From Chloroflexota bacterium (GTDB lineage Bacteria; Chloroflexota; Anaerolineae; J036; Brachytrichaceae): a DNA stretch of 64,000 nucleotides. The DNA is taken from positions 1 through 64,000 of the forward strand of contig JANXLU010000087.1 in assembly GCA_025354985.1 (NCBI GenBank), read 5' to 3'. The translations under genes and the position numbers were made by a program. The notes under the pieces are model-generated. The model saw only the letters and a program-made list of their open reading frames with translations, did no database searches and was not told the origin of the DNA. Positions 1-64,000 of the stretch are shown here, piece after piece (the first letter of the stretch is position 1; every line of letters starts with the position of its first letter).

Positions 1-203
1 GCCACACCAGACATTTCAAGCACGCCGCAAATGCTGGCAATCGTTGCAGCCCACCACAGACTGGGCGCTTGTTCGCTCCAAAGTGGGTGGGGCGTTTCAA
101 ATCCATATTCTTGCGCGGATACGGCTAAGACCGTTCCAGTCTGATCCATTAAAAGGGCTTTGGTCGCCGTGGTGGATGTGTCGATGCCGATAAAGTAAGC
201 CAT
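1..203 (-). CDS. xylB: Xylulokinase / FGGY-family carbohydrate kinase, N-terminal part (runs off window edge)
   Basis: Reverse-strand translation MAYFIGIDTSTTATKALLMDQTGTVLAVSAQEYGFETPHPLWSEQAPSLWW...; FGGY N-terminal motif (GIDxxT..K) and HPxWSEQ.xxWW motif. Confidence 0.85.
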   Translation of the reverse strand, partial: MAYFIGIDTSTTATKALLMDQTGTVLAVSAQEYGFETPHPLWSEQAPSLWWAATIASICGVLEMSGV

Positions 204-229
204 TGCCAAAATTGTATTTGCGAAAAAAC

Positions 230-268
230 AAAAATCCAGCCTCTGCTTTTCAGCTGGGCTGGATTTTT
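230..268 (-). terminator. Intrinsic terminator downstream of the 289..2412 gene
   Basis: Perfect 12-bp inverted repeat AAAAATCCAGCC / GGCTGGATTTTT, T-rich on the minus strand, directly after the stop of the minus-strand gene. Confidence 0.8.
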
Positions 269-288
269 GTGTCAATTGCGAAACGTTG

Positions 289-2412
289 CTAGTTTGACAC
301 AGTCGGCATAAACACGCTGTGCAACGCGGTTAACACCGTTATCGAGGAGGCCTGTGCCTGCCCGGTAATAGTATTAATCTTAAGTGAAACCATAACTGGT
401 TGGCCATTGGTCAACTGTCCGGCTGACGTGTCTATCATGGTCGCATCATTAACCAAAATGGTTCTGCCATTAACAGAATAGGACGGTACTGCCGCCTCAC
501 CGCGAGCAACAGCAGATCGGCTAATTTTCAGGCGTCCCAGCAACTGCCGAGTCCATGGACCCGGGGCTGGTAACGTCTCTACGCTTAGCGCAATCTTGGG
601 GCCTTTGCCCGACCTTTCAAACACAATGCGCACAAACGATCCAATCATGACAGGTCCATTGGTTTCACTGACAAGGGTGCTCGCCGTCACGCTGAAAGAT
701 GTGCCGCCGATTACCCAAATACCCAGTGTGGCGCTCATGGGCATGGAGCGCACAAATCCGTATTTGCGTGCCAATTCCGTGGCGGTACCGCAGTCATCGG
801 CCCTGCCAATGCTTACGGCAATGTTGTCACCATTTGCCGCCTGGCGAAAATAGGCCTCGACACAATCGCTAATAGCAAGCGATCCATCCACCCGCGTTGT
901 ATCGCTCACAATCAACGTTGTGCTCGCCACAACCCATGTTCCCGCAATGGTTGGCGTAATTGGTCGACTCTGCAAAACGCCGCGGATCTTGACCCGCTCG
1001 TGCTCGGAATCGGTCATGGTTGTTCGACCGGATATCTCTACTGCAACGTTAATGCCACCGGTCGAAATCCACTCCACCTTCACCAACATCGTCGGCGTGA
1101 ATGGCCCACCCTCCAACACTGTCGAGGTAACAACCTCAAATGATCGACCGCCTACGTTCCAGGTGCCGGTCAAATCGATGCTGGTTGGCAGGGTCATGAT
1201 GGTGCCAAACGCAACATGATGCTCCTGTCGCGCACATCCATCGTGGTCTTCCTTTTCCAGCTCGAGGGCAACATTTCGATCAGCGGACACGACAAACGCC
1301 ACGCCGATACAATCTCCAACTTTGATCGACGCATTGTTGTCATGCCCGCCGCCATGGCCGCCATCATTCGAGCGCATGAGATCGTCTCCGCGATCAAACG
1401 TCGTCACTCCCTGTATGGCCAGGTAACCCACTTCACCAATCATCCAACCGCCGAAGTCACTACCGACCGGCATCGAAACGACCGTGCCATGAGCACGTTG
1501 TACGGTGAAGCACATACTTGGCCTGATGCTGGCAATTCGCATCGTAACATTGCCGTTGGCTCCCTTTGTATACAAAACCCCGGCGCACGTGCCCACTTCC
1601 AACGGCCCATTGTTTTGCTCAAACGTGGTTGTACCGCTTACGGCCGTGTAGGTATTGCCATTGATCACCCAGTCACCAAAAAGGGTGGTGCCTGTCGGTA
1701 CAACGGTAATCGGCCCAACATCTCGCAACGCGAGTAACGAAGAACATTCTGGCGCGGCCAAACTAACAACCAACAATGCCACACTCTGACCGCCAATAGT
1801 GGCATAGCTCACACCGGCGCATGAACCGACAGATAGTGGGCCAAAATGTTCATCAAACGTGGTGGTGCCTGAAATCGCAGCATAGCTATGACCGTTAACG
1901 GACCACTCGCCATAAAGGCTGGAAACTGGTCGGGTCATGACCACACCCCGATCCCGCTGAGATCGGTAACATTCGCCCAAGTTCAAACTCGTGATTAGCG
2001 ATGCAACACGCATTGATCCTTGCATCGTATAGTTGACCCTAACACACGAACCCACACCTATAGGACCAGCCAGAGCTTGGAAATCAGTGGTACTGCTCAC
2101 CGCTTGATACACGTTTGAACCAACCATATAATCACCAAAAGGTGCGGTGACAATGTCGGTTGGTACGGCGGTAACGATGCCACGATCCACAAAGAACATG
2201 TGGTGACTCTCGGGTTCCGGTGGTTTCGGCACCGGATCACGCTGGGGCCTCAGCACAGCAACTGGCGCCTGCCATACATCAGACTGTGCCATTGTTGTCT
2301 CGCTTGCAGTTTTCGCTTGCACGGAGGTTCCCGTGCCAAATGCACTAGATATCGCCAGGACGGAAAAGGCCAACACATGAAGTGTTTTCTTGCGGTTTAA
2401 TTTTTGAAACAT
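289..2412 (-). CDS. Secreted protein with many tandem DUF5666-like domains
   Basis: 707 aa, N-terminal signal peptide, repeated units of the form G.(V)..P....GxWxVxGxxYxxxxxTTF....GPxxVGxCxxVxY. Confidence 0.75.
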   Translation of the reverse strand: MFQKLNRKKTLHVLAFSVLAISSAFGTGTSVQAKTASETTMAQSDVWQAPVAVLRPQRDPVPKPPEPESHHMFFVDRGIVTAVPTDIVTAPFGDYMVGSNVYQAVSSTTDFQALAGPIGVGSCVRVNYTMQGSMRVASLITSLNLGECYRSQRDRGVVMTRPVSSLYGEWSVNGHSYAAISGTTTFDEHFGPLSVGSCAGVSYATIGGQSVALLVVSLAAPECSSLLALRDVGPITVVPTGTTLFGDWVINGNTYTAVSGTTTFEQNNGPLEVGTCAGVLYTKGANGNVTMRIASIRPSMCFTVQRAHGTVVSMPVGSDFGGWMIGEVGYLAIQGVTTFDRGDDLMRSNDGGHGGGHDNNASIKVGDCIGVAFVVSADRNVALELEKEDHDGCARQEHHVAFGTIMTLPTSIDLTGTWNVGGRSFEVVTSTVLEGGPFTPTMLVKVEWISTGGINVAVEISGRTTMTDSEHERVKIRGVLQSRPITPTIAGTWVVASTTLIVSDTTRVDGSLAISDCVEAYFRQAANGDNIAVSIGRADDCGTATELARKYGFVRSMPMSATLGIWVIGGTSFSVTASTLVSETNGPVMIGSFVRIVFERSGKGPKIALSVETLPAPGPWTRQLLGRLKISRSAVARGEAAVPSYSVNGRTILVNDATMIDTSAGQLTNGQPVMVSLKINTITGQAQASSITVLTALHSVFMPTVSN

Positions 2413-2517
2413 AGTTGGAGCATCCTACTTCTTTCATACTAGCTGAATCCGGTCATTCAGCATGAATAGGCTGTGAGACTTCTCTCATTGCCACTTGGAG
2501 AGTAAAATGTCGAACAA

Positions 2518-5493
2518 TTGTTTCCGATGAATTTCTTCGCTCGTTCTAGCACCAAGTCAAAGGCCAAGTCCAAGCCGCGCGGTAAGGCGACGCCACCGGC
2601 ACCGTTGCTAAATTCCGACCAGTTTATTGATCTGATAGGGCTCGTGTTAATTGCTGTCGCCGTTATCACGCTGCTCAGTGCGTTGTCACCTGGTGGCCAA
2701 GGCAACATAACCGGCGTATGGGTTGGCGGCCTCAAACTTATCTTTGGTTGGGGAATGCTGATCGCACCGGTTCTACTATTGGCCTTTGGTGGATTTCTGG
2801 TGGCGCAGCGTTTTGGTGATCGATTCCCACGACCATCCCCTGGCAGAATTTTTGGAATATTCCTTGCTTATTTGGCTGCACTTGGGCTTTTTCATGTATT
2901 TAATGGTGTTTCAACGGATCGCGGGCTTAATATTCAGCCACAATTTGGCATGGGCGGTGGGACTATTGGTTTTAGTATCTTCAGCGCTCTCAGCCCCTTG
3001 GGCGATGTTGGAGCCAGTGTCTTGCTTCTAGGCGGGTTGCTGATGTCCCTGACGCTTATCAGCGGGCTGACGCTTGCGCAGTTGGGCTTGGCACTTGAGC
3101 AGTTTGCGGGCAAACTTAGAATACGGTTTTTCGGGCACAATGCTCAGTCCACTCGTGAGCGTCCAATCGTGCCACGTTATGACCCGTCATTCCGCCAACC
3201 CAAACCAACGAACGGCATTGATGATAGCGAAAACATCGATTCAATCCGAATTAATGGTCTCCGGCCCCGGGGTGCCGAACCAAAACCGGGCAAAAAATCC
3301 GCACGGAATTTTGTAGTCGAGCCGGTTGATCAGCGGGATCGGAGCAACGAGCAGGAGGAGGACGTCCCTGCGCCAATTCAGAGCGAAAAATCGAAGCGCA
3401 TTGGGCCGTCCCCGGTCGCCGCCAAACTAGGGCAGGCGGCAATCGCATCGGACGTCATTGTCAATATGCCCACGCGCAACTCGCCGCCTGCTGAGTACGC
3501 CCCCAGTAACGCGCGCCGCGTCCCGCCGCCCCACATTATCGGGGGAATTAACAGCGCCGCAAGCGCAGCTGCTTCCAGCGCCATTCAAATGGCTTCCGAG
3601 CCATCACGCACATGGACCCTGCCAGACACAAGCGATGTTTTGGAAGTTGGAAAAGATGTAACCAAGAGTGCCAGCGACCTTCGTGAACGCGCCAAAGCAA
3701 TTGAAGAAACATTGATTTCTTTTGGCGTACCCGCCAAAGTCACCGAGGTGAACCCGGGACCCACGATCACGCAATTCTGCGTAGAGCCTGGGTTCACCCA
3801 GCGCGGCCAGAGTAGTGACAGATTTGTCCAGCGCGTCAAAGACAAGCTTATAGCCAGCATCATTTCGGAGACCTCCGAGTCCGAGGAAGGTCTAAGTAAG
3901 AAAGAAGCGACGGATCGGTTTGCCGAATATTTTGATATTACTGAAATCCCGTCAAACGACGGCGACCTCGTGACGATCAAGAGCAGGCGACATAACGTTG
4001 ACTTGATCACGATTGCACGAAGTGCGGGTGGAAAAGTCGTCGAAGGCGTGCCTGGTGGGCGCTCAGTCACAGCGGGCCTGGAACGACAAAAGGTCAAGGT
4101 GAGCAGAATTGCAGCACTCGCCGACGACCTTGCACTCAGTCTGGCAGCCCCGCGGATTCGTATTGAGGCGCCTGTTCCCGGCAAAAGTTATGTGGGTATT
4201 GAAGTCCCAAATGGTGAGACTTCACTTGTGAGCCTGCGGGATGTGATGGAAAGCGAAGAATACGAGGCTTTGGCGCGCAAGACCCGACTACGGTTGGGTC
4301 TTGGTTCAGATGTCAGTGGCCACCCTGTGGTAGCTGACCTAAGTGCGATGCCACATTTGCTCATCGCCGGCACGACAGGATCGGGAAAAAGCGTGTGCGT
4401 GAACAGCATCATCACTGCCTTGCTAATAAATAACTCCCCGGACGACCTACGCCTCTTGATGGTCGACCCAAAGCGCGTAGAGTTGACGGGTTACAACGGC
4501 ATCCCTCACTTGATTGCGCCCGTGGTTGTAGATCTTGAACAGGTAAGCGGTGTGTTGAAATGGACGACAAGTGAAATGGATCGTCGCTATCGCACGTTTG
4601 CCAGATACGGATCCAGAAACATCGTCGACTTTAACGAGAAGGTACGTGAAAAGCAGCAAAAGAATATGGCCGCAGCCGATCAAGGTGTCAGCGAGTCAAG
4701 CGCCGATTCCGAGCTCAAGCATTTGCCTTATATCGTGCTGATTATTGACGAACTAGCAGATTTGATGATGCTCGCGCCTGATGAGACCGAAAAGACAATA
4801 TGCAGGCTTGCTCAAATGGCTCGCGCAACAGGCATTCATTTGATCCTGGCCACGCAGCGCCCCAGCGTCGATGTGGTGACCGGTCTGATCAAAGCTAATT
4901 TTCCCGCACGAATTGCGTTTACGGTGGCCAGCGCGATCGACAGCCGTGTTATCCTGGACAGCGTCGGTGCCGAGAAACTTCTGGGGCGTGGCGACATGCT
5001 CGTACTCAAACCCGATTTAGGGTCTCCGCAGCGCGCTCAAGGATGCTTTCTAAGCGACAAGGAGATACAGAAGGTAGTGCGACACTGGCGTGCGCAGGCT
5101 GCAGGCGGAACAGTCGTGCCCGGACCATTGACACCGGTTCAAATGAGGTTGCCAATCAGCCAGAAAGTCATGGACGGTGCCGGACTGCCGTCAGCGAGCA
5201 ACTTATCCGTGGTGCGGCCAGGCGATACGCCCACCTGGACTGAATCGCCCGTCTTTAACCCTGCAGCGGGCGTGGGGGAAACCGCTCCACCAAGCGTCGG
5301 CGCTGATACTCTGTTCGATGAGGCGGTCGCGACTGTGCGACTTCAAGGAAAGGCCTCTATCAGCCTGCTGCAGCGTCGGCTCCGCATTGGATATACCCGA
5401 TCTGCGCGAATGATTGAAGAAATGGAAGAAAAAGGTATTGTCGGGCCGAGCCTAAGCGGTTCGCAATTTAGGGAAGTGCTTCCGGCCAAATAG
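2518..5493 (+). CDS. ftsK: FtsK/SpoIIIE-family DNA translocase (start could be 2527)
   Basis: N-terminal TM segments; Walker A AGTTGSGKSVCVN; VDPKRVELTGYNGIPHL; IIDELADLMM; C-terminal gamma/wHTH domain (SISLLQRRLRIGYTRSARMIEEMEEKGIVG). Confidence 0.95.
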   Translation: MFPMNFFARSSTKSKAKSKPRGKATPPAPLLNSDQFIDLIGLVLIAVAVITLLSALSPGGQGNITGVWVGGLKLIFGWGMLIAPVLLLAFGGFLVAQRFGDRFPRPSPGRIFGIFLAYLAALGLFHVFNGVSTDRGLNIQPQFGMGGGTIGFSIFSALSPLGDVGASVLLLGGLLMSLTLISGLTLAQLGLALEQFAGKLRIRFFGHNAQSTRERPIVPRYDPSFRQPKPTNGIDDSENIDSIRINGLRPRGAEPKPGKKSARNFVVEPVDQRDRSNEQEEDVPAPIQSEKSKRIGPSPVAAKLGQAAIASDVIVNMPTRNSPPAEYAPSNARRVPPPHIIGGINSAASAAASSAIQMASEPSRTWTLPDTSDVLEVGKDVTKSASDLRERAKAIEETLISFGVPAKVTEVNPGPTITQFCVEPGFTQRGQSSDRFVQRVKDKLIASIISETSESEEGLSKKEATDRFAEYFDITEIPSNDGDLVTIKSRRHNVDLITIARSAGGKVVEGVPGGRSVTAGLERQKVKVSRIAALADDLALSLAAPRIRIEAPVPGKSYVGIEVPNGETSLVSLRDVMESEEYEALARKTRLRLGLGSDVSGHPVVADLSAMPHLLIAGTTGSGKSVCVNSIITALLINNSPDDLRLLMVDPKRVELTGYNGIPHLIAPVVVDLEQVSGVLKWTTSEMDRRYRTFARYGSRNIVDFNEKVREKQQKNMAAADQGVSESSADSELKHLPYIVLIIDELADLMMLAPDETEKTICRLAQMARATGIHLILATQRPSVDVVTGLIKANFPARIAFTVASAIDSRVILDSVGAEKLLGRGDMLVLKPDLGSPQRAQGCFLSDKEIQKVVRHWRAQAAGGTVVPGPLTPVQMRLPISQKVMDGAGLPSASNLSVVRPGDTPTWTESPVFNPAAGVGETAPPSVGADTLFDEAVATVRLQGKASISLLQRRLRIGYTRSARMIEEMEEKGIVGPSLSGSQFREVLPAK

Positions 5494-5513
5494 TCACACA
5501 TTTTGAACATTTC

Positions 5514-5990
5514 ATGGAAACCTACGAAGATCGCATCAACAAAATCGAGCAATTGCCCGGTCAAATTGCCAGCCTCGTCGCCGGCCTAACCTCTGCGCAA
5601 CTGACCACGCGGTTTTTGCACTCCGAGTGGACTGTGGCCCAAAACGTCCATCACTTGTTTGATTCGCACGCCAACAGCTATATACGCTGCAAGCTGATCA
5701 TGAGTGAGGATATTCCGCCGTTAAAAGGTTATGACCAGAATGTGTGGGCAAATTTCCCGGACGCGACCGATTCCGATGTCTCACGCTCGTTACTATTGCT
5801 CACTGGTCTGCATCACCGGTGGGTCATGTTCTGGCGCAATCTCACCGTAGCCAACTTTTCCCGTCAAGGCATGCACTCAGAATCCGGCTTGGTCAGCATG
5901 AATGAACTGCTGACAATATATAGCGGCCATGGTCTTGCGCACATAGATCAGATTAAGCGCACGCTTGCAGCGGGCGGTATCCACCGATAA
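5514..5990 (+). CDS. DinB/YfiT-like family protein
   Basis: 158 aa; SEWTVAQNVHHLFDSHAN... and C-terminal GHGLAHIDQI, typical DinB-fold metal-binding His pattern. Confidence 0.75.
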   Translation: METYEDRINKIEQLPGQIASLVAGLTSAQLTTRFLHSEWTVAQNVHHLFDSHANSYIRCKLIMSEDIPPLKGYDQNVWANFPDATDSDVSRSLLLLTGLHHRWVMFWRNLTVANFSRQGMHSESGLVSMNELLTIYSGHGLAHIDQIKRTLAAGGIHR

Positions 5991-6020
5991 TCGCCTGCGC
6001 TCTATTAGTTCGCGGACGGA

Positions 6021-6437
6021 CTAGTCAAGAAATCGTGCGCGTGTTTCGGCCTTCGGAATCTGGCAAGAATCGTATTTCCCAAACCAAGCATAGCGCCGGT
6101 GCGCGATGAAGTCATATATGTGATCTGTAAGCGTACGTGGCACAACCCGCAAAAGAGCCGGCAGACGCCAAATCCCTCCGAGAAGATTGAGAATGCGAAA
6201 TACGGCGGCAGACCTCGTGAGGATTCGCCCATTTTCGACCAACACAACGCTACTAAGTTCTTGATTTGGCAGGGCAGCAGCAGTCAAAATGCCCTGACCG
6301 AATGAGTTTTGCAATGCAGCAAACCGAAACTTCTTGTGCTTGTCTTGGGCCAGAATAAACTGGACCGTGCTATTGCACAGACCGCACACCCCGTCATACA
6401 GCAGAATAGGATCAGCCATAAATGCCGAGTACACCAC
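6021..6437 (-). CDS. Thiol-disulfide oxidoreductase, DCC family (DUF393)
   Basis: ILLYDGVCGLCNSTVQFILAQDKHKKFRFAALQ; start probably at the internal ATG (MADPILLYDG). Confidence 0.85.
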   Translation of the reverse strand: MVYSAFMADPILLYDGVCGLCNSTVQFILAQDKHKKFRFAALQNSFGQGILTAAALPNQELSSVVLVENGRILTRSAAVFRILNLLGGIWRLPALLRVVPRTLTDHIYDFIAHRRYAWFGKYDSCQIPKAETRARFLD

Positions 6438-6474
6438 AGTCGGCTGAACTGCAGCGGTACCCTACAATTGCTCA

Positions 6475-6846
6475 ATGCTGACACATGCACCTATAAATCG
6501 CATCGGATTAACGGTCACTAGTTATCAGGCATCCGTGCGGTTTTACACCCGCATGTTGGGATTGTCCACACTTTGGGAAAATGCCGTGCTCAAGAGTGCC
6601 GGCTTCCAAGCCGGTGCAAACTTGGTGGTGCTCCAAGAGGGCAAAACAGGAGGTGCAAGTGGTGGTATACGAATCTACTTTTCGGTCACAAATATTGAAG
6701 TCGAACTAAATGAGCTTCGAGAAAACGGTGTGGCTTGCACCGCACTCAGAAAATATCCCGACTGCCTGATTGTGGAATTTAGTGACCCGGACGGTAACCG
6801 ACTTGGAATAGTAGAAAACAGGATCCAGTCTGCTCTGGACGGGTAG
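6475..6846 (+). CDS. VOC/glyoxalase-family protein
   Basis: RIGLTVTSYQASVRFYTRMLGLS... and C-terminal FSDPDGNRLGIVE motif. Confidence 0.8.
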   Translation: MLTHAPINRIGLTVTSYQASVRFYTRMLGLSTLWENAVLKSAGFQAGANLVVLQEGKTGGASGGIRIYFSVTNIEVELNELRENGVACTALRKYPDCLIVEFSDPDGNRLGIVENRIQSALDG

Positions 6847-7043
6847 CTCAGGCTCGTCAACGTGCGTGGCACGTCAAATCTGGCTGAATACTTTTTATGG
6901 AAGCTTCTGCGCAGCCATTTCCTTTAGTTTTCAACCCGGATGGACACCAATCCGGGTTAACATTTGCGGAGTTCAAACTTTCGAGCGGTTGCGCGATTGC
7001 GTATAGCCCCGCCAACCTTAACAACAAATACTATTTCATAGCC

Positions 7044-8210
7044 ATGAGTACACTTTTTGACCAATCCCTTGACAGGCGCGCAAATTCTCGCAGTGCCAAA
7101 TGGCATTTTTTCGACGAGGACGTGCTACCCATGTGGGTTGCTGACATGGATTTCCGGTCGCCGCAAGTGGTCATTGATGCCCTTAAGGCTCGCGTCGAGC
7201 ATGGTGTCTTTGGTTACGAATGGCCCTCCAAAGAATTTCTCCTAAGCTTGTGCAATTGGTGCAAGAAGCAATATGACTGGGACATTGAAACCGAGCACAT
7301 CGTCGAACTGCCGGGTCTCGTAAGTGGTTTGAATGCGGTGTCACGCGCCTTCAGCCACGTCGGCGATGCAGCGATCACCCTGACGCCAGTCTATCCACCT
7401 TTTTTGAGTGCTCCGGTAAACCAGGGCATGACCGTGACACAGGTGCCTTTGGTCCGCGTCGACGATGAACATGAAACGTTCCACTATTCAATAGATTTTG
7501 AGGCGTTTGAAAAAGCAATCACATCTCGCACAAAGCTGTTTATTCTTTGTAACCCACATAACCCCACTGGTCACGAATATAGCCGGGATGAGCTTTCAAA
7601 ATTGGCCGACATTTGTGTACGGCACGATGTACTCATTTGCTCGGACGAGATTCACTGTGACCTGTTGCTGGACGACACAAGCCATCTACCCATTGCAAAA
7701 ATTTCGCCCGAGGTTGCCGCGCGCACTATTACGCTGATGGCGCCAAGCAAAACGTTTAATTTGCCCGGTCTGGGATTTAGCTTTGCGGTGATACAGGACA
7801 AGAAATTGCGCGATCGGTTCAATCAGAGTAACAGCGGCCTGATCCCCCACACCAACGCGCTGGGAATGGTAGCGGCGCAGGCTGCCTATGACCTTGGTCA
7901 AGGATGGCTTACGGAGCTACGGAGTTACCTTACTGAGAATAGAAACGTTGTCATGGACTTTGTCGCCGAAAATTTGACTGGTGTAAAAGTTACCAAACCA
8001 AATGCCACGTATCTTTCCTGGATGGATGTATCCCAGACCAATGCAATGCCAGAACCACAGACCTTTTTTCTAAAGCAAGCCAGGGTGGCATTGAATAATG
8101 GAGCAATGTTCGGAGCAGGCGGTGACGGGTTTGTGCGCGTCAATTTTGGCGCACCGCGAACGCTCATCCTCGAGGGATTGGAGCGCATGCACAAAGCGCT
8201 TAAGTCATAG
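7044..8210 (+). CDS. MalY/PatB-type PLP-dependent aminotransferase / C-S lyase
   Basis: MSTLFDQSLDRRANSRSAKWHFF...LPMWVADMDF; NPHNPTG; SDEIHCDLL; APSKTFNLPG (PLP Lys). ORF track starts at 6897, but the ATG at 7044 fits the family. Confidence 0.85.
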   Translation: MSTLFDQSLDRRANSRSAKWHFFDEDVLPMWVADMDFRSPQVVIDALKARVEHGVFGYEWPSKEFLLSLCNWCKKQYDWDIETEHIVELPGLVSGLNAVSRAFSHVGDAAITLTPVYPPFLSAPVNQGMTVTQVPLVRVDDEHETFHYSIDFEAFEKAITSRTKLFILCNPHNPTGHEYSRDELSKLADICVRHDVLICSDEIHCDLLLDDTSHLPIAKISPEVAARTITLMAPSKTFNLPGLGFSFAVIQDKKLRDRFNQSNSGLIPHTNALGMVAAQAAYDLGQGWLTELRSYLTENRNVVMDFVAENLTGVKVTKPNATYLSWMDVSQTNAMPEPQTFFLKQARVALNNGAMFGAGGDGFVRVNFGAPRTLILEGLERMHKALKS

Positions 8211-8245
8211 TCACCGGCGGCACGAGAGCGGGATAATGAACGGAC

Positions 8246-9520
8246 ATGGCTCGCACAGACCAGTCGGAAAGTCTGAACCGTATTGCATTTGTAACTTTAC
8301 TGGGCGAGCTTTGCACGTGTTCGCCGGCCGGCGAATCACTTCATGTGATCAGCGCGCCGGGAAGATGGTATCAGTTTCCGGCGTGGGCGCCTGACGGGTC
8401 TCGCCTAGCAGCAATTGGCGGTGTACGGGGGGGCGCGGGTGTATACGTCTTCAAGGATTCGCCGAGTTCGGACGTGGCTTCTGTCCACATCGATAGGGCC
8501 CTGCCGCCAATTTACCTCTCGTGGTCCCGGAATAGTCAATGGCTTACGTTTTTAGCCGTGGATCAAACGCAGGATTCCATGGCCTTGTATTTGACAAGCC
8601 CGTTTAGAGAAAGTTCGCCACGTCGCGTCACCCGCGGTCGGCCCTGTTTCTGGGATTGGTCGCCTGATAGTAGGAACATACTTATGCATAGTGGGTTTGC
8701 AGGTGACGAGGGCCGTCTACTCTATCTCGGTGTGAACGAAGACGGTAGCACTCGTGTCGTGCAAAATAACGTGGCGCGTCCCGGGCTTTTTCAAAGTCCG
8801 GGGATCTCGCCATCAGGAAAATATTGGGCATTTGGCGATCTCGGTGATGAGGGTGAACTGCGCGTAGTGATTGATGGTGGCAGCAAATTCCCGCCCATGG
8901 TGGCGCTACACAAGGGCGTTGCAGCAATGAGTTGGAGTCCTTCAGGCGACCAACTTGCGTTTATTAGCCCGGCTGAACCGGCCCAACATTGCTACGGCGA
9001 GCTCCGCATGGTGGACGCGCGAAGCGGAAACGCTCGTATCCTGACCGAGCAAACCGTCATTGCATTTTTTTGGTCTCCGGACGGACGCAAAATCGCATAT
9101 CTCACGGTCGCTTCCGGACCTGCCAGCTTTGTTGAGTTGTTGAATCTGGGCGACATCATGGATCCCGGCGGTGTGTTTCAAAAGGGTGACTTGGAAGAAC
9201 TGCTGCGTCGGCCGCCATCAATTAGTGATCGAAAACGGCTGCAACTTGCACTTTGGGTGGTGACTGTTGACGATTCCGAGCGACATTTGTTGGGATTATT
9301 TGAGCCAACCGAGCTCTTCGTCACTCAGTTTTTGCCATTCTTTGATCAATACGCATTGAGCCACCGGTTGTGGTCACCCGCAAGTGACGCCATCGTGTTA
9401 CCTACCATGCAACCGGGAACTGACGGGAACCGTACTCCGTTTATTACTGTATTCGAACTTAATGAGTTTCGATCCAAAACAATTGCAGCAGGTGTTTCAG
9501 CCTTTTGGAGCTGGCAATAG
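8246..9520 (+). CDS. TolB-like PD40 beta-propeller protein
   Basis: Repeated WSPDGRKIAYL / WAPDGSRLAAI / WSPSGDQLAFI blades. Confidence 0.75.
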   Translation: MARTDQSESLNRIAFVTLLGELCTCSPAGESLHVISAPGRWYQFPAWAPDGSRLAAIGGVRGGAGVYVFKDSPSSDVASVHIDRALPPIYLSWSRNSQWLTFLAVDQTQDSMALYLTSPFRESSPRRVTRGRPCFWDWSPDSRNILMHSGFAGDEGRLLYLGVNEDGSTRVVQNNVARPGLFQSPGISPSGKYWAFGDLGDEGELRVVIDGGSKFPPMVALHKGVAAMSWSPSGDQLAFISPAEPAQHCYGELRMVDARSGNARILTEQTVIAFFWSPDGRKIAYLTVASGPASFVELLNLGDIMDPGGVFQKGDLEELLRRPPSISDRKRLQLALWVVTVDDSERHLLGLFEPTELFVTQFLPFFDQYALSHRLWSPASDAIVLPTMQPGTDGNRTPFITVFELNEFRSKTIAAGVSAFWSWQ

Positions 9521-9532
9521 GATTGCACCGTT

Positions 9533-10945
9533 GTGACCTATCTCGACGCCGTCACCTATCTCTATAACCTTGGAAACAGCGGTGGTACACAGCGCACGGC
9601 CAGTCTGGATCGCATGCGTGCCCTGCTGGACACGCTTGGCAGTCCGGAGTTTCAATTCAAAAGCATTCACATCGCGGGCACAAAAGGAAAGGGAAGCTCG
9701 GCGGCAATGCTGGATAGTTGCTTGCGCGCACACAACATCTCCACCGGTCTTTTCACCTCGCCTCATCTGCACACATTGCGCGAACGCATGCGGGTTAGCG
9801 GCCAGTTTATCTCTGAGGCCGATGTTGTCCGACTTACTGGCCGACTTCGGCCCATCGTGGAAAGTCTGACTGGTGCAACAACATTCGAGGCGTTGACTGC
9901 CATGGCCTTCCTGCATTTCGCGGAAAGCAAGGTTGCGTGGGCTGTGATTGAATGCGGTGTTGGCGGTCGGTTGGATTCAACCAACGTTTTAGCTCCGTGC
10001 GCGTGCCTTATTACGTCCATCAGCTTCGATCACACGGCCTGGTTGGGTGGCACACTTGCGCTGATCGCCGGTGAAAAAGCCGGCATTATCAAGCGGGGGG
10101 TGCCCGTAATCAGCCACCAACAACACCATGAAGCGCAGAATGTGATCGAAACCTCTGCGCGCGAGCGGGGCGCCCCGTTGACGCTCATGGGAAGACACTG
10201 GCGTTGGAGCACCATGTCAAAACTCAGCTCCCGTGACTCCTCCATGCGCGATCCATTTGATCAAATCCACCGTTCGGGAAGGGTGAAGGCGCTGCCACCG
10301 TCGCAGAGCTTTGAAGTCAAGCAGGTTGCGTTTCGGCGAAGCGAGGCGATGCCTTATCCAAACGATCTTGAGGGCATCTACGATTTGCCACTGTTCGGCG
10401 CACATCAATTGGAAAACGCAACGGGTGTTATAGCGACCCTGGACGTATTGCGACGCGACCCGACAAACAATCTAAAAATATCGGCGGCCGCCATTCAAAA
10501 TGGACTGCACAACACCCACTGGCCGGGTCGGCTGGAACTATTGCGTACCGAGCCACCTTTGATTGTTGATGGCGCGCACAACGTGGATAGTATCAACAAA
10601 ATGGCCGCCGCCCTGGCTGAATTGTTCAGTGGCGTGCGCTGGACTGTCATTTTTGGCTGTTATCTGGACAAAGATGCCGCGGGAATGCTCAAATCATTGG
10701 CTCCGAGAACAGCACGCTGGATTTTTGTGCAGAGTCGCTCGCCAAGAGCAATCCCGGTGGAGCAATTGCTGACCCTCGCAACCAGCCAAAACTTGCGCAA
10801 TTGCTCTGGTGCGGCGTCGGTAGAGGATGCGATAAATGCCACTCGCAACGTTAAGGAGGCGGTCTGCGTGTGCGGCAGTCTGTCAGTCGTGGCTGAAGCG
10901 CGCGAAAGCTGGTTGCCAGGATCGATTGAAAAGGATCCTGTCTAG
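9533..10945 (+). CDS. folC: Bifunctional folylpolyglutamate synthase/dihydrofolate synthase
   Basis: Y(L)YNLGN; HIAGTKGKGSSAAML; TSPHLHTLRERMRV; VIECGVGGRLDSTN; DGAHN. Confidence 0.93.
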   Translation: MTYLDAVTYLYNLGNSGGTQRTASLDRMRALLDTLGSPEFQFKSIHIAGTKGKGSSAAMLDSCLRAHNISTGLFTSPHLHTLRERMRVSGQFISEADVVRLTGRLRPIVESLTGATTFEALTAMAFLHFAESKVAWAVIECGVGGRLDSTNVLAPCACLITSISFDHTAWLGGTLALIAGEKAGIIKRGVPVISHQQHHEAQNVIETSARERGAPLTLMGRHWRWSTMSKLSSRDSSMRDPFDQIHRSGRVKALPPSQSFEVKQVAFRRSEAMPYPNDLEGIYDLPLFGAHQLENATGVIATLDVLRRDPTNNLKISAAAIQNGLHNTHWPGRLELLRTEPPLIVDGAHNVDSINKMAAALAELFSGVRWTVIFGCYLDKDAAGMLKSLAPRTARWIFVQSRSPRAIPVEQLLTLATSQNLRNCSGAASVEDAINATRNVKEAVCVCGSLSVVAEARESWLPGSIEKDPV

Positions 10946-10974
10946 TTCGGATACGCACAACCTGCCGGTTTCAG

Positions 10975-12042
10975 TTACGGGACATATTTATAACCACGGC
11001 CGGGCACTGTGACAATATGCCGCGGTTTTGAAGAGTCTGGTTCAATCTTTTCCCGGAGCCGCCGGATCAATTGAGCCAGGGATTCATCTCGGACACCTAT
11101 TACAAAGGCCTGATCTTCAGTCCAAACTGATCGGATGATATCGTCCTTTGCGCATATGTTGTGTGGGTGTGATTGCAGGTATTTCAGTAAACCCATCTCC
11201 TTTCCCGTTAATGCATCAGTATTGATCGCAAAATCTTGCGCAAACCCAGGGGGTGCCCGCTTCATCAAAATGTGCGCATCGTGCAGACCGCTATTGACCA
11301 ACTCCGCGTTCGTCGGTGCATCAGCCCAGAATTCGCGAACCCGCAGGCTGATGGTTTCCGAGTCCTCAAGGTTCGCCACGCCCGCGGCACGTGCCTCACA
11401 CGCGCCTCGCAACAGTGACGGGTATGCATGGGACACCTGCATCAATTGTTCCTCAACGTCTGAAGACCAAACGAGGCCTTTTCGACGGGCATATTGTTGG
11501 ATCGTCCAGCGCGCGTCCGCCGGTACCAGAGGCCCAATCCATATCGTATTTGCGTGGAGCAACTCTGCCAGCTCATTGGTTGCGGGCAGCGCATGGCGTG
11601 TTGCAAAAACATAGGTTAATTTGTATTTGTGGGTGTCGCGAAGGGCACGCAGATTGGAAAACAAATCTGCGCCACTGGCCGCAGCGGCATCAAAGCGATC
11701 AAATAACAAACAAAGTGTGGTACCCGGCGTTCCGATAAAACGTGCACGGATAGCATTGTCAACGTTTTCGTACCATGTGGTTCCATCTGCAATTGCTCGT
11801 ATGCCAAGTTCCGCCGAAACGAGCCTAAAAAGGCCGTCACTGCTTGTCTCACGCAGTTTATTGCAATCAACAAGGACAAACGATACGGGTTGCGCATCTA
11901 CCCTGTGCGCCATAAACCCCATCAGATTACTCTTTCCGGCGCCGCTTAACCCGATAATGGCGACAGAATCGCCCGTGCGCACGGCACTTACGACCCGGCT
12001 GACCTCTGCAGCCCGGTAATCGCTCGGATATGCTTCCCACAT
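10975..12042 (-). CDS. AAA/STAND-like ATPase with C-terminal OmpR-type winged helix
   Basis: Walker A IIGLSGAGKSN; Walker B-like TLCLLFDRFD; C-terminal LTGKEMGLLKYLQSHPHNICAKDDIIRSVW...RDESLAQLIRRLREKIEPD...IVTVPGRGYKYVP. Confidence 0.8.
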   Translation of the reverse strand: MWEAYPSDYRAAEVSRVVSAVRTGDSVAIIGLSGAGKSNLMGFMAHRVDAQPVSFVLVDCNKLRETSSDGLFRLVSAELGIRAIADGTTWYENVDNAIRARFIGTPGTTLCLLFDRFDAAAASGADLFSNLRALRDTHKYKLTYVFATRHALPATNELAELLHANTIWIGPLVPADARWTIQQYARRKGLVWSSDVEEQLMQVSHAYPSLLRGACEARAAGVANLEDSETISLRVREFWADAPTNAELVNSGLHDAHILMKRAPPGFAQDFAINTDALTGKEMGLLKYLQSHPHNICAKDDIIRSVWTEDQAFVIGVRDESLAQLIRRLREKIEPDSSKPRHIVTVPGRGYKYVP

Positions 12043-12090
12043 GGTGGGATTATCACCTTGAACATTTTGGGCCGTTATACTTTGAAATTG

Positions 12091-12243
12091 ATGGTCAACG
12101 GTGATTCACGGTTCGGCATGATTCTCATCGTATTAGGTTCATTGATCATCGCGGGATCAATTTTGATATTGGTCACAAGCTTTGCACGACAACCACTGCC
12201 ACAAAGAGAAACCGTGGTTGTTACACCTTACGTAATACCCTGA
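12091..12243 (+). CDS. Small single-pass membrane protein
   Basis: MVNGDSRFGMILIVLGSLIIAGSILILVTSFARQ...; ends 1 nt before the next ATG (12245). ORF track extends to a TTG at 12058. Confidence 0.5.
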   Translation: MVNGDSRFGMILIVLGSLIIAGSILILVTSFARQPLPQRETVVVTPYVIP

Positions 12244-12244
12244 C

Positions 12245-14551
12245 ATGGCCGGCCTACTCCGGAACATTCCGCTTGCGGTGCTGGTGACACTCATAGTAGG
12301 TTGTGCCGCACCGTCTGCACCGCGACCTCAGAGCCCGGCCGCATCGACAGAAATTCCGGCAGCAATACCAGCTCAAACAGGGTCGGCAACAATTCGCATC
12401 ACGGCGATGCCTGCACCCACGAGCGCCCCCGCAGCCGCGCGCCGTCCCGATCCTACGAAGGCACCAGAACCCACGCGCGCTCCTGCCGCTACCAAGACGC
12501 CCGAGCCATCCAGAGCGCCTGCACCGGCTGGCTCGACCACGAACAAGGATGCTGGCGCCGCCGCCACGGAATCGGCCAATCTCCAGTCCAAAGCAAACCC
12601 ACCTCCTCCAACCGCTTCTGAAGTTAGTCCGCCTATCTCATCGCCTGGCAGCACACCTGCTTCATTTGATGCGATAGTGGTCGAAAAACGCATTGTGGAG
12701 CTTGAATGGCCACAATTCATGACACTAGGCGATAGCCAATCGGTGCGACTAATTCTGGCGCCAAATACTGATGGCTACGTTGCGACCGCCGAACTGCAGG
12801 ACGGCAAATTAATAACCAAACTCGTCAACGTGCCACGACCATCCAACTATGACATTAGAGCCGTAGCGCGATTGGAAAGTGTGGCATTCGACATACAACC
12901 GACTGATGCCCGGGAATATGAATTGCCAATCAATCAACCTATGGAATGGCGTTGGACGGTGCGACCGCATGGAACTGGGGTGCATCAGCTTTCTCTCAAC
13001 GTACATTTGCGCCATATTGCGCGCGCACCTGCGAGCGACGTGCGCGAGTATTTGCTGTTTTCACGCGGTCTTGACGTACAAGTAACCAGCATCCTTGGCA
13101 TGACCGCGTCACAGTCCGGTATTTTCGGGGGTATTGGGCTTGTTAGTGGTACCCTGGTGACGCTGATTGGTTACGCGCTAAACAAACGGCGCGAACGCAA
13201 TTTAGGCTTTGCGCCTACGCACCGCCAGAACGGCGGAGCGGCAGCAATTTCCAAAATTGGAAAGCCCAACCTTGAATTGCTACTGGAACAGCGCCAGGGT
13301 GTGCAGATTAGCGAAATGGACGGTGTGCTTCTTCGCACGCTCTTTGGAAATTATCAACGAGTAGTAATCGAGCAGGAGTTTAGATCCGGTTACAGCGGTG
13401 CAAGAACATACCTGGTGTTGCCCATCCGCGCTGATGGCCGCACTGATGCTCATACCATTGCCAAAGTTGGTTCGAAGAGTGACATCGACCGTGAATACGC
13501 CAATTTTGTTCAGTTTGTAAAAGACACCCTGCCACCGATAACGGCCCGTATTCAGGAACCCCCAGTAGCCACTTCATCTGCTTTGGCCGGTGTCGCTGCA
13601 TTGCGTTACACGTTTATCGGACAGCCCGGCCGTGCACCCGTCAGTCTGCGACAAGCGTTGCTTGCACAACCTGACCCGGCGTTACTCGCTCAGCTATTTG
13701 GCACGTTTGGGCCAAATTGGTGGATGCAACGCAAGCCCTACACATTTCAGGCTGCAGTTGAGTATGACCGCGCCCAACCGCCACACTGGGCAATGGAACC
13801 GGCACATGTGGGCACGATAAAGTCCCCATGGACTGGCAAATCCGCCTTGGCAGATCTGGAAACCGAAGGTCGGTTGGGTGTGGGTGATGTAGTGCAAATG
13901 CCGGCATTTGCGTCCGTTGAGCGACGTTCTTCCGGTAAGGGATGGTCACTGGAGAGCGCAGCCGTTCACGGTCGGGCCGCAACCAGAGTGCGCTGGCTGG
14001 GAGACACATTTTCACCAGGAGAATTTGGACGCATTACGGCCAGCCGCATTGACTTATTGCAACGTGTGCTCATCAGCATGGATTTATATGGCTTTCCAGA
14101 TATATTGCCAAAACTTAATCGGCTGCTGAGCCAAACTGTTTCGGGAATGCAGAGCACTATCCACGGTGATCTGAATCTGGAAAATATTCTCGTTGGGCCG
14201 GGCGGCATCATATGGCTAATCGACTTTGAACGCACACGGGAAGGACACGCCGTATTTGATTTCGCGCATCTTGAAGCTGAACTCATTGCTCACGTGCTTT
14301 CTGAGCATATGACCGTGCCCCAGTTTGCACAGCTAATTGCCTCCCCCGCTGGCCAGCCCTCACCCGATGCCATGCTATTGCGCGCAATTCATGACATGGC
14401 CGGCCACTGTTTGTTTGATTCAGGCTCGACGCGAGAATATGACCTTGCGCTTGCACTTACGTGTTTGGGAGCGACAAAACATGCCAATCTGTCCAACGCA
14501 GCGCGACATATGTTGTATCTTGCGGCATCGTGTGCCGCGAAAGACCTGTAA
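12245..14551 (+). CDS. Membrane-anchored APH-like phosphotransferase (TCAD9-like) with extracytoplasmic Pro/Ala/Thr-rich and sensor-like region
   Basis: N-terminal lipobox-like LIVGC; low-complexity P/A/T segment; internal TM (GIFGGIGLVSGTLVTLIGYAL); C-terminal HGDLNLENILVGPGGIIWLIDFERT catalytic-loop motif. Confidence 0.65.
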   Translation: MAGLLRNIPLAVLVTLIVGCAAPSAPRPQSPAASTEIPAAIPAQTGSATIRITAMPAPTSAPAAARRPDPTKAPEPTRAPAATKTPEPSRAPAPAGSTTNKDAGAAATESANLQSKANPPPPTASEVSPPISSPGSTPASFDAIVVEKRIVELEWPQFMTLGDSQSVRLILAPNTDGYVATAELQDGKLITKLVNVPRPSNYDIRAVARLESVAFDIQPTDAREYELPINQPMEWRWTVRPHGTGVHQLSLNVHLRHIARAPASDVREYLLFSRGLDVQVTSILGMTASQSGIFGGIGLVSGTLVTLIGYALNKRRERNLGFAPTHRQNGGAAAISKIGKPNLELLLEQRQGVQISEMDGVLLRTLFGNYQRVVIEQEFRSGYSGARTYLVLPIRADGRTDAHTIAKVGSKSDIDREYANFVQFVKDTLPPITARIQEPPVATSSALAGVAALRYTFIGQPGRAPVSLRQALLAQPDPALLAQLFGTFGPNWWMQRKPYTFQAAVEYDRAQPPHWAMEPAHVGTIKSPWTGKSALADLETEGRLGVGDVVQMPAFASVERRSSGKGWSLESAAVHGRAATRVRWLGDTFSPGEFGRITASRIDLLQRVLISMDLYGFPDILPKLNRLLSQTVSGMQSTIHGDLNLENILVGPGGIIWLIDFERTREGHAVFDFAHLEAELIAHVLSEHMTVPQFAQLIASPAGQPSPDAMLLRAIHDMAGHCLFDSGSTREYDLALALTCLGATKHANLSNAARHMLYLAASCAAKDL

Positions 14552-14563
14552 CAACACGACAAC

Positions 14564-16507
14564 TCATCCTTTATCGCCACGTTTGGCCGCTCGCAAATTT
14601 GCACGCGCCTTCTCAACACGGTAACGTGCACTAAGAATTGCTTCAGCGGTCAGCGCCTTAGTCTCTACGGCATCACGGGTGATCTTTTCCAACTCAATGG
14701 TGCCAAGCCGAACTTGCTCCTCGACGCGAACGGATTCAAGGAACAGATTGCCGTCCAACCGTGCCAGTTGTTCACGCGGAACGCCACTGGCTAAGTCAAA
14801 CACAAACTTCGATTCGCACGCGGTTCGCCAATCCACCAATTGTTGGGCAATCGCCGGGCCGATACCTACGATGACAACCAGACGCTCATAACTGACTTCT
14901 TTGGCAGAGTCAATTCCATTTGCAAGCAAAATTGCCAGTTTGCCGATTCCCAATCTGCCTGTAAATGCGCGCATGATCGAATACCGGTCCAAATAATCGG
15001 CTAACTGAAGGTCACGCGCCCGTGCCGTTAGCTTGGCAACCTGGGCGGCCCGACGTGCGGGAAAATTTCGGAGTACATCGCACAAAACCTTTAGTTCAAG
15101 CCTTTTTGCTTCAAATCGCGCAGCGGCATTTCGTTCAGAGTGCAGCAGTAACTGATCCCGCGCGTCAATGGATTGTTTCAGACGATTCTCATAAACAGAT
15201 AGTTTTGGCCCTGTAGCCCAGGACAAAAAGCTCACGAATCCAGTTACCAGAATCGCAGCGGCAAGCACCTCGGATGGAATAAGCGTGCTAAAGAGTGATG
15301 ACCATGCCGCGATATTTACACACAACGCCGCCATAATGACTGCAAGGGTAAGTGATGAACGGCGTGTTGCAAAAAACCGTATCGCCGCCGAGTCCGGGCT
15401 GGCAGCGGCCAATGTAATGGCCTGCATCTGTGGAGGGGGATCAACCAGACAGATGCGCCGCCACAGTTCTTCGACGTCAAGGCCGGTAGAAGCGGAGACA
15501 GCGGCCACAAAGTTAAATAGGATCGCACCCTTCTCCTCTAATTGGCACCACGGACAAGGCAGGCCATCATCGAGGTATGTGTGGGTTCCAATATGCGCGC
15601 ATACACGCATATTGTCACGGAGCGCTTCCAATACGGTTACCCATTCCTTGGCAGTGGGTCTTGTAGAAATTGATCCAACAAACGCACGTTCAAAAAGCTT
15701 TGCGCACGCGCCGCCCATTCGAGTCAAGTCAAGGGTCAACGGAGGAGGCTCAATCCCGCGCGCAGCTGCGCTCGAGCTATATGCAAACCGATGATCTGAT
15801 ATCGCGAATTCGTAGCTAAATTCTTCTGGTGATTTCCACCGACCCTGAAACGGGTGCCGCCCAAGGTTGAGCAAATGAAAGATGAGTGTGGCCAAAACAA
15901 AATTGTCGTGGGCAGGGGTTCGGTCGACTGCATCGAGTCGTGCACCTATCAACTCTGGTGCCAGAAAATCTGGCATCCCAACTGTGCACCGATACACCTT
16001 GGTTGCATTCGCCACTTGGAACGAATCGACATCCACGATAAAAAGATCGCCGCGTGGTCCGGCCAGAATATTGTTTGGATTTAGATCGCCGACAACAATC
16101 CCCGTCTCGTGTAAAAGAGCCACAGCCTGTGCCAGATTACGTGCCATGTGAACCAAAAACTTCCATGTGGCATCTGGAAAATACTCCTTCCGGTCGCGCG
16201 GCCCGTACAGTTGATGGAGTGGTCGCAATCCCACCTCACCCCGAGGCATGGCGTAGCCGATCACACGCCCACCCGGGCGATCAAGGACAACGGAAAGTGG
16301 AAAAGCACAAAACGAGGATAGGCGTTGGGACGCCAAATCTACGAGAATATGCAGCTTTTGTACAAGACTGGCTTCCGGAACAGCGGAATAAATCTTTATC
16401 GCCCTAAATGTTGGGTGGGTACCGGCATAGACAACGGCCTCCCCTCCCCGACCCAATTCGTCACCCAAATTAATGGGCACGTTCCCCGGCGTGTAGACGA
16501 CTTTCAT
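14564..16507 (-). CDS. Ser/Thr protein kinase-like protein with zinc-ribbon-like motif, TM segments and C-terminal helix-hairpin-helix
   Basis: DELGRGGEAVVY; VVGDLNPNNILAGPRGDLFIVDVDSFQV; LPCPWCQLEEKG; two hydrophobic segments; HhH LVVIVGIGPAIAQQLVDWR. Start at the internal ATG. Confidence 0.8.
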   Translation of the reverse strand: MKVVYTPGNVPINLGDELGRGGEAVVYAGTHPTFRAIKIYSAVPEASLVQKLHILVDLASQRLSSFCAFPLSVVLDRPGGRVIGYAMPRGEVGLRPLHQLYGPRDRKEYFPDATWKFLVHMARNLAQAVALLHETGIVVGDLNPNNILAGPRGDLFIVDVDSFQVANATKVYRCTVGMPDFLAPELIGARLDAVDRTPAHDNFVLATLIFHLLNLGRHPFQGRWKSPEEFSYEFAISDHRFAYSSSAAARGIEPPPLTLDLTRMGGACAKLFERAFVGSISTRPTAKEWVTVLEALRDNMRVCAHIGTHTYLDDGLPCPWCQLEEKGAILFNFVAAVSASTGLDVEELWRRICLVDPPPQMQAITLAAASPDSAAIRFFATRRSSLTLAVIMAALCVNIAAWSSLFSTLIPSEVLAAAILVTGFVSFLSWATGPKLSVYENRLKQSIDARDQLLLHSERNAAARFEAKRLELKVLCDVLRNFPARRAAQVAKLTARARDLQLADYLDRYSIMRAFTGRLGIGKLAILLANGIDSAKEVSYERLVVIVGIGPAIAQQLVDWRTACESKFVFDLASGVPREQLARLDGNLFLESVRVEEQVRLGTIELEKITRDAVETKALTAEAILSARYRVEKARANLRAAKRGDKG

Positions 16508-16551
16508 AATGATCAACGCACAGGCCAAGAGCAGCGCACACTCAGCTGTGG

Positions 16552-17394
16552 TTACCGAAAATCCGGGGCGGACTCGCTCGGCAAGCTATCCATAAAGCTT
16601 GCCAATACCAACGTCTTATCATCATTGGTACGTGCATTAACACGATCCGAGTTGAGGTGTCGTTCGAGCTGGCCTGAAAGGGCTGGCACGGTCTCGACCG
16701 AGGCAGCCCGAATAGATGAAAATAATCCACTGAAAAACGGTTGATAAACTTCACGTGCAGCGAGGCGCAAGGCAAGGTGTTGCATGCCGTCGGTTAGTAA
16801 CGCGACATCCGCCACCCCTGCCCGCTCAACCCACGCGAATTCCCGTGGCCAATCCGGTGACGTCACGAACGTCGTCTCGTTAATCGCGCCACGATGTTCG
16901 GGCCAAACGACCCACTCAAATTCCCGGGAGCCTGGGTCGCGAACGACGATCACGCCGTCACCACACTGGGTAAAAAAACTGGCGGTTGCTGTGGCGACGC
17001 ATACCAACATCGTTGCCGCCAAATCCGCGAACAAGCAACCCGTCTGCACTGCCAACCTGGCCAGATCCTGCTGTACGCCATCAACGAGCAAACATCCAAA
17101 TTCATGGTCAAATCGCACAGCGATATTCTGGCGCTGAGACCTTGATAACTGCCGCGAAATCACCGAGCAAACCGAATCACAAACCTGGCGGGCACCCAAT
17201 CCCGCGTGGCTTGCGCTACCGGCTCCATCAGACACCACCCCGACAAATACAGGGTCTGATGCTGAAATAAGTTCGCCGGCGCGTTCGATCGTCATCGAAA
17301 TCCTGAGAACGGCATAGTTATGCGCATCTTGACAGGCCATGTCACGCTCTCGGTGGTCAGTTCCCACACAGGAGGCCGCAGCGACGCGCCACAT
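16552..17394 (-). CDS. PP2C-family protein phosphatase
   Basis: VGTDHRERDMACQDAH...VGVVSDGAGSASHAGLGA; ATG overlaps the TAA of the upstream vWA gene (TAATG). Confidence 0.85.
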   Translation of the reverse strand: MWRVAAASCVGTDHRERDMACQDAHNYAVLRISMTIERAGELISASDPVFVGVVSDGAGSASHAGLGARQVCDSVCSVISRQLSRSQRQNIAVRFDHEFGCLLVDGVQQDLARLAVQTGCLFADLAATMLVCVATATASFFTQCGDGVIVVRDPGSREFEWVVWPEHRGAINETTFVTSPDWPREFAWVERAGVADVALLTDGMQHLALRLAAREVYQPFFSGLFSSIRAASVETVPALSGQLERHLNSDRVNARTNDDKTLVLASFMDSLPSESAPDFR

Positions 17395-18077
17395 TACTTG
17401 ATTTCGGTCCAGCCAAAACCTTCGGGTGTCCCTGGGTTTAACAACTTGACGGAATCGGTTGTTTGTGACCGCGATACCGCCTTTAGCGACGAACTCAACC
17501 ACTGAAACAACTCACGAAACTTCGTACCCTTGAGCATTGAGGGTGGGCGTTTGGAAATCTGCCGCAGAATTTCGACATTTGCACCTTCGACCGCAACTGC
17601 AAAGAAGCTAAAATTTCGTCCTTCTCCGGCCTGAACCCGCTGTGCCGCCTTCTGCCAGGAATCCGTGGGGCCACCATCGGTTATCAAAAATATCCAGGGA
17701 CGGTAATAACCAATCCCAGCTTGTTTGTAATGCGCCTTCCTGCCTTCCAAAAGGTCAAGCGCCGTATCTATCGCCGCACCCATCGGTGTATCGTTTTGCG
17801 GCGTTAGAACCGGCGCTCGAAAATCTTCTGCCGTCTGAAAGTTCCGTTCAACCTTTACCGGACCAAAGGTAACAATTGCGATCTCAGCGCGCTTGCGTGC
17901 CAGAGTGTCGGCGGCCAACTCGTCCTGAAATGCCAGCAGCCCGGCATTTAGCTCGTCGATCGGCTTGCCAGCCATGGAACGACTAACGTCCAGCACCAAC
18001 ACACACGGACAACGCGGTTCAGGGTTATCCGCAAATTCTGACGAATCAAACGGTAGAACGTCAATAACGTGAGCCAT
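17394..18077 (-). CDS. TerY-like vWA-domain protein
   Basis: CPCVLVLDVSRSMAGKPIDELNAGL (MIDAS DxSxS); TPMGAAIDTALDLLEGRK; FLITDGGPTDSW. Confidence 0.85.
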   Translation of the reverse strand: MAHVIDVLPFDSSEFADNPEPRCPCVLVLDVSRSMAGKPIDELNAGLLAFQDELAADTLARKRAEIAIVTFGPVKVERNFQTAEDFRAPVLTPQNDTPMGAAIDTALDLLEGRKAHYKQAGIGYYRPWIFLITDGGPTDSWQKAAQRVQAGEGRNFSFFAVAVEGANVEILRQISKRPPSMLKGTKFRELFQWLSSSLKAVSRSQTTDSVKLLNPGTPEGFGWTEIK

Positions 18078-18235
18078 CACAAAAATACTACACGATGGGA
18101 TTAGAAATATGTTTGAGCAGTTCGCAGTCGCGAGGGCTATCACCGACTGGTATCTCTGTAAAGTCGACAGAGAGCACTACAAAGGATTTCATCCCAGCAA
18201 TGTTTCTTAAGAATTTTAAGGTTTACCATTGATCC

Positions 18236-19243
18236 ATGGCAAATATTGCAAACCGGCAATGGCGACTCATATCACGCCCGCAGGGTTCGTTAACCGAAGC
18301 AAATTTTGAGTTCAGCACACATCCGGTTGATGAATTGCACACAGGTGAAGTGTTGGTCAAAAACGACCTGATTTCGCTCGATCCAAGTTCTCGTATCTGG
18401 ACAAATGCACAGGAAAGCTACATGCCGCCGGTCGCCATTGGCGATGTCATGCGCAGCATTAACGTGGGCACGGTCGTCAAGAGTCTCAATCCAAAATTTG
18501 ACCAGGGTGCGCTGGTCACCGGGCTGACAGGGTGGCAGGATTATGCGGTCATGAACGGAGACAATTTAAGCAAGCTACCACCAACGCCTTCGTTTGAGAA
18601 GGAGGTTTATCTGACCGTTCTTAGTCATATTGGACTAACTGCATATTTCGGGCTTTTGGATGTGGGAGGCGCCAAATCCGGTGAAACGCTGGTTGTTAGC
18701 GCGGCAGCTGGTGCGGTCGGGTCACTGGTCGGGCAAATAGGCAGGCTGCGTGGCATGCGTGTTGTTGGAATTGCTGGAAGTGACGAGAAATGCGCGTGGA
18801 TTACGCAGTCACTCGGATTTGACACCGCGATAAACTACAAAACGCAAAATCTGATGCAAGAGTTGCGCAAGGCTTGCCCGAGAGGCATTGACGTTGACTT
18901 CGAGAATGTCGGTGGCGACATCCTGAATTGCGCTCTTGCGCTTATCAACCAAAAGGCGCGGATTGTGCTGTGCGGCTATATAAGCGGGTATAACCTCAAC
19001 AAACCCGAGCATGGACCCGCCAACATTGCAAACATGGTCGGTAAGCGCGCGCGAATGGAAGGATTTATCGTAACCGATTACCTGCCTCGCGCCTCACAAG
19101 GTTATGCCGCTCTTGGAAAATGGCTGGCCGAAGGTTCACTCAAGTATGCTGTGGACTGGGTGGACGGTCTGGAAAAGGCGCCTGTCGCACTCAATCGACT
19201 GTTTAACGGTGCGAACATCGGCAAGTTGATCGTGCGCGTATAA
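18236..19243 (+). CDS. NADP-dependent oxidoreductase (CurA-like MDR family)
   Basis: NRQWRLISRPQG; VSAAAGAVGSLVGQIGRLRGMRVVGIAGSDEKC; CGYISGYN. Confidence 0.88.
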   Translation: MANIANRQWRLISRPQGSLTEANFEFSTHPVDELHTGEVLVKNDLISLDPSSRIWTNAQESYMPPVAIGDVMRSINVGTVVKSLNPKFDQGALVTGLTGWQDYAVMNGDNLSKLPPTPSFEKEVYLTVLSHIGLTAYFGLLDVGGAKSGETLVVSAAAGAVGSLVGQIGRLRGMRVVGIAGSDEKCAWITQSLGFDTAINYKTQNLMQELRKACPRGIDVDFENVGGDILNCALALINQKARIVLCGYISGYNLNKPEHGPANIANMVGKRARMEGFIVTDYLPRASQGYAALGKWLAEGSLKYAVDWVDGLEKAPVALNRLFNGANIGKLIVRV

Positions 19244-19255
19244 TTCAATTATTGG

Positions 19256-19327
19256 TGGCCTGTCGCCAAGTGGTAAGGCAGCGGACTTTGGATCCGCTAT
19301 TCGTTGGTTCGAATCCAGCCAGGCCAG
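19256..19327 (+). tRNA. trnQ: tRNA-Gln (anticodon TTG), CCA not encoded
   Basis: 7-bp acceptor TGGCCTG/CAGGCCA; anticodon stem GCGGA-CTTTGGA-TCCGC (TTG); T-arm GTTGG-TTCGAAT-CCAGC. Confidence 0.95.
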
Positions 19328-19333
19328 TAGTAG

Positions 19334-19374
19334 ATACGGCAGGCACGTAGGGTCACGTGCCTGCCGTATTTTTT
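19334..19374 (+). terminator. Intrinsic terminator after tRNA-Gln
   Basis: Perfect 15-bp stem ATACGGCAGGCACGT / ACGTGCCTGCCGTAT, 6-nt loop, followed by a T tract. Confidence 0.93.
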
Positions 19375-19385
19375 CGACCACGCTC

Positions 19386-20648
19386 ATGAAAATCTCGATC
19401 ATCGGTCTCGGCTACGTCGGTCTGCCATTGGCTATCGCGTTTGCCAACAAACACGCAAATGTCACGGGTTTTGACATTAACGAGTCGCGAATTCAGGCAC
19501 TTAAGGGTGGTCGGGACGGCACGCAGGAGGTGGATGCCGACACACTGCGGACGAGCACATTAACCTTGACCTCGGATCCGGAGCAACTAATCGGCACCGA
19601 TGTGTTTATAGTTGCTGTTCCCACGCCAATCGATCGGGACAATCGGCCCGACCTGACCCCTATCGTCAAGTCATCCGAAACAGTGGGCCGGTATTTGAAA
19701 CGCGGAGCCATCGTTGTTTATGAAAGCACGGTTTATCCAGGGGTCACGGAAGAGATTTGTGGCCCGATACTGACCCGCGTGAGCGGTCTTGCCCGCGGCG
19801 AGTTCAAGCTGGCTTATTCGCCCGAACGGATTAATCCTGGTGACAAAGTCCACACGTTGGCCACGATCACGAAGGTTGTAAGTGGAGAGGATGAGCTCAC
19901 GTTACGCGCCGTGGCAAACTTGTACGCCACCATCATCGTCGCGGGGGTCCATTGCGCACCAAGCATCAAAGTTGCCGAAGCCGCAAAAGTGATTGAAAAC
20001 ACACAGCGTGACCTCAACATTGCGCTGATGAATGAACTCGCCCTGATCTTCGATCGAATGGGAATCCGTACGAGCGATGTGTTGGCGGCCTCCCGCACCA
20101 AGTGGAATTTTCTGCCGTATGAACCCGGCCTCGTTGGAGGTCACTGCATTAGCGTCGACCCCTATTACCTCACCACAAAGGCAGAGGAACTTGGCTACTA
20201 TCCGCAAGTCATCCTTGCGGGTCGCCGGATAAATAGTGGCATGGGCGCCTTCATCGCCCAAAAACTGGTCAAGCTATTGATTGGCGCGGGAAAGCAGGTT
20301 AAGGGCGCACGTGTGGCCATATTGGGGATGGCATTCAAGGAGGACGTGCCCGATGTGCGAAATAGCCGGACTACCGATATTTATCACGAGTTGCAACAAT
20401 TTGGGATCGAATCAATGGTGCACGATCCCCTTGCAGATGCTCACGCGTGCGAGCAGGAGTATGGCATTCGGCTGGCCAACTGGGAGGACATTTTGGATCT
20501 GGACGGCATGGTTTATGCGGTGCGGCACGCGCACTATAGAACTTCGAACTTGTGTGATCGCATGAGCAAAGACGGCGTGGTAATCGACGTTAAGAGTGCC
20601 ATGGACCCGGCCATGATCCCTACGGGAATAACGCACTGGAGCCTTTAG
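19386..20648 (+). CDS. Nucleotide sugar dehydrogenase (UDP-glucose/GDP-mannose/UDP-ManNAc dehydrogenase family)
   Basis: MKISIIGLGYVGLPLAIAFA; STVYPGVTEE; GGHCISVDPYYL; FKEDVPDVRNSRT. Confidence 0.93.
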   Translation: MKISIIGLGYVGLPLAIAFANKHANVTGFDINESRIQALKGGRDGTQEVDADTLRTSTLTLTSDPEQLIGTDVFIVAVPTPIDRDNRPDLTPIVKSSETVGRYLKRGAIVVYESTVYPGVTEEICGPILTRVSGLARGEFKLAYSPERINPGDKVHTLATITKVVSGEDELTLRAVANLYATIIVAGVHCAPSIKVAEAAKVIENTQRDLNIALMNELALIFDRMGIRTSDVLAASRTKWNFLPYEPGLVGGHCISVDPYYLTTKAEELGYYPQVILAGRRINSGMGAFIAQKLVKLLIGAGKQVKGARVAILGMAFKEDVPDVRNSRTTDIYHELQQFGIESMVHDPLADAHACEQEYGIRLANWEDILDLDGMVYAVRHAHYRTSNLCDRMSKDGVVIDVKSAMDPAMIPTGITHWSL

Positions 20649-20667
20649 CTTCCCAAGTTACTAAGCC

Positions 20668-22410
20668 GTGACCAATACTGGAGCCAGCGGGCTAATCGTC
20701 CGATACCTGAAGCCTCGCCTCGTACCAATTGTTCTGCTTGCATTTCTGGTGCTCGTGGATGCCGCGGCGCAGCTCACATTACCCGGCCTGCTCACGCTAT
20801 TTGTCGACAATGCAACCACCAAGACGGCCACGGGTTTGCTGGCAAGTATTGCGATCTGGTATTTGGGTCTCTCGGTGGCACGTCAGTTTGCAACTTCCAT
20901 CCAAGCATACGTTGCTGCCGACGTTGGGATGCGCGCCACCAACAAGTTGCGGGCCGACCTCCTCAAACATGCTATGGGGTTGGACATCGCATGGCACAAC
21001 GCCACAACGCCGGGTGCGCTCATAGAACGTATCGATGGTGACACTTCGCGCCTTAATACGCTCCTTTCGACACTGCTACCGCAATTGATTGTCAACGTGC
21101 TGATTATGGCCGGTGCAACGATTGCGTTCTACGTCATAGACTGGCGGGCGGGCGTGCTGGTAACGATTGTATTACCGCTGGCACTCCTATTTCTACAGCG
21201 TTTACAAACGCCAATCACAACTGCCTACGCACGTGAGCGGGAATTTGCCTCGCGCCTTTTCGGCTTTATTGAAGAGCGCCTTGCCGGGACGGAAGACATA
21301 CGGGCAAATGGCGCTGTCAATCATGTTATGAAGCGCTTTTTTTCAGCATCAGGGGCATGGGCTGGTCCAGCTATGAAAGCAAATATTCTTGGGAGTCTGA
21401 GCTGGACTGTACCCAGCGCAATAAACGCGCTAATCAGCGTCCTTGTTGTGGCGCTGGGCGTGTGGCTCGTTTCCATAGGTTCTTTGACGTTGGGGGCGGT
21501 GCTTGCATTACTGCGCTATACCGAGGTCCTTTCGCGGCCATGGTTTGCCTTGGGGCGTCAAATCCAGGAGTTGTTGGAGGCGGCATCGTCATTGACCCGA
21601 ATCAATCAGCTCACTGCCTTGCGCCCAACCATACACGATCTTGGTGCGAAAGCCTTGCCACACAGCGCGCTTTCGATAACTTTTGATCACGTTGGGTTCG
21701 CCTATCCGGATGGCAAGGAGGACGTGTTAAGCGAACTCAGCTTTGAGGTGCAACCAGGGCGAATTCTTGGTCTGCTTGGCAGGACAGGCAGCGGCAAAAC
21801 CACGCTAACCAGACTGATAACGCGCCTGCATGAACACGGCGCCGGTAATATCCTTCTGTCAGGCACGCGGGTGAATGACCTGCCACTTAGGCATCTCCGG
21901 GAGCGGGTAACACTCGTAACCCAGGATGTGCAACTCTTTTCTGCCACCGTGCGGGAAAACGTCGCGCTGTTTGATCCAGCCATTTCTGACGACGTCATTT
22001 GGCTGGCATTGGAACGAGTCGGTATGCGTGTCTGGGCGGAGGCGGATCCATTGCGCTTGGACCGGGTATTGACTGGCATTGGAAATGGAATGTCCGCCGG
22101 CCAGGCACAACTACTTGCATTTGCTCGTGCGTTTACTCATGATCCCGGCCTGGTAATTTTGGACGAGGCCTCATCCAGACTGGACCCCGCAACCGAGCAA
22201 CAACTCGAATACGCGATCGATCGGTTGCTTCATCGCCGCACAGCAATTATCATTGCCCACCGCTTGCGCACGGTTGAGCGGGCGCATGACATTTTGGTAT
22301 TGGAAGACGGCAAAATTGTGGAGTTTGGTGATCGAATGACACTCGCTGGCACACCGGGTACACGATACCATGCCCTGCTCAACTCTGGCGCGGAGGATTT
22401 ACTTGCGTGA
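20668..22410 (+). CDS. ABC transporter, ATP-binding/permease fusion (exporter half 1)
   Basis: TM domain plus Walker A LLGRTGSGKTTLTRLI, VTQDVQLFSATVRENVALF, LVILDEASSRLDP. Confidence 0.9.
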   Translation: MTNTGASGLIVRYLKPRLVPIVLLAFLVLVDAAAQLTLPGLLTLFVDNATTKTATGLLASIAIWYLGLSVARQFATSIQAYVAADVGMRATNKLRADLLKHAMGLDIAWHNATTPGALIERIDGDTSRLNTLLSTLLPQLIVNVLIMAGATIAFYVIDWRAGVLVTIVLPLALLFLQRLQTPITTAYAREREFASRLFGFIEERLAGTEDIRANGAVNHVMKRFFSASGAWAGPAMKANILGSLSWTVPSAINALISVLVVALGVWLVSIGSLTLGAVLALLRYTEVLSRPWFALGRQIQELLEAASSLTRINQLTALRPTIHDLGAKALPHSALSITFDHVGFAYPDGKEDVLSELSFEVQPGRILGLLGRTGSGKTTLTRLITRLHEHGAGNILLSGTRVNDLPLRHLRERVTLVTQDVQLFSATVRENVALFDPAISDDVIWLALERVGMRVWAEADPLRLDRVLTGIGNGMSAGQAQLLAFARAFTHDPGLVILDEASSRLDPATEQQLEYAIDRLLHRRTAIIIAHRLRTVERAHDILVLEDGKIVEFGDRMTLAGTPGTRYHALLNSGAEDLLA

Positions 22411-24154
22411 TAGAAAGTTTCCCGCCCACGCCATTCTGGGCCGATTGATCGCCTATCGACCCGTCGACTACGCAATCATGATCGGCCAAACCATCATTTT
22501 CTATCTGGTGGAATTAGTGCCAGGGCTTGCCATGAAGAGCATCTTCGACACCTTGCCCGGACTCACATTTGTGCCACCTGCCGTATGGGCCATCCTTGGT
22601 GTCTTTCTCGCCACAGCACTTTTACGATGGTTGACGATTCCTCTCTGGTTCTGGGCACAGTCTCGGCTGAATGTCAACGTTGGAACGCTACTTCGGCGTA
22701 ATATGCTGGCACACATACTTGCCCAGCCTGGTGCACGCGCACTGCCATCCTCCGCTGGTGAAGCGATCAGCCGCTTCCGTGACGACGTGACCGACAGCCT
22801 TTTCTTTTTGGGTTTGCTGCCTGATCTTCCAACGCAAGTGCTCACCCTTGCAACCATGGTGTTCGTTCTGGCGCGTGTGAATCCAATACTGACGCTGGTC
22901 GCGATGATTCCAATTCTTATCAGTGTTAGCGCCGCCCAGCTCTCCGGTCGGCTCATTGAATATAACAAAAAACTGATGCAAGAGAGCATTGGTATGGTGA
23001 CCGGATCTCTTGGAGAAATTTTTGGGGCTGTACAAGCCATTAAACTCGGCTCCGCAGAATCCAACGTGGCGACCGCGTTTGAAAAGCTTGGTGAGCGGCG
23101 CAGAAAAGCTTTTCTCCGCGTTACATTGCTGTTGCAGTTTCTCCAAAGCCTTTCCTACAACTCGTCTGCATTCGCCACAGCCGCAGTGCTGCTTGCGGCA
23201 GTCGTTGGTGACCAGCTGTCAAGTCTCAGCGCCGGAGATCTCGTGCTATTCATTACATATTTTGGCGCCATGAATTTTCTGGTTGGCTTTTTCGGTGAAT
23301 TGCTTAATCGGTATCGTCAAACAATCATCAATCTCAAGCGTATGACCGAGTTGATGATTGGCGCCGAACCAGCGTCCGTTGCCCGCCACTTTCCCATTTA
23401 TTTAAACAAAACGTCACCAGATACCGATACCCCGGGCTTCCCAACAACGCTCCAACAGATGGAGGTATCCAACATTGGTTGGGTTTTTCCGGGAACTGAG
23501 GCGGGAATCCGCAACTGTTCGTTTACCGTCAACTCCGGTCAATTAACCGTGATCACCGGTCGTATTGGCACGGGCAAAACCACCCTGCTTCGCGCGCTCC
23601 TCGGTTTGCTACCGGCAACAGGAGAGGTGCGCTGGAATGGACAGGTCATTCAGAAGCGTGATAAATTCTTTCAGCCTCCGCACAGTGCATATGTGCCACA
23701 GGTTCCAAAATTATTTAGCGACACGCTCAGGGAAAATATTCTCGTTGGTGCACCCGACGCTTTGCTTAAGTACGCCACATATGCCGCGGTGCTCGACCGC
23801 GACATCACAGGGTTGGATAAGGGACTGGAAACGGAAGTGGGGGTGCGCGGCACCAAGGTTAGCGGCGGTCAACTACAACGAACCGCAGCCGCGCGCGCGT
23901 TTGTGCGACAGGTCGAATTGGTCGTTGTCGACGACGTGTCCAGTGCACTTGATTTGGAAACTGAAACCGAGCTTTGGAAAAGGGTATTTGAGCAAACCGA
24001 ACGTCGTACCATCCTGGCTGTGTCGCATCGGGCTCCCGCACTGGAGCGGGCAGCGCATATCGTTGTGATGAAAGATGGGACGATCCTGGACCAGGGTACG
24101 CTGTCTAACCTATTGCAGCGCTGCGCTGAAATGCGCGAAATTTATCAGCCTTAA
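22403..24154 (+). CDS. ABC transporter, ATP-binding/permease fusion (exporter half 2)
   Basis: TM domain plus GRIGTGKTTLLRALLGLLP, KVSGGQLQRTAAARAFVR, VVVDDVSSALD. TTG at 22403 or ATG at 22370; overlaps the upstream stop. Confidence 0.88.
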   Translation: MRDRKFPAHAILGRLIAYRPVDYAIMIGQTIIFYLVELVPGLAMKSIFDTLPGLTFVPPAVWAILGVFLATALLRWLTIPLWFWAQSRLNVNVGTLLRRNMLAHILAQPGARALPSSAGEAISRFRDDVTDSLFFLGLLPDLPTQVLTLATMVFVLARVNPILTLVAMIPILISVSAAQLSGRLIEYNKKLMQESIGMVTGSLGEIFGAVQAIKLGSAESNVATAFEKLGERRRKAFLRVTLLLQFLQSLSYNSSAFATAAVLLAAVVGDQLSSLSAGDLVLFITYFGAMNFLVGFFGELLNRYRQTIINLKRMTELMIGAEPASVARHFPIYLNKTSPDTDTPGFPTTLQQMEVSNIGWVFPGTEAGIRNCSFTVNSGQLTVITGRIGTGKTTLLRALLGLLPATGEVRWNGQVIQKRDKFFQPPHSAYVPQVPKLFSDTLRENILVGAPDALLKYATYAAVLDRDITGLDKGLETEVGVRGTKVSGGQLQRTAAARAFVRQVELVVVDDVSSALDLETETELWKRVFEQTERRTILAVSHRAPALERAAHIVVMKDGTILDQGTLSNLLQRCAEMREIYQP

Positions 24155-24184
24155 TTCTGGTCACATTTAATTGCTTGGTAGCAT

Positions 24185-25327
24185 ATGTCAATGCTGCGAA
24201 CCCACAAACAGAAAGTTGCGATCCTATATGCTGATACTGGAGGTGGTCATCGCAGTGCCGCGCAAGCCATAGCACAGGGCATTCAGTTGGCATACCCTGA
24301 TCTCTACGACGTCACATTTGTCAATAATTTTCGAGACTGGCCCTTTCCCTTTTGCTATGCGGAAGACATTTACCCGCCAATGGTCAACCACGCACGGTTG
24401 GTGTATCAAGCGGCATTTCGAGCGAGCAATCACCAGTCTGTAACAACGATGGTTCGTCGGTTATACGAGCCACTATCTGAAAAGCTTGCCGCTGAAATGT
24501 TGTTACAGTTCCCTGCTGACCTTTACATCTCCGTGCACCCGCTATACAACCAAGTTCTGCCAACTGCCATTATTCAGTCAGGCTCACGGGCCAAATACGT
24601 CTCGGTTGTAACTGATTTGGTCAGCGGTCACAGCCAGTGGTTCAACGGGCACGTGCATCGCTACATCGTGCCAACGCATGTGGCTTTTGACCAGGCCGTC
24701 CAGTATGGCATCCCGGGTGATCGCATTCGAATCGCCGGCCAACCTGTTTGGCCGGATTTTCAAAAACGCTTGCGCCTTGGGGGGCAAACCCGAGAATCTC
24801 TTGGGCTGGATCCCGATATTCCCGTAGCACTGCTGGTTGGTGGTGGAGACGGTATGGGCAGGTTACAGAGCCTGGCAAAGACCATCGCAACAAGCAAATT
24901 GCGCTTGCAACTTATTGTGGTCTGTGGCAGAAATTTGCAGGCGTTGCAGGTTCTGGATTCCGTCAAACCCAAAATACCAGCTCTACGCGTGTTTGGATTT
25001 GTCAACAACATCCCAGAATTGATGGGTGCATCGGACTTCTTGATCACAAAAGCCGGTCCCGGCACGATTTGCGAGGGTTTCATCGCGGGTTTGCCGATTA
25101 TTCTTTACGATGCCATACCCGGGCAGGAAGAAGGAAACGTAACTCTTGTTGAAACGCATGGCGCTGGCTTCTATTGCAAGACAACCTCATCGGTGCTGCA
25201 CCAGCTCTCGAACTGGTTGAACGACCCTACTGCGTTGAACTCTGCCAGGAGGGCATCCGCGAGCATGGGACAACCAAATGCCGCAATTGATATCGCCATA
25301 CTGTGCGTTGAGACGATCCGGTCTTGA
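24185..25327 (+). CDS. MGDG-synthase/MurG-like glycosyltransferase (GT28-type)
   Basis: KVAILYADTGGGHRSAAQAIAQGI; C-terminal ASDFLITKAGPGTICEGFIAGLPIILYDAIPGQEEGN. Confidence 0.85.
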   Translation: MSMLRTHKQKVAILYADTGGGHRSAAQAIAQGIQLAYPDLYDVTFVNNFRDWPFPFCYAEDIYPPMVNHARLVYQAAFRASNHQSVTTMVRRLYEPLSEKLAAEMLLQFPADLYISVHPLYNQVLPTAIIQSGSRAKYVSVVTDLVSGHSQWFNGHVHRYIVPTHVAFDQAVQYGIPGDRIRIAGQPVWPDFQKRLRLGGQTRESLGLDPDIPVALLVGGGDGMGRLQSLAKTIATSKLRLQLIVVCGRNLQALQVLDSVKPKIPALRVFGFVNNIPELMGASDFLITKAGPGTICEGFIAGLPIILYDAIPGQEEGNVTLVETHGAGFYCKTTSSVLHQLSNWLNDPTALNSARRASASMGQPNAAIDIAILCVETIRS

Positions 25328-25373
25328 CCCGACCATCGCGGGGCTCCCAATCAGTCCGGCAGTCGGTCGGTAA

Positions 25374-27752
25374 CTAGCGAACCCGAATGCGCATTAGTTC
25401 AATTTGAGTCCCGGCATACTGACCGCGCGCGTCGTAAGCGGCGATTTTTGGAAAGTCACTTACCGGCAAATACCAGACGAGTAGCAAGCTATATACGCCC
25501 GGAGGAGCTTTCGGATCTATGGCAATCAGCGTAGTAACTGTTTGCACAGATCCAATTTGCCAGGACTGGGTTCCCGGCCCGGCGTCGACCTGGCCAACTT
25601 TGCGCGCCTGGCTATCAATCAATTGCAGGCTAAGGTTGTAATTTTCTGGTGGTTGCCTGGTAACTGACCAGGTCGTGGTGACCGGAATTGACATGCCGGG
25701 CGAGCCTGATAGAGACCCAAGCTCAAACGATATTAGGTTCATTCCCGCGGAAAAGGCAAGGTTAACCGACTGGGGATTATTCGCAAGTGACATTTGGGTG
25801 ACGTCTATCCATTCCTCACCGGATGGAAGCCTAAGCCTCGCGCCCGTTACAGGGTCATATACACCAACCCGGACTTTAAGCGTCCGTTGCACGCGGGTGG
25901 TTGCAGCAAGTGTGTTCATGGGAACAACGTAAAAGTCTGACCACTGGCGCGGTGCCGATACGTTCGATGTACCTATATTGCCCTGGCCGGGATGCATATC
26001 ACGCTGGGCAACAATCACCTCGTTGTCATCAACCAAATGAACAAACACGCTGAGGTCGGATTGACTGGGTGCGAGCAGCTTCCAGGATAAGCTGACTCGG
26101 ACCGAATCTCCAGGTGAGACACGGTGCTGTTCTTCTTCTGTTTCCGAGTTAGGGAAAATGCTGACCGCTGAGTCGGTGCGTCTTTGACCGGTTGCTTCGG
26201 CCGTCTCCAGCGTAATGACGCCACCAAAGGTGGCATTAACGATCTCAGCCCGGTTCAATGGCGGTGTGTTTTTAGGTTGGGCATACGTTGGCGCGATAAC
26301 TGCAAACGGAACTATGATGACCATAACCGCCACGCCGCACGCCACAACATAAAACAGCTTGCGAGAAAGCCGCAACAGCCCAAACGACAGCGCACAAGCG
26401 ATCACGCTGATGGCAGGGAACAGCAGGCGACCCTGGGAGGCCGGCGTCAGGGAGCTCCAACGCAGCAAACCCACCATAACAACCACCAACCAAACGGCGG
26501 CCAAGGTGGTGGGGAAAAGCGATTGCGCAGCCCCCGCACCATTGCGCGAAGGTGATCGTGCGATAACACGTGAGTGAAATGCTGCAACGATGAGCCCCAC
26601 ACCCGAAAGCAGCAACACACCATTCAGAATATCGTACAACAACGGAGGCATGATGACGTTTAGCGTGCCAAATACACCCCAAAACGCCCAGATAAACCCT
26701 TCCCGCTCGCTCCATAGTTGCGCAAGGGTGGCAGGTGGTTCACGGCGCCCCACCGCGTCAAGAAATGCATTCCAACCAAGCAGGTCACCATACAGGATTT
26801 GGTTGCGCACAAACCACCAGCCACACACCAACGCGGTCACAATAACAAATATACCCAGCCATTTGAAAAGCCGACTCAGATTGGAATTGGAGTGACGAGA
26901 AATGCGGTTTTGTGGCTCGCGGTCCGGCCAGATATTGTGCCCGCACCACCAAGCCATTAGTGCCGCCAGCCCGAACAAGCCAACCAAACCCGCACCACTT
27001 ACCTTGCTCAACGCACCTGCGCCCGCAAGCAACCCGGACATAAGTGCGCTGCCAAGGCGTAGATCGCGCAACCGGATAGTGCGCAGAGCAAACCAAAGGC
27101 TGGCTGTACTTAGGGTGATGGCAAGGGTGTCGTTGTTGATGCTGCCGCTGATAAACGCAAACATTGGCACACAGGCGCACAAAATGGCCGCACCCAGGCG
27201 AAACAGCCGGCCGGAAGGCGCAGACAGACTCGGTGCCGCCACCCATAGCTCACATGCCACCAAATATGTAAACCAAACGGTCATTGCACCCAGCAGAGCG
27301 CCAAACAATCGCGCAATGTGGATGGCAAGAGACGCTCGCGTCCACGGCCAAGATTCGGCTTGGCTGTGCATAACGGCGTTTGCATTACCGTCATCGGTTG
27401 GGACGCCCATATCGACATGCACATTCAGCCTGCGCAGATCACGCCAGTTTGATTGATCAAACGGTGCCGTTAGTGCCGCGGCAAGGACATAATACAGTGG
27501 CGGTTGGCTACCCTCTTGCCGCCAGGGAGCGACGCTGTCTGAATCATCCTTATGTTGTATTGGCAGCCCATTACCAACGGCAAGGTGCAGCACAAATGGG
27601 TAATGCCATAGTTCGTCACTCGCTTCAAACAAAGGCGTGACAATGCTATACGTTGCGAATAGCAAAAAGCTTGCAACTGCAACCAGGATCGCAACTAAAC
27701 GCTCTCGCCGATCTGCCAGCTGCGCTTCAAGGTCAGCTGGCGGAGACACCAT
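25374..27752 (-). CDS. Large polytopic membrane protein (DUF2142 / GT39-like glycosyltransferase) with C-terminal beta domain
   Basis: Many TM segments; FEASDELWHYPFVLHLAVGNGLP; QPPLYYVLAA. Confidence 0.6.
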   Translation of the reverse strand: MVSPPADLEAQLADRRERLVAILVAVASFLLFATYSIVTPLFEASDELWHYPFVLHLAVGNGLPIQHKDDSDSVAPWRQEGSQPPLYYVLAAALTAPFDQSNWRDLRRLNVHVDMGVPTDDGNANAVMHSQAESWPWTRASLAIHIARLFGALLGAMTVWFTYLVACELWVAAPSLSAPSGRLFRLGAAILCACVPMFAFISGSINNDTLAITLSTASLWFALRTIRLRDLRLGSALMSGLLAGAGALSKVSGAGLVGLFGLAALMAWWCGHNIWPDREPQNRISRHSNSNLSRLFKWLGIFVIVTALVCGWWFVRNQILYGDLLGWNAFLDAVGRREPPATLAQLWSEREGFIWAFWGVFGTLNVIMPPLLYDILNGVLLLSGVGLIVAAFHSRVIARSPSRNGAGAAQSLFPTTLAAVWLVVVMVGLLRWSSLTPASQGRLLFPAISVIACALSFGLLRLSRKLFYVVACGVAVMVIIVPFAVIAPTYAQPKNTPPLNRAEIVNATFGGVITLETAEATGQRRTDSAVSIFPNSETEEEQHRVSPGDSVRVSLSWKLLAPSQSDLSVFVHLVDDNEVIVAQRDMHPGQGNIGTSNVSAPRQWSDFYVVPMNTLAATTRVQRTLKVRVGVYDPVTGARLRLPSGEEWIDVTQMSLANNPQSVNLAFSAGMNLISFELGSLSGSPGMSIPVTTTWSVTRQPPENYNLSLQLIDSQARKVGQVDAGPGTQSWQIGSVQTVTTLIAIDPKAPPGVYSLLLVWYLPVSDFPKIAAYDARGQYAGTQIELMRIRVR

Positions 27753-28218
27753 TTTGTCGCTCTAGCAAGGCGGCGCGACTGGTTTCCAGCTTGGCAACAC
27801 CATTGGTCGCAATACCCGCCAGGTGTTCAAGTTGTTCGTTCAACTGCTTTAAGGTCGAAATGGCATAACTATCCGCATCCGCACGAAGCCTATCCGCTTC
27901 CATCCGCGCGCGCTCCTCAATCGAAACTGCGCGCTGCTGGGCAAGCGCAGTAATGCTGCTGTGCTCGGCGAGCTGGGCTGCTTCCTCATGCGCATTGCCC
28001 CGCAGTCGATCAGCCTCTTCACGAGCCGAATTTATGATTCGATCACGTTCTTGTTCAATCTGCTGTGCCTTCTTAATTTCCTCGGGAATGGCAATCACCA
28101 TCTGGTCAATCAATTGGAAGGCGCGAGACGCATCGACCATGCGCATTTGGGTGCCTGGTAATCGCCGACTTTCCATTATGACGGTCTCCAGCCGCTGGAG
28201 CAGATGTTGCAAATCCAT
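27733..28218 (-). CDS. Coiled-coil protein (DivIVA / ATP-synthase-b-like)
   Basis: 161 aa; long heptad-rich A/E/R helix (EIKKAQQIEQERDRIINSAREEADRLRGNAHEEA). Confidence 0.6.
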   Translation of the reverse strand: MDLQHLLQRLETVIMESRRLPGTQMRMVDASRAFQLIDQMVIAIPEEIKKAQQIEQERDRIINSAREEADRLRGNAHEEAAQLAEHSSITALAQQRAVSIEERARMEADRLRADADSYAISTLKQLNEQLEHLAGIATNGVAKLETSRAALLERQNGVSAS

Positions 28219-28272
28219 GTCACGGTAAATTCTAGCGCAAGTCCTTCGGACAAGATTTTTCAGGTCAACGCC

Positions 28273-28797
28273 TTATCGCAAACCCGACCGAATAAAGGAC
28301 GCAACCACTTGACGTTGCAAGAATACATACAGGACAAAAATCGGCAGGCTGGCTAGGCTGGCACCGGCCATGAGTGCTCCCCATTGGTTGCCTTCGGAGG
28401 TCAAAAACATGCGCAATCCAACCTGGATCACCGAATCTTCGGCATGGTTTGTGACCAGCAGTGGCCAAAAATACTCGTTCCAGGACGAGATTAACAGTAG
28501 TGCGGCGAGGGCTGCCAACGGCGCGCGCAGGTTTGGTGTGATGACCCGCTATAGGAGTGACCTGTTGCCCACGCCATCTATGCAGGCTGCGTCGTCGAGT
28601 TCAGTTGGAAACGCCCGCATGTGCCTTAGCAATACGTTGATGGCAAATGCCGATGCCAGTTGGGGCACCACCATGGCAGACATGAAATTTAACCAACCCA
28701 ATTGCGAGAGCAACAGGTAATTTGGAATCATGATGAGTAGGAGGCTGCCCAGCCGAACTTGGCGCGTTTTGAAAGAAACGACCCCGCTCATGCGCAA
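28273..28797 (-). pseudogene. Carbohydrate ABC transporter permease (MalG-type) remnant, N-terminally truncated with in-frame TAG
   Basis: IPNYLLLSQLGWLN...DDAACIDGVGNRSLL*RVITPNLRAPLAALAALLLISSWNEYFWPLL; both halves in the same frame, separated by TAG at 28549-28551. Confidence 0.8.
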
Positions 28798-30113
28798 AAC
28801 TTCCGAGTGATGTCCGATATCACCTGCAGCCCAAACTTCAGGTTGGCAACGCTGATACGCTCATCATGCGCGTGCGCAAGACCCATCATCGCCGGGCCCT
28901 CATATCGCGTGGGTATGAACCCGTACACCTTCGTTCCAAGCTTGGTTACAAATCTGGCATCGGTGCCACCGGTTATCAATCCAGGGACTACGATTGCGCC
29001 GGGAACATGGTCGGATACGACGTCGCGAATTGTGCCCAATAAAGGCGACGCCGGATCACTCTCCTGGGCGGGGCTGAAATGTCCAAATTCGATGTCAACC
29101 CCGTCACCAACGACTGCGCGAACTTCGCTCGCGATTGAGTCGGCAGTCGTTCCGGGTAGCACGCGGCAATCCACATGTGCGACAGCTTCCGCCGGGATCA
29201 CGTTGATTTTTGTTCCCGCCTGAAGGATCGTGGGCGTGGCGGTATTGCGAAACATGGCGTTGATCCGACGTTTGATTGGCTCTGCCACGGGCAACTCCGC
29301 CAGAGCGTCCTCGTGATGCCTCTCGTCCAGGAGACCCAGCAACAACTCTCCAAGAGGGGCGCTGAGCCCGGAAGCTACCGATGTGACAAATGCCCTGGTT
29401 GTGCTTGTGACATGCAGGGGCAATGGCGTTTCAATGACCTTCACAAGCGCCCTTGCCAGGGGCAAAATAGCATTATCGGTATGTGGCTGCGAGGCGTGTC
29501 CGGGTGCACCATGACCGCGGAGGGTGAACCGCGCGGCCCCTTTCTCGCCGGTGCTGCACACAAAGAAGCTTTTGCCTTCCAACTCAAGGCTGGTCGCCCC
29601 ACCCTCGGTAATAGCATAGTCGGCGGTGATCAGGTGCGGATGGTTTTGAACCATCCATGCGGCGCCCATCTGTCCACCTACTTCCTCGTCTGCATTGGCC
29701 ATAAAAATAACATCGCGCTTTAAGGATACTTTGTCGCGCTTCAGCTGGATAAACGTCATGAGATTCATGGCCACCATGTGCTTCATGTCCGTGGCTCCCC
29801 GCCCCCAAACAACCCCGTCAAGCAGTTCACCGCTAAACGGTGCACGTTGCCACTTGTCTGCTTCCGCGGGCACGACGTCCACATGACCAAACAACATAAA
29901 GGGCGCGAGGCTGCCATCACCCGTTAACCGGGCCACCAAATTGCCACGCCCGGGCGCGCTCTCCAATAACGTGGATTGAATACCTTCCGACTTGAGCAGT
30001 CGCGCAATGTATTCAATGCATGGCGTCTCATTTCCGGGCGGATTCGTCGTGTCGAATCGAATAAGGTTTTGAAGTATTTGCACGATTTCAGAGGTTTGGG
30101 CGTGGACATTCAT
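28788..30113 (-). CDS. M20 family metallopeptidase (ArgE/DapE-like)
   Basis: MLFGHVDVVPAEADKWQRAPFSGELLDGVVWGRGATDMKHMVAMNL; ITGGTDARFV. Confidence 0.9.
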   Translation of the reverse strand: MNVHAQTSEIVQILQNLIRFDTTNPPGNETPCIEYIARLLKSEGIQSTLLESAPGRGNLVARLTGDGSLAPFMLFGHVDVVPAEADKWQRAPFSGELLDGVVWGRGATDMKHMVAMNLMTFIQLKRDKVSLKRDVIFMANADEEVGGQMGAAWMVQNHPHLITADYAITEGGATSLELEGKSFFVCSTGEKGAARFTLRGHGAPGHASQPHTDNAILPLARALVKVIETPLPLHVTSTTRAFVTSVASGLSAPLGELLLGLLDERHHEDALAELPVAEPIKRRINAMFRNTATPTILQAGTKINVIPAEAVAHVDCRVLPGTTADSIASEVRAVVGDGVDIEFGHFSPAQESDPASPLLGTIRDVVSDHVPGAIVVPGLITGGTDARFVTKLGTKVYGFIPTRYEGPAMMGLAHAHDERISVANLKFGLQVISDITRKFCA

Positions 30114-30226
30114 GGCGCAACATTATCGTCTTTCCCGTGATCGCCCCCCAGTCTGCGGTCCAACGCTAAAAACTGGCAGAATTGCGTTTGCGAAGCTGTA
30201 ACGGCGAATCGGTATAGTCACGCATA

Positions 30227-30426
30227 GTGAGCAATATTTCAGAACCAAAAGGCTACGTGACCAGTGATTACCTGCGGATGCCGTAACAACCAAGACGATC
30301 TCTTCTGAAGAATTTGCAAGAATTCATCAAAGCCTGTTGCGATCTGACAGCAAGGGCGAATTCTTTGCAACCGTCACGGGTATTACGATCTCGGGTCGCA
30401 AGCCGGAGCATGCCGGGATCGGTTAG
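30227..30426 (+). pseudogene. Remnant of a class I SAM-dependent methyltransferase (N- and C-termini only)
   Basis: VSNISEPKGYVTSDYLRMP* then, one frame over, ISSEEFARIHQSLLRSDSKGEFFATVTGITISGRKP...*; the catalytic core is missing. Confidence 0.45.
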
Positions 30427-30477
30427 GTGTGCCGGCATTAGTTGCATTGGACGTGAACACAGGTACACTTAACCTAA

Positions 30478-31341
30478 ATGAAAGGTATTTTGCTGGCCGG
30501 CGGTAAAGGAACCCGGCTATATCCCATCACCACATCGATCTCAAAGCAAATTCTTCCGGTATTTAACAAGCCAATGATCTATTACCCGATGTCGGTGCTG
30601 ATGCTCGCCGGTATTCGTGACATTTTGATTATTTCCTCGCCAGAACACATTGGGCTGTATCGCGACTTGTTTGGCGATGGCACCATGCTGGGTCTCAGGC
30701 TGAATTATGCGGTTCAACCTGAACCAAAAGGTGTCGCCCAGGCGTTAACCATCGGGGCGGATTTTATTGGTTCCGATCCTTCGGCCCTTATTTTTGGTGA
30801 CAACTTTTTGTATGGTCACGGGTTGTCCGAGTTGATTGTGCGCGCCGGCAAACTCACGGATGGCGCGCTTGTATTTGCCTATCGGGTGCTAGACGCCCGA
30901 CCCTACGGCGTGGTGGAATTTGACAAGGACATGAATGCCCTGAGCATAGAGGAAAAGCCACAAAAACCGAAGAGCAACTACGCCGTGACTGGTCTATATT
31001 TCTATGACAAACACGTGGTTGAGATTGCCCGTGCGCTAAAACCTTCCGCACGCGGGGAGTATGAGATTACGCATGTAAACGCGGAATATCTGGCTCGCAA
31101 AAAACTCAAGGTCGAAATTTTGGGACGTGGATTCTCGTGGCTGGACATGGGCACTCATGAGAGCCTGCTGGAAGCATCCAATTTTGTGCAAACCATTGAA
31201 CATCGTCAGGGCCTTATGGTTGCCTGTCTTGAGGAAATTGCATTTAATCAGGGTTGGATTACCCGGGATCAACTGCTGAAATCGGCTTCCATAAGCCGCG
31301 ACAATGAATATTGCCGGTATCTGAGCGATTTGGCCGCATAG
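30478..31341 (+). CDS. rfbA: Glucose-1-phosphate thymidylyltransferase
   Basis: [67 protein letters not shown]. Confidence 0.97.
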
Positions 31342-31342
31342 G

Positions 31343-33577
31343 TCACCGCGCAACCAAAGGGACAAAGGCGCGGGGCTGGGGTGGACCTGCTGCAACGGTT
31401 GCTTTCCACTGGTTTAAGAGCTGCAGCAAGGCGGCCGGTGAGGAACTCGGGGGTAAATTTCCAGCCTGATCCCGCTCATTAATACCGTGACAATTGGTGC
31501 ACATACGCACCTCGCCCGGCTGGAATGAAACCCAGTATCGTTCTCTAACGACAGCCGTCCCGGCACCGTCAGTGAGCTGCCAGGACAGCGCACGCTGCGC
31601 CGGGACAAATGCCGCGACCGAGCCATCAACTGAAACTGCGACGCTGCCGGCTGGCGCTCCACCACCCGTGCCGTTTGCACCCAGCGCGGCCGGGTCATGC
31701 AACACTTGGGCCAGTACGCGGCGACCGAATTTCGAAGCTGAAGATCCCGCGTCGAGCCCGCGAATCAAATCGGCTTGAAATAACTGTAGACGTGCCACGT
31801 CATAGACCTTTCCGGGGCTGCCTATGGTTTGAACCCCACCCGGAACCCGCAGGTTGAACGGTTGTTGTTTGTCAAAATCATCGCGCTGTGTCACATTGCG
31901 CGTGATCAGAACCGCAAGATTTTTCTGCCGCAACCAGGATTGAAAATCGCCTCGATTAACACCAGCTTGTACAAACATCTGCTGCTCCGGCGTCGCCGCG
32001 ATGGGCGGTGCGATTACCACCGGGCGTGGGCGTGCGCGCACCTCGACAGGCTGCAGCTCCCAAAGGGGCCCGGAGTAACTAATTAAGGTGTCAGGGTCCC
32101 ACCAACTTACTGTTTTGGCAATTCCAGGAGTCAATGATTGATCCGGCACCCAAAATCCCGAGTTCAACTTTAGGGTCTTTACGCGATAGTCGTAACGTGA
32201 CAATGGCTGGCTGCTTGTGCCAACATTTGCATCCTCACGCGTGGTGTTCGCGTGAACGGCCACGAGCGTACCATCGCTCAACGGCGAAGGGTCACGATAG
32301 AACCCGGTGTGAGCAACGGTTGGTGTGGTGGCCACATTCGCCGTGGCCGGATTCGTCACATACGATACTTTGACCACATCAGCATCGGTTCCAGGTGGAA
32401 CGCTCATGCTAATAATCATTCCAGAGGCGTGGGTTTGAAACTCCGGTGCATCAACGCCAAAGTAGACGCCAGGATGCGACGGGTCCTCCTTTATTTGAAG
32501 CATATTGCGAATGGCGTTTGGATTTGCGCGGGAGAGCTGACCAAAATAGTCATAAACATTTGGATCATCTTTTATGGAGGCCGGTATATAAGCCTGCAAT
32601 TCATGGCGTCCCAAATGCCCCAGCGTTTCGCTGGCCGTGCCATCCTCGTTAATCGTCCAGGGAAAGAACTGATTGAACGAGTGGCCATAGAGATTTGTGC
32701 CGGCCAGCAGGTCTGTTCGCGACGAGCGCGGTTCCGGATAGACCTCTGTGTTGAGCTTTAGGGCAGCGGCACCAACGTCTTCGCTGGCATAGTTGAACGT
32801 GCAATAACTGCATGGACCACCGTGTTCGGCGTCGGTATCAGCCTGTTGATCGCGCTGCAGGTGATCCCACTGGCTGAAGACGACCCTACCAAAACTATCC
32901 ACGATTGGCGTGAAGTTTCCAGACGGAGCATGGTTCAATAATGCAAGTCCGCCAGTGCCCGGATTTAGCTTCCACAAGCCGGTCACGGTGGGCTGTTCTT
33001 CATATTCGTCCAGCTGCGGATACAAATGTTCAGAACCATCTCGTGGACGGTCGCTTGTAAAAATGATCTGATCGTCCGACGCATATATGGGCGACACATT
33101 GTTGTGCCCAACCGGCTGCCCATTCACCCGGGCAATTGCAACGGTGTCAGTGTTGCCAAGCCCGCTGATCTCGTAGATCTGAAAGAAATATGCTTGATCT
33201 TGATATTGAGCGGTCGGTGCACCAACAACCATGCTAAAAAGCGCCTTGGTTCCGCTCCAGTGGACGGATGGGTCACGGACTGCAATCGCGGAAGCGCCCT
33301 GCAACCCCGACGTGCCGTAACCGGCCGCGGCCGTCAAATTTTTTAGACTGCCGTCCGCATAGCGGATATACAGATCGCCACCGCGACCAACGCTGGCAAG
33401 CGAGCCCCGATGATTGCCAAAAACCGAACCAATGGTCGTGAAGTCCCCCGGAATTGGCACCTGGGTAACAAATAAGATTGGATTAGTAGGCAGGCCAGTC
33501 ACATTGGGCAAAATAGGCTGCCCTACAGACCCAACGATTACAAGCGCCACAAACCCACGAAGCGATGATAACCTCAT
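31343..33577 (-). CDS. Secreted hydrazine-synthase-alpha-like (HzsA-like) beta-propeller c-type cytochrome
   Basis: GGDLYIRYADGSLKNLT; IIFTSDRPRDGSEHLYPQLDEY; C-terminal haem site RMCTNCHGIN (CxxCH); signal peptide. Confidence 0.7.
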   Translation of the reverse strand: MRLSSLRGFVALVIVGSVGQPILPNVTGLPTNPILFVTQVPIPGDFTTIGSVFGNHRGSLASVGRGGDLYIRYADGSLKNLTAAAGYGTSGLQGASAIAVRDPSVHWSGTKALFSMVVGAPTAQYQDQAYFFQIYEISGLGNTDTVAIARVNGQPVGHNNVSPIYASDDQIIFTSDRPRDGSEHLYPQLDEYEEQPTVTGLWKLNPGTGGLALLNHAPSGNFTPIVDSFGRVVFSQWDHLQRDQQADTDAEHGGPCSYCTFNYASEDVGAAALKLNTEVYPEPRSSRTDLLAGTNLYGHSFNQFFPWTINEDGTASETLGHLGRHELQAYIPASIKDDPNVYDYFGQLSRANPNAIRNMLQIKEDPSHPGVYFGVDAPEFQTHASGMIISMSVPPGTDADVVKVSYVTNPATANVATTPTVAHTGFYRDPSPLSDGTLVAVHANTTREDANVGTSSQPLSRYDYRVKTLKLNSGFWVPDQSLTPGIAKTVSWWDPDTLISYSGPLWELQPVEVRARPRPVVIAPPIAATPEQQMFVQAGVNRGDFQSWLRQKNLAVLITRNVTQRDDFDKQQPFNLRVPGGVQTIGSPGKVYDVARLQLFQADLIRGLDAGSSASKFGRRVLAQVLHDPAALGANGTGGGAPAGSVAVSVDGSVAAFVPAQRALSWQLTDGAGTAVVRERYWVSFQPGEVRMCTNCHGINERDQAGNLPPSSSPAALLQLLNQWKATVAAGPPQPRAFVPLVAR

Positions 33578-33602
33578 TGTTTGCTATAGTATTGCGAACA
33601 AT
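33576..33602. promoter_or_regulatory. Candidate operator palindrome over the start of the HzsA-like gene
   Basis: ATTGTTTGC-N9-GCGAACAAT, 8/9 symmetric positions, overlapping the start codon and an AT-rich -10-like segment. Confidence 0.35.
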
Positions 33603-33698
33603 GAGAGAACGCAAACCAAGCATGCGCGCATCCTCCGAGCTTCTCAGCGGAGTCAAATAATCACGAGCTTTCGCGCGTGAACTGTCGCCAAAAAGGCG

Positions 33699-35066
33699 TC
33701 AGCTGGGTTTGTATTGAAAAGTATCGATTGTGGACCGAAATCGTCGCCACATCAGAAACGCCATTACCGGCGTCAGCACGGCGAAAACTGTCCAAACCGT
33801 TACGAGCGCACCACCTACAAGGTTCAACAGAAGTGCCGCCGTCAGCACGATAATCCACAGGCCGCCACCAAAGATGATGAGCGGTGTGCTCGTGTTACCA
33901 GTACCCCGCAGTCCGCCGGCCTGCACGAAGAGAATCGCCAGGGCGGGCATGCTAAGCGCCTGAACCCGGGTGGAGTTGGTTCCCGCCTCAATCACGGCCG
34001 GATCAGACGTGAACGCCGCCAAAATGACTGGAGCGAGAACAAATAGTATCGCCCCGAAACCGCTCATCCAGATCAGCGCCCATTCCATCGCGATCCGGGT
34101 TGCGGCTGCACCATCGCGAATATTGCGAGCGCCGACCGCCTGACCAACCAGCGCCGTGGCGGCGATAGAAAATCCGAACCCGGGTAAGAATGCGAGCGAA
34201 AGCGCGTTAAATGAAATTCGCATCGCCGCCAACACCACGGTGCCAAGCTGACCCAGCACAACCGTAAGCACAAAAAAGGCGCCTGCCACCAAAATTTGTT
34301 CAAGGGCGGCCGGAATGCCAATCGCCATGACCGTGCGCGCAATGGCCACATCGGGACGCCAGGCACCCCGCCCCCGAATACTGATGCCACCGCGCCCGCG
34401 CCAGAGAACGGTCAGCAACACGGCGAGTGCAATGCCACGCGCAATAAACGTGGCCCAGGCACTCCCGACCGGACCAAGTTCCGGTAACCCGAGCCTGCCA
34501 TAGATCAATCCGTAAGCCAATGGAATGTTGATCACATTTGCGATCGTTGTGGTTATGAGAGGCGTGCGCGAATCACCGGCGCCGCGCAACACGCCGCCCC
34601 CAATAAACAACCCCACCAAAACAACCACCGTGCCCATGGTGACGTGCATATAGCCCAGAGCTATATCGGCCGCCGCTGGCTCAAGACCAAACAGGCGGAC
34701 CAATGGCGATGCACCAATATATCCGGCGATGGCCAAAGGTATCGAAACAAGCGCGCTCCAAACCAGGGATTGGCGGGCAAGATTGCTGGCGCGCGTCATG
34801 TCTTTGGCGCCATACGCCTGTGCCACCAGCACGGAAGCGCCGATTGCCAGCGCAGACAACGCAGACAACAAAAATTGCATCATTTGCACCGCGACTCCCA
34901 CACCAGCGAGTGCAATTGCGCTGTAGGCCAGCTGCGACACCAGCCACGTATCAACGACACCCAGCAATGTTTCCAAAAAGTTTTCGGCAATAACAGGCCA
35001 GGCCAAAGAAAATACCCGGCGACGGAGGCCGGGTGAGGGTTGCGGTGTTGAATTTGCGATGTTCAC
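33699..35066 (-). CDS. MATE family efflux transporter
   Basis: 455 aa, 12 TM; FSLAWPVIAENFLETLLGVVDTWLVSQLAYSAIALAGVG. Confidence 0.9.
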   Translation of the reverse strand: MNIANSTPQPSPGLRRRVFSLAWPVIAENFLETLLGVVDTWLVSQLAYSAIALAGVGVAVQMMQFLLSALSALAIGASVLVAQAYGAKDMTRASNLARQSLVWSALVSIPLAIAGYIGASPLVRLFGLEPAAADIALGYMHVTMGTVVVLVGLFIGGGVLRGAGDSRTPLITTTIANVINIPLAYGLIYGRLGLPELGPVGSAWATFIARGIALAVLLTVLWRGRGGISIRGRGAWRPDVAIARTVMAIGIPAALEQILVAGAFFVLTVVLGQLGTVVLAAMRISFNALSLAFLPGFGFSIAATALVGQAVGARNIRDGAAATRIAMEWALIWMSGFGAILFVLAPVILAAFTSDPAVIEAGTNSTRVQALSMPALAILFVQAGGLRGTGNTSTPLIIFGGGLWIIVLTAALLLNLVGGALVTVWTVFAVLTPVMAFLMWRRFRSTIDTFQYKPS

Positions 35067-35095
35067 GGCGGCGAATGATATCCGCTCGTGATGAT

Positions 35096-35710
35096 TTAGG
35101 GCTGAGACGCGCGGACTTTGTCGACGGCTTCCTTGATTACCTCATAGGGTTGCGCACCGCTGATCAAATACCGATTGTTGATCACGATGGCAGGCACGCC
35201 GTTTAGGCCGTAGTCCCGAGCCTGGTCAACGTCTGCAGTTACGAGCTCGTCCAGATCAACGCGCTCAAGCGCCTGCATGAATTCATCTTGATTTAGACCG
35301 GCCTCCACCGCGAGACCAGAGAGCATGACCAAGTCATCGATGCGAGCGGCGTCATGCCACATGGCCCGCAGTACGCGGGCGTGATATTGCTCGCCTCGCC
35401 CGGCCTCTTCGGCATACTTTGCCCCCACAAGCGCCGGACGCGAGTTTTGACCGCTGGGGCCGGAGTTTATGACCAGTCCATACTGCTGAAGAGCAACGGC
35501 GTTAAACCGCGGGCGACTGGCCTCAATCCGTTTCTTATATTCCTCCGGCATCGGCGGCGAGCCTGCCGGTCGCAATTCATAGGATCGCCATCGAATGCTT
35601 ACATCGTGGCCAAAATTCAGCTGGAGCTTCTCCAAACTGGAGGAGACAAGATAACACCACGGTCAGACAAAGTCCGACCAGACATCAATGTGAACCGACT
35701 TCGTGCTCAT
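35096..35710 (-). CDS. DsbA/FrnE-family oxidoreductase, candidate selenoprotein (UPWC active site; TGA at 35663-35665)
   Basis: Reverse-strand reading from ATG at 35708-35710: MSTKSVHIDVWSDFV[TGA]PWCYLVSSSLEKLQLNFGHDVSIRWRSYELRP...; the TGA replaces the first Cys of the family CPWC motif. ORF track begins only after the TGA (35635). Confidence 0.75.
35627..35645 (-). promoter_or_regulatory. Candidate bacterial SECIS hairpin downstream of the in-frame TGA
   Basis: CTCCA-GTT-TGGAG, extendable through one C.A mismatch to CT/AG; apical loop begins with G and lies 25 nt after the TGA. Confidence 0.5.
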
Positions 35711-35741
35711 AGAGACTAATTGTAAACACTACTGGGAAGGG

Positions 35742-37076
35742 TTACGAAACGGGTGACCGCGCCTTGTGAATCTCATCGCCCAGCTTGCCCAAAATGCCAC
35801 GCCGCTCGCAATACATAATTAGCTCTATTACCTTGGCGGACTTGGTATCACCGGCAATATCCTCAAAATCCAAACCCATCGCAAAGCAAAGTGCTTTGAT
35901 TTCGGACATCGAGAAGCTGGTCGCGAGCTCATCTCGCAGGATAAAGCGATCTTGCGACGCAACAGGCGTATGCTCCGCCGTGGCACGCTGAACACCCGCG
36001 ATTGCATTGGCGAGTGAGGTGCTGATCGTGATGGTCGTATTGTTGACTGTTTGAATGATTGTATTACTCGAACCAGCGATCTGAACAACGCCGACACCGC
36101 CGCTCACGCTCTGAGAGGTTGCAGCAGCCGCAGCGGCAAGCGTGGTCACAACATCGTTGGCATCCGGAATGTCAACATCCTTGGCGTAGCCCGCACCCGC
36201 ATGCACGAGGGCAATCGGAAAATTTTGACCGGAGATTTTGTAGTCCGGGTTCTGGCCGTTCGGTGAATGCTCCTTGTTAACGCGCTTGTTCACGGTCTCA
36301 TCGAGGTAGGTGGCCAGCCCAAGCACGCCAACTGCAGTTTCCCGGGTATTCAACTGCAGCGTGTGAGCGTGTCCAATCAGTGCCTGAATCACATAATAGG
36401 TAAAGACGCTCATACTGCCATCCAGCAAAACCCAGGATTTCTCTTCACCTTGAGACGAACTTATGACCGTTCGACCGTGCATCAGTGACAAACTTTCCGC
36501 CACGCCTTTGGCTCCCTTAAGTTCTACATCGTTCGTGGAAATGGCCTTGGAATCAGGCGCCAGAAAGCCATCAATAGGTGCAGCGGCAGAACGGATGATC
36601 GGGACGTTCTTGGCAAGCGCGCCGATTCCACCCGCCCGGCAGCAATCCAGCAGCACCAGCAGCCGCTGTGGGTTGAGCGCATTGATCCCGTCGGAAAAAT
36701 CAACAGCGGCAAGCGATGTGGCGCGCAGCGACACAGCGTCGACGTCATAGGGAATCAAATAGTATCCCGCCTCATCGCGGTGGCCGTGACCGGTGTAGTA
36801 GACAACGGCCGTCGCATTGCCACTCACATCTGCATTCAACTTGTCGCGCAGCCAACCAAGCGCACCCAGAATATTGGCGCGTGTAGCGTTCATGCCGCTT
36901 ACGATCTTGATATTTTCCGCCGGGTAACAGCAGTGTTCCGGGCTGGCAAGCACGCCTGCAAAAGCGTCTACATCGCGCTTGACCGCAGGCAGTTTTAGGT
37001 CATTTACGAGGCTGTCATCGACGCAGATGAGCAAGGCGTAGCCGTGGTTAAAAACTGGTGGGGTTGGATTTGGCAT
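35742..37076 (-). CDS. Caspase-like (C14) protease with C-terminal effector-associated domain (EAD7-like)
   Basis: YYTGHGHRDEAGYYLIPYD (His) and LLVLLDCCRAGG (Cys); C-terminal ELATSFSMSEIKALCFAMGLDFEDIAGDTKSAKVIELIMYCERRGILGKL. Confidence 0.85.
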   Translation of the reverse strand: MPNPTPPVFNHGYALLICVDDSLVNDLKLPAVKRDVDAFAGVLASPEHCCYPAENIKIVSGMNATRANILGALGWLRDKLNADVSGNATAVVYYTGHGHRDEAGYYLIPYDVDAVSLRATSLAAVDFSDGINALNPQRLLVLLDCCRAGGIGALAKNVPIIRSAAAPIDGFLAPDSKAISTNDVELKGAKGVAESLSLMHGRTVISSSQGEEKSWVLLDGSMSVFTYYVIQALIGHAHTLQLNTRETAVGVLGLATYLDETVNKRVNKEHSPNGQNPDYKISGQNFPIALVHAGAGYAKDVDIPDANDVVTTLAAAAAATSQSVSGGVGVVQIAGSSNTIIQTVNNTTITISTSLANAIAGVQRATAEHTPVASQDRFILRDELATSFSMSEIKALCFAMGLDFEDIAGDTKSAKVIELIMYCERRGILGKLGDEIHKARSPVS

Positions 37077-37124
37077 GATGAACGATTCATTCCAGCAACA
37101 CCAGTAGTTTATGCCAAAACGCGC

Positions 37125-38978
37125 CTATTCCACTGTTACGCTCTTTGCCAAATTGCGGGGTTGATCCACATCGCAGCCTCTGCGGACCGCCATTTCATAG
37201 GCCAGCCGTTGCATCGGAATAGCGGTGATAACCGGAGACAACAACGGGTGAGTGACCGGGACATACATCACGCGGTCGGCGCGCTTTGCAATTTCGGTGT
37301 CGCCCTCGGTTGCGACTGCAATTACCTTACCCCCGCGCGCCTTGACCTGCTCCACCTGTGACAGCATTTTTTCATAAACCGCGTCCTTAATGCAAATACA
37401 CACGACCGGCATTCGCTCATCGATGAGCGCGATTGGACCGTGTTTCATCTCGCCGGCCGGGTATCCTTCCGCGTGAATGTAGCTGACTTCCTTGAGCTTT
37501 AAGGCGCCTTCCAAGGCAATAGGGTAGTTGATGCCACGGCCGAGAAATAGGAAGTGTTCGCGGTCATGAAACTCGGAGGCGAGCTCGGCATAAATACTAT
37601 TCTTGTCCAGTACTTGACTCATGAGCGACGGCAAATGGGACAGTTGTTGGGCAAGGGCGAAGCTGGCGCCAGAGTGACCGTCGCGTGCTTGGGCAAGCGC
37701 GCACGCAAGCAGGTACTGATCCACGATACTAGCCAGAAAGGTCTTCGTGCTGCACACGCCGATCTCGGGTCCTGCACGCATCGCAATGGTGCCATCACTC
37801 ACGCGCTGCGCCTGGGACCCTATGTTGTTCACGATGCTCCAGATTCGTGCGCCCTTTTCGCGACCCTCGGCCATTGCGGCCAGCGTGTCCGCCGTTTCGC
37901 CGGATTGCGTAATACCCAGCACCGCATGAGTGGATTGAATCAATGGATCACGATAGCGTAATTCACTGCCATGTTCCACTTCAACCGGAATACGCGCAAT
38001 ACCCTCGATCAGAAACTTGCCCACCATTGCCGAATACAGGCTGGTTCCACACGCCGCTGTGAATATCTTTGAAGGTAGCAAACCGCCGTTCAGCGGATTC
38101 AAGGCATCCAGCATCACCCGCCCGGTGGCAAAGTCGACCCGTCCACGGATGGTGTCGGTAATTGCGCGGGCCTGCTCGAATATTTCCTTTTGCATGAAGT
38201 GGCGATACTCGCCCTTCTCGGCGCTGACCATGTCATAAGGTATGTTTGTGACCGTTTTGGAAACCTCGCCGCCGTTGATCGTTCGCACCCGAAAGCCCGA
38301 CCGCTGAATTACCGCCACTTCTTGATTTTCAAGAAATGCGATCCGCCGGGTGTGCTCCAATATGCCGGGGATATCTGAGGCTAGAAACATTTCGCCGGCG
38401 CCAATACCGACTACAACGCCCCCGGCGTTGCCAATACGACAGGCGATGATCTTATCGGGTTCATCCAGGCTGAGCAACACAATGGCCTGCGAGCCACGGA
38501 GTCGCGCAAATGTAGCATGCGCAGCCCGCTCAAATAACATTCCGGCGGTCATGTAACCCGCCACCAGATGAACAATTACCTCGGTGTCGGTCTCGCTGGT
38601 AAATACTGCACCGGTCGCCAGGAGCTCATGGCGCAAATCGATTGCGTTTTCAACAATGCCATTGTGAACAACCGCCACGCGACCATTCATGCTGACGTGA
38701 GGGTGTGCATTGGCCTCGGTCACTCCGCCATGTGTGGCCCATCGGGTGTGCCCCATGCCGATCGAGTAGCCGCGCGCGTCCGCATCATCCCATTCAACCG
38801 AATGCAGTTTGCGTTCGAGATTAACCAGCTTGCCCGTCGCGCGTTCCGTTAGCAGCCGATCAACGCCCAGCAAAGCCACGCCGGCCGAGTCATAACCACG
38901 GTATTCCAATTTACGCAATCCACCGATCACGATATCAGTGGCGTGTTGCGGACCAATGTAACCAACGATTCCACACAT
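37125..38978 (-). CDS. glmS: Glutamine--fructose-6-phosphate aminotransferase (isomerizing)
   Basis: MCGIVGYIGPQHA; GMGHTRWATHGGVTEANAHPH; two SIS domains; C-terminal DVDQPRNLAKSVTVE. Confidence 0.98.
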   Translation of the reverse strand: MCGIVGYIGPQHATDIVIGGLRKLEYRGYDSAGVALLGVDRLLTERATGKLVNLERKLHSVEWDDADARGYSIGMGHTRWATHGGVTEANAHPHVSMNGRVAVVHNGIVENAIDLRHELLATGAVFTSETDTEVIVHLVAGYMTAGMLFERAAHATFARLRGSQAIVLLSLDEPDKIIACRIGNAGGVVVGIGAGEMFLASDIPGILEHTRRIAFLENQEVAVIQRSGFRVRTINGGEVSKTVTNIPYDMVSAEKGEYRHFMQKEIFEQARAITDTIRGRVDFATGRVMLDALNPLNGGLLPSKIFTAACGTSLYSAMVGKFLIEGIARIPVEVEHGSELRYRDPLIQSTHAVLGITQSGETADTLAAMAEGREKGARIWSIVNNIGSQAQRVSDGTIAMRAGPEIGVCSTKTFLASIVDQYLLACALAQARDGHSGASFALAQQLSHLPSLMSQVLDKNSIYAELASEFHDREHFLFLGRGINYPIALEGALKLKEVSYIHAEGYPAGEMKHGPIALIDERMPVVCICIKDAVYEKMLSQVEQVKARGGKVIAVATEGDTEIAKRADRVMYVPVTHPLLSPVITAIPMQRLAYEMAVRRGCDVDQPRNLAKSVTVE

Positions 38979-38988
38979 CAGGTAAAGC

Positions 38989-39027
38989 GGAAGGCGCCAT
39001 CACCGTTGCATAGTGATGGCGCCTTCC
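38989..39027 (-). terminator. Perfect 15-bp hairpin between the SH3/GH gene and glmS (terminator or leader structure)
   Basis: GGAAGGCGCCATCAC / GTGATGGCGCCTTCC with 9-nt loop; no strong T tract. Confidence 0.6.
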
Positions 39028-39048
39028 ATTAAGCAATCAGAACAGGTG

Positions 39049-40815
39049 CTATCGGCCCATGGCCGCACGCAGACTGCCGCATGTTGGACAGGAATTGTCT
39101 GGTCGCAGGATCGAATAACCAGCCTGTGGGTCGCTGTCAAACTGGCGGAAATTCCAATTCCAGATGATGCCGAGGCGTGCACGGCCACTTTGGCGCAGCA
39201 GCGTTACCATCCTGCCTTCCCATTCAGCCTGGTTCCCCAACGTTATGTTATTTCCCCACGAAAATCCACCAGGCAAGCTACCAGCAATGCCGTCTTTTGT
39301 TACGTAACCCATTTCGGTAAAGCAAATGGGTCGCGCACCATGAATGCTGTTCCAGGTGGTATCAAAGGTGCCCCAGAAATACCAGGAATAATGACCGCTC
39401 GGATCACCGCCATCGCGCATGTCGGGCGGATGTGGACTGCCATTAAAGTGCGCGCCCTGACAATCCATGTAGTTGGTGCCTCCAGCCGCATACACACGCT
39501 CCAGGAAACGGTTGTCATCACAAACATCACCGCGACAATTGCCGCCGGCGTAGCCGGTGGGTGCGCTGGCGGCTGCAATAACCATGGTTCCACCATTGGC
39601 AGCTTTGATAGCGTTGTAGCTGGCCTTTAGCAAATTGACATAGGTATCGGGGTTCACCTTGTTGTTGCCTCCACCGCCCCATTCGCGGTCCAGGTTTGGC
39701 TCGTTCCAAACCTCGATGGCATCGGCGCCTTGACGCGCGATGCCGGCCACTTGGGCGGCAAACTCGCCGTGATAACCCGTGTCGGGAGCGCGACCGCGAT
39801 CACCAATCGCGCCAATGAGCACCTTTAGCCCGGCACCATGCGCAGCACCAATAACGCTGCCCAAATCTGGCGCCCCGCCACCACCCATAACCACTTGATA
39901 TTTGATCCAGTCGGCACCGGCCTCGCTCTTCAGCCTACCCAGTGAATTCAAATCCTTTACGTGTGCGCCAAGTTCAAAACCGCCCGTAGCTCCGGCGCCG
40001 GCCACGGGCGCTGCGGCTGCGGCTGCTGCCGGGATGGCAGCTGGCGCACCACCGCTGGATTTGGTGAGCGCAGTAAACACATAGGCCTGCTTGCCCTGGT
40101 AGTTTATTTTTGTCCACTCCCCGGACGTGCCAAGGACAGGCGCGCTCTCGTTGCTACCGAGCGCGCCAACAATGTCTTGATCCAAGCCGGGGCCGGACCG
40201 CACGTTTAGCGAATCTACGATAGGCGTTACTGATGCGCCGCCTGCTGCGGCCGCAGCGGTTGGGGTCGCAGCGGTTGGGGCTGCGCCACCGCCAGAGGTC
40301 AAAGCCGTGAATACATAGGCTTGAAAGCCCTTAAAGTTCACTTTGGTCCACTCACCAGAGGAGCCCAGCACCGCAGCACGTTCGCCACTGTTTAGCTGAC
40401 CAACGATCTCCTGATCCAAACCGGGACCTGAGCGAACGTTTACATAATCACCGGTTGGCGTGACAGAATTTCCGGCGGGTGCTGCTGCGGGTGCGGTGCC
40501 CGCCGCGGGTGCACTCCCGCCTGCAGACGTGTAGGCCGCAAAGACGTAGGTCTGGTAGCCTTGAAAGTCAATCTTCAACCAGTCGCCCTGCGTCGCAATC
40601 ACGCGCACAGCGGTGCCTTCGCTCAATAGGCCGACAATTTGAGCATCATAGCTTGGACCGGATCGAACATTCAGGCTCGGCACGGTCACGGTAACGGTGC
40701 CACCTTGCTGCATCAGCGCCGACGGTGTGGCCGCCGAAACCAATCCAGTACCAGAGGTCAGGCTCGCAAGTGTAAGCGCGCCAGCAGCAGCCAAAGATAT
40801 CAGTCGTTTACTCAT
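39049..40815 (-). CDS. Secreted protein with three bacterial SH3 repeats and a clan GH-A-like glycoside hydrolase domain
   Basis: Three (L/Y)NVRSGP.xDxxIVG repeats; IEVWNEPNLDREWGGG; FTEMGYVTKDG. Confidence 0.8.
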   Translation of the reverse strand: MSKRLISLAAAGALTLASLTSGTGLVSAATPSALMQQGGTVTVTVPSLNVRSGPSYDAQIVGLLSEGTAVRVIATQGDWLKIDFQGYQTYVFAAYTSAGGSAPAAGTAPAAAPAGNSVTPTGDYVNVRSGPGLDQEIVGQLNSGERAAVLGSSGEWTKVNFKGFQAYVFTALTSGGGAAPTAATPTAAAAAGGASVTPIVDSLNVRSGPGLDQDIVGALGSNESAPVLGTSGEWTKINYQGKQAYVFTALTKSSGGAPAAIPAAAAAAAPVAGAGATGGFELGAHVKDLNSLGRLKSEAGADWIKYQVVMGGGGAPDLGSVIGAAHGAGLKVLIGAIGDRGRAPDTGYHGEFAAQVAGIARQGADAIEVWNEPNLDREWGGGGNNKVNPDTYVNLLKASYNAIKAANGGTMVIAAASAPTGYAGGNCRGDVCDDNRFLERVYAAGGTNYMDCQGAHFNGSPHPPDMRDGGDPSGHYSWYFWGTFDTTWNSIHGARPICFTEMGYVTKDGIAGSLPGGFSWGNNITLGNQAEWEGRMVTLLRQSGRARLGIIWNWNFRQFDSDPQAGYSILRPDNSCPTCGSLRAAMGR

Positions 40816-41046
40816 TCAGATTTGGATCTCCTTATCGCGGTCTTGTATTTCAATTTGAGCGCTGTCACGCCGACGGGAGGTTACAACCGAGGCGATCACC
40901 AATGCTGCGATCACGATTGCGAACAATCCCAAAATGGCAAAAACAAACTCAAATATGCCCGTGCCTGGCAATGTTGAAAGCGGAATGGTTAGAAACATGA
41001 GCACGAAAACGAGGATGGGCCATTGCCCGTTGAGTCGCTTTAGCAT
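40816..41046 (-). CDS. Small two-TM membrane protein
   Basis: 76 aa; FVLMFLTIPLSTLPGTGIFEFVFAILGLFAIVIAALVIASVV. Confidence 0.5.
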   Translation of the reverse strand: MLKRLNGQWPILVFVLMFLTIPLSTLPGTGIFEFVFAILGLFAIVIAALVIASVVTSRRRDSAQIEIQDRDKEIQI

Positions 41047-41065
41047 GGGTTACGATTCATTTTAC

Positions 41066-41695
41066 ATGAGGCACTTGGCAAAATTTGCTTTTGAAGTTCT
41101 ATATGGACCGCTGGCCTGGCTCTACGATGTCGTTGCTTGGATGGCATCATTGGGTGAGTGGCAACGATGGGGAGCCTGCGCCCTGGCCTTCGTCAGACCT
41201 GACGACAAGGTGTTGGAGATCGCACATGGACCCGGGCACTTATACGGTTCGTTGCAACGGACCTGCGCGCTGGCAGTTGGTATCGACCGGTCCCGCCAGA
41301 TGGGCTTAATTGCGCACCGCACTGTCAAGGCAGGCTTATTTGCCCAGGCAGATGCGTCCCGATTGCCATTCTTGGATGAATCTTTTGACTGCATGGTCAC
41401 CACTTTTCCCGCACCCTTTATCTTTTGGGCGGAAACGCTTTGCGAAGCTAGGCGGATATTGACACCCGGTGGCAGGTTGATCATCGTGCCCGGAGCCACA
41501 TTTTTGAAAGACACCCTGCTTGGGCAGGCGCTCAACCTAGTTTATCGGGCTACCGGTCAATCAACGGTCAGCACGTTGTACATACACAGGCATGTCCTAG
41601 CCAACGGATTTAGCCTAACCGAGCACTTTGTGCGCACCAAACGAGCAACGGTTACGATTTGGGCGTGCACACCCATCATGACCACGCTGGGATAA
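41066..41695 (+). CDS. Class I SAM-dependent methyltransferase
   Basis: KVLEIAHGPGHLYGSL (motif I variant); RILTPGGRLIIVPG. ATG at 41045 or 41066; ORF track start (40934) overlaps the divergent gene. Confidence 0.75.
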   Translation: MRHLAKFAFEVLYGPLAWLYDVVAWMASLGEWQRWGACALAFVRPDDKVLEIAHGPGHLYGSLQRTCALAVGIDRSRQMGLIAHRTVKAGLFAQADASRLPFLDESFDCMVTTFPAPFIFWAETLCEARRILTPGGRLIIVPGATFLKDTLLGQALNLVYRATGQSTVSTLYIHRHVLANGFSLTEHFVRTKRATVTIWACTPIMTTLG

Positions 41696-41705
41696 TTCGC
41701 GCGTC

Positions 41706-42377
41706 TTGACTTCCTATATTGCCGCCGTAATCGCGCTGATACGCAAGGATGCCTTGCTCGAACTACGGGCCAAAGAGAGCATTAGCGCCATGCTCCTCTT
41801 TGCAGTAATGGCCATTGTTATGTTAAATTTTGGTCTGCGACTGCGTGCCAGTGGTATGCGCGAGTTGGCTCCCAGTGTGCTATGGATTGCAATCGTGTTT
41901 GCGGGAACGCTGGGCATTGGGCGCAACATGGCGGGTGAAACAGTGCATGGCGCCTTTGACGCGCTTCTTCTTGCACCGCATGACCCCTCTTATATTTTTG
42001 CGGGCAAAGCACTGACCAATACGCTTCACATGTTCATCACCGGTTTATTGTGTTTGCCACTCTCGGCGATTTTCTTTGATGAACGACTGCTTCACCCTGG
42101 AGTGATACTGGTCCTTGCAATAGGCACGCTAGGCTACGCCGGCGCCGGGACGCTCACTGCCATCCTTGCCGCCAATACGCGCGCGCGAGACGTGCTGTTG
42201 CCGATACTACTGTTTCCGCTGGTGCTTCCACTTATGGTTGCCTGCGTCCTGGCAACGGCAGGTTTTGTGGATGGCCTACCGTTTGCCGACTTTGGTTCAT
42301 GGCTGGGCGTGGGTGCAGGCTTCGCGGCGATCTTTTGGGCGGCCGGACTCCTATTGTTCGAATATGTGGTGGATTGA
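41706..42377 (+). CDS. ccmB: Haem exporter membrane subunit CcmB
   Basis: RKDALLELRAKESISAMLLFAVMAIVMLNF...GTLGIGRNMAGETVHGAFDALLLAPHDPSYIFAGKAL. Confidence 0.85.
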   Translation: MTSYIAAVIALIRKDALLELRAKESISAMLLFAVMAIVMLNFGLRLRASGMRELAPSVLWIAIVFAGTLGIGRNMAGETVHGAFDALLLAPHDPSYIFAGKALTNTLHMFITGLLCLPLSAIFFDERLLHPGVILVLAIGTLGYAGAGTLTAILAANTRARDVLLPILLFPLVLPLMVACVLATAGFVDGLPFADFGSWLGVGAGFAAIFWAAGLLLFEYVVD

Positions 42378-42416
42378 GTGACATGATTTGGCGCGAATGG
42401 CCTGATCATGGCTGGC

Positions 42417-43343
42417 TTACGCCTCCGGCGGGCGACCATTGCGATTTGTCGCGTCAGCCTCGAGCTGCACTGTTTGATCGTATCCGCCGGTCTTAAGTGC
42501 ATCACGAACCAGCTGAAGCACTTTGCGGCGGGGTTGCTTGTTTTGTGTGCTGCGAATGGCCTGCAGGTAATAGTAGGTAAACGCTCCATTTGGTCTGCCG
42601 TTAAACGTGGCATCGGCACTAGTTTGGTCGGATCGGCACCCCGCCCACAAAATGTGGTGGCTTTCGGTCGATACGGTATCGACCAATGTTTTGGAGGATG
42701 AGCCGGGATCATTGATCCCAGGCAACGCACGCTTGGGCTTGGCAACCCGGTGGGTGCCTTCACGCAGATCAGCCAACCCGCGCGCCGGCAACGCGCGAAG
42801 CCGGTCAAAGGCGGTAAACGTCGGGGGCGGAAGGTATCGCGGCTTTGGTCGGTCTGGAAACCCCATCAGGTCAATCGGTCGCAGACCAGTACCGCTGTGA
42901 CAGGTGTCAAAGTAGCACTCCAACAAAACGTCGTCCGGAAGTTGAACAAAAAGATCATGCAACTCATCGTCGATGATGACGTGATCCGTGTCCCACTGAT
43001 CACCGTTTTGTTGCAAGTCATGCGGGCAAAATGCTTCATCGGCCTGATCGGCTTCATCCCCACTGATGTCCGGCACCTGGGTGCCGTGGGATGACATAAG
43101 AAATACGATGTACTTGACGCTACCAGCCTTTGCGGCAGCAACCAGCGTGGTCAGGTTGCTGAGGATATTCACCTTGGTGGCTTGGGCATCATGTAATAGG
43201 GTGATGTCATCGTCGGAAAAATGCAGCGTATCCTTTAGCAAGGCAGCAAAATCAAAGGTGTCATTGACACAGCCCTTTAATGTGGCATTTGGCAAAAACT
43301 GAAATTGATTAACCCCCACCAACAGCGCTCTTCGATTGGACAT
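42417..43343 (-). CDS. Metacaspase-like caspase family (C14) protease
   Basis: RRALLVGVNQF; GCVNDTFDFAALL; FLMSSHGTQVPD (His); ECYFDTCHSGTG (Cys). Confidence 0.88.
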   Translation of the reverse strand: MSNRRALLVGVNQFQFLPNATLKGCVNDTFDFAALLKDTLHFSDDDITLLHDAQATKVNILSNLTTLVAAAKAGSVKYIVFLMSSHGTQVPDISGDEADQADEAFCPHDLQQNGDQWDTDHVIIDDELHDLFVQLPDDVLLECYFDTCHSGTGLRPIDLMGFPDRPKPRYLPPPTFTAFDRLRALPARGLADLREGTHRVAKPKRALPGINDPGSSSKTLVDTVSTESHHILWAGCRSDQTSADATFNGRPNGAFTYYYLQAIRSTQNKQPRRKVLQLVRDALKTGGYDQTVQLEADATNRNGRPPEA

Positions 43344-43462
43344 GATTTACCTCCTGATGCTCAAAGATTGTAGATGGCGACCATGCAAAAGTCAATCGGT
43401 GCCAGACTCGGATTACCGTAGGTGGTCGGCCTCTTCCGCGGGCGGATGGGCATAATTGGGCC

Positions 43463-43870
43463 ATGGCAGGGTATTCACGCACGCCGCTAGTCAAAAAGCT
43501 TGGGATCAAACCCATGCACAAACTGTGCTTCGTATCCCCACCCGAACATTTTGATCAGACGCTTGGCACACTCCCAAATGGTATAGAGCTACGAGCGGCA
43601 TCCGACGAGCATCTCAACATCGTTCTCGTGTTTGCCACCCGCGTGCACGAGCTGGCTAGCCTTGTGCCAGGGCTACTCGCTCACATTTCGATAGATGGCA
43701 GTTTGTGGATTTGCTGGCCAAAGCGTGCCAGCAAACTGCCCACCGACTTGAGTGATGCCATTGTTCGTAACTTCGGTCTGACAACCGGTTGGGTCGATGT
43801 CAAAGTCTGTGCCATTGACGAGCGCTGGTCAGCACTGAAATTTGTGCGCCGCCTCAAGGATCGCGTGTGA
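43463..43870 (+). CDS. DUF3052-like small protein
   Basis: MAGYSRTPLVKKLGIKP...SLWICWPKRASKLPTDLSDAIVRNFGLTTGWVDVKVCAIDERWSALKFVRR. Confidence 0.8.
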   Translation: MAGYSRTPLVKKLGIKPMHKLCFVSPPEHFDQTLGTLPNGIELRAASDEHLNIVLVFATRVHELASLVPGLLAHISIDGSLWICWPKRASKLPTDLSDAIVRNFGLTTGWVDVKVCAIDERWSALKFVRRLKDRV

Positions 43871-45663
43871 TGAAAATAGCTCACCGGCTGATGGTTGCCA
43901 TGGCTATGGTTCTTGAAGGCATCATTGGAGTGCGCGCAGTAGCCCAGGCAGGAGCTGCAACCAGTGCAACCGCAATGGAGACGTCCCGACCGCACGAATC
44001 TGCGCCCACTGACCAAACCACGCCAGGCCTATTGGAAGCCGCCGTTGCATCGGGCGAATTGGACCGTGGCACCGCCGATCTTTTGCTGGCGTATGCGCTA
44101 ACCGGTGACGCCAGGCTGCCTGAAAAGTTTATTGGATGGGGCCGGTGGAGTGGCACTCTGGCGCATGCACAACTGACCCGGCGTGCCAACCAAGCACGGA
44201 GTCAGAACGGCTTTTTGAGCACGTCCAGCCTTGGTTCGGTTGCAATTTACACCAAGGTTTCCGCGCTTCTTTCAAACACCTGCAGCCAGAGCTGGGACGG
44301 CGCTCAATCCTTGCCGGATGCACAAACGTCGGCCCACTTCTATATTCAATATGACGCCTCATTGCTGGGAGGTGGTTTGACGGTTCAAGATTACATTGCA
44401 GCATTGGAAACCAGCTGGGACACCGAAATCGGAACGTTCGGATTTGTCACGCCTCCCATCAAAACCGCAAATCCACCGCCAGGTGGGAAATACTTCGTGC
44501 GGATCAATGGCTTGCCAAACGGTGTTTATGCAATTACCTCCGATACGGGAGATTATGGCGGTGATCCGAACGGCAACGGTATTTTTGACGATGACAACCC
44601 CAACTCACCCTGGACTGAGACGCATGCCCGGGCATCGTGCATGATTTTTAATCAAAACTTTGGCAGCCTCACGAGCATGTTCCCGCACGAGGCATTGAGC
44701 TCAACCGTGGCTCATGAGCTATTTCACGCCATCCAATATGGCTTGGGTGCGGTAGACGCATACAACATTACCGGCAGCGCACGAGACATTGTGCTGATTG
44801 AGGGCAGCACAACCGCCCTCGAAGATGAAGTTTTTGACGCCTCAAACGACAACGCCAGATCATTCGGCTATCCATCCTTCGCCACCTGTCTGGCGGACGA
44901 CGAGAACACAGCTGACGCCTACGCATCCTGGTTGTGGTGGCGCGCATTGATCGAACCCTTTGGCCATGACATAGCCGGTGGGAGCGAGCAAGTGCTGCAG
45001 GATTTTTACGAGGTCACTGGTCGCAACCCGGGTGTCACGCACATGGATGCATTGAAGCAGGCCCTTGCAAACAAAGGTGCGACGCTGGCCGTGGCCTATC
45101 ATTCGGCCTCGATCGCGCTCAAAGTGATGCGTCCTTGTGGAGGAAGCTATGTGCACCCAACCTGCATGAGCGAGGCGGCTACGTACGTGGCCACTCACGG
45201 AAACACGCCCGTTACTGGCGCAATATCCAGCGTCGGAATCTCGCTGACCACGGCCGTTCAAGATAACTATGGATCAAACTGGACGCAAATGCCGGTCGCG
45301 ACAGCAAACTACATCGTGACGGTAACAAACTCAAGCGTTGGCGGCGCGTTGCGGGCGAGTTTTGTCTGTGACACCGGAGCCAATCTGGTAATAACCGACT
45401 GGCCAGGTGTTTTGACGTCCGGTCAATCAGCGGCGGTGACGGTGGCACCAGCAGGTTGTGCAAGCACCGTGCTGGTGGTCACCAATGAAAGCTCGACGGC
45501 CAGCGCACCAGTCACGTGTGCAGCGCGCTCGATGCTGATCGAAACCAACCGCATGGTGGCATCACCCACCCCGGTCCCGACTGCAACAACGCCACCCACC
45601 GGTGTCCGCCAGCCGCTTCCGCACACCACACGGTCGTATTTCATACCGGTCCTCGTGCGGTAA
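43867..45663 (+). CDS. Secreted zincin-like metalloprotease-type protein
   Basis: HExxH motif in VAHELFHAIQYG; LIEGSTTALEDEV; TPVPTATTPP stretch and hydrophobic C-terminus; overlaps upstream gene by 4 nt. Confidence 0.65.
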   Translation: MMKIAHRLMVAMAMVLEGIIGVRAVAQAGAATSATAMETSRPHESAPTDQTTPGLLEAAVASGELDRGTADLLLAYALTGDARLPEKFIGWGRWSGTLAHAQLTRRANQARSQNGFLSTSSLGSVAIYTKVSALLSNTCSQSWDGAQSLPDAQTSAHFYIQYDASLLGGGLTVQDYIAALETSWDTEIGTFGFVTPPIKTANPPPGGKYFVRINGLPNGVYAITSDTGDYGGDPNGNGIFDDDNPNSPWTETHARASCMIFNQNFGSLTSMFPHEALSSTVAHELFHAIQYGLGAVDAYNITGSARDIVLIEGSTTALEDEVFDASNDNARSFGYPSFATCLADDENTADAYASWLWWRALIEPFGHDIAGGSEQVLQDFYEVTGRNPGVTHMDALKQALANKGATLAVAYHSASIALKVMRPCGGSYVHPTCMSEAATYVATHGNTPVTGAISSVGISLTTAVQDNYGSNWTQMPVATANYIVTVTNSSVGGALRASFVCDTGANLVITDWPGVLTSGQSAAVTVAPAGCASTVLVVTNESSTASAPVTCAARSMLIETNRMVASPTPVPTATTPPTGVRQPLPHTTRSYFIPVLVR

Positions 45664-45699
45664 GTGACGCGCCGCGCGGCGCCTGCTACCGACGCTGTA

Positions 45700-46431
45700 C
45701 TAGCCCAACTTCTCAAGCGGTTTTGCATTGCCGCGAACCGGAGATGGGCCCCCAATAGGCGCCGCCCACGATACGCCGTTTGAAATAACCTGGCGAACAA
45801 GTGGGTTGAAATAAGTCTGGTAGGTTTCATGACCGGGGCGAAAATAAAATATCCGTCCATTGCCACGCGTAAAGGTGCAGCCACTGCGAAACACTTCACC
45901 GCCCTTGAACCAGCTTACAAAAACAAGCTCGTCCGGCGCAGGGATGTCGAAGTGTTCGCCATACATTTCCTCTTCATCCAGGTCAATGTGTTCCGGCAGA
46001 CCTTGGGCGATCTGATGACCCGGGTTTACCACCCAGATTCGCTCATTCTCACCGGCCTCGCGCCACTTTAAGTCGCACGAAGTGCCCATCAGTTTCTTAA
46101 AGATTTTGCTAAAGTGCCCGCTGTGGAGCACGACCATTCCCATGCCCGCCATAACCCTGGCGTGAACACGTTCAACGATTTCGTCCTTCACATCCCCGTG
46201 AGCCATATGACCCCACCATACCAATACATCTGTGTTGGCCAACACGTCAGCCGTCAGACCGTGCTCAGGCTCGTCCAGCGTCGCTGTTCTGACAACAAAC
46301 GCCTGGTTTGGGCGTAAACCTTCGGCGATGGCTTCGTGAATACCGGCCGGGTAGCACTGGCGGACCAGGTCGTCGACTTTTTCATGACGATATTCATTCC
46401 AAACGGTAACTCGGATTGGATGGTTGTTCAT
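45700..46431 (-). CDS. ThuA-like (class I GATase-fold) protein
   Basis: [18 protein letters not shown]...[15 protein letters not shown]...[17 protein letters not shown]...[19 protein letters not shown]. Confidence 0.85.
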
Positions 46432-46478
46432 GGTTGTAGTGTATCGGAAATGAAATATTCGCCCTGCGGGTTGGTCAC

Positions 46479-48794
46479 TCAAAACTCATCATACGAAATA
46501 TTTGCCGGGCTCACACCAAAATCGTTCAACATGGTGATCGTGGCCTTGATCATTGGCGGCGGCCCACACAGATAATATTCTACATTTCGTGGATCCGGGT
46601 GGCTCCCAAGATACGCCTCTCGGACCACGTCATGAATAAACCCGATTGGACCCGTCCAGGCATCTTCCGACAGCGGTTCAGATAGTGCCAAGTTAAATTT
46701 GAAGTTTGCGTGCCTTGCTGCCAAAGATTCAAAATAATCGGTGTAAAAGAGCTCCTGGCGTGACCGCGCGCCATACCAATAGCTGATGCGCCGCTCCGTC
46801 CGTGTCGTCTCCAAAAGATTTGAAAGATGAGAACGCAACGGGGCCATCCCGGCCCCGCCACCGATATATACCATTTCGCGCATTCCTGGTTTGATGTGAA
46901 ACTCGCCAAACGGCCCAACCGCGGTGACGTGGTCGCCAGGCTTTAGCCCAAACAAATAGCTCGAACCGACACCTGCATTGCACGCCTGCCCCCTGGGAGG
47001 CGTGGCAATTCGCACGTTGAACTTTAGCTGCGACTCACGCGCCGGGTTGGTGGCAAAGGAATAATTTCGGCGACAGGCCATCTCATTGCCGGATACAAAC
47101 TCAAAAACATGCTGCGCCTGCCAAACAATAGCGTAGGGCTGACCAACCGAGACATGTTCCAATGAGCGTGGTGCATAAACCGGAATGTCAAACTGCAGAT
47201 AATCGCCCGGCTTATAGTTCAACGGTAGCGTCTCGGACTCGGGTTCAAGAACCAATTCCTTAATGAACGTGGCGACATTTTCATTGGAGACCACTCGGAA
47301 TGCGTGTACAGGCGCTGGTGAGGTGAGGGCCAGCCCGCCTGCCGATGACACATCCATTTCCAGGACACCGTTTCGTTCACGAACCGGATAGGTTCGCAAC
47401 GCCAGACAAACGGGCGCCCGTTGAGGTGAGCCATCCCGGATGTCAAATCGGCCGTTGTGTTTGGGACATTCGATTTGCGTGCCCTTCACCATCCCATCCG
47501 CGAGGTGCGCGTTGCCATGGGTGCATATGCCATCGGTTGCATAGCACCCGCCGTCGGCGGCCCGATAGACTGCATACGTCTGATTTGCAGAGTCAACACG
47601 AATTACGTCCGCACGCTGCAGCAGCGAGCCTGGGCCAATTGCAATCCAGCCAGTGCCGTCCGTGACCGGATCCACGATGATCGGCTTCGCTATTTGTGGC
47701 GCTTCAGCGGGGTAGGTCGGTGTCGGCAGCACGCGCATTACGTGCCAGGCAGGGTCTTTGATTTGACGCAACAATGCCGGAATAATTTCACGATAGGCCT
47801 GGACTAGACCGTTGTAAGGCGTTGGCGAATCCGACTTGATCAACGCGTGAAGGCGTGGCAACGCGTGATAAGGCACCAGCGGAAACATGTGATGCTCCAG
47901 GTGATAGTTCATATTCCAATACAGGAACCTATTGACGGGATTCATATAAACGGTTCGGCAATTCAAGCGGTGATCAAGAACATTTTCGGCCAGTCCGGCG
48001 TGTTGCGTGAATCCATAAACGCTCATGAGCCAGGCGCCGTAGAACGTCGGTAGACCGACATACATAAGCGGCAGAATACTTTGAGTAGCAATGCTCAGTG
48101 CAAGCACAGATGCATATATCGCGACATATATCCTGGCGCGCGCATACACGCTGTGCGCCGCAGCGTCGGGAATATAGGTGCGTTCCTCGTCGGTAAGTCT
48201 TCCACGCAGATGCAGCGCCAGTGTGCGCACAAACTTGCGAAACGCGCCCAGGTTAAAAAAGCTCGCAACCAACATCCACACACTTGTTGGGCGGGGCACC
48301 GCAATTTCCGGATCGCGCCCCACAATGATCGTGTCACTATGATGGCGGGTGTGACTCCAGCGCCAGGGCGTGGATTCGCGCAACACCATAAACGAGGCGA
48401 TTTCATACAACACGTTGTTCATCCAATCCGACTTGAATGCCGTGCCGTGGCCGGCCTCATGCCAGCGCGAATCAGACGATGAGGCATAGATCACGCCGTA
48501 AATGGCAAACGGGATAACCGCCCATGGCGAACCCCATAATGCGTAGCCGGCGGCCCCAAATAAAAATAGCAGTCCAAACCAAATAATCGTGTCACGAATG
48601 GCCGGTCCGTTCTTGCGTGTGAGCAGCACGCGTAGGTCTTCCTTGGCAACCGGTGAGGCATACCATGTGGCCTCGGCAAGCCCCTTTTCAACGGCAGCCG
48701 CCGAATCCCTGCCAACCAAACTGTAGTCGCTTAACTGGATGGGTCGTTTTAGCGCTGTATTCATGATTTTGTTCTCTTTTCCTGATTGCCACAC
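46479..48794 (-). CDS. Triple fusion: membrane fatty-acid-desaturase-like - Rieske [2Fe-2S] - FAD/NAD(P)-binding reductase
   Basis: Desaturase His boxes HEAGHG, HTRHH, HLEHH; Rieske CTHGNAHL...CPKHNGRFD; NqrF-like [38 protein letters not shown]. Confidence 0.9.
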
Positions 48795-48824
48795 ATGCTA
48801 CGACATGCTTCAATTATTTTAGCT

Positions 48825-49826
48825 TCAGACCTCATCTACGCGCACCGGTCTTTGCTCGCGCAGGCTTATTGTGGCGGCAATCGCCACACGCAAACTTTCC
48901 AGGGCGTCCTCAACCGTCGGCGAAACTACCGCGCCAGTCCGAATGCAATCGAAGAAATAGGAAAGTTCGGCTTTATACGCGGCTTCAAATCTATCCGGAA
49001 AGCTGTTGAAGAAGTCACCTTCATGACCCACATTGCGTGCAATGCTAAAAGGTGTTTTATTCCGGGCCTCCACAACCACCTTGGCGGCGCTGCCGGCAAC
49101 TTCGGTTCGAATGTCATATCCCCATGTGGTCCGCCTGCTGCCTTCGAGTGTGCCGATGGCGCCATTCTTAAAACGTAGTAGCGCCGTGACACTATCCACG
49201 TCACCGACAGCCGCATACCCGGGATCAACCAGCGCTGCACCCCAGGCGTGCACTTCTTCGATCTCGCCAACCAGCCAGCGCGCCATGTCAATATCGTGCA
49301 CCAACATGTCGACAAAAATACCGCCTGATGTCTTGATGAAACTCAACGGTGGCGGCGTATGGTCGCAACTGAGCGCACGAAAGCGTTCGATTCTCCCAAG
49401 CTCACCATGGTCTATCAATTGCCTGGCCCGAGCGTAGCCGGGATCAAAGCGCCTCATAAACCCGATCATTGCAGGCTGACTGCTCGCGCGCACGCTGTTC
49501 ACCACACGTTGGGTATCTTCCAAACCACCGGAGACGGGTTTTTCACACCATACCGGCTTTCCAGCCGCCACAACCGCCTCAATCAACTGAGCATGACTGG
49601 CAGTGGAGGTGGCGATTAGCACGGCATCAACATCCGATGCGTTAATACTACCCAGGGTGTCCGTGCTCCAACGATCAGCGCGCACCAGCTCCGCGCCAGC
49701 CTGCGCAAGCGCTTCGTTCAGATCTGCGACGACAGAAACATGAACTCCGCCGATGCCCACCAGATTGCGCAAGTGGGTTTGCCCCATGCGCCCAGCACCC
49801 AAAAATGCGATTGAGATCGTTTTCAT
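48825..49826 (-). CDS. Gfo/Idh/MocA-family dehydrogenase
   Basis: ISIAFLGAGRMGQTHLRNL; GKPVWCEKPVSGG; GFMRRFDPGYA; DMLVHDIDMARWL. Confidence 0.92.
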   Translation of the reverse strand: MKTISIAFLGAGRMGQTHLRNLVGIGGVHVSVVADLNEALAQAGAELVRADRWSTDTLGSINASDVDAVLIATSTASHAQLIEAVVAAGKPVWCEKPVSGGLEDTQRVVNSVRASSQPAMIGFMRRFDPGYARARQLIDHGELGRIERFRALSCDHTPPPLSFIKTSGGIFVDMLVHDIDMARWLVGEIEEVHAWGAALVDPGYAAVGDVDSVTALLRFKNGAIGTLEGSRRTTWGYDIRTEVAGSAAKVVVEARNKTPFSIARNVGHEGDFFNSFPDRFEAAYKAELSYFFDCIRTGAVVSPTVEDALESLRVAIAATISLREQRPVRVDEV

Positions 49827-50843
49827 TTAGCCGACTTCGGAAACACGAACCGGGCGCTGCTCGGTATAGCTTAATTTCGCGGCCAATCCGACTGCCAACG
49901 CCCGTCGCCCATCGTCGCCCCCAACAGCGACTGGTTTGCCCTGTATGACGGAGTCAACGAAGCCCTCAATTTCACAAGCATATGCATCGGTATAGCGTGT
50001 CATAAAAAAGTGATGCGGCAGGGCATGCCGCACACCGTCAACCGTACTGATTACCGCACTATTTGGCCGATTATTCTCGGTTTGTATCGCACCCAGCGAA
50101 CCGAAAGCTTCAACACGCTGGTCATATCCGTAGCCGGCTTGGCGACAATTTTCCACCACACCAAGGGTGCCGCTTTCAAAACGCACAAGCGTAATGTGCG
50201 TATCGATATCGCCTGCAGTGCCAATCGCGGCGTCCACCATCACCCCTCCCTGGACGTAAACCTGCTCGATCTCACTACCACTAAGAAAACGAAACATATC
50301 CCAATCGTGAATGGTCATGTCCAGGAATATGCCACCGGAAGTCTTGATGTAGGATATTGGTGGAGGACCGGAATCCCGACTGGTGATGTGGAGTGTTCTG
50401 AGCGAACCGATTTCTCCCCCGGCAATTGCCGCGCGCACGCGAGCATAGTTTGAATCCCAGCGCCGATTGAATCCAATTTGAAAATGTACGCCTGCCAATT
50501 TGGCGGCTGCAATCGCAGCATCGGTGGTTGCCAAATCCAAGGCCACGGGCTTTTCGCAAAATATGTGCTTGCCAGCCTTGGCGGCCGCGATGATAAGCGG
50601 TGCATGGGTATCCGTCGGGGTGCAAATGAGAACCGCGTCGACGACATCATCCTGGAATATTGCATCTGCACTTGGTGCAACTTTCGAAATTCCCAGCCTG
50701 TCGGCCATGGACTTTGCAGCGCTCAAAACCGGATCATATACGCCACACAGCCTGGCGGTAACAACCCGATTTGCGATGGTTGCGGCGTGGACTTGACCAA
50801 TGCGACCGGCGCCAATCAAGGCAATATTTAGTCGTCTTCTCAT
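49827..50843 (-). CDS. Gfo/Idh/MocA-family dehydrogenase (paralogue)
   Basis: LNIALIGAGRIGQVHA; GKHIFCEKPVALD; GFNRRWDSNYA; LDMTIHDWDMFRFL. Confidence 0.92.
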   Translation of the reverse strand: MRRRLNIALIGAGRIGQVHAATIANRVVTARLCGVYDPVLSAAKSMADRLGISKVAPSADAIFQDDVVDAVLICTPTDTHAPLIIAAAKAGKHIFCEKPVALDLATTDAAIAAAKLAGVHFQIGFNRRWDSNYARVRAAIAGGEIGSLRTLHITSRDSGPPPISYIKTSGGIFLDMTIHDWDMFRFLSGSEIEQVYVQGGVMVDAAIGTAGDIDTHITLVRFESGTLGVVENCRQAGYGYDQRVEAFGSLGAIQTENNRPNSAVISTVDGVRHALPHHFFMTRYTDAYACEIEGFVDSVIQGKPVAVGGDDGRRALAVGLAAKLSYTEQRPVRVSEVG

Positions 50844-52585
50844 GTTTTGTTTGACGATAGAACGGAAAAGAAGCCGCCACAAGCGTCTTCAACGCGATCT
50901 GGGTTTTCTGGATCATGGAGCCAACGCTCACCATCGAGGACAAACTTGTAGTAGTGAAGATCACCCACCCCATCAAGATTCAGGGCGGCGCGCCACACGC
51001 CGCGTTTGGGCGAGGCCATATTGACAGCCCCATCGCCCGTCACCCGCCAATCATTAAAGGAACCGACCACGAATACAGACGCAGGTTTTGGATCAACAAA
51101 TGTCAATTCGGCCATTTGGCCGAAACAGTTGGGAGACGCCGGAGTCTTACGAAGGTCAGGATGTTTGAACCGCAATGCGCGCGCAACAGCTCCGCCAGCA
51201 TCCACCACGCCGCCACCCTGTTGCCAGGTAGGGACGCCAGCAAGGTGGCGGGCCGTTCCCACCAATATCTGTTTCACCTGTGCAGGTGTAAGCTTGGGAT
51301 TGGCCTCAAGCATTTGAGCGACAACCCCGGTCACGATTGGAGCACTCATGCTTGTTCCATCCACGTGCTGGTACCCACGCCTGATGAATTTGTCTTCGTT
51401 TAAGCGGGTGCGAATAGCGCGACGCAGCACTTCCACAGGCTGGTCAACCATATCCCGGGTGAAGCGTGCGCGTGCATAGTCAATTTCTATCCGCTCGCGC
51501 AGTGCCTGGTCATTCGCCTCAAACAAATCCCATAAAAATTCGGAATACGTAAAGGTATCTGTTTGGTGCACCATGGGGGCGGCGAGCCACATGGCCTGCG
51601 CAATAAGATCCGGCTTCAAGGAGCCACCAACTCCGACGCCCCAATTGCTGCGATACATTCCATGCATGCGCCTATCAAGCGTATTTTGGTCATCCAACCC
51701 ACCCACCACAATTGCGGATGGTGCACTCGCCGGAGGATATATTTTTGCCGCTCCTTCATTGCCGCTGGCGCACACCACCACCAAACCTTGTGCCACAGCC
51801 TCCTCAATCATCTCGTCCAAGGGCGTGGGGTTGCCGTCGCTTACCCGGTCGCCACCCAGTGAAATATTTACAATCCGAATAGCGTGCTTTCGATGGTTAT
51901 CAACCACCCATGTAAGCGCCCGCATTATGTCGGTCTCTGAAATTCGGCGTCCACGATAGCCGGTCTTGATCGCGACTAGGTCGGCATCGGGCGCGAGACC
52001 GCGATATTCACCAGCGCTGGAATAACCGTTTCCCAACGCGATACTAGAGGTCATCGTGCCGTGCCACGAATGCCCGGTTGGTGGGTTGTCAAAATCGGCC
52101 AGAACCTTGGGCCGTGAACCGGTTGCATCAACATATAGCTTTATTCGGCTTGTTGGCGACACCAAATCCGGGTGTGCGTAGAATCCGCTGTCTAGAAAGG
52201 CCACGGTTATGCCCCTACCGGTGAATCGGTAATCAGCCAGTGTGCGCGTTGGTGTTGGCAGTATGGTTGCCTCGGCGCGCGAATATATGGGAAACGGCAT
52301 GCCCAGTTCGTAATGCAGGCTTGCGCGACTGCGCTCACGGTCCGCGTGTTGAACCACCTGGAGGGCACAATCCGAACAAATGGATTGATCAGGCCCCCAT
52401 GCCGGAAAATTGGCCACCAAGGTACGGATAATCCGCGGTTGAAGATTATTCTGTAGCAGGGCAATCACCGGATCGATGGATTTGAAACAGAGGCAGCACT
52501 GTGGTGAATCTGCGGGCGCCCTGGCCGCTTTGGTGTTGTCAAAGTGCTTGGATGAAGTCAGTGAGGTCATGTGCCGTCCGGCCAT
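50840..52585 (-). CDS. S8 subtilisin-like protease with N-terminal CxxC-x(n)-CxxC motif and C-terminal CBM48-like domain
   Basis: Triad FLDSGFYAHPD, GHSWHGTMTSS, GTSMSAPIVTG; N-term CCLCF...CSDC; C-term VFVVGSFNDWRVTGDG...YYKFVLDGERWLHDPENP; no signal peptide visible. Confidence 0.85.
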   Translation of the reverse strand: MAGRHMTSLTSSKHFDNTKAARAPADSPQCCLCFKSIDPVIALLQNNLQPRIIRTLVANFPAWGPDQSICSDCALQVVQHADRERSRASLHYELGMPFPIYSRAEATILPTPTRTLADYRFTGRGITVAFLDSGFYAHPDLVSPTSRIKLYVDATGSRPKVLADFDNPPTGHSWHGTMTSSIALGNGYSSAGEYRGLAPDADLVAIKTGYRGRRISETDIMRALTWVVDNHRKHAIRIVNISLGGDRVSDGNPTPLDEMIEEAVAQGLVVVCASGNEGAAKIYPPASAPSAIVVGGLDDQNTLDRRMHGMYRSNWGVGVGGSLKPDLIAQAMWLAAPMVHQTDTFTYSEFLWDLFEANDQALRERIEIDYARARFTRDMVDQPVEVLRRAIRTRLNEDKFIRRGYQHVDGTSMSAPIVTGVVAQMLEANPKLTPAQVKQILVGTARHLAGVPTWQQGGGVVDAGGAVARALRFKHPDLRKTPASPNCFGQMAELTFVDPKPASVFVVGSFNDWRVTGDGAVNMASPKRGVWRAALNLDGVGDLHYYKFVLDGERWLHDPENPDRVEDACGGFFSVLSSNKT

Positions 52586-52646
52586 GATACTCGTTGGCCG
52601 GCTTTGTCAGAATGTTCGATTCGGGCAGCTGGTCGATAATTAATCC

Positions 52647-53597
52647 ATGCGAGTCATATTTATGGGCACGCCCCAATTTGCAGTGCCATCGCTACAGGCA
52701 TTGTTGGACCAACCAGAACAATACGAAGTGGTCGGAGTGGTCACCCAGCCCGATGCGGTGGCGGGAAGAGGAAACGTCCCGGCCTTGTCCGAAGTTAAGA
52801 AACTGGCTCTGAACCGCAGTCTACAAATTTTTCAACCGGAATCGCTAAAATCTCCCGACGCAGTTGCCCCGCTGGCGGCGTTGAAACCCGATTTGATCGT
52901 TGTCGCCGCATTTGGCCAAATTCTGAGAAAGCCTGTTCTTGAGATGCCCGTCCATGGCTGCTTAAACGTGCACGCATCTCTACTTCCGCGCTGGCGCGGT
53001 GCGTCACCGATCAGCGCGGCCATCCTGGCTGGTGACACCGAAACTGGCGTCACCATCATGAAGATGGCTATTGGATTGGATAGTGGGCCAGTCATCTCAC
53101 AGGTGCGCGAAAGCATCCTACCAACGGACACGACTGGACACCTCACGAAGAGATTGGCCTTCGTGGGTGCCCGGGCGCTGGTTGATGCCATTCCCGGATA
53201 TGTGAACGGAACACTGACGCCCGAAGCTCAATCCATAATTGGACTCACGACATGCAAGACCCTAAAAAAGGAGGAAGGCCGACTGGACTGGTTCCAAAAC
53301 GCCACGGTTTTGGAACGCCATGTGCGGGCAATGTTGCCGTGGCCGGGTGGTTACACCACGTGGCGCGGAAAGTTACTAAAAGTAATTTCTGCCAGCGTTG
53401 CTTCTTCACAATCTATCGCATCGGGTGGTCAAATTGGCAAAGTAGTGCGACTCGGTAGATCGATTGGGATTGGATGTGGTGAAGGCGTGCTTGAGTTGGT
53501 GACGGTTCAACCTGAGGGCCGAAAACCGATGCCGGCAGCCGACTTTGCACGGGGAGCCATGGACTTTGTCGGTTCTGTGCTAATTCCGAGCATATAG
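52647..53597 (+). CDS. fmt: Methionyl-tRNA formyltransferase
   Basis: MRVIFMGTPQFAVPSLQALL; NVHASLLPRWRGASPI; GETETGVTIM-like segment. Confidence 0.96.
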   Translation: MRVIFMGTPQFAVPSLQALLDQPEQYEVVGVVTQPDAVAGRGNVPALSEVKKLALNRSLQIFQPESLKSPDAVAPLAALKPDLIVVAAFGQILRKPVLEMPVHGCLNVHASLLPRWRGASPISAAILAGDTETGVTIMKMAIGLDSGPVISQVRESILPTDTTGHLTKRLAFVGARALVDAIPGYVNGTLTPEAQSIIGLTTCKTLKKEEGRLDWFQNATVLERHVRAMLPWPGGYTTWRGKLLKVISASVASSQSIASGGQIGKVVRLGRSIGIGCGEGVLELVTVQPEGRKPMPAADFARGAMDFVGSVLIPSI

Positions 53598-53605
53598 CGA
53601 TCGAT

Positions 53606-54604
53606 ATGCTCGGAATTTCTGGTGGTTTGCGTATAGATCACATCATTACGCATGACAAAGTTGCGCGCGCGGCGGCAATGGGCGGCAACGCCGTCTTTGC
53701 GGCCGTGGGAGCACGCGTTTGGATAGATAAAGTCACAATCGTCGCCCGCGCGGGATGCAACTATCCGCGAAGCTGGATAGAGGAACTCAAGCGTACTAAT
53801 CTGGCAGATGATGGCATTCGCATATTGGATACGCCACAGGATCACCGTACCTTCTACGCCTACTTGGATGCCAACACGCGCGACGATACCAGTCCGGAGA
53901 CGCATTACGCCGCCATTGGCGCGCCCATGCCAGAGGAATTGCGCGGCTACGTTCATTCGTATGCCGGCCAGGAAAGCCCCGAGGACATAGATCCGTTGGC
54001 GCCAACAGCTGCGGACATAACCTGTCACATCAGCAGCTACCACTTGTCGCCCATGGCCGTGCGCAGTCATTTGGACCTTCCGGTTGTGGCGAGAACCCTG
54101 GGGGCCAAAACAATTTCGGTTGACCCCGGAGAGCGATACATGGTTCCCGGAATGTTGAAATCTGTCGAGCATATCCTGGGGCAAGCAAACATCTTCATGC
54201 CGAGCGCCATGGAGGTGGCCTCGCTCTTTGGCGACGACAACCGCGCTCCCGGCGAGCTGAGCAGACGAATGCGTTGGTTCGCAGATCGCGGCCCCGAGAT
54301 CGTCGTGTTTAAACTAGGATCGGACGGGTCGTTGATATTTCAAAAGGGTGATGATCGAATATGGCACCTGCCCGCAATCCCGGTTTTGGTCATTGACGTG
54401 ACTGGCGCAGGCGACTCCTATTGTGGCGGGTTCGCCGGGAAATTTTCTACAGGTGGCGACCCGATTGCCGCTGCAATTGCAGGCACGGTCTCGGCGTCGT
54501 TCGCAGTGGAAGACTATGGCGCCATTCACGTAATGTTCGCTTCGACAGCGATGCGTGACCGCCGCGCACATTGGGTGCGCGCGCATATGGCACCACTATC
54601 GTAA
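53606..54604 (+). CDS. PfkB-family carbohydrate kinase
   Basis: MGGNAVFAAVGARVW; VIDVTGAGDSYCGGFAGKF. Confidence 0.85.
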   Translation: MLGISGGLRIDHIITHDKVARAAAMGGNAVFAAVGARVWIDKVTIVARAGCNYPRSWIEELKRTNLADDGIRILDTPQDHRTFYAYLDANTRDDTSPETHYAAIGAPMPEELRGYVHSYAGQESPEDIDPLAPTAADITCHISSYHLSPMAVRSHLDLPVVARTLGAKTISVDPGERYMVPGMLKSVEHILGQANIFMPSAMEVASLFGDDNRAPGELSRRMRWFADRGPEIVVFKLGSDGSLIFQKGDDRIWHLPAIPVLVIDVTGAGDSYCGGFAGKFSTGGDPIAAAIAGTVSASFAVEDYGAIHVMFASTAMRDRRAHWVRAHMAPLS

Positions 54605-54617
54605 CACGTCACGTTCA

Positions 54618-55484
54618 TTAGCGCGCGCGCAGCAGCAGCAGCATCGCCAGAATCAGCATGGCGCCTCCCATCAACGTCAATGGTGCAAGTTGCTCGCCAA
54701 AGATGATAACGGCCAGGAATGTCGCGGTTAACGGTTCCAAAAGGGACGCAATGCTGGCAGCGCCGGCTGTCGTATGTCGCATTCCCGCATAAAAAAGAAC
54801 GTGGGCTACGGCGGTTGGAAAAAATCCCAGATATAGCAAGCCCAACCACCCTGACATCGTGTAGTTCAGCACCAGACCGGCTCCCGCACCGGGCAATGCC
54901 AAAGCAACGATGAACAGCACGCAGGCGCCTGCGCTAAAACCGAATAAGGTCGTCTGCAGCGGATGCGTGGTTGAGCGCTTGCCAAGCCCCTGGCCAACCA
55001 GTGTATTGATGGCATAAAGCCCGCCGGATGTGACTGAAAATAAAATTCCAGTCGTGGTCTGAGTGTCAGACTGCAAAGCGTCAATGCGTATGAGCAACAT
55101 GGTTCCAGCAAGCGCAAGTAGCAGGGCAATCAAAACCGTTCGCGATGGAAGTTTACGAAGAATGAAGGCACTCAATATCGCTGCAATAACCGGGGCCGAA
55201 CATAGTGCCACGAGCGTGGCCACAGCCACTCCAACGAGCGGAATCGCTGAAAAATAGAATACCTGATAAATGGCGACCAGGCTTCCTGCAAGTGCCATCA
55301 ACGGGACGTCGCTCAAGTTAATCCGAAACATGCGCTGCCGCAGAACAATCCCGCACACTATAAAAAGTGCCGGCACACTCAGCGCCATCCGAAGAAACGA
55401 CACCGATTGCGGGTTCGTCAACGCCCCGGCATATACCGATTTGGCCATGGCACCACCGGTTCCCCATAGAACCGCCGCAAGCAT
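54618..55484 (-). CDS. EamA/DMT-superfamily transporter
   Basis: 10-TM pattern; LWGTGGAMAKSVY; LLEPLTATFLAVIIFGEQLAPLTLMGGAMIL-like C-terminal repeat. Confidence 0.88.
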   Translation of the reverse strand: MLAAVLWGTGGAMAKSVYAGALTNPQSVSFLRMALSVPALFIVCGIVLRQRMFRINLSDVPLMALAGSLVAIYQVFYFSAIPLVGVAVATLVALCSAPVIAAILSAFILRKLPSRTVLIALLLALAGTMLLIRIDALQSDTQTTTGILFSVTSGGLYAINTLVGQGLGKRSTTHPLQTTLFGFSAGACVLFIVALALPGAGAGLVLNYTMSGWLGLLYLGFFPTAVAHVLFYAGMRHTTAGAASIASLLEPLTATFLAVIIFGEQLAPLTLMGGAMLILAMLLLLRAR

Positions 55485-55551
55485 TACAAGCGGGAGGCCG
55501 GTTAGACCGGGTTGGGCGGGTTTGTTTGTCGGGGCAGGCAGGGTTGAGATT

Positions 55552-58098
55552 TTATGCGATCACGATCGAGAGAAAGTTTCTGGGTTTTGCCGATGGGTTC
55601 AAAGCTGTGGATGTTGGCGATATGGTGGGTGTCGGCGTCGGCGTCTGGGTCAAGGTGCCCGTACCTGGCAAGGTGGTTGCGCTTGGCGAACCCAAGGCAT
55701 GAGCCGGAGTACTGGATTGTGTTGCGGTTGTCGTAGGTGTCGGTGTTGCGGTTACGCTTGGTGTGGGTATCCCCGATGGGGTTGAGGTGGTCGTGGGAGC
55801 GTATGTAGATGAACCTGTTGGCGTTGGCGTCGGCGTCACCGACGCCAACGTAGCGGTCTTTAGCTTCCACTGGATCAACAAGTCAACCAAAGCCTGGGGC
55901 GAATTCTGTGGGGCGGTTCCACCTGCCTGATCAGTTGTGTTCAAGCCATGACAGGAAGTGCACATGCGCACTTCACCGGGTTGAAAAGTCAACCAAAACC
56001 GCTCGCGAACGACCGGTGTGCCAGCCGGGTCAAGCAGCTGCCAGGTTACAGGTCGCAACGCGGGCACAAACGCCGCGGCAGATCCATCGGCCGCAAGTGC
56101 AAACGATCCTGGCGGGCCCGCTGACGGCGGATTCGCCAAAAGTGCCTGCGGGTCCTGGAGCGTCTGCGCCAGCACCCGCCGCCCGGGCTGTGGCGCTGGC
56201 GTGCCACCCAACCCCCGTAGCAAATCGGCTTCATAAACTTGCAAAGTCGTTACGGTATATACCGTCCCGGGATTGGCGATGGTTTGCACGCCACCGGGAA
56301 CCCCAACCCGAAGGTTGTAAGGCTGCTGAATGTCAGCGTCATCACGTGTGGTTACATTTCTAACTGTCGCCAAACCAAGGTTGTTCTGCGACATCCACGC
56401 CTGCACATCGGCCGGCAACACGCCGGCGGCAGCGAATGCCGCAAGCTCCGGCGATTTGGTTGGCGGACTAATTATTTTCGCGGGTCGCGACCTGGCCCGC
56501 ACTTCTACTGGCTGTAATTCCCAAAGATTCCCGCTATAAGCAAGCAAAAGTGTTGGAGAATACCAAAATGAAATTGTCTTTGAAATGCCGGGCGTTAACA
56601 CCTGGTCGGGAACCATGACGCCAGCTGCACCAATTTTTAGGGATGTAAGACGAAACGCAAATCCGCTATATAGCCAATTAGTCGCGGGTGGGATCGGCGA
56701 CTCAAAACCGGTCACCGTCGTATGTGCGGCGATCAGAGTGCCATCGCTCATGGGTAGCGGATCACGATAGTGACCGGTTGAATTTAGCAGTGCGCCAGAC
56801 GTACTCATAGTCTCACTGTGAGTAACGTAACCAAGCTCTATTTGATCCGCGGACAGGAAGGGCGTGAACGGCGCAGTCATGCTCACAATTTGTCCGGATG
56901 CGTGCGTCAGTTCGAGCAGATTGACCCCGAAATATGTGCCGACGTGCGCGGGATCTTCCTTCATCTGAATATACCATTTGATCCGGCTCTTGTTAAACAT
57001 CGTGGCGGGAAGCAGCGGATGCAATGCGGCATCATTTGTAAGGGCCGCCGGGATGGCGGCTAGCAGTTCGTGCCTGCCGATATGATTGAGCGTCTCCGCC
57101 GCCGTGCCATCCTCGCCGATGGTCCACGGGATAAATTCATTCATGTGATGCCCGGCCAAATTGGTGCCGCTCAACCAGGCGGTGTTGGGACGCGGCTCGG
57201 GATAACTTTCCGCATTGGTCAGCAGTGTACTCGCCGTGATGGTTTCGCCTGCGTAGTTAAACGTGCAAAAGAAGCAGTTGCCGCCAAATGGCTGACCGGT
57301 GGATTTGAAGTCACTATCATGCTCCTGATCGCGCTCTAAATGATCCCATCTCACAAAAATCAGCCTTCCAAAACTGTCAATGGTTGGAGCGAAGTCACCG
57401 GATGGTGAAGCATCCAGCAGCCGGAGGTCATTGGCTACTGGATCAAGACTCCAGAGCCCGGAATTGGTTGGACGCATGTTGTATTCATCCAACAGGGGGT
57501 AAGGCTGCTGCGCGCCACGCCATGGCCGATCACTGGTAAAGATAATACGATCATCCGTTCCATATAACGGAGACACGTTGTTGAAAGAATTGGGCTGATT
57601 TGCAACCTTGGTAATCAATACGGTTTCTGTCAGACTGGCAAATCCACTGACTTCAAAGAGTTGCCACACCGGTGAGATGGTCTGACCTGCGGTCACGGGC
57701 GCACCGATAACCATGCTAAACAACGCCTTGTTCCCATCCCAGTGCATGGATGGGTCTCGCACCGCGATGGATGACCCACCTTGAAACCCGGACGGCGCTC
57801 CAAAACCGGCGGATGCGGTTAGATTCTTGAGAGTTCCATCGCCATACCGAATATACAAATCACCGCCGCGGGCCACATTTTGCACACCCCCCAGATGATT
57901 ATTGAATGTCGTGGTGGTGGTGTTGACATCCAATTTTGTGGGAACTTGAGCCACAAATAGAACTGCTGGTGACACTTGAACTGCCTGGGTGCCAGGGACA
58001 AATCCACTCGATGTAGGCGTGATCTCTGTCAACGAAGATACTGCCAGTCCGAATGTTCCAACGGTCAGTGCCCAAATGATCGTATATTTTTTGTTCAC
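55552..58098 (-). CDS. HzsA-like beta-propeller c-type cytochrome (paralogue of 31343..33577) with Thr/Pro-rich C-terminal tail
   Basis: GGDLYIRYGDGTLKNLT; IIFTSDRPWRGAQQPYPLLDEY; RMCTSCHGLN (CxxCH); long TPTPT tail. Confidence 0.7.
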   Translation of the reverse strand: MNKKYTIIWALTVGTFGLAVSSLTEITPTSSGFVPGTQAVQVSPAVLFVAQVPTKLDVNTTTTTFNNHLGGVQNVARGGDLYIRYGDGTLKNLTASAGFGAPSGFQGGSSIAVRDPSMHWDGNKALFSMVIGAPVTAGQTISPVWQLFEVSGFASLTETVLITKVANQPNSFNNVSPLYGTDDRIIFTSDRPWRGAQQPYPLLDEYNMRPTNSGLWSLDPVANDLRLLDASPSGDFAPTIDSFGRLIFVRWDHLERDQEHDSDFKSTGQPFGGNCFFCTFNYAGETITASTLLTNAESYPEPRPNTAWLSGTNLAGHHMNEFIPWTIGEDGTAAETLNHIGRHELLAAIPAALTNDAALHPLLPATMFNKSRIKWYIQMKEDPAHVGTYFGVNLLELTHASGQIVSMTAPFTPFLSADQIELGYVTHSETMSTSGALLNSTGHYRDPLPMSDGTLIAAHTTVTGFESPIPPATNWLYSGFAFRLTSLKIGAAGVMVPDQVLTPGISKTISFWYSPTLLLAYSGNLWELQPVEVRARSRPAKIISPPTKSPELAAFAAAGVLPADVQAWMSQNNLGLATVRNVTTRDDADIQQPYNLRVGVPGGVQTIANPGTVYTVTTLQVYEADLLRGLGGTPAPQPGRRVLAQTLQDPQALLANPPSAGPPGSFALAADGSAAAFVPALRPVTWQLLDPAGTPVVRERFWLTFQPGEVRMCTSCHGLNTTDQAGGTAPQNSPQALVDLLIQWKLKTATLASVTPTPTPTGSSTYAPTTTSTPSGIPTPSVTATPTPTTTATQSSTPAHALGSPSATTLPGTGTLTQTPTPTPTISPTSTALNPSAKPRNFLSIVIA

Positions 58099-58157
58099 GT
58101 AAGCGGATCATATGTGCGCTTGTCGGGCACGGTATCTCCCAAAAGCCGGGAGTTCTC

Positions 58158-58712
58158 TCACAGGGGTATGTTCACCGGGCGACAATCCTGCCGAACAATT
58201 GCATACGTGAGAGCATCTTCAAATCGTTCGTCTTTGAACACGTGCTGCCGCAAACGTCCCTCGTATTGCATTCCAGCCTTAACCATCACGCGACCCGAAG
58301 CCGGGTTGGCAGCCAAGTGTTCGGCCATAATTCGGTTAAGGCCCAATGTGTCAAAACCAAAGCCAATGACAGCTTTGGAGGCGACCGAAGCGATCCCCCG
58401 CCCCCAATTCTCAAAACCTATCCAATAACCCATGGTGGCCCGATACTGCGTTGGTTCCAATTCAAGACCAATGGCACCGCGCAAAATTCCATCAACTGCG
58501 GTACAGATCGCAAACGTGACACCGGCGTTTTCGACAAACTGCTTGTGATGCGTGGCAATCCAAGTCTCCGCTGCTCCGTCAGGGTATGGATACGGTACAT
58601 GCAATAAATAGCGCGAGACGCGTTTATCGCCCACCAACAATTGCACAATTGGCGCGTCACCCATGGTGAACGGTCTCAGCAACAAACTGCCCGCGGTTAG
58701 TGTTGGAATCAT
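58158..58712 (-). CDS. GNAT-family N-acetyltransferase (RimJ/RimL-type)
   Basis: GSLLLRPFTMGDAPIVQLL; YWIGFENWGRGIASVASKAVIGFGFDTLGLNRIMAEHLAANPASGRVMVKAGM. Confidence 0.87.
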   Translation of the reverse strand: MIPTLTAGSLLLRPFTMGDAPIVQLLVGDKRVSRYLLHVPYPYPDGAAETWIATHHKQFVENAGVTFAICTAVDGILRGAIGLELEPTQYRATMGYWIGFENWGRGIASVASKAVIGFGFDTLGLNRIMAEHLAANPASGRVMVKAGMQYEGRLRQHVFKDERFEDALTYAIVRQDCRPVNIPL

Positions 58713-58716
58713 GGCA

Positions 58717-60912
58717 TTACCGTCGTCCGCGTCTGGATTGTTCCTTGCCTTTTTTTGGTTTGTAACGCACCTCACCTTTTGACGGCAACGTGCCGCCGGG
58801 AGCTGCCTCTCCACCATCACCATCACCCATCACCCGCATTTTTTCCCAAATGGGCGTATCGGCGCGCAGTCCAAGCGCATGGGTTCTCAATTCCATAATC
58901 TGATCACGGATCATGGCCGCCTTTTCGAATTCCAGTTCCTTGGCCGCAAGTTTCATTTGTTCTTCAAGATCCGCAATCAGTTTAACCGCCTCGTCCTTGG
59001 GTAGTGAGGTCAGGCGTGTTGGTAGATCACTCCGATCCTCAACCAAGCCGCGACCCTTTCCGCTCGATCCGCGTCCCACCCGGCCTCCGGCTTCATACTC
59101 GCCCTTGGCTTCTTCTGCACGCACCCGATCAGTCAGATCGCGGACCGCCTTATAAATCGTAACAGGAGAAATCGCATGTTCGGTGTTGTAGGCCACCTGT
59201 TTTTCCCGACGACGATTGGTCTCGTCGATTGCGAATTTCATCGAATCGGTGATTTTGTCGGCATACATGATGGCGCGACCCTCGACATGCCGGGCAGCGC
59301 GGCCAATGGTCTGAATTAGACTCGTGCCGCTTCGCAGAAACCCTTCCTTGTCGGCATCCAAAATGGCGACCAGGGTGACCTCCGGCAAGTCCAACCCTTC
59401 GCGCAATAAGTTGATGCCAATAACCACGTCATACTCTCCCAACCGCAAGTCACGCAAGATCTCAACCCGCTCGACAGTTTGAATTTCGCTGTGCAAATAT
59501 TGCACCTTAATATTCAACTCTTGCAGGTAATTCGCGAGGTCCTCGCTCATGCGCTTCGTCAAGGTCGTCACGATGGCGCGCTGCCCCCGGGCAACGGTTG
59601 CGCGAATTTCTTTGATCAGGTCATCGACCTGACCCTTTACCGGGCGAACATCAACAATGGGATCGACGATGCCGGTCGGCCGAATGACCTGCTCCGCGAT
59701 AACCGCACTATTTTCTTTTTCGAATACTGACGGCGTGGCGCTGACAAACAGCGCCTGACGAAAGCGGGTGACAAATTCATCCCATTTAAGAGGACGGTTA
59801 TCCATCGCGCTGGGCAGTCGAAACCCATAATCCACCAACACTTGTTTGCGGGCCTGGTCGCCGGCGTACATTCCACGGATTTGCGGCAGGCTCATGTGGC
59901 TTTCGTCCACCATCAGTATGAAGTCATCAGGAAAGTAATCAATCAGGGTAAACGGCGGAGTGCCGGGGGGGCGACCATCCAACGGGCGACTGTAATTCTC
60001 AATTCCCGAGGTATGCCCAACCTCTTTCAACATCGCCAGGTCATAGTTAACCCGTTGCTCGATGCGCTGGGCTTCGATCAATTTATTCTCGGATTTGAAC
60101 TTTGCAACCTGACCAGCAAGCTCGGCCTCAATGGATCCGATCGCCAGCTTGAGCTTTTCCTGAGGCGTTACGTAATGCTTGGCCGGGTAAATGTCAATTT
60201 TTTCAAGGTCATTGATGACCTCGCCAGTTACGTGGTCCAGTTCCGTGATGCGATCCACCTCATCGCCGAAGAACTCCACCCTGTATGCGCTCTCCATATA
60301 GGCCGGGAAAATGTCGAGTGTGTCGCCCCGCACGCGAAATTTGCCACGTTTGAAGTCGATGTCATTACGCTCATACTGAATGGCGATCAACATCCGCAGT
60401 ATCAATTCCCGTCTGCGTTGTTCGCCCTTCGTAATGGTGATGACAAACTTGCCATAATCCTCGGGGTTCATGATGCCGTAAATGCACGACACGCTTGCCA
60501 CAATAATTACGTCGCGGCGGCTCATCAACGAGCTGGTGGACGCCAGCCTGAGGCGATCAAGTTCGTCATTGATCGTTGCTTCCTTCTCGATAAACAAGTC
60601 GTGTCGGGCAACGTATGCTTCGGGCTGGTAGTAGTCGTAATAGCTTACGAAGTATTCGACCGCATTTTCGGGAAAAAACTCCTTAAATTCGGCATACAAC
60701 TGGGCTGCAAGCGTCTTGTTGTGCGCCATGATCAGCGCCGGTCGCTGGGTACGCTCGATTACCTTGGCCATGGCAAATGTCTTGCCAGTACCCGTGGCAC
60801 CCAACAACGTCGTAAACCGGTTGCCGGCATCCAGGCTGGCCACGATCTCGTTGATTGCTGTCGGCTGATCGCCGGTTGGCTGAAATGGTGACACAACTTT
60901 GAATTCGGTCAT
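58717..60912 (-). CDS. uvrB: Excinuclease ABC subunit B
   Basis: [57 protein letters not shown]-terminal UVR domain. Confidence 0.98.
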
Positions 60913-60924
60913 GGAGGCAAATTA

Positions 60925-60940
60925 TAGGACGAATGTTCTA
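60925..60940 (-). promoter_or_regulatory. Candidate LexA/SOS-box-like palindrome upstream of uvrB
   Basis: TAGGAC-GAAT-GTTCTA, imperfect palindrome (one mismatch between half sites), 12 nt upstream of the uvrB start. Confidence 0.4.
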
Positions 60941-61011
60941 ATCCCCTCGCATACGGCACCAACCGACCACCACTTTGGCAGGCGTGTCTATGCCACGGAT
61001 ATCATCAGCTT

Positions 61012-62259
61012 ATGAAGCGATCACTCGTTACAGTTGTCATCCTATCGCTTGCGCTGATGGCGTTGCTATTTGCAAGTACGCGCCAACCGTTACGTGCGCC
61101 ACTGGTGGCCCTGACCGGTGAGGAAAAACCGCAATCACAACTACGGGCGCTTTACAACATGCTCATTGACCAGACCCGACCTGCGCTGCAGTTGGAGCCC
61201 AATGCAAAAATTAGTCGTGTGGATGTAAATCCATTTGGCGTTAACACCTTCCTGCAGGGCGAGGTGGAGCCGGCCAAGCGCGAGCGCACGCTAAACCTTA
61301 TCCGCGACGTCGGCTTTACCTGGATACGCCAACAATTTGCTTGGAGTGACATTGAGATTCACGGGAAGGGTGACTTCGAAGATCGTCGCAACCAACCCGT
61401 TCGCAGCGCATGGGATAAGTACGACAATATTGTGACACTGGCGGCACAAAACCAAATCAACATCATCGCCCGGTTGGACGCGCCACCGCAGTGGTCCCAC
61501 GAGGGCTATGCTGATCTTGGCGATTTTGGGCCGCCTGCAACGTTTGAAAACTATGCCGACTTTGTTGGTACGGTGGTGTCGCGATACAAAGGGCGAATCA
61601 AATATTTCCAGCTTTGGAACGAACCGAATATATTCCCCGAATGGGGCAATCAACACGTCAACCCCGAAGACTACGCCAAATTGCTATGTCTCGCTTATGA
61701 CCGGGCGAAAAAAATCGATCCCGAAGTTGTCATAATCGCCGCCGCCCTTGCGCCAACCATTGACCAGGACGGCGCAAACCTAAACGACTTGATTTTCTTT
61801 CAACGTATGTATACGGCGGGCGCCGGGCGATGCTTTGACATCATGAGTGCACAGGGTTATGGCCTTTGGAGCGGGCCGGGCGACCACCGCAGCAACCCGC
61901 TGCAAACCAATGTGGCCCGCCATATGTTCTTGCGCGACATTATGGTGCGCAACGGGGACGTTAGCAAGCCAATTTGGCTGAGTGAAATGAATTGGAATCC
62001 AGTGCCGGATGAAGCCGGGATAGACGCGCGCACGCGATTTGGTGTTGTGAGCACGGCAGAACAGGCCCTCTACGTTCCGCAGGCATATGAGCGTGCGCGC
62101 AGCGAGTGGCCCTGGATCGGCGTAATGAGCATTTGGTTTTTCAAGCGACCTGGTGATTCCGAGCGGAACCAGAGCATGTACTACTTCCGTATGGTTGAGC
62201 CCGATTTCACGCCCACACCACTCTTTGAATCAATGAAAACGTATATCGCGTCACGGTAG
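61012..62259 (+). CDS. Secreted clan GH-A-like glycoside hydrolase
   Basis: N-terminal signal; GFTWIRQQFAW; FQLWNEPNIFPEWGNQHVNPEDYAKLL; IWLSEMNWNP. Confidence 0.75.
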   Translation: MKRSLVTVVILSLALMALLFASTRQPLRAPLVALTGEEKPQSQLRALYNMLIDQTRPALQLEPNAKISRVDVNPFGVNTFLQGEVEPAKRERTLNLIRDVGFTWIRQQFAWSDIEIHGKGDFEDRRNQPVRSAWDKYDNIVTLAAQNQINIIARLDAPPQWSHEGYADLGDFGPPATFENYADFVGTVVSRYKGRIKYFQLWNEPNIFPEWGNQHVNPEDYAKLLCLAYDRAKKIDPEVVIIAAALAPTIDQDGANLNDLIFFQRMYTAGAGRCFDIMSAQGYGLWSGPGDHRSNPLQTNVARHMFLRDIMVRNGDVSKPIWLSEMNWNPVPDEAGIDARTRFGVVSTAEQALYVPQAYERARSEWPWIGVMSIWFFKRPGDSERNQSMYYFRMVEPDFTPTPLFESMKTYIASR

Positions 62260-62724
62260 TGGCTGAGTGGCGGAAACACGCGTGGCCAGCGCCGTGCGAA
62301 TTTTTAGTGCGAGCGCACTCATTGTTGACTCGGAAATACGCTGGCTTTCCTCAACACCAAGATATCGGAACACATTTGGCCCTTTAAACGCCTCAGGCTG
62401 ATCCGCCATGCGCGGCACAATGTGAAAATGTACATGCGGATGATCGACCGCCTCGGCAAACTGCACAACGTATGTTTTGACACAGCCAATCGCTTGGCCC
62501 ATTGCCGCGGAGACATCGCGCAACAAGACGCCAAGCTCGCCGGCCTCGTCATCCGATAGTTGTTCAATTGCGGTTAAATGTCTGCGCACAACCAGTACCA
62601 ACCAACCTGCCAGTGACGTGTTATACGCATGCACCAGATCCCAATGGACTGTTCGGATGATTGCGTCCCAAATAGGGGCATTACCCGAGTCGCGATTCGC
62701 CACCATTTCGCAGGTTTTACACAT
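62251..62724 (-). CDS. HIT-family protein
   Basis: HPHVHFHIVPR (HxHxH-type motif) and N-terminal HIT fold pattern (GWLVLVVRRHLTAIEQLSDDE). Confidence 0.85.
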   Translation of the reverse strand: MCKTCEMVANRDSGNAPIWDAIIRTVHWDLVHAYNTSLAGWLVLVVRRHLTAIEQLSDDEAGELGVLLRDVSAAMGQAIGCVKTYVVQFAEAVDHPHVHFHIVPRMADQPEAFKGPNVFRYLGVEESQRISESTMSALALKIRTALATRVSATQPLP

Positions 62725-62768
62725 TTCAAAGAATTATTGCAGGCAACAGATTAGATTGGAGGGGATCA

Positions 62769-64000
62769 CTAGGTCACCACTTCCTTGATCGCACGCACGA
62801 TGTGAACCGCAACGCCAAACTGGGCGGCACGACGGCGGAGTTCCGCTTCAGCGGTGGGCGAACCACACAACATAAGCACCACGCTCAACCCTGCAGCCGG
62901 TGCCCTAATCACCTCCTGCCAAAGGGCTTCACCCGGATTGCAGGTGATGATAACCAATGTACTGCCCCATGTGCAACTTGTGCGCGCCGTTCTCACCAGA
63001 AGCGCCAAACTCTCGGTACGTGCTTGTTCCCGGGATGGCAAATCACTCGTGCGAACGCGCGCCAAAACATCGAGCACACGTATTAAGCTGCGCTGCCCCG
63101 CTCGGGGTGGAATTGTTGCAAACCCGGCCAGCTGGGCTGCCGGTCGTGTGAACTGCAAGCTGGCCGTGATGCCCGGGTCACGACCGTTCGTCATCATTCC
63201 GACCGACTGCTGGCGCTGTGCGCACCACCTTCCAACACTGGCCGCCATAACAATAGCCAGCTCGGAATCATCGACCCATCCGCGCCGATCATAGTTTTCG
63301 AGGTCCAGATCCAGCACGAGCATGGTTTCATGCGTTCTGGTTGGTTCAAATTGCTTTACCTGCATGCGACCAACTGCTGCGGTTGTCTTCCAATCAACGC
63401 GGCGGAGCGAGTCACCATATATAAAGTCGCGCTTTCCCCGCAGCCGGGATGGATCGTCATGAATCGGCTGGACATTTCTTGTATTCCCCAACAGCAACCG
63501 CGATGGCAGATCCAATTTATCCAGCCCAACCATCCGTGGGTAAATTGTCAACGTCCGAGCGGCCAGATTTCGACTCTGCGTTTTTCCCAAACCAAACACA
63601 TCTCCAATGGACACGCTAAGTGGTCCAATTTCATACAACCCGCGTCGGCTGGCGAGCATACTCAAATTAAAGGTCCGCCGTTCGTAACCACCCAGACTAA
63701 TGACTTGGCGAAAATCTGTGTGGTTCAACGCGGTTGGAACGCTATCCCTGAGATTCAGCCAGGTTGCCGGGACCAAACCGGTATTGCATAAACTGATTGA
63801 CATATGCACGGGCTCGCCCAAGAATGCACGCGTGGGCATTTCACGCGTGACCGCCAGGTTTCTTATCGCCAATCTCGGCAACCGATTCGCCAGCCCAACC
63901 AATCCAAACAGTAGGAGCGCAACTGCGATCATCGCGGGCTGCTGAGTAACGATGGCTATAAGCAACGTGCCGAACGCCGCCAACACGAATGGACGAGCCA
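62769..64000 (-). CDS. DUF58-domain protein (start appears to lie at or just beyond the window edge)
   Basis: HDDPSRLRGKRDFIYGDSLRRVDWKTTAAVGRMQVKQFEPTRTHETMLVLDLD; frame stays open to 64000. Confidence 0.85.
   Translation of the reverse strand, partial: ARPFVLAAFGTLLIAIVTQQPAMIAVALLLFGLVGLANRLPRLAIRNLAVTREMPTRAFLGEPVHMSISLCNTGLVPATWLNLRDSVPTALNHTDFRQVISLGGYERRTFNLSMLASRRGLYEIGPLSVSIGDVFGLGKTQSRNLAARTLTIYPRMVGLDKLDLPSRLLLGNTRNVQPIHDDPSRLRGKRDFIYGDSLRRVDWKTTAAVGRMQVKQFEPTRTHETMLVLDLDLENYDRRGWVDDSELAIVMAASVGRWCAQRQQSVGMMTNGRDPGITASLQFTRPAAQLAGFATIPPRAGQRSLIRVLDVLARVRTSDLPSREQARTESLALLVRTARTSCTWGSTLVIITCNPGEALWQEVIRAPAAGLSVVLMLCGSPTAEAELRRRAAQFGVAVHIVRAIKEVVT

Follow-up and report, generated by a model that had tools for sequence, protein, structure and literature searches.

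An in-frame TGA at the active site of a FrnE-type DsbA-family gene is very probably read as selenocysteine

Does a TGA codon near the start of an otherwise intact FrnE/DsbA reading frame encode selenocysteine, or does it betray a damaged, misread or shorter gene? In the window (the whole 64,000-nt stretch of Chloroflexota DNA analyzed here), the original prediction held that the ORF caller had shortened one minus-strand gene to 35096..35635, and that an ATG at 35710 precedes an in-frame TGA at the first Cys of a CPWC motif. Inspection of the frame found exactly this. The caller begins at TTG 35635, and from ATG 35710 the 204-codon frame runs through fifteen sense codons, a TGA (35665-35663) that is its sole interruption, 188 codons and a TAA ending at 35096, with no further in-frame start between the upstream stop and the ATG. 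The read-through translation (35710-35096, minus strand), MSTKSVHIDVWSDFV*PWCYLVSSSLEKLQ...KVRASQP*, has a single internal stop, which coincides with the first active-site Cys of CPWC, and contains one Cys besides the selenocysteine (Sec).

We hold it to be nearly certain from the sequence comparisons below that this is a genuine selenoprotein gene, in which Sec would be inserted at UGA codon 16 by means of SelB and a downstream hairpin to yield a cytosolic FrnE-type product (Table 1). The selenocysteine reading of the TGA is strongly supported, given the intact frame, the Sec machinery that this genome encodes, the conserved UGA, the conserved and covarying hairpin and the predicted fold.

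Table 1. Features at the selenoprotein locus (window coordinates)
Feature	Position	Strand	Remarks
Predicted selenoprotein gene	35096..35710	-	predicted 204-residue dithiol-disulfide oxidoreductase of the FrnE/DsbA family, cytosolic, with UPWC in the active site
In-frame UGA, predicted selenocysteine codon	35663..35665	-	residue 16, first position of UPWC
Codon of the putative resolving Cys	35654..35656	-	residue 19 of UPWC, invariant in 22 aligned sequences
Candidate bSECIS hairpin, CTCCTCCA-GTT-TGGAGAAG	35627..35645	-	core 35630-35642, loop GUU 35635-35637, 25 nt after the UGA
MATE-family efflux transporter	33699..35066	-	start lies 29 nt past the stop codon of the selenoprotein gene
Caspase-fold peptidase (C14) with C-terminal EAD7	35742..37076	-	directly upstream of the selenoprotein gene

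Selenocysteine machinery and conservation of the UGA

The window genome (4.19 Mb in 98 contigs, 95.8% complete) contains all four genes that the original prediction had proposed looking for: selA (510 bits, cut-off 268), selB (317 bits, curated cut-off 242), selD (381 bits, cut-off 125) and selC, the tRNA-Sec gene, which scores 65.3 bits (gathering score 47) and has a UCA anticodon according to ARAGORN. The selD gene (L018 1501-2436) has an in-frame TGA of its own at L018:1531, in the motif CAGUAGKL (CAG-U-AGKLNPETL), presumably the usual Sec/Cys position of SelD; with the FrnE-type gene, this would give the genome at least two selenoprotein genes. Genome-wide reassignment of UGA, for example to Trp or Gly, would also place UGA within conserved reading frames without any selenocysteine, but TGA still acts as an ordinary stop, terminating 11 of the window's 40 large ORFs, the UGA takes the place of a catalytic Cys and not of a Trp or Gly, and both the Sec machinery and a tRNA-Sec with anticodon UCA are present, so that such a reassignment has a vanishingly small probability.

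Homologues were sought in 100 genomes, comprising the window genome and 99 relatives. Where Cys or Sec had been anticipated in close homologues, we found that 20 full-length homologues from 20 other genomes share with the window gene a single TGA in the same column and a frame that is otherwise intact; they are 27-57% identical to the window gene, with eight families in all. Only one full-length homologue in this search, the more distant L038, has Cys in the TGA column. Among the 22 aligned sequences the invariant columns are position 16 (Sec or Cys), C19 and V172-P173 before the last strands. The in-frame UGA aligns with the Cys of L038 and of 80 further homologues, and the coding sequence is conserved on both sides of it.

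A nonsense mutation or base-calling error that changed TGC or TGT to TGA in a Cys-type FrnE, leaving a pseudogene or an assembly error, is compatible with the single sequence viewed alone. The original prediction judged a chance hit on the redox Cys to be unlikely, and the homologues bear it out: the window gene and its 20 homologues, all from separately assembled genomes, share this one TGA codon and have no other in the frame, the sequence downstream remains conserved at the identities given above with none of the decay in relatives that would have spoken against a selenoprotein, and the hairpin covaries (see below). In practice the homologues already refute the mutation or error, and we rate its chance as minute.

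Among the 21 genomes with the Sec form, selA scores over the cut-off in 16 and is present as fragments in two more (G012 and G073), leaving G001, G014 and G025, all fragmented assemblies, with no detectable selA. Since tRNA-Sec and selB are over the cut-off in all three, the missing selA likely reflects gaps in these assemblies. Finding selA alongside the Sec form is in any case uninformative, because selA exceeds the cut-off in 82 of the 100 genomes. For comparison with Cys-containing counterparts, a control set of 80 Cys homologues came from a scan of genome contigs in which the pattern was back-translated with Cys codons and which returns Cys forms only. The nearest homologues include Anaerolineales records, which may point to Chloroflexota as the source. 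In L049, which of the Cys homologues found is closest to the window gene (53% identity), TGC stands at the Sec codon and AGC replaces AGT, the hairpin at 25 nt is absent, and its genome yielded no selA. Five of eight Cys-form genomes, including that of L049, are without a selA match over the cut-off and three have selA, which weakly supports an absence of selA going with the Cys form. The contig with L049 (positions 2001-2597) is labelled Bacteroidetes despite this identity to the window gene; the label seems doubtful, and the contig is perhaps mislabelled or part of a mixed bin.

The hairpin downstream of the UGA

The hairpin described in the original prediction, CTCCA-GTT-TGGAG with a loop G at 25 nt from the UGA and extendable past one mismatch, is present in every respect: the core (35642-35630) has 5 bp, or 7 bp with one mismatch when the two extra pairs past it are counted. 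According to the published bacterial SECIS model (PMC13188914), the loop should have 3-9 nt with a G among its first two positions, the upper stem should have 4-16 bp, the distance from the UGA should be 16-37 nt, and the free energy should not exceed -7.5 kcal/mol. In loop size, stem, loop G and spacing the window hairpin conforms to this geometry, as had been claimed for the published spacing and loop-G rules. Its folding energy alone is -4.9 kcal/mol, weaker than the cut-off, and longer stretches fold at -7.1 kcal/mol (39 nt) and -10.3 kcal/mol (45 nt), both with a different, wider apical loop. As 63 of 1000 synonymous recodings gave a hairpin at least as stable, and as the energy varies with the stretch folded, a hairpin in one sequence proves little, and that of the window, taken alone, is weakly significant. 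The single-sequence argument of the original prediction was to this extent overstated; what stands is a hairpin that is present, conserved and covarying in relatives.

The evidence for the hairpin is strong by virtue of that comparison. In an alignment of 13 members of the window gene's subfamily, the 5-bp core pairs in all 13 sequences, with G first in every loop. Three of the five core pairs vary on both sides, giving 8 compensatory cells against a shuffle mean of 1.7 (18 for the extended 8-bp stem), counts that come from related sequences and are not independent events. None of 500 shuffles reached the observed covariation score, and the signal was lost when the partner strand was slid by 1-3 columns. 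The loop G is supplied by the Ser codon AGT in 13/13 sequences; farther along these genes AGT accounts for 3% of the Ser codons, and in the window genes for 13.6%. None of the 80 Cys homologues has the hairpin of the window subfamily, nor that of either other subfamily in place. Some hairpin within the loose bSECIS model was found in 39 of these 80, so the loose model by itself does not discriminate.

These results also bear on where translation starts. If the true gene began after the TGA, at TTG 35635, the product would be shorter and lack the active site; this is the start chosen by the ORF caller, and one active-site Cys is missing in some DsbA-like proteins. It would, however, remove the first strand and the CxxC, the segment VHIDVWSDFV upstream of the TGA is conserved across relatives, and the TTG itself sits in the conserved hairpin, all of which makes a downstream start very unlikely.

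Hairpins of the Sec-form genes differ between subfamilies. The window-type subfamily has a GUU or GUC loop at 25 nt, and six homologues make up a second subfamily, whose hairpin of 6-8 bp lies 20 nt from the UGA and has the loop GGGYG. We also observed a distinct Sec subfamily in L039 (1501-2112) and L040 (1501-2106, minus strand), with UVWC instead of UPWC and the hairpin GCCTC-GGC-GAGGC at 20 nt. Given that the three subfamilies differ in hairpin, loop, spacing (25 versus 20 nt) or motif (UVWC), this bacterial class may have seen more than one origin of Sec-type FrnE, or more than one rebuilding of its SECIS, a reading that we offer tentatively and think rather doubtful.

Protein family, proposed function and known relatives

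The Pfam DSBA domain (PF01323) matches the read-through protein over its full length (residues 8-196, E 8e-34, 117.5 bits, gathering score 25.6). Single-sequence structure prediction gave a pLDDT of 46, and we used instead an alignment-based model with a mean pLDDT of 95. Its best PDB match is FrnE of Deinococcus radiodurans (TM-score 0.88 by query length, about 30% identity), which was also the best match of a profile search (E 1e-49). The model has the FrnE fold with a CPxC-type site, here UPWC, and Val-Pro before the last strands; the protein begins almost at the first strand, and no signal peptide was seen in its sequence.

Under the proposed mechanism, translation would begin at ATG 35710, SelB would bind the hairpin that follows UGA codon 16 and bring Sec-tRNA-Sec to this codon, and the ribosome would insert selenocysteine, a step predicted here from sequence, and continue to the TAA. 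The product would be a cytosolic FrnE-type protein that has the DsbA/thioredoxin fold and carries Sec-Pro-Trp-Cys in its active site; the selenolate would attack substrate disulfides, with Cys19 resolving the selenenylsulfide. We infer its cytosolic location, and likewise its electron donor and substrates. By analogy with D. radiodurans FrnE, the redox direction would be reduction or isomerization, and the protein may act in cytosolic thiol repair.

The window gene is a well-supported new member of the Sec-containing DsbA-like family of COG2761, which we take to be the FrnE group, known since 2005. It shares with that family the Pfam family, the UxxC motif, Sec at the first active-site Cys and a bacterial-type SECIS directly after the UGA; compared with published members by description, it differs only in organism, and no difference in motif or mechanism was found. 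Nine Sec-containing DsbA-like proteins (COG2761, UxxC) were reported in the Sargasso Sea metagenome study (PMC1088965), DsbA-like proteins count among the commoner selenoproteins (41 organisms, PMC5029168; likewise PMC2398784), and a 2026 review lists a DsbA-like protein form 1 with PF01323 and UxxC (PMC13188914). The selenoprotein reading of the original prediction is supported, each of the proposed checks that was run having come out in its favor, and its novelty is less than was implied, as the Sec form of COG2761 had already been described (PMC1088965). Other prokaryotic Sec-containing thioredoxin-fold proteins (DsbG-like, Prx-like, Trx and Grx) are likewise UxxC redox selenoproteins with a bSECIS, but they form separate families, and the window protein groups with DSBA/FrnE.

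FrnE of D. radiodurans (DR_0659; PDB 5cnw, 5co3 and 5xwh) has been described as a disulfide reductase/isomerase of the cytosol that takes part in tolerating stress from cadmium and diamide (PMC8945050). The window protein resembles it in full-length fold, predicted cytosolic location and CPxC-type site, and differs in having Sec instead of Cys at the first active-site position and in ending at residue 204 without the C-terminal CxxxxC motif. This motif is also missing from some known FrnE proteins (PMC8945050), and another regeneration partner has been suggested for other short ones. With CxxxxC absent, the active site must be regenerated otherwise than in D. radiodurans FrnE, through another partner.

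The gene neighborhood offers no functional hint. The MATE transporter gene is possibly co-transcribed with the selenoprotein gene, but the neighborhood is not common to the relatives compared, and we therefore draw no functional link from it. On the other side, the C14/EAD7 protein looks like a conflict or defense effector of the EAD kind.

For annotation, the selenocysteine reading corrects a gene call in which the standard procedure removes the active site of the enzyme and begins the gene inside its own recoding signal. Within this bacterial class, close full-length homologues usually have the Sec form of FrnE, and they make up a compact series for which the UGA, the hairpin spacing and the protein family are known throughout. 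Should SECIS elements indeed have had multiple origins here, the family would be a natural series of such origins within one protein fold.
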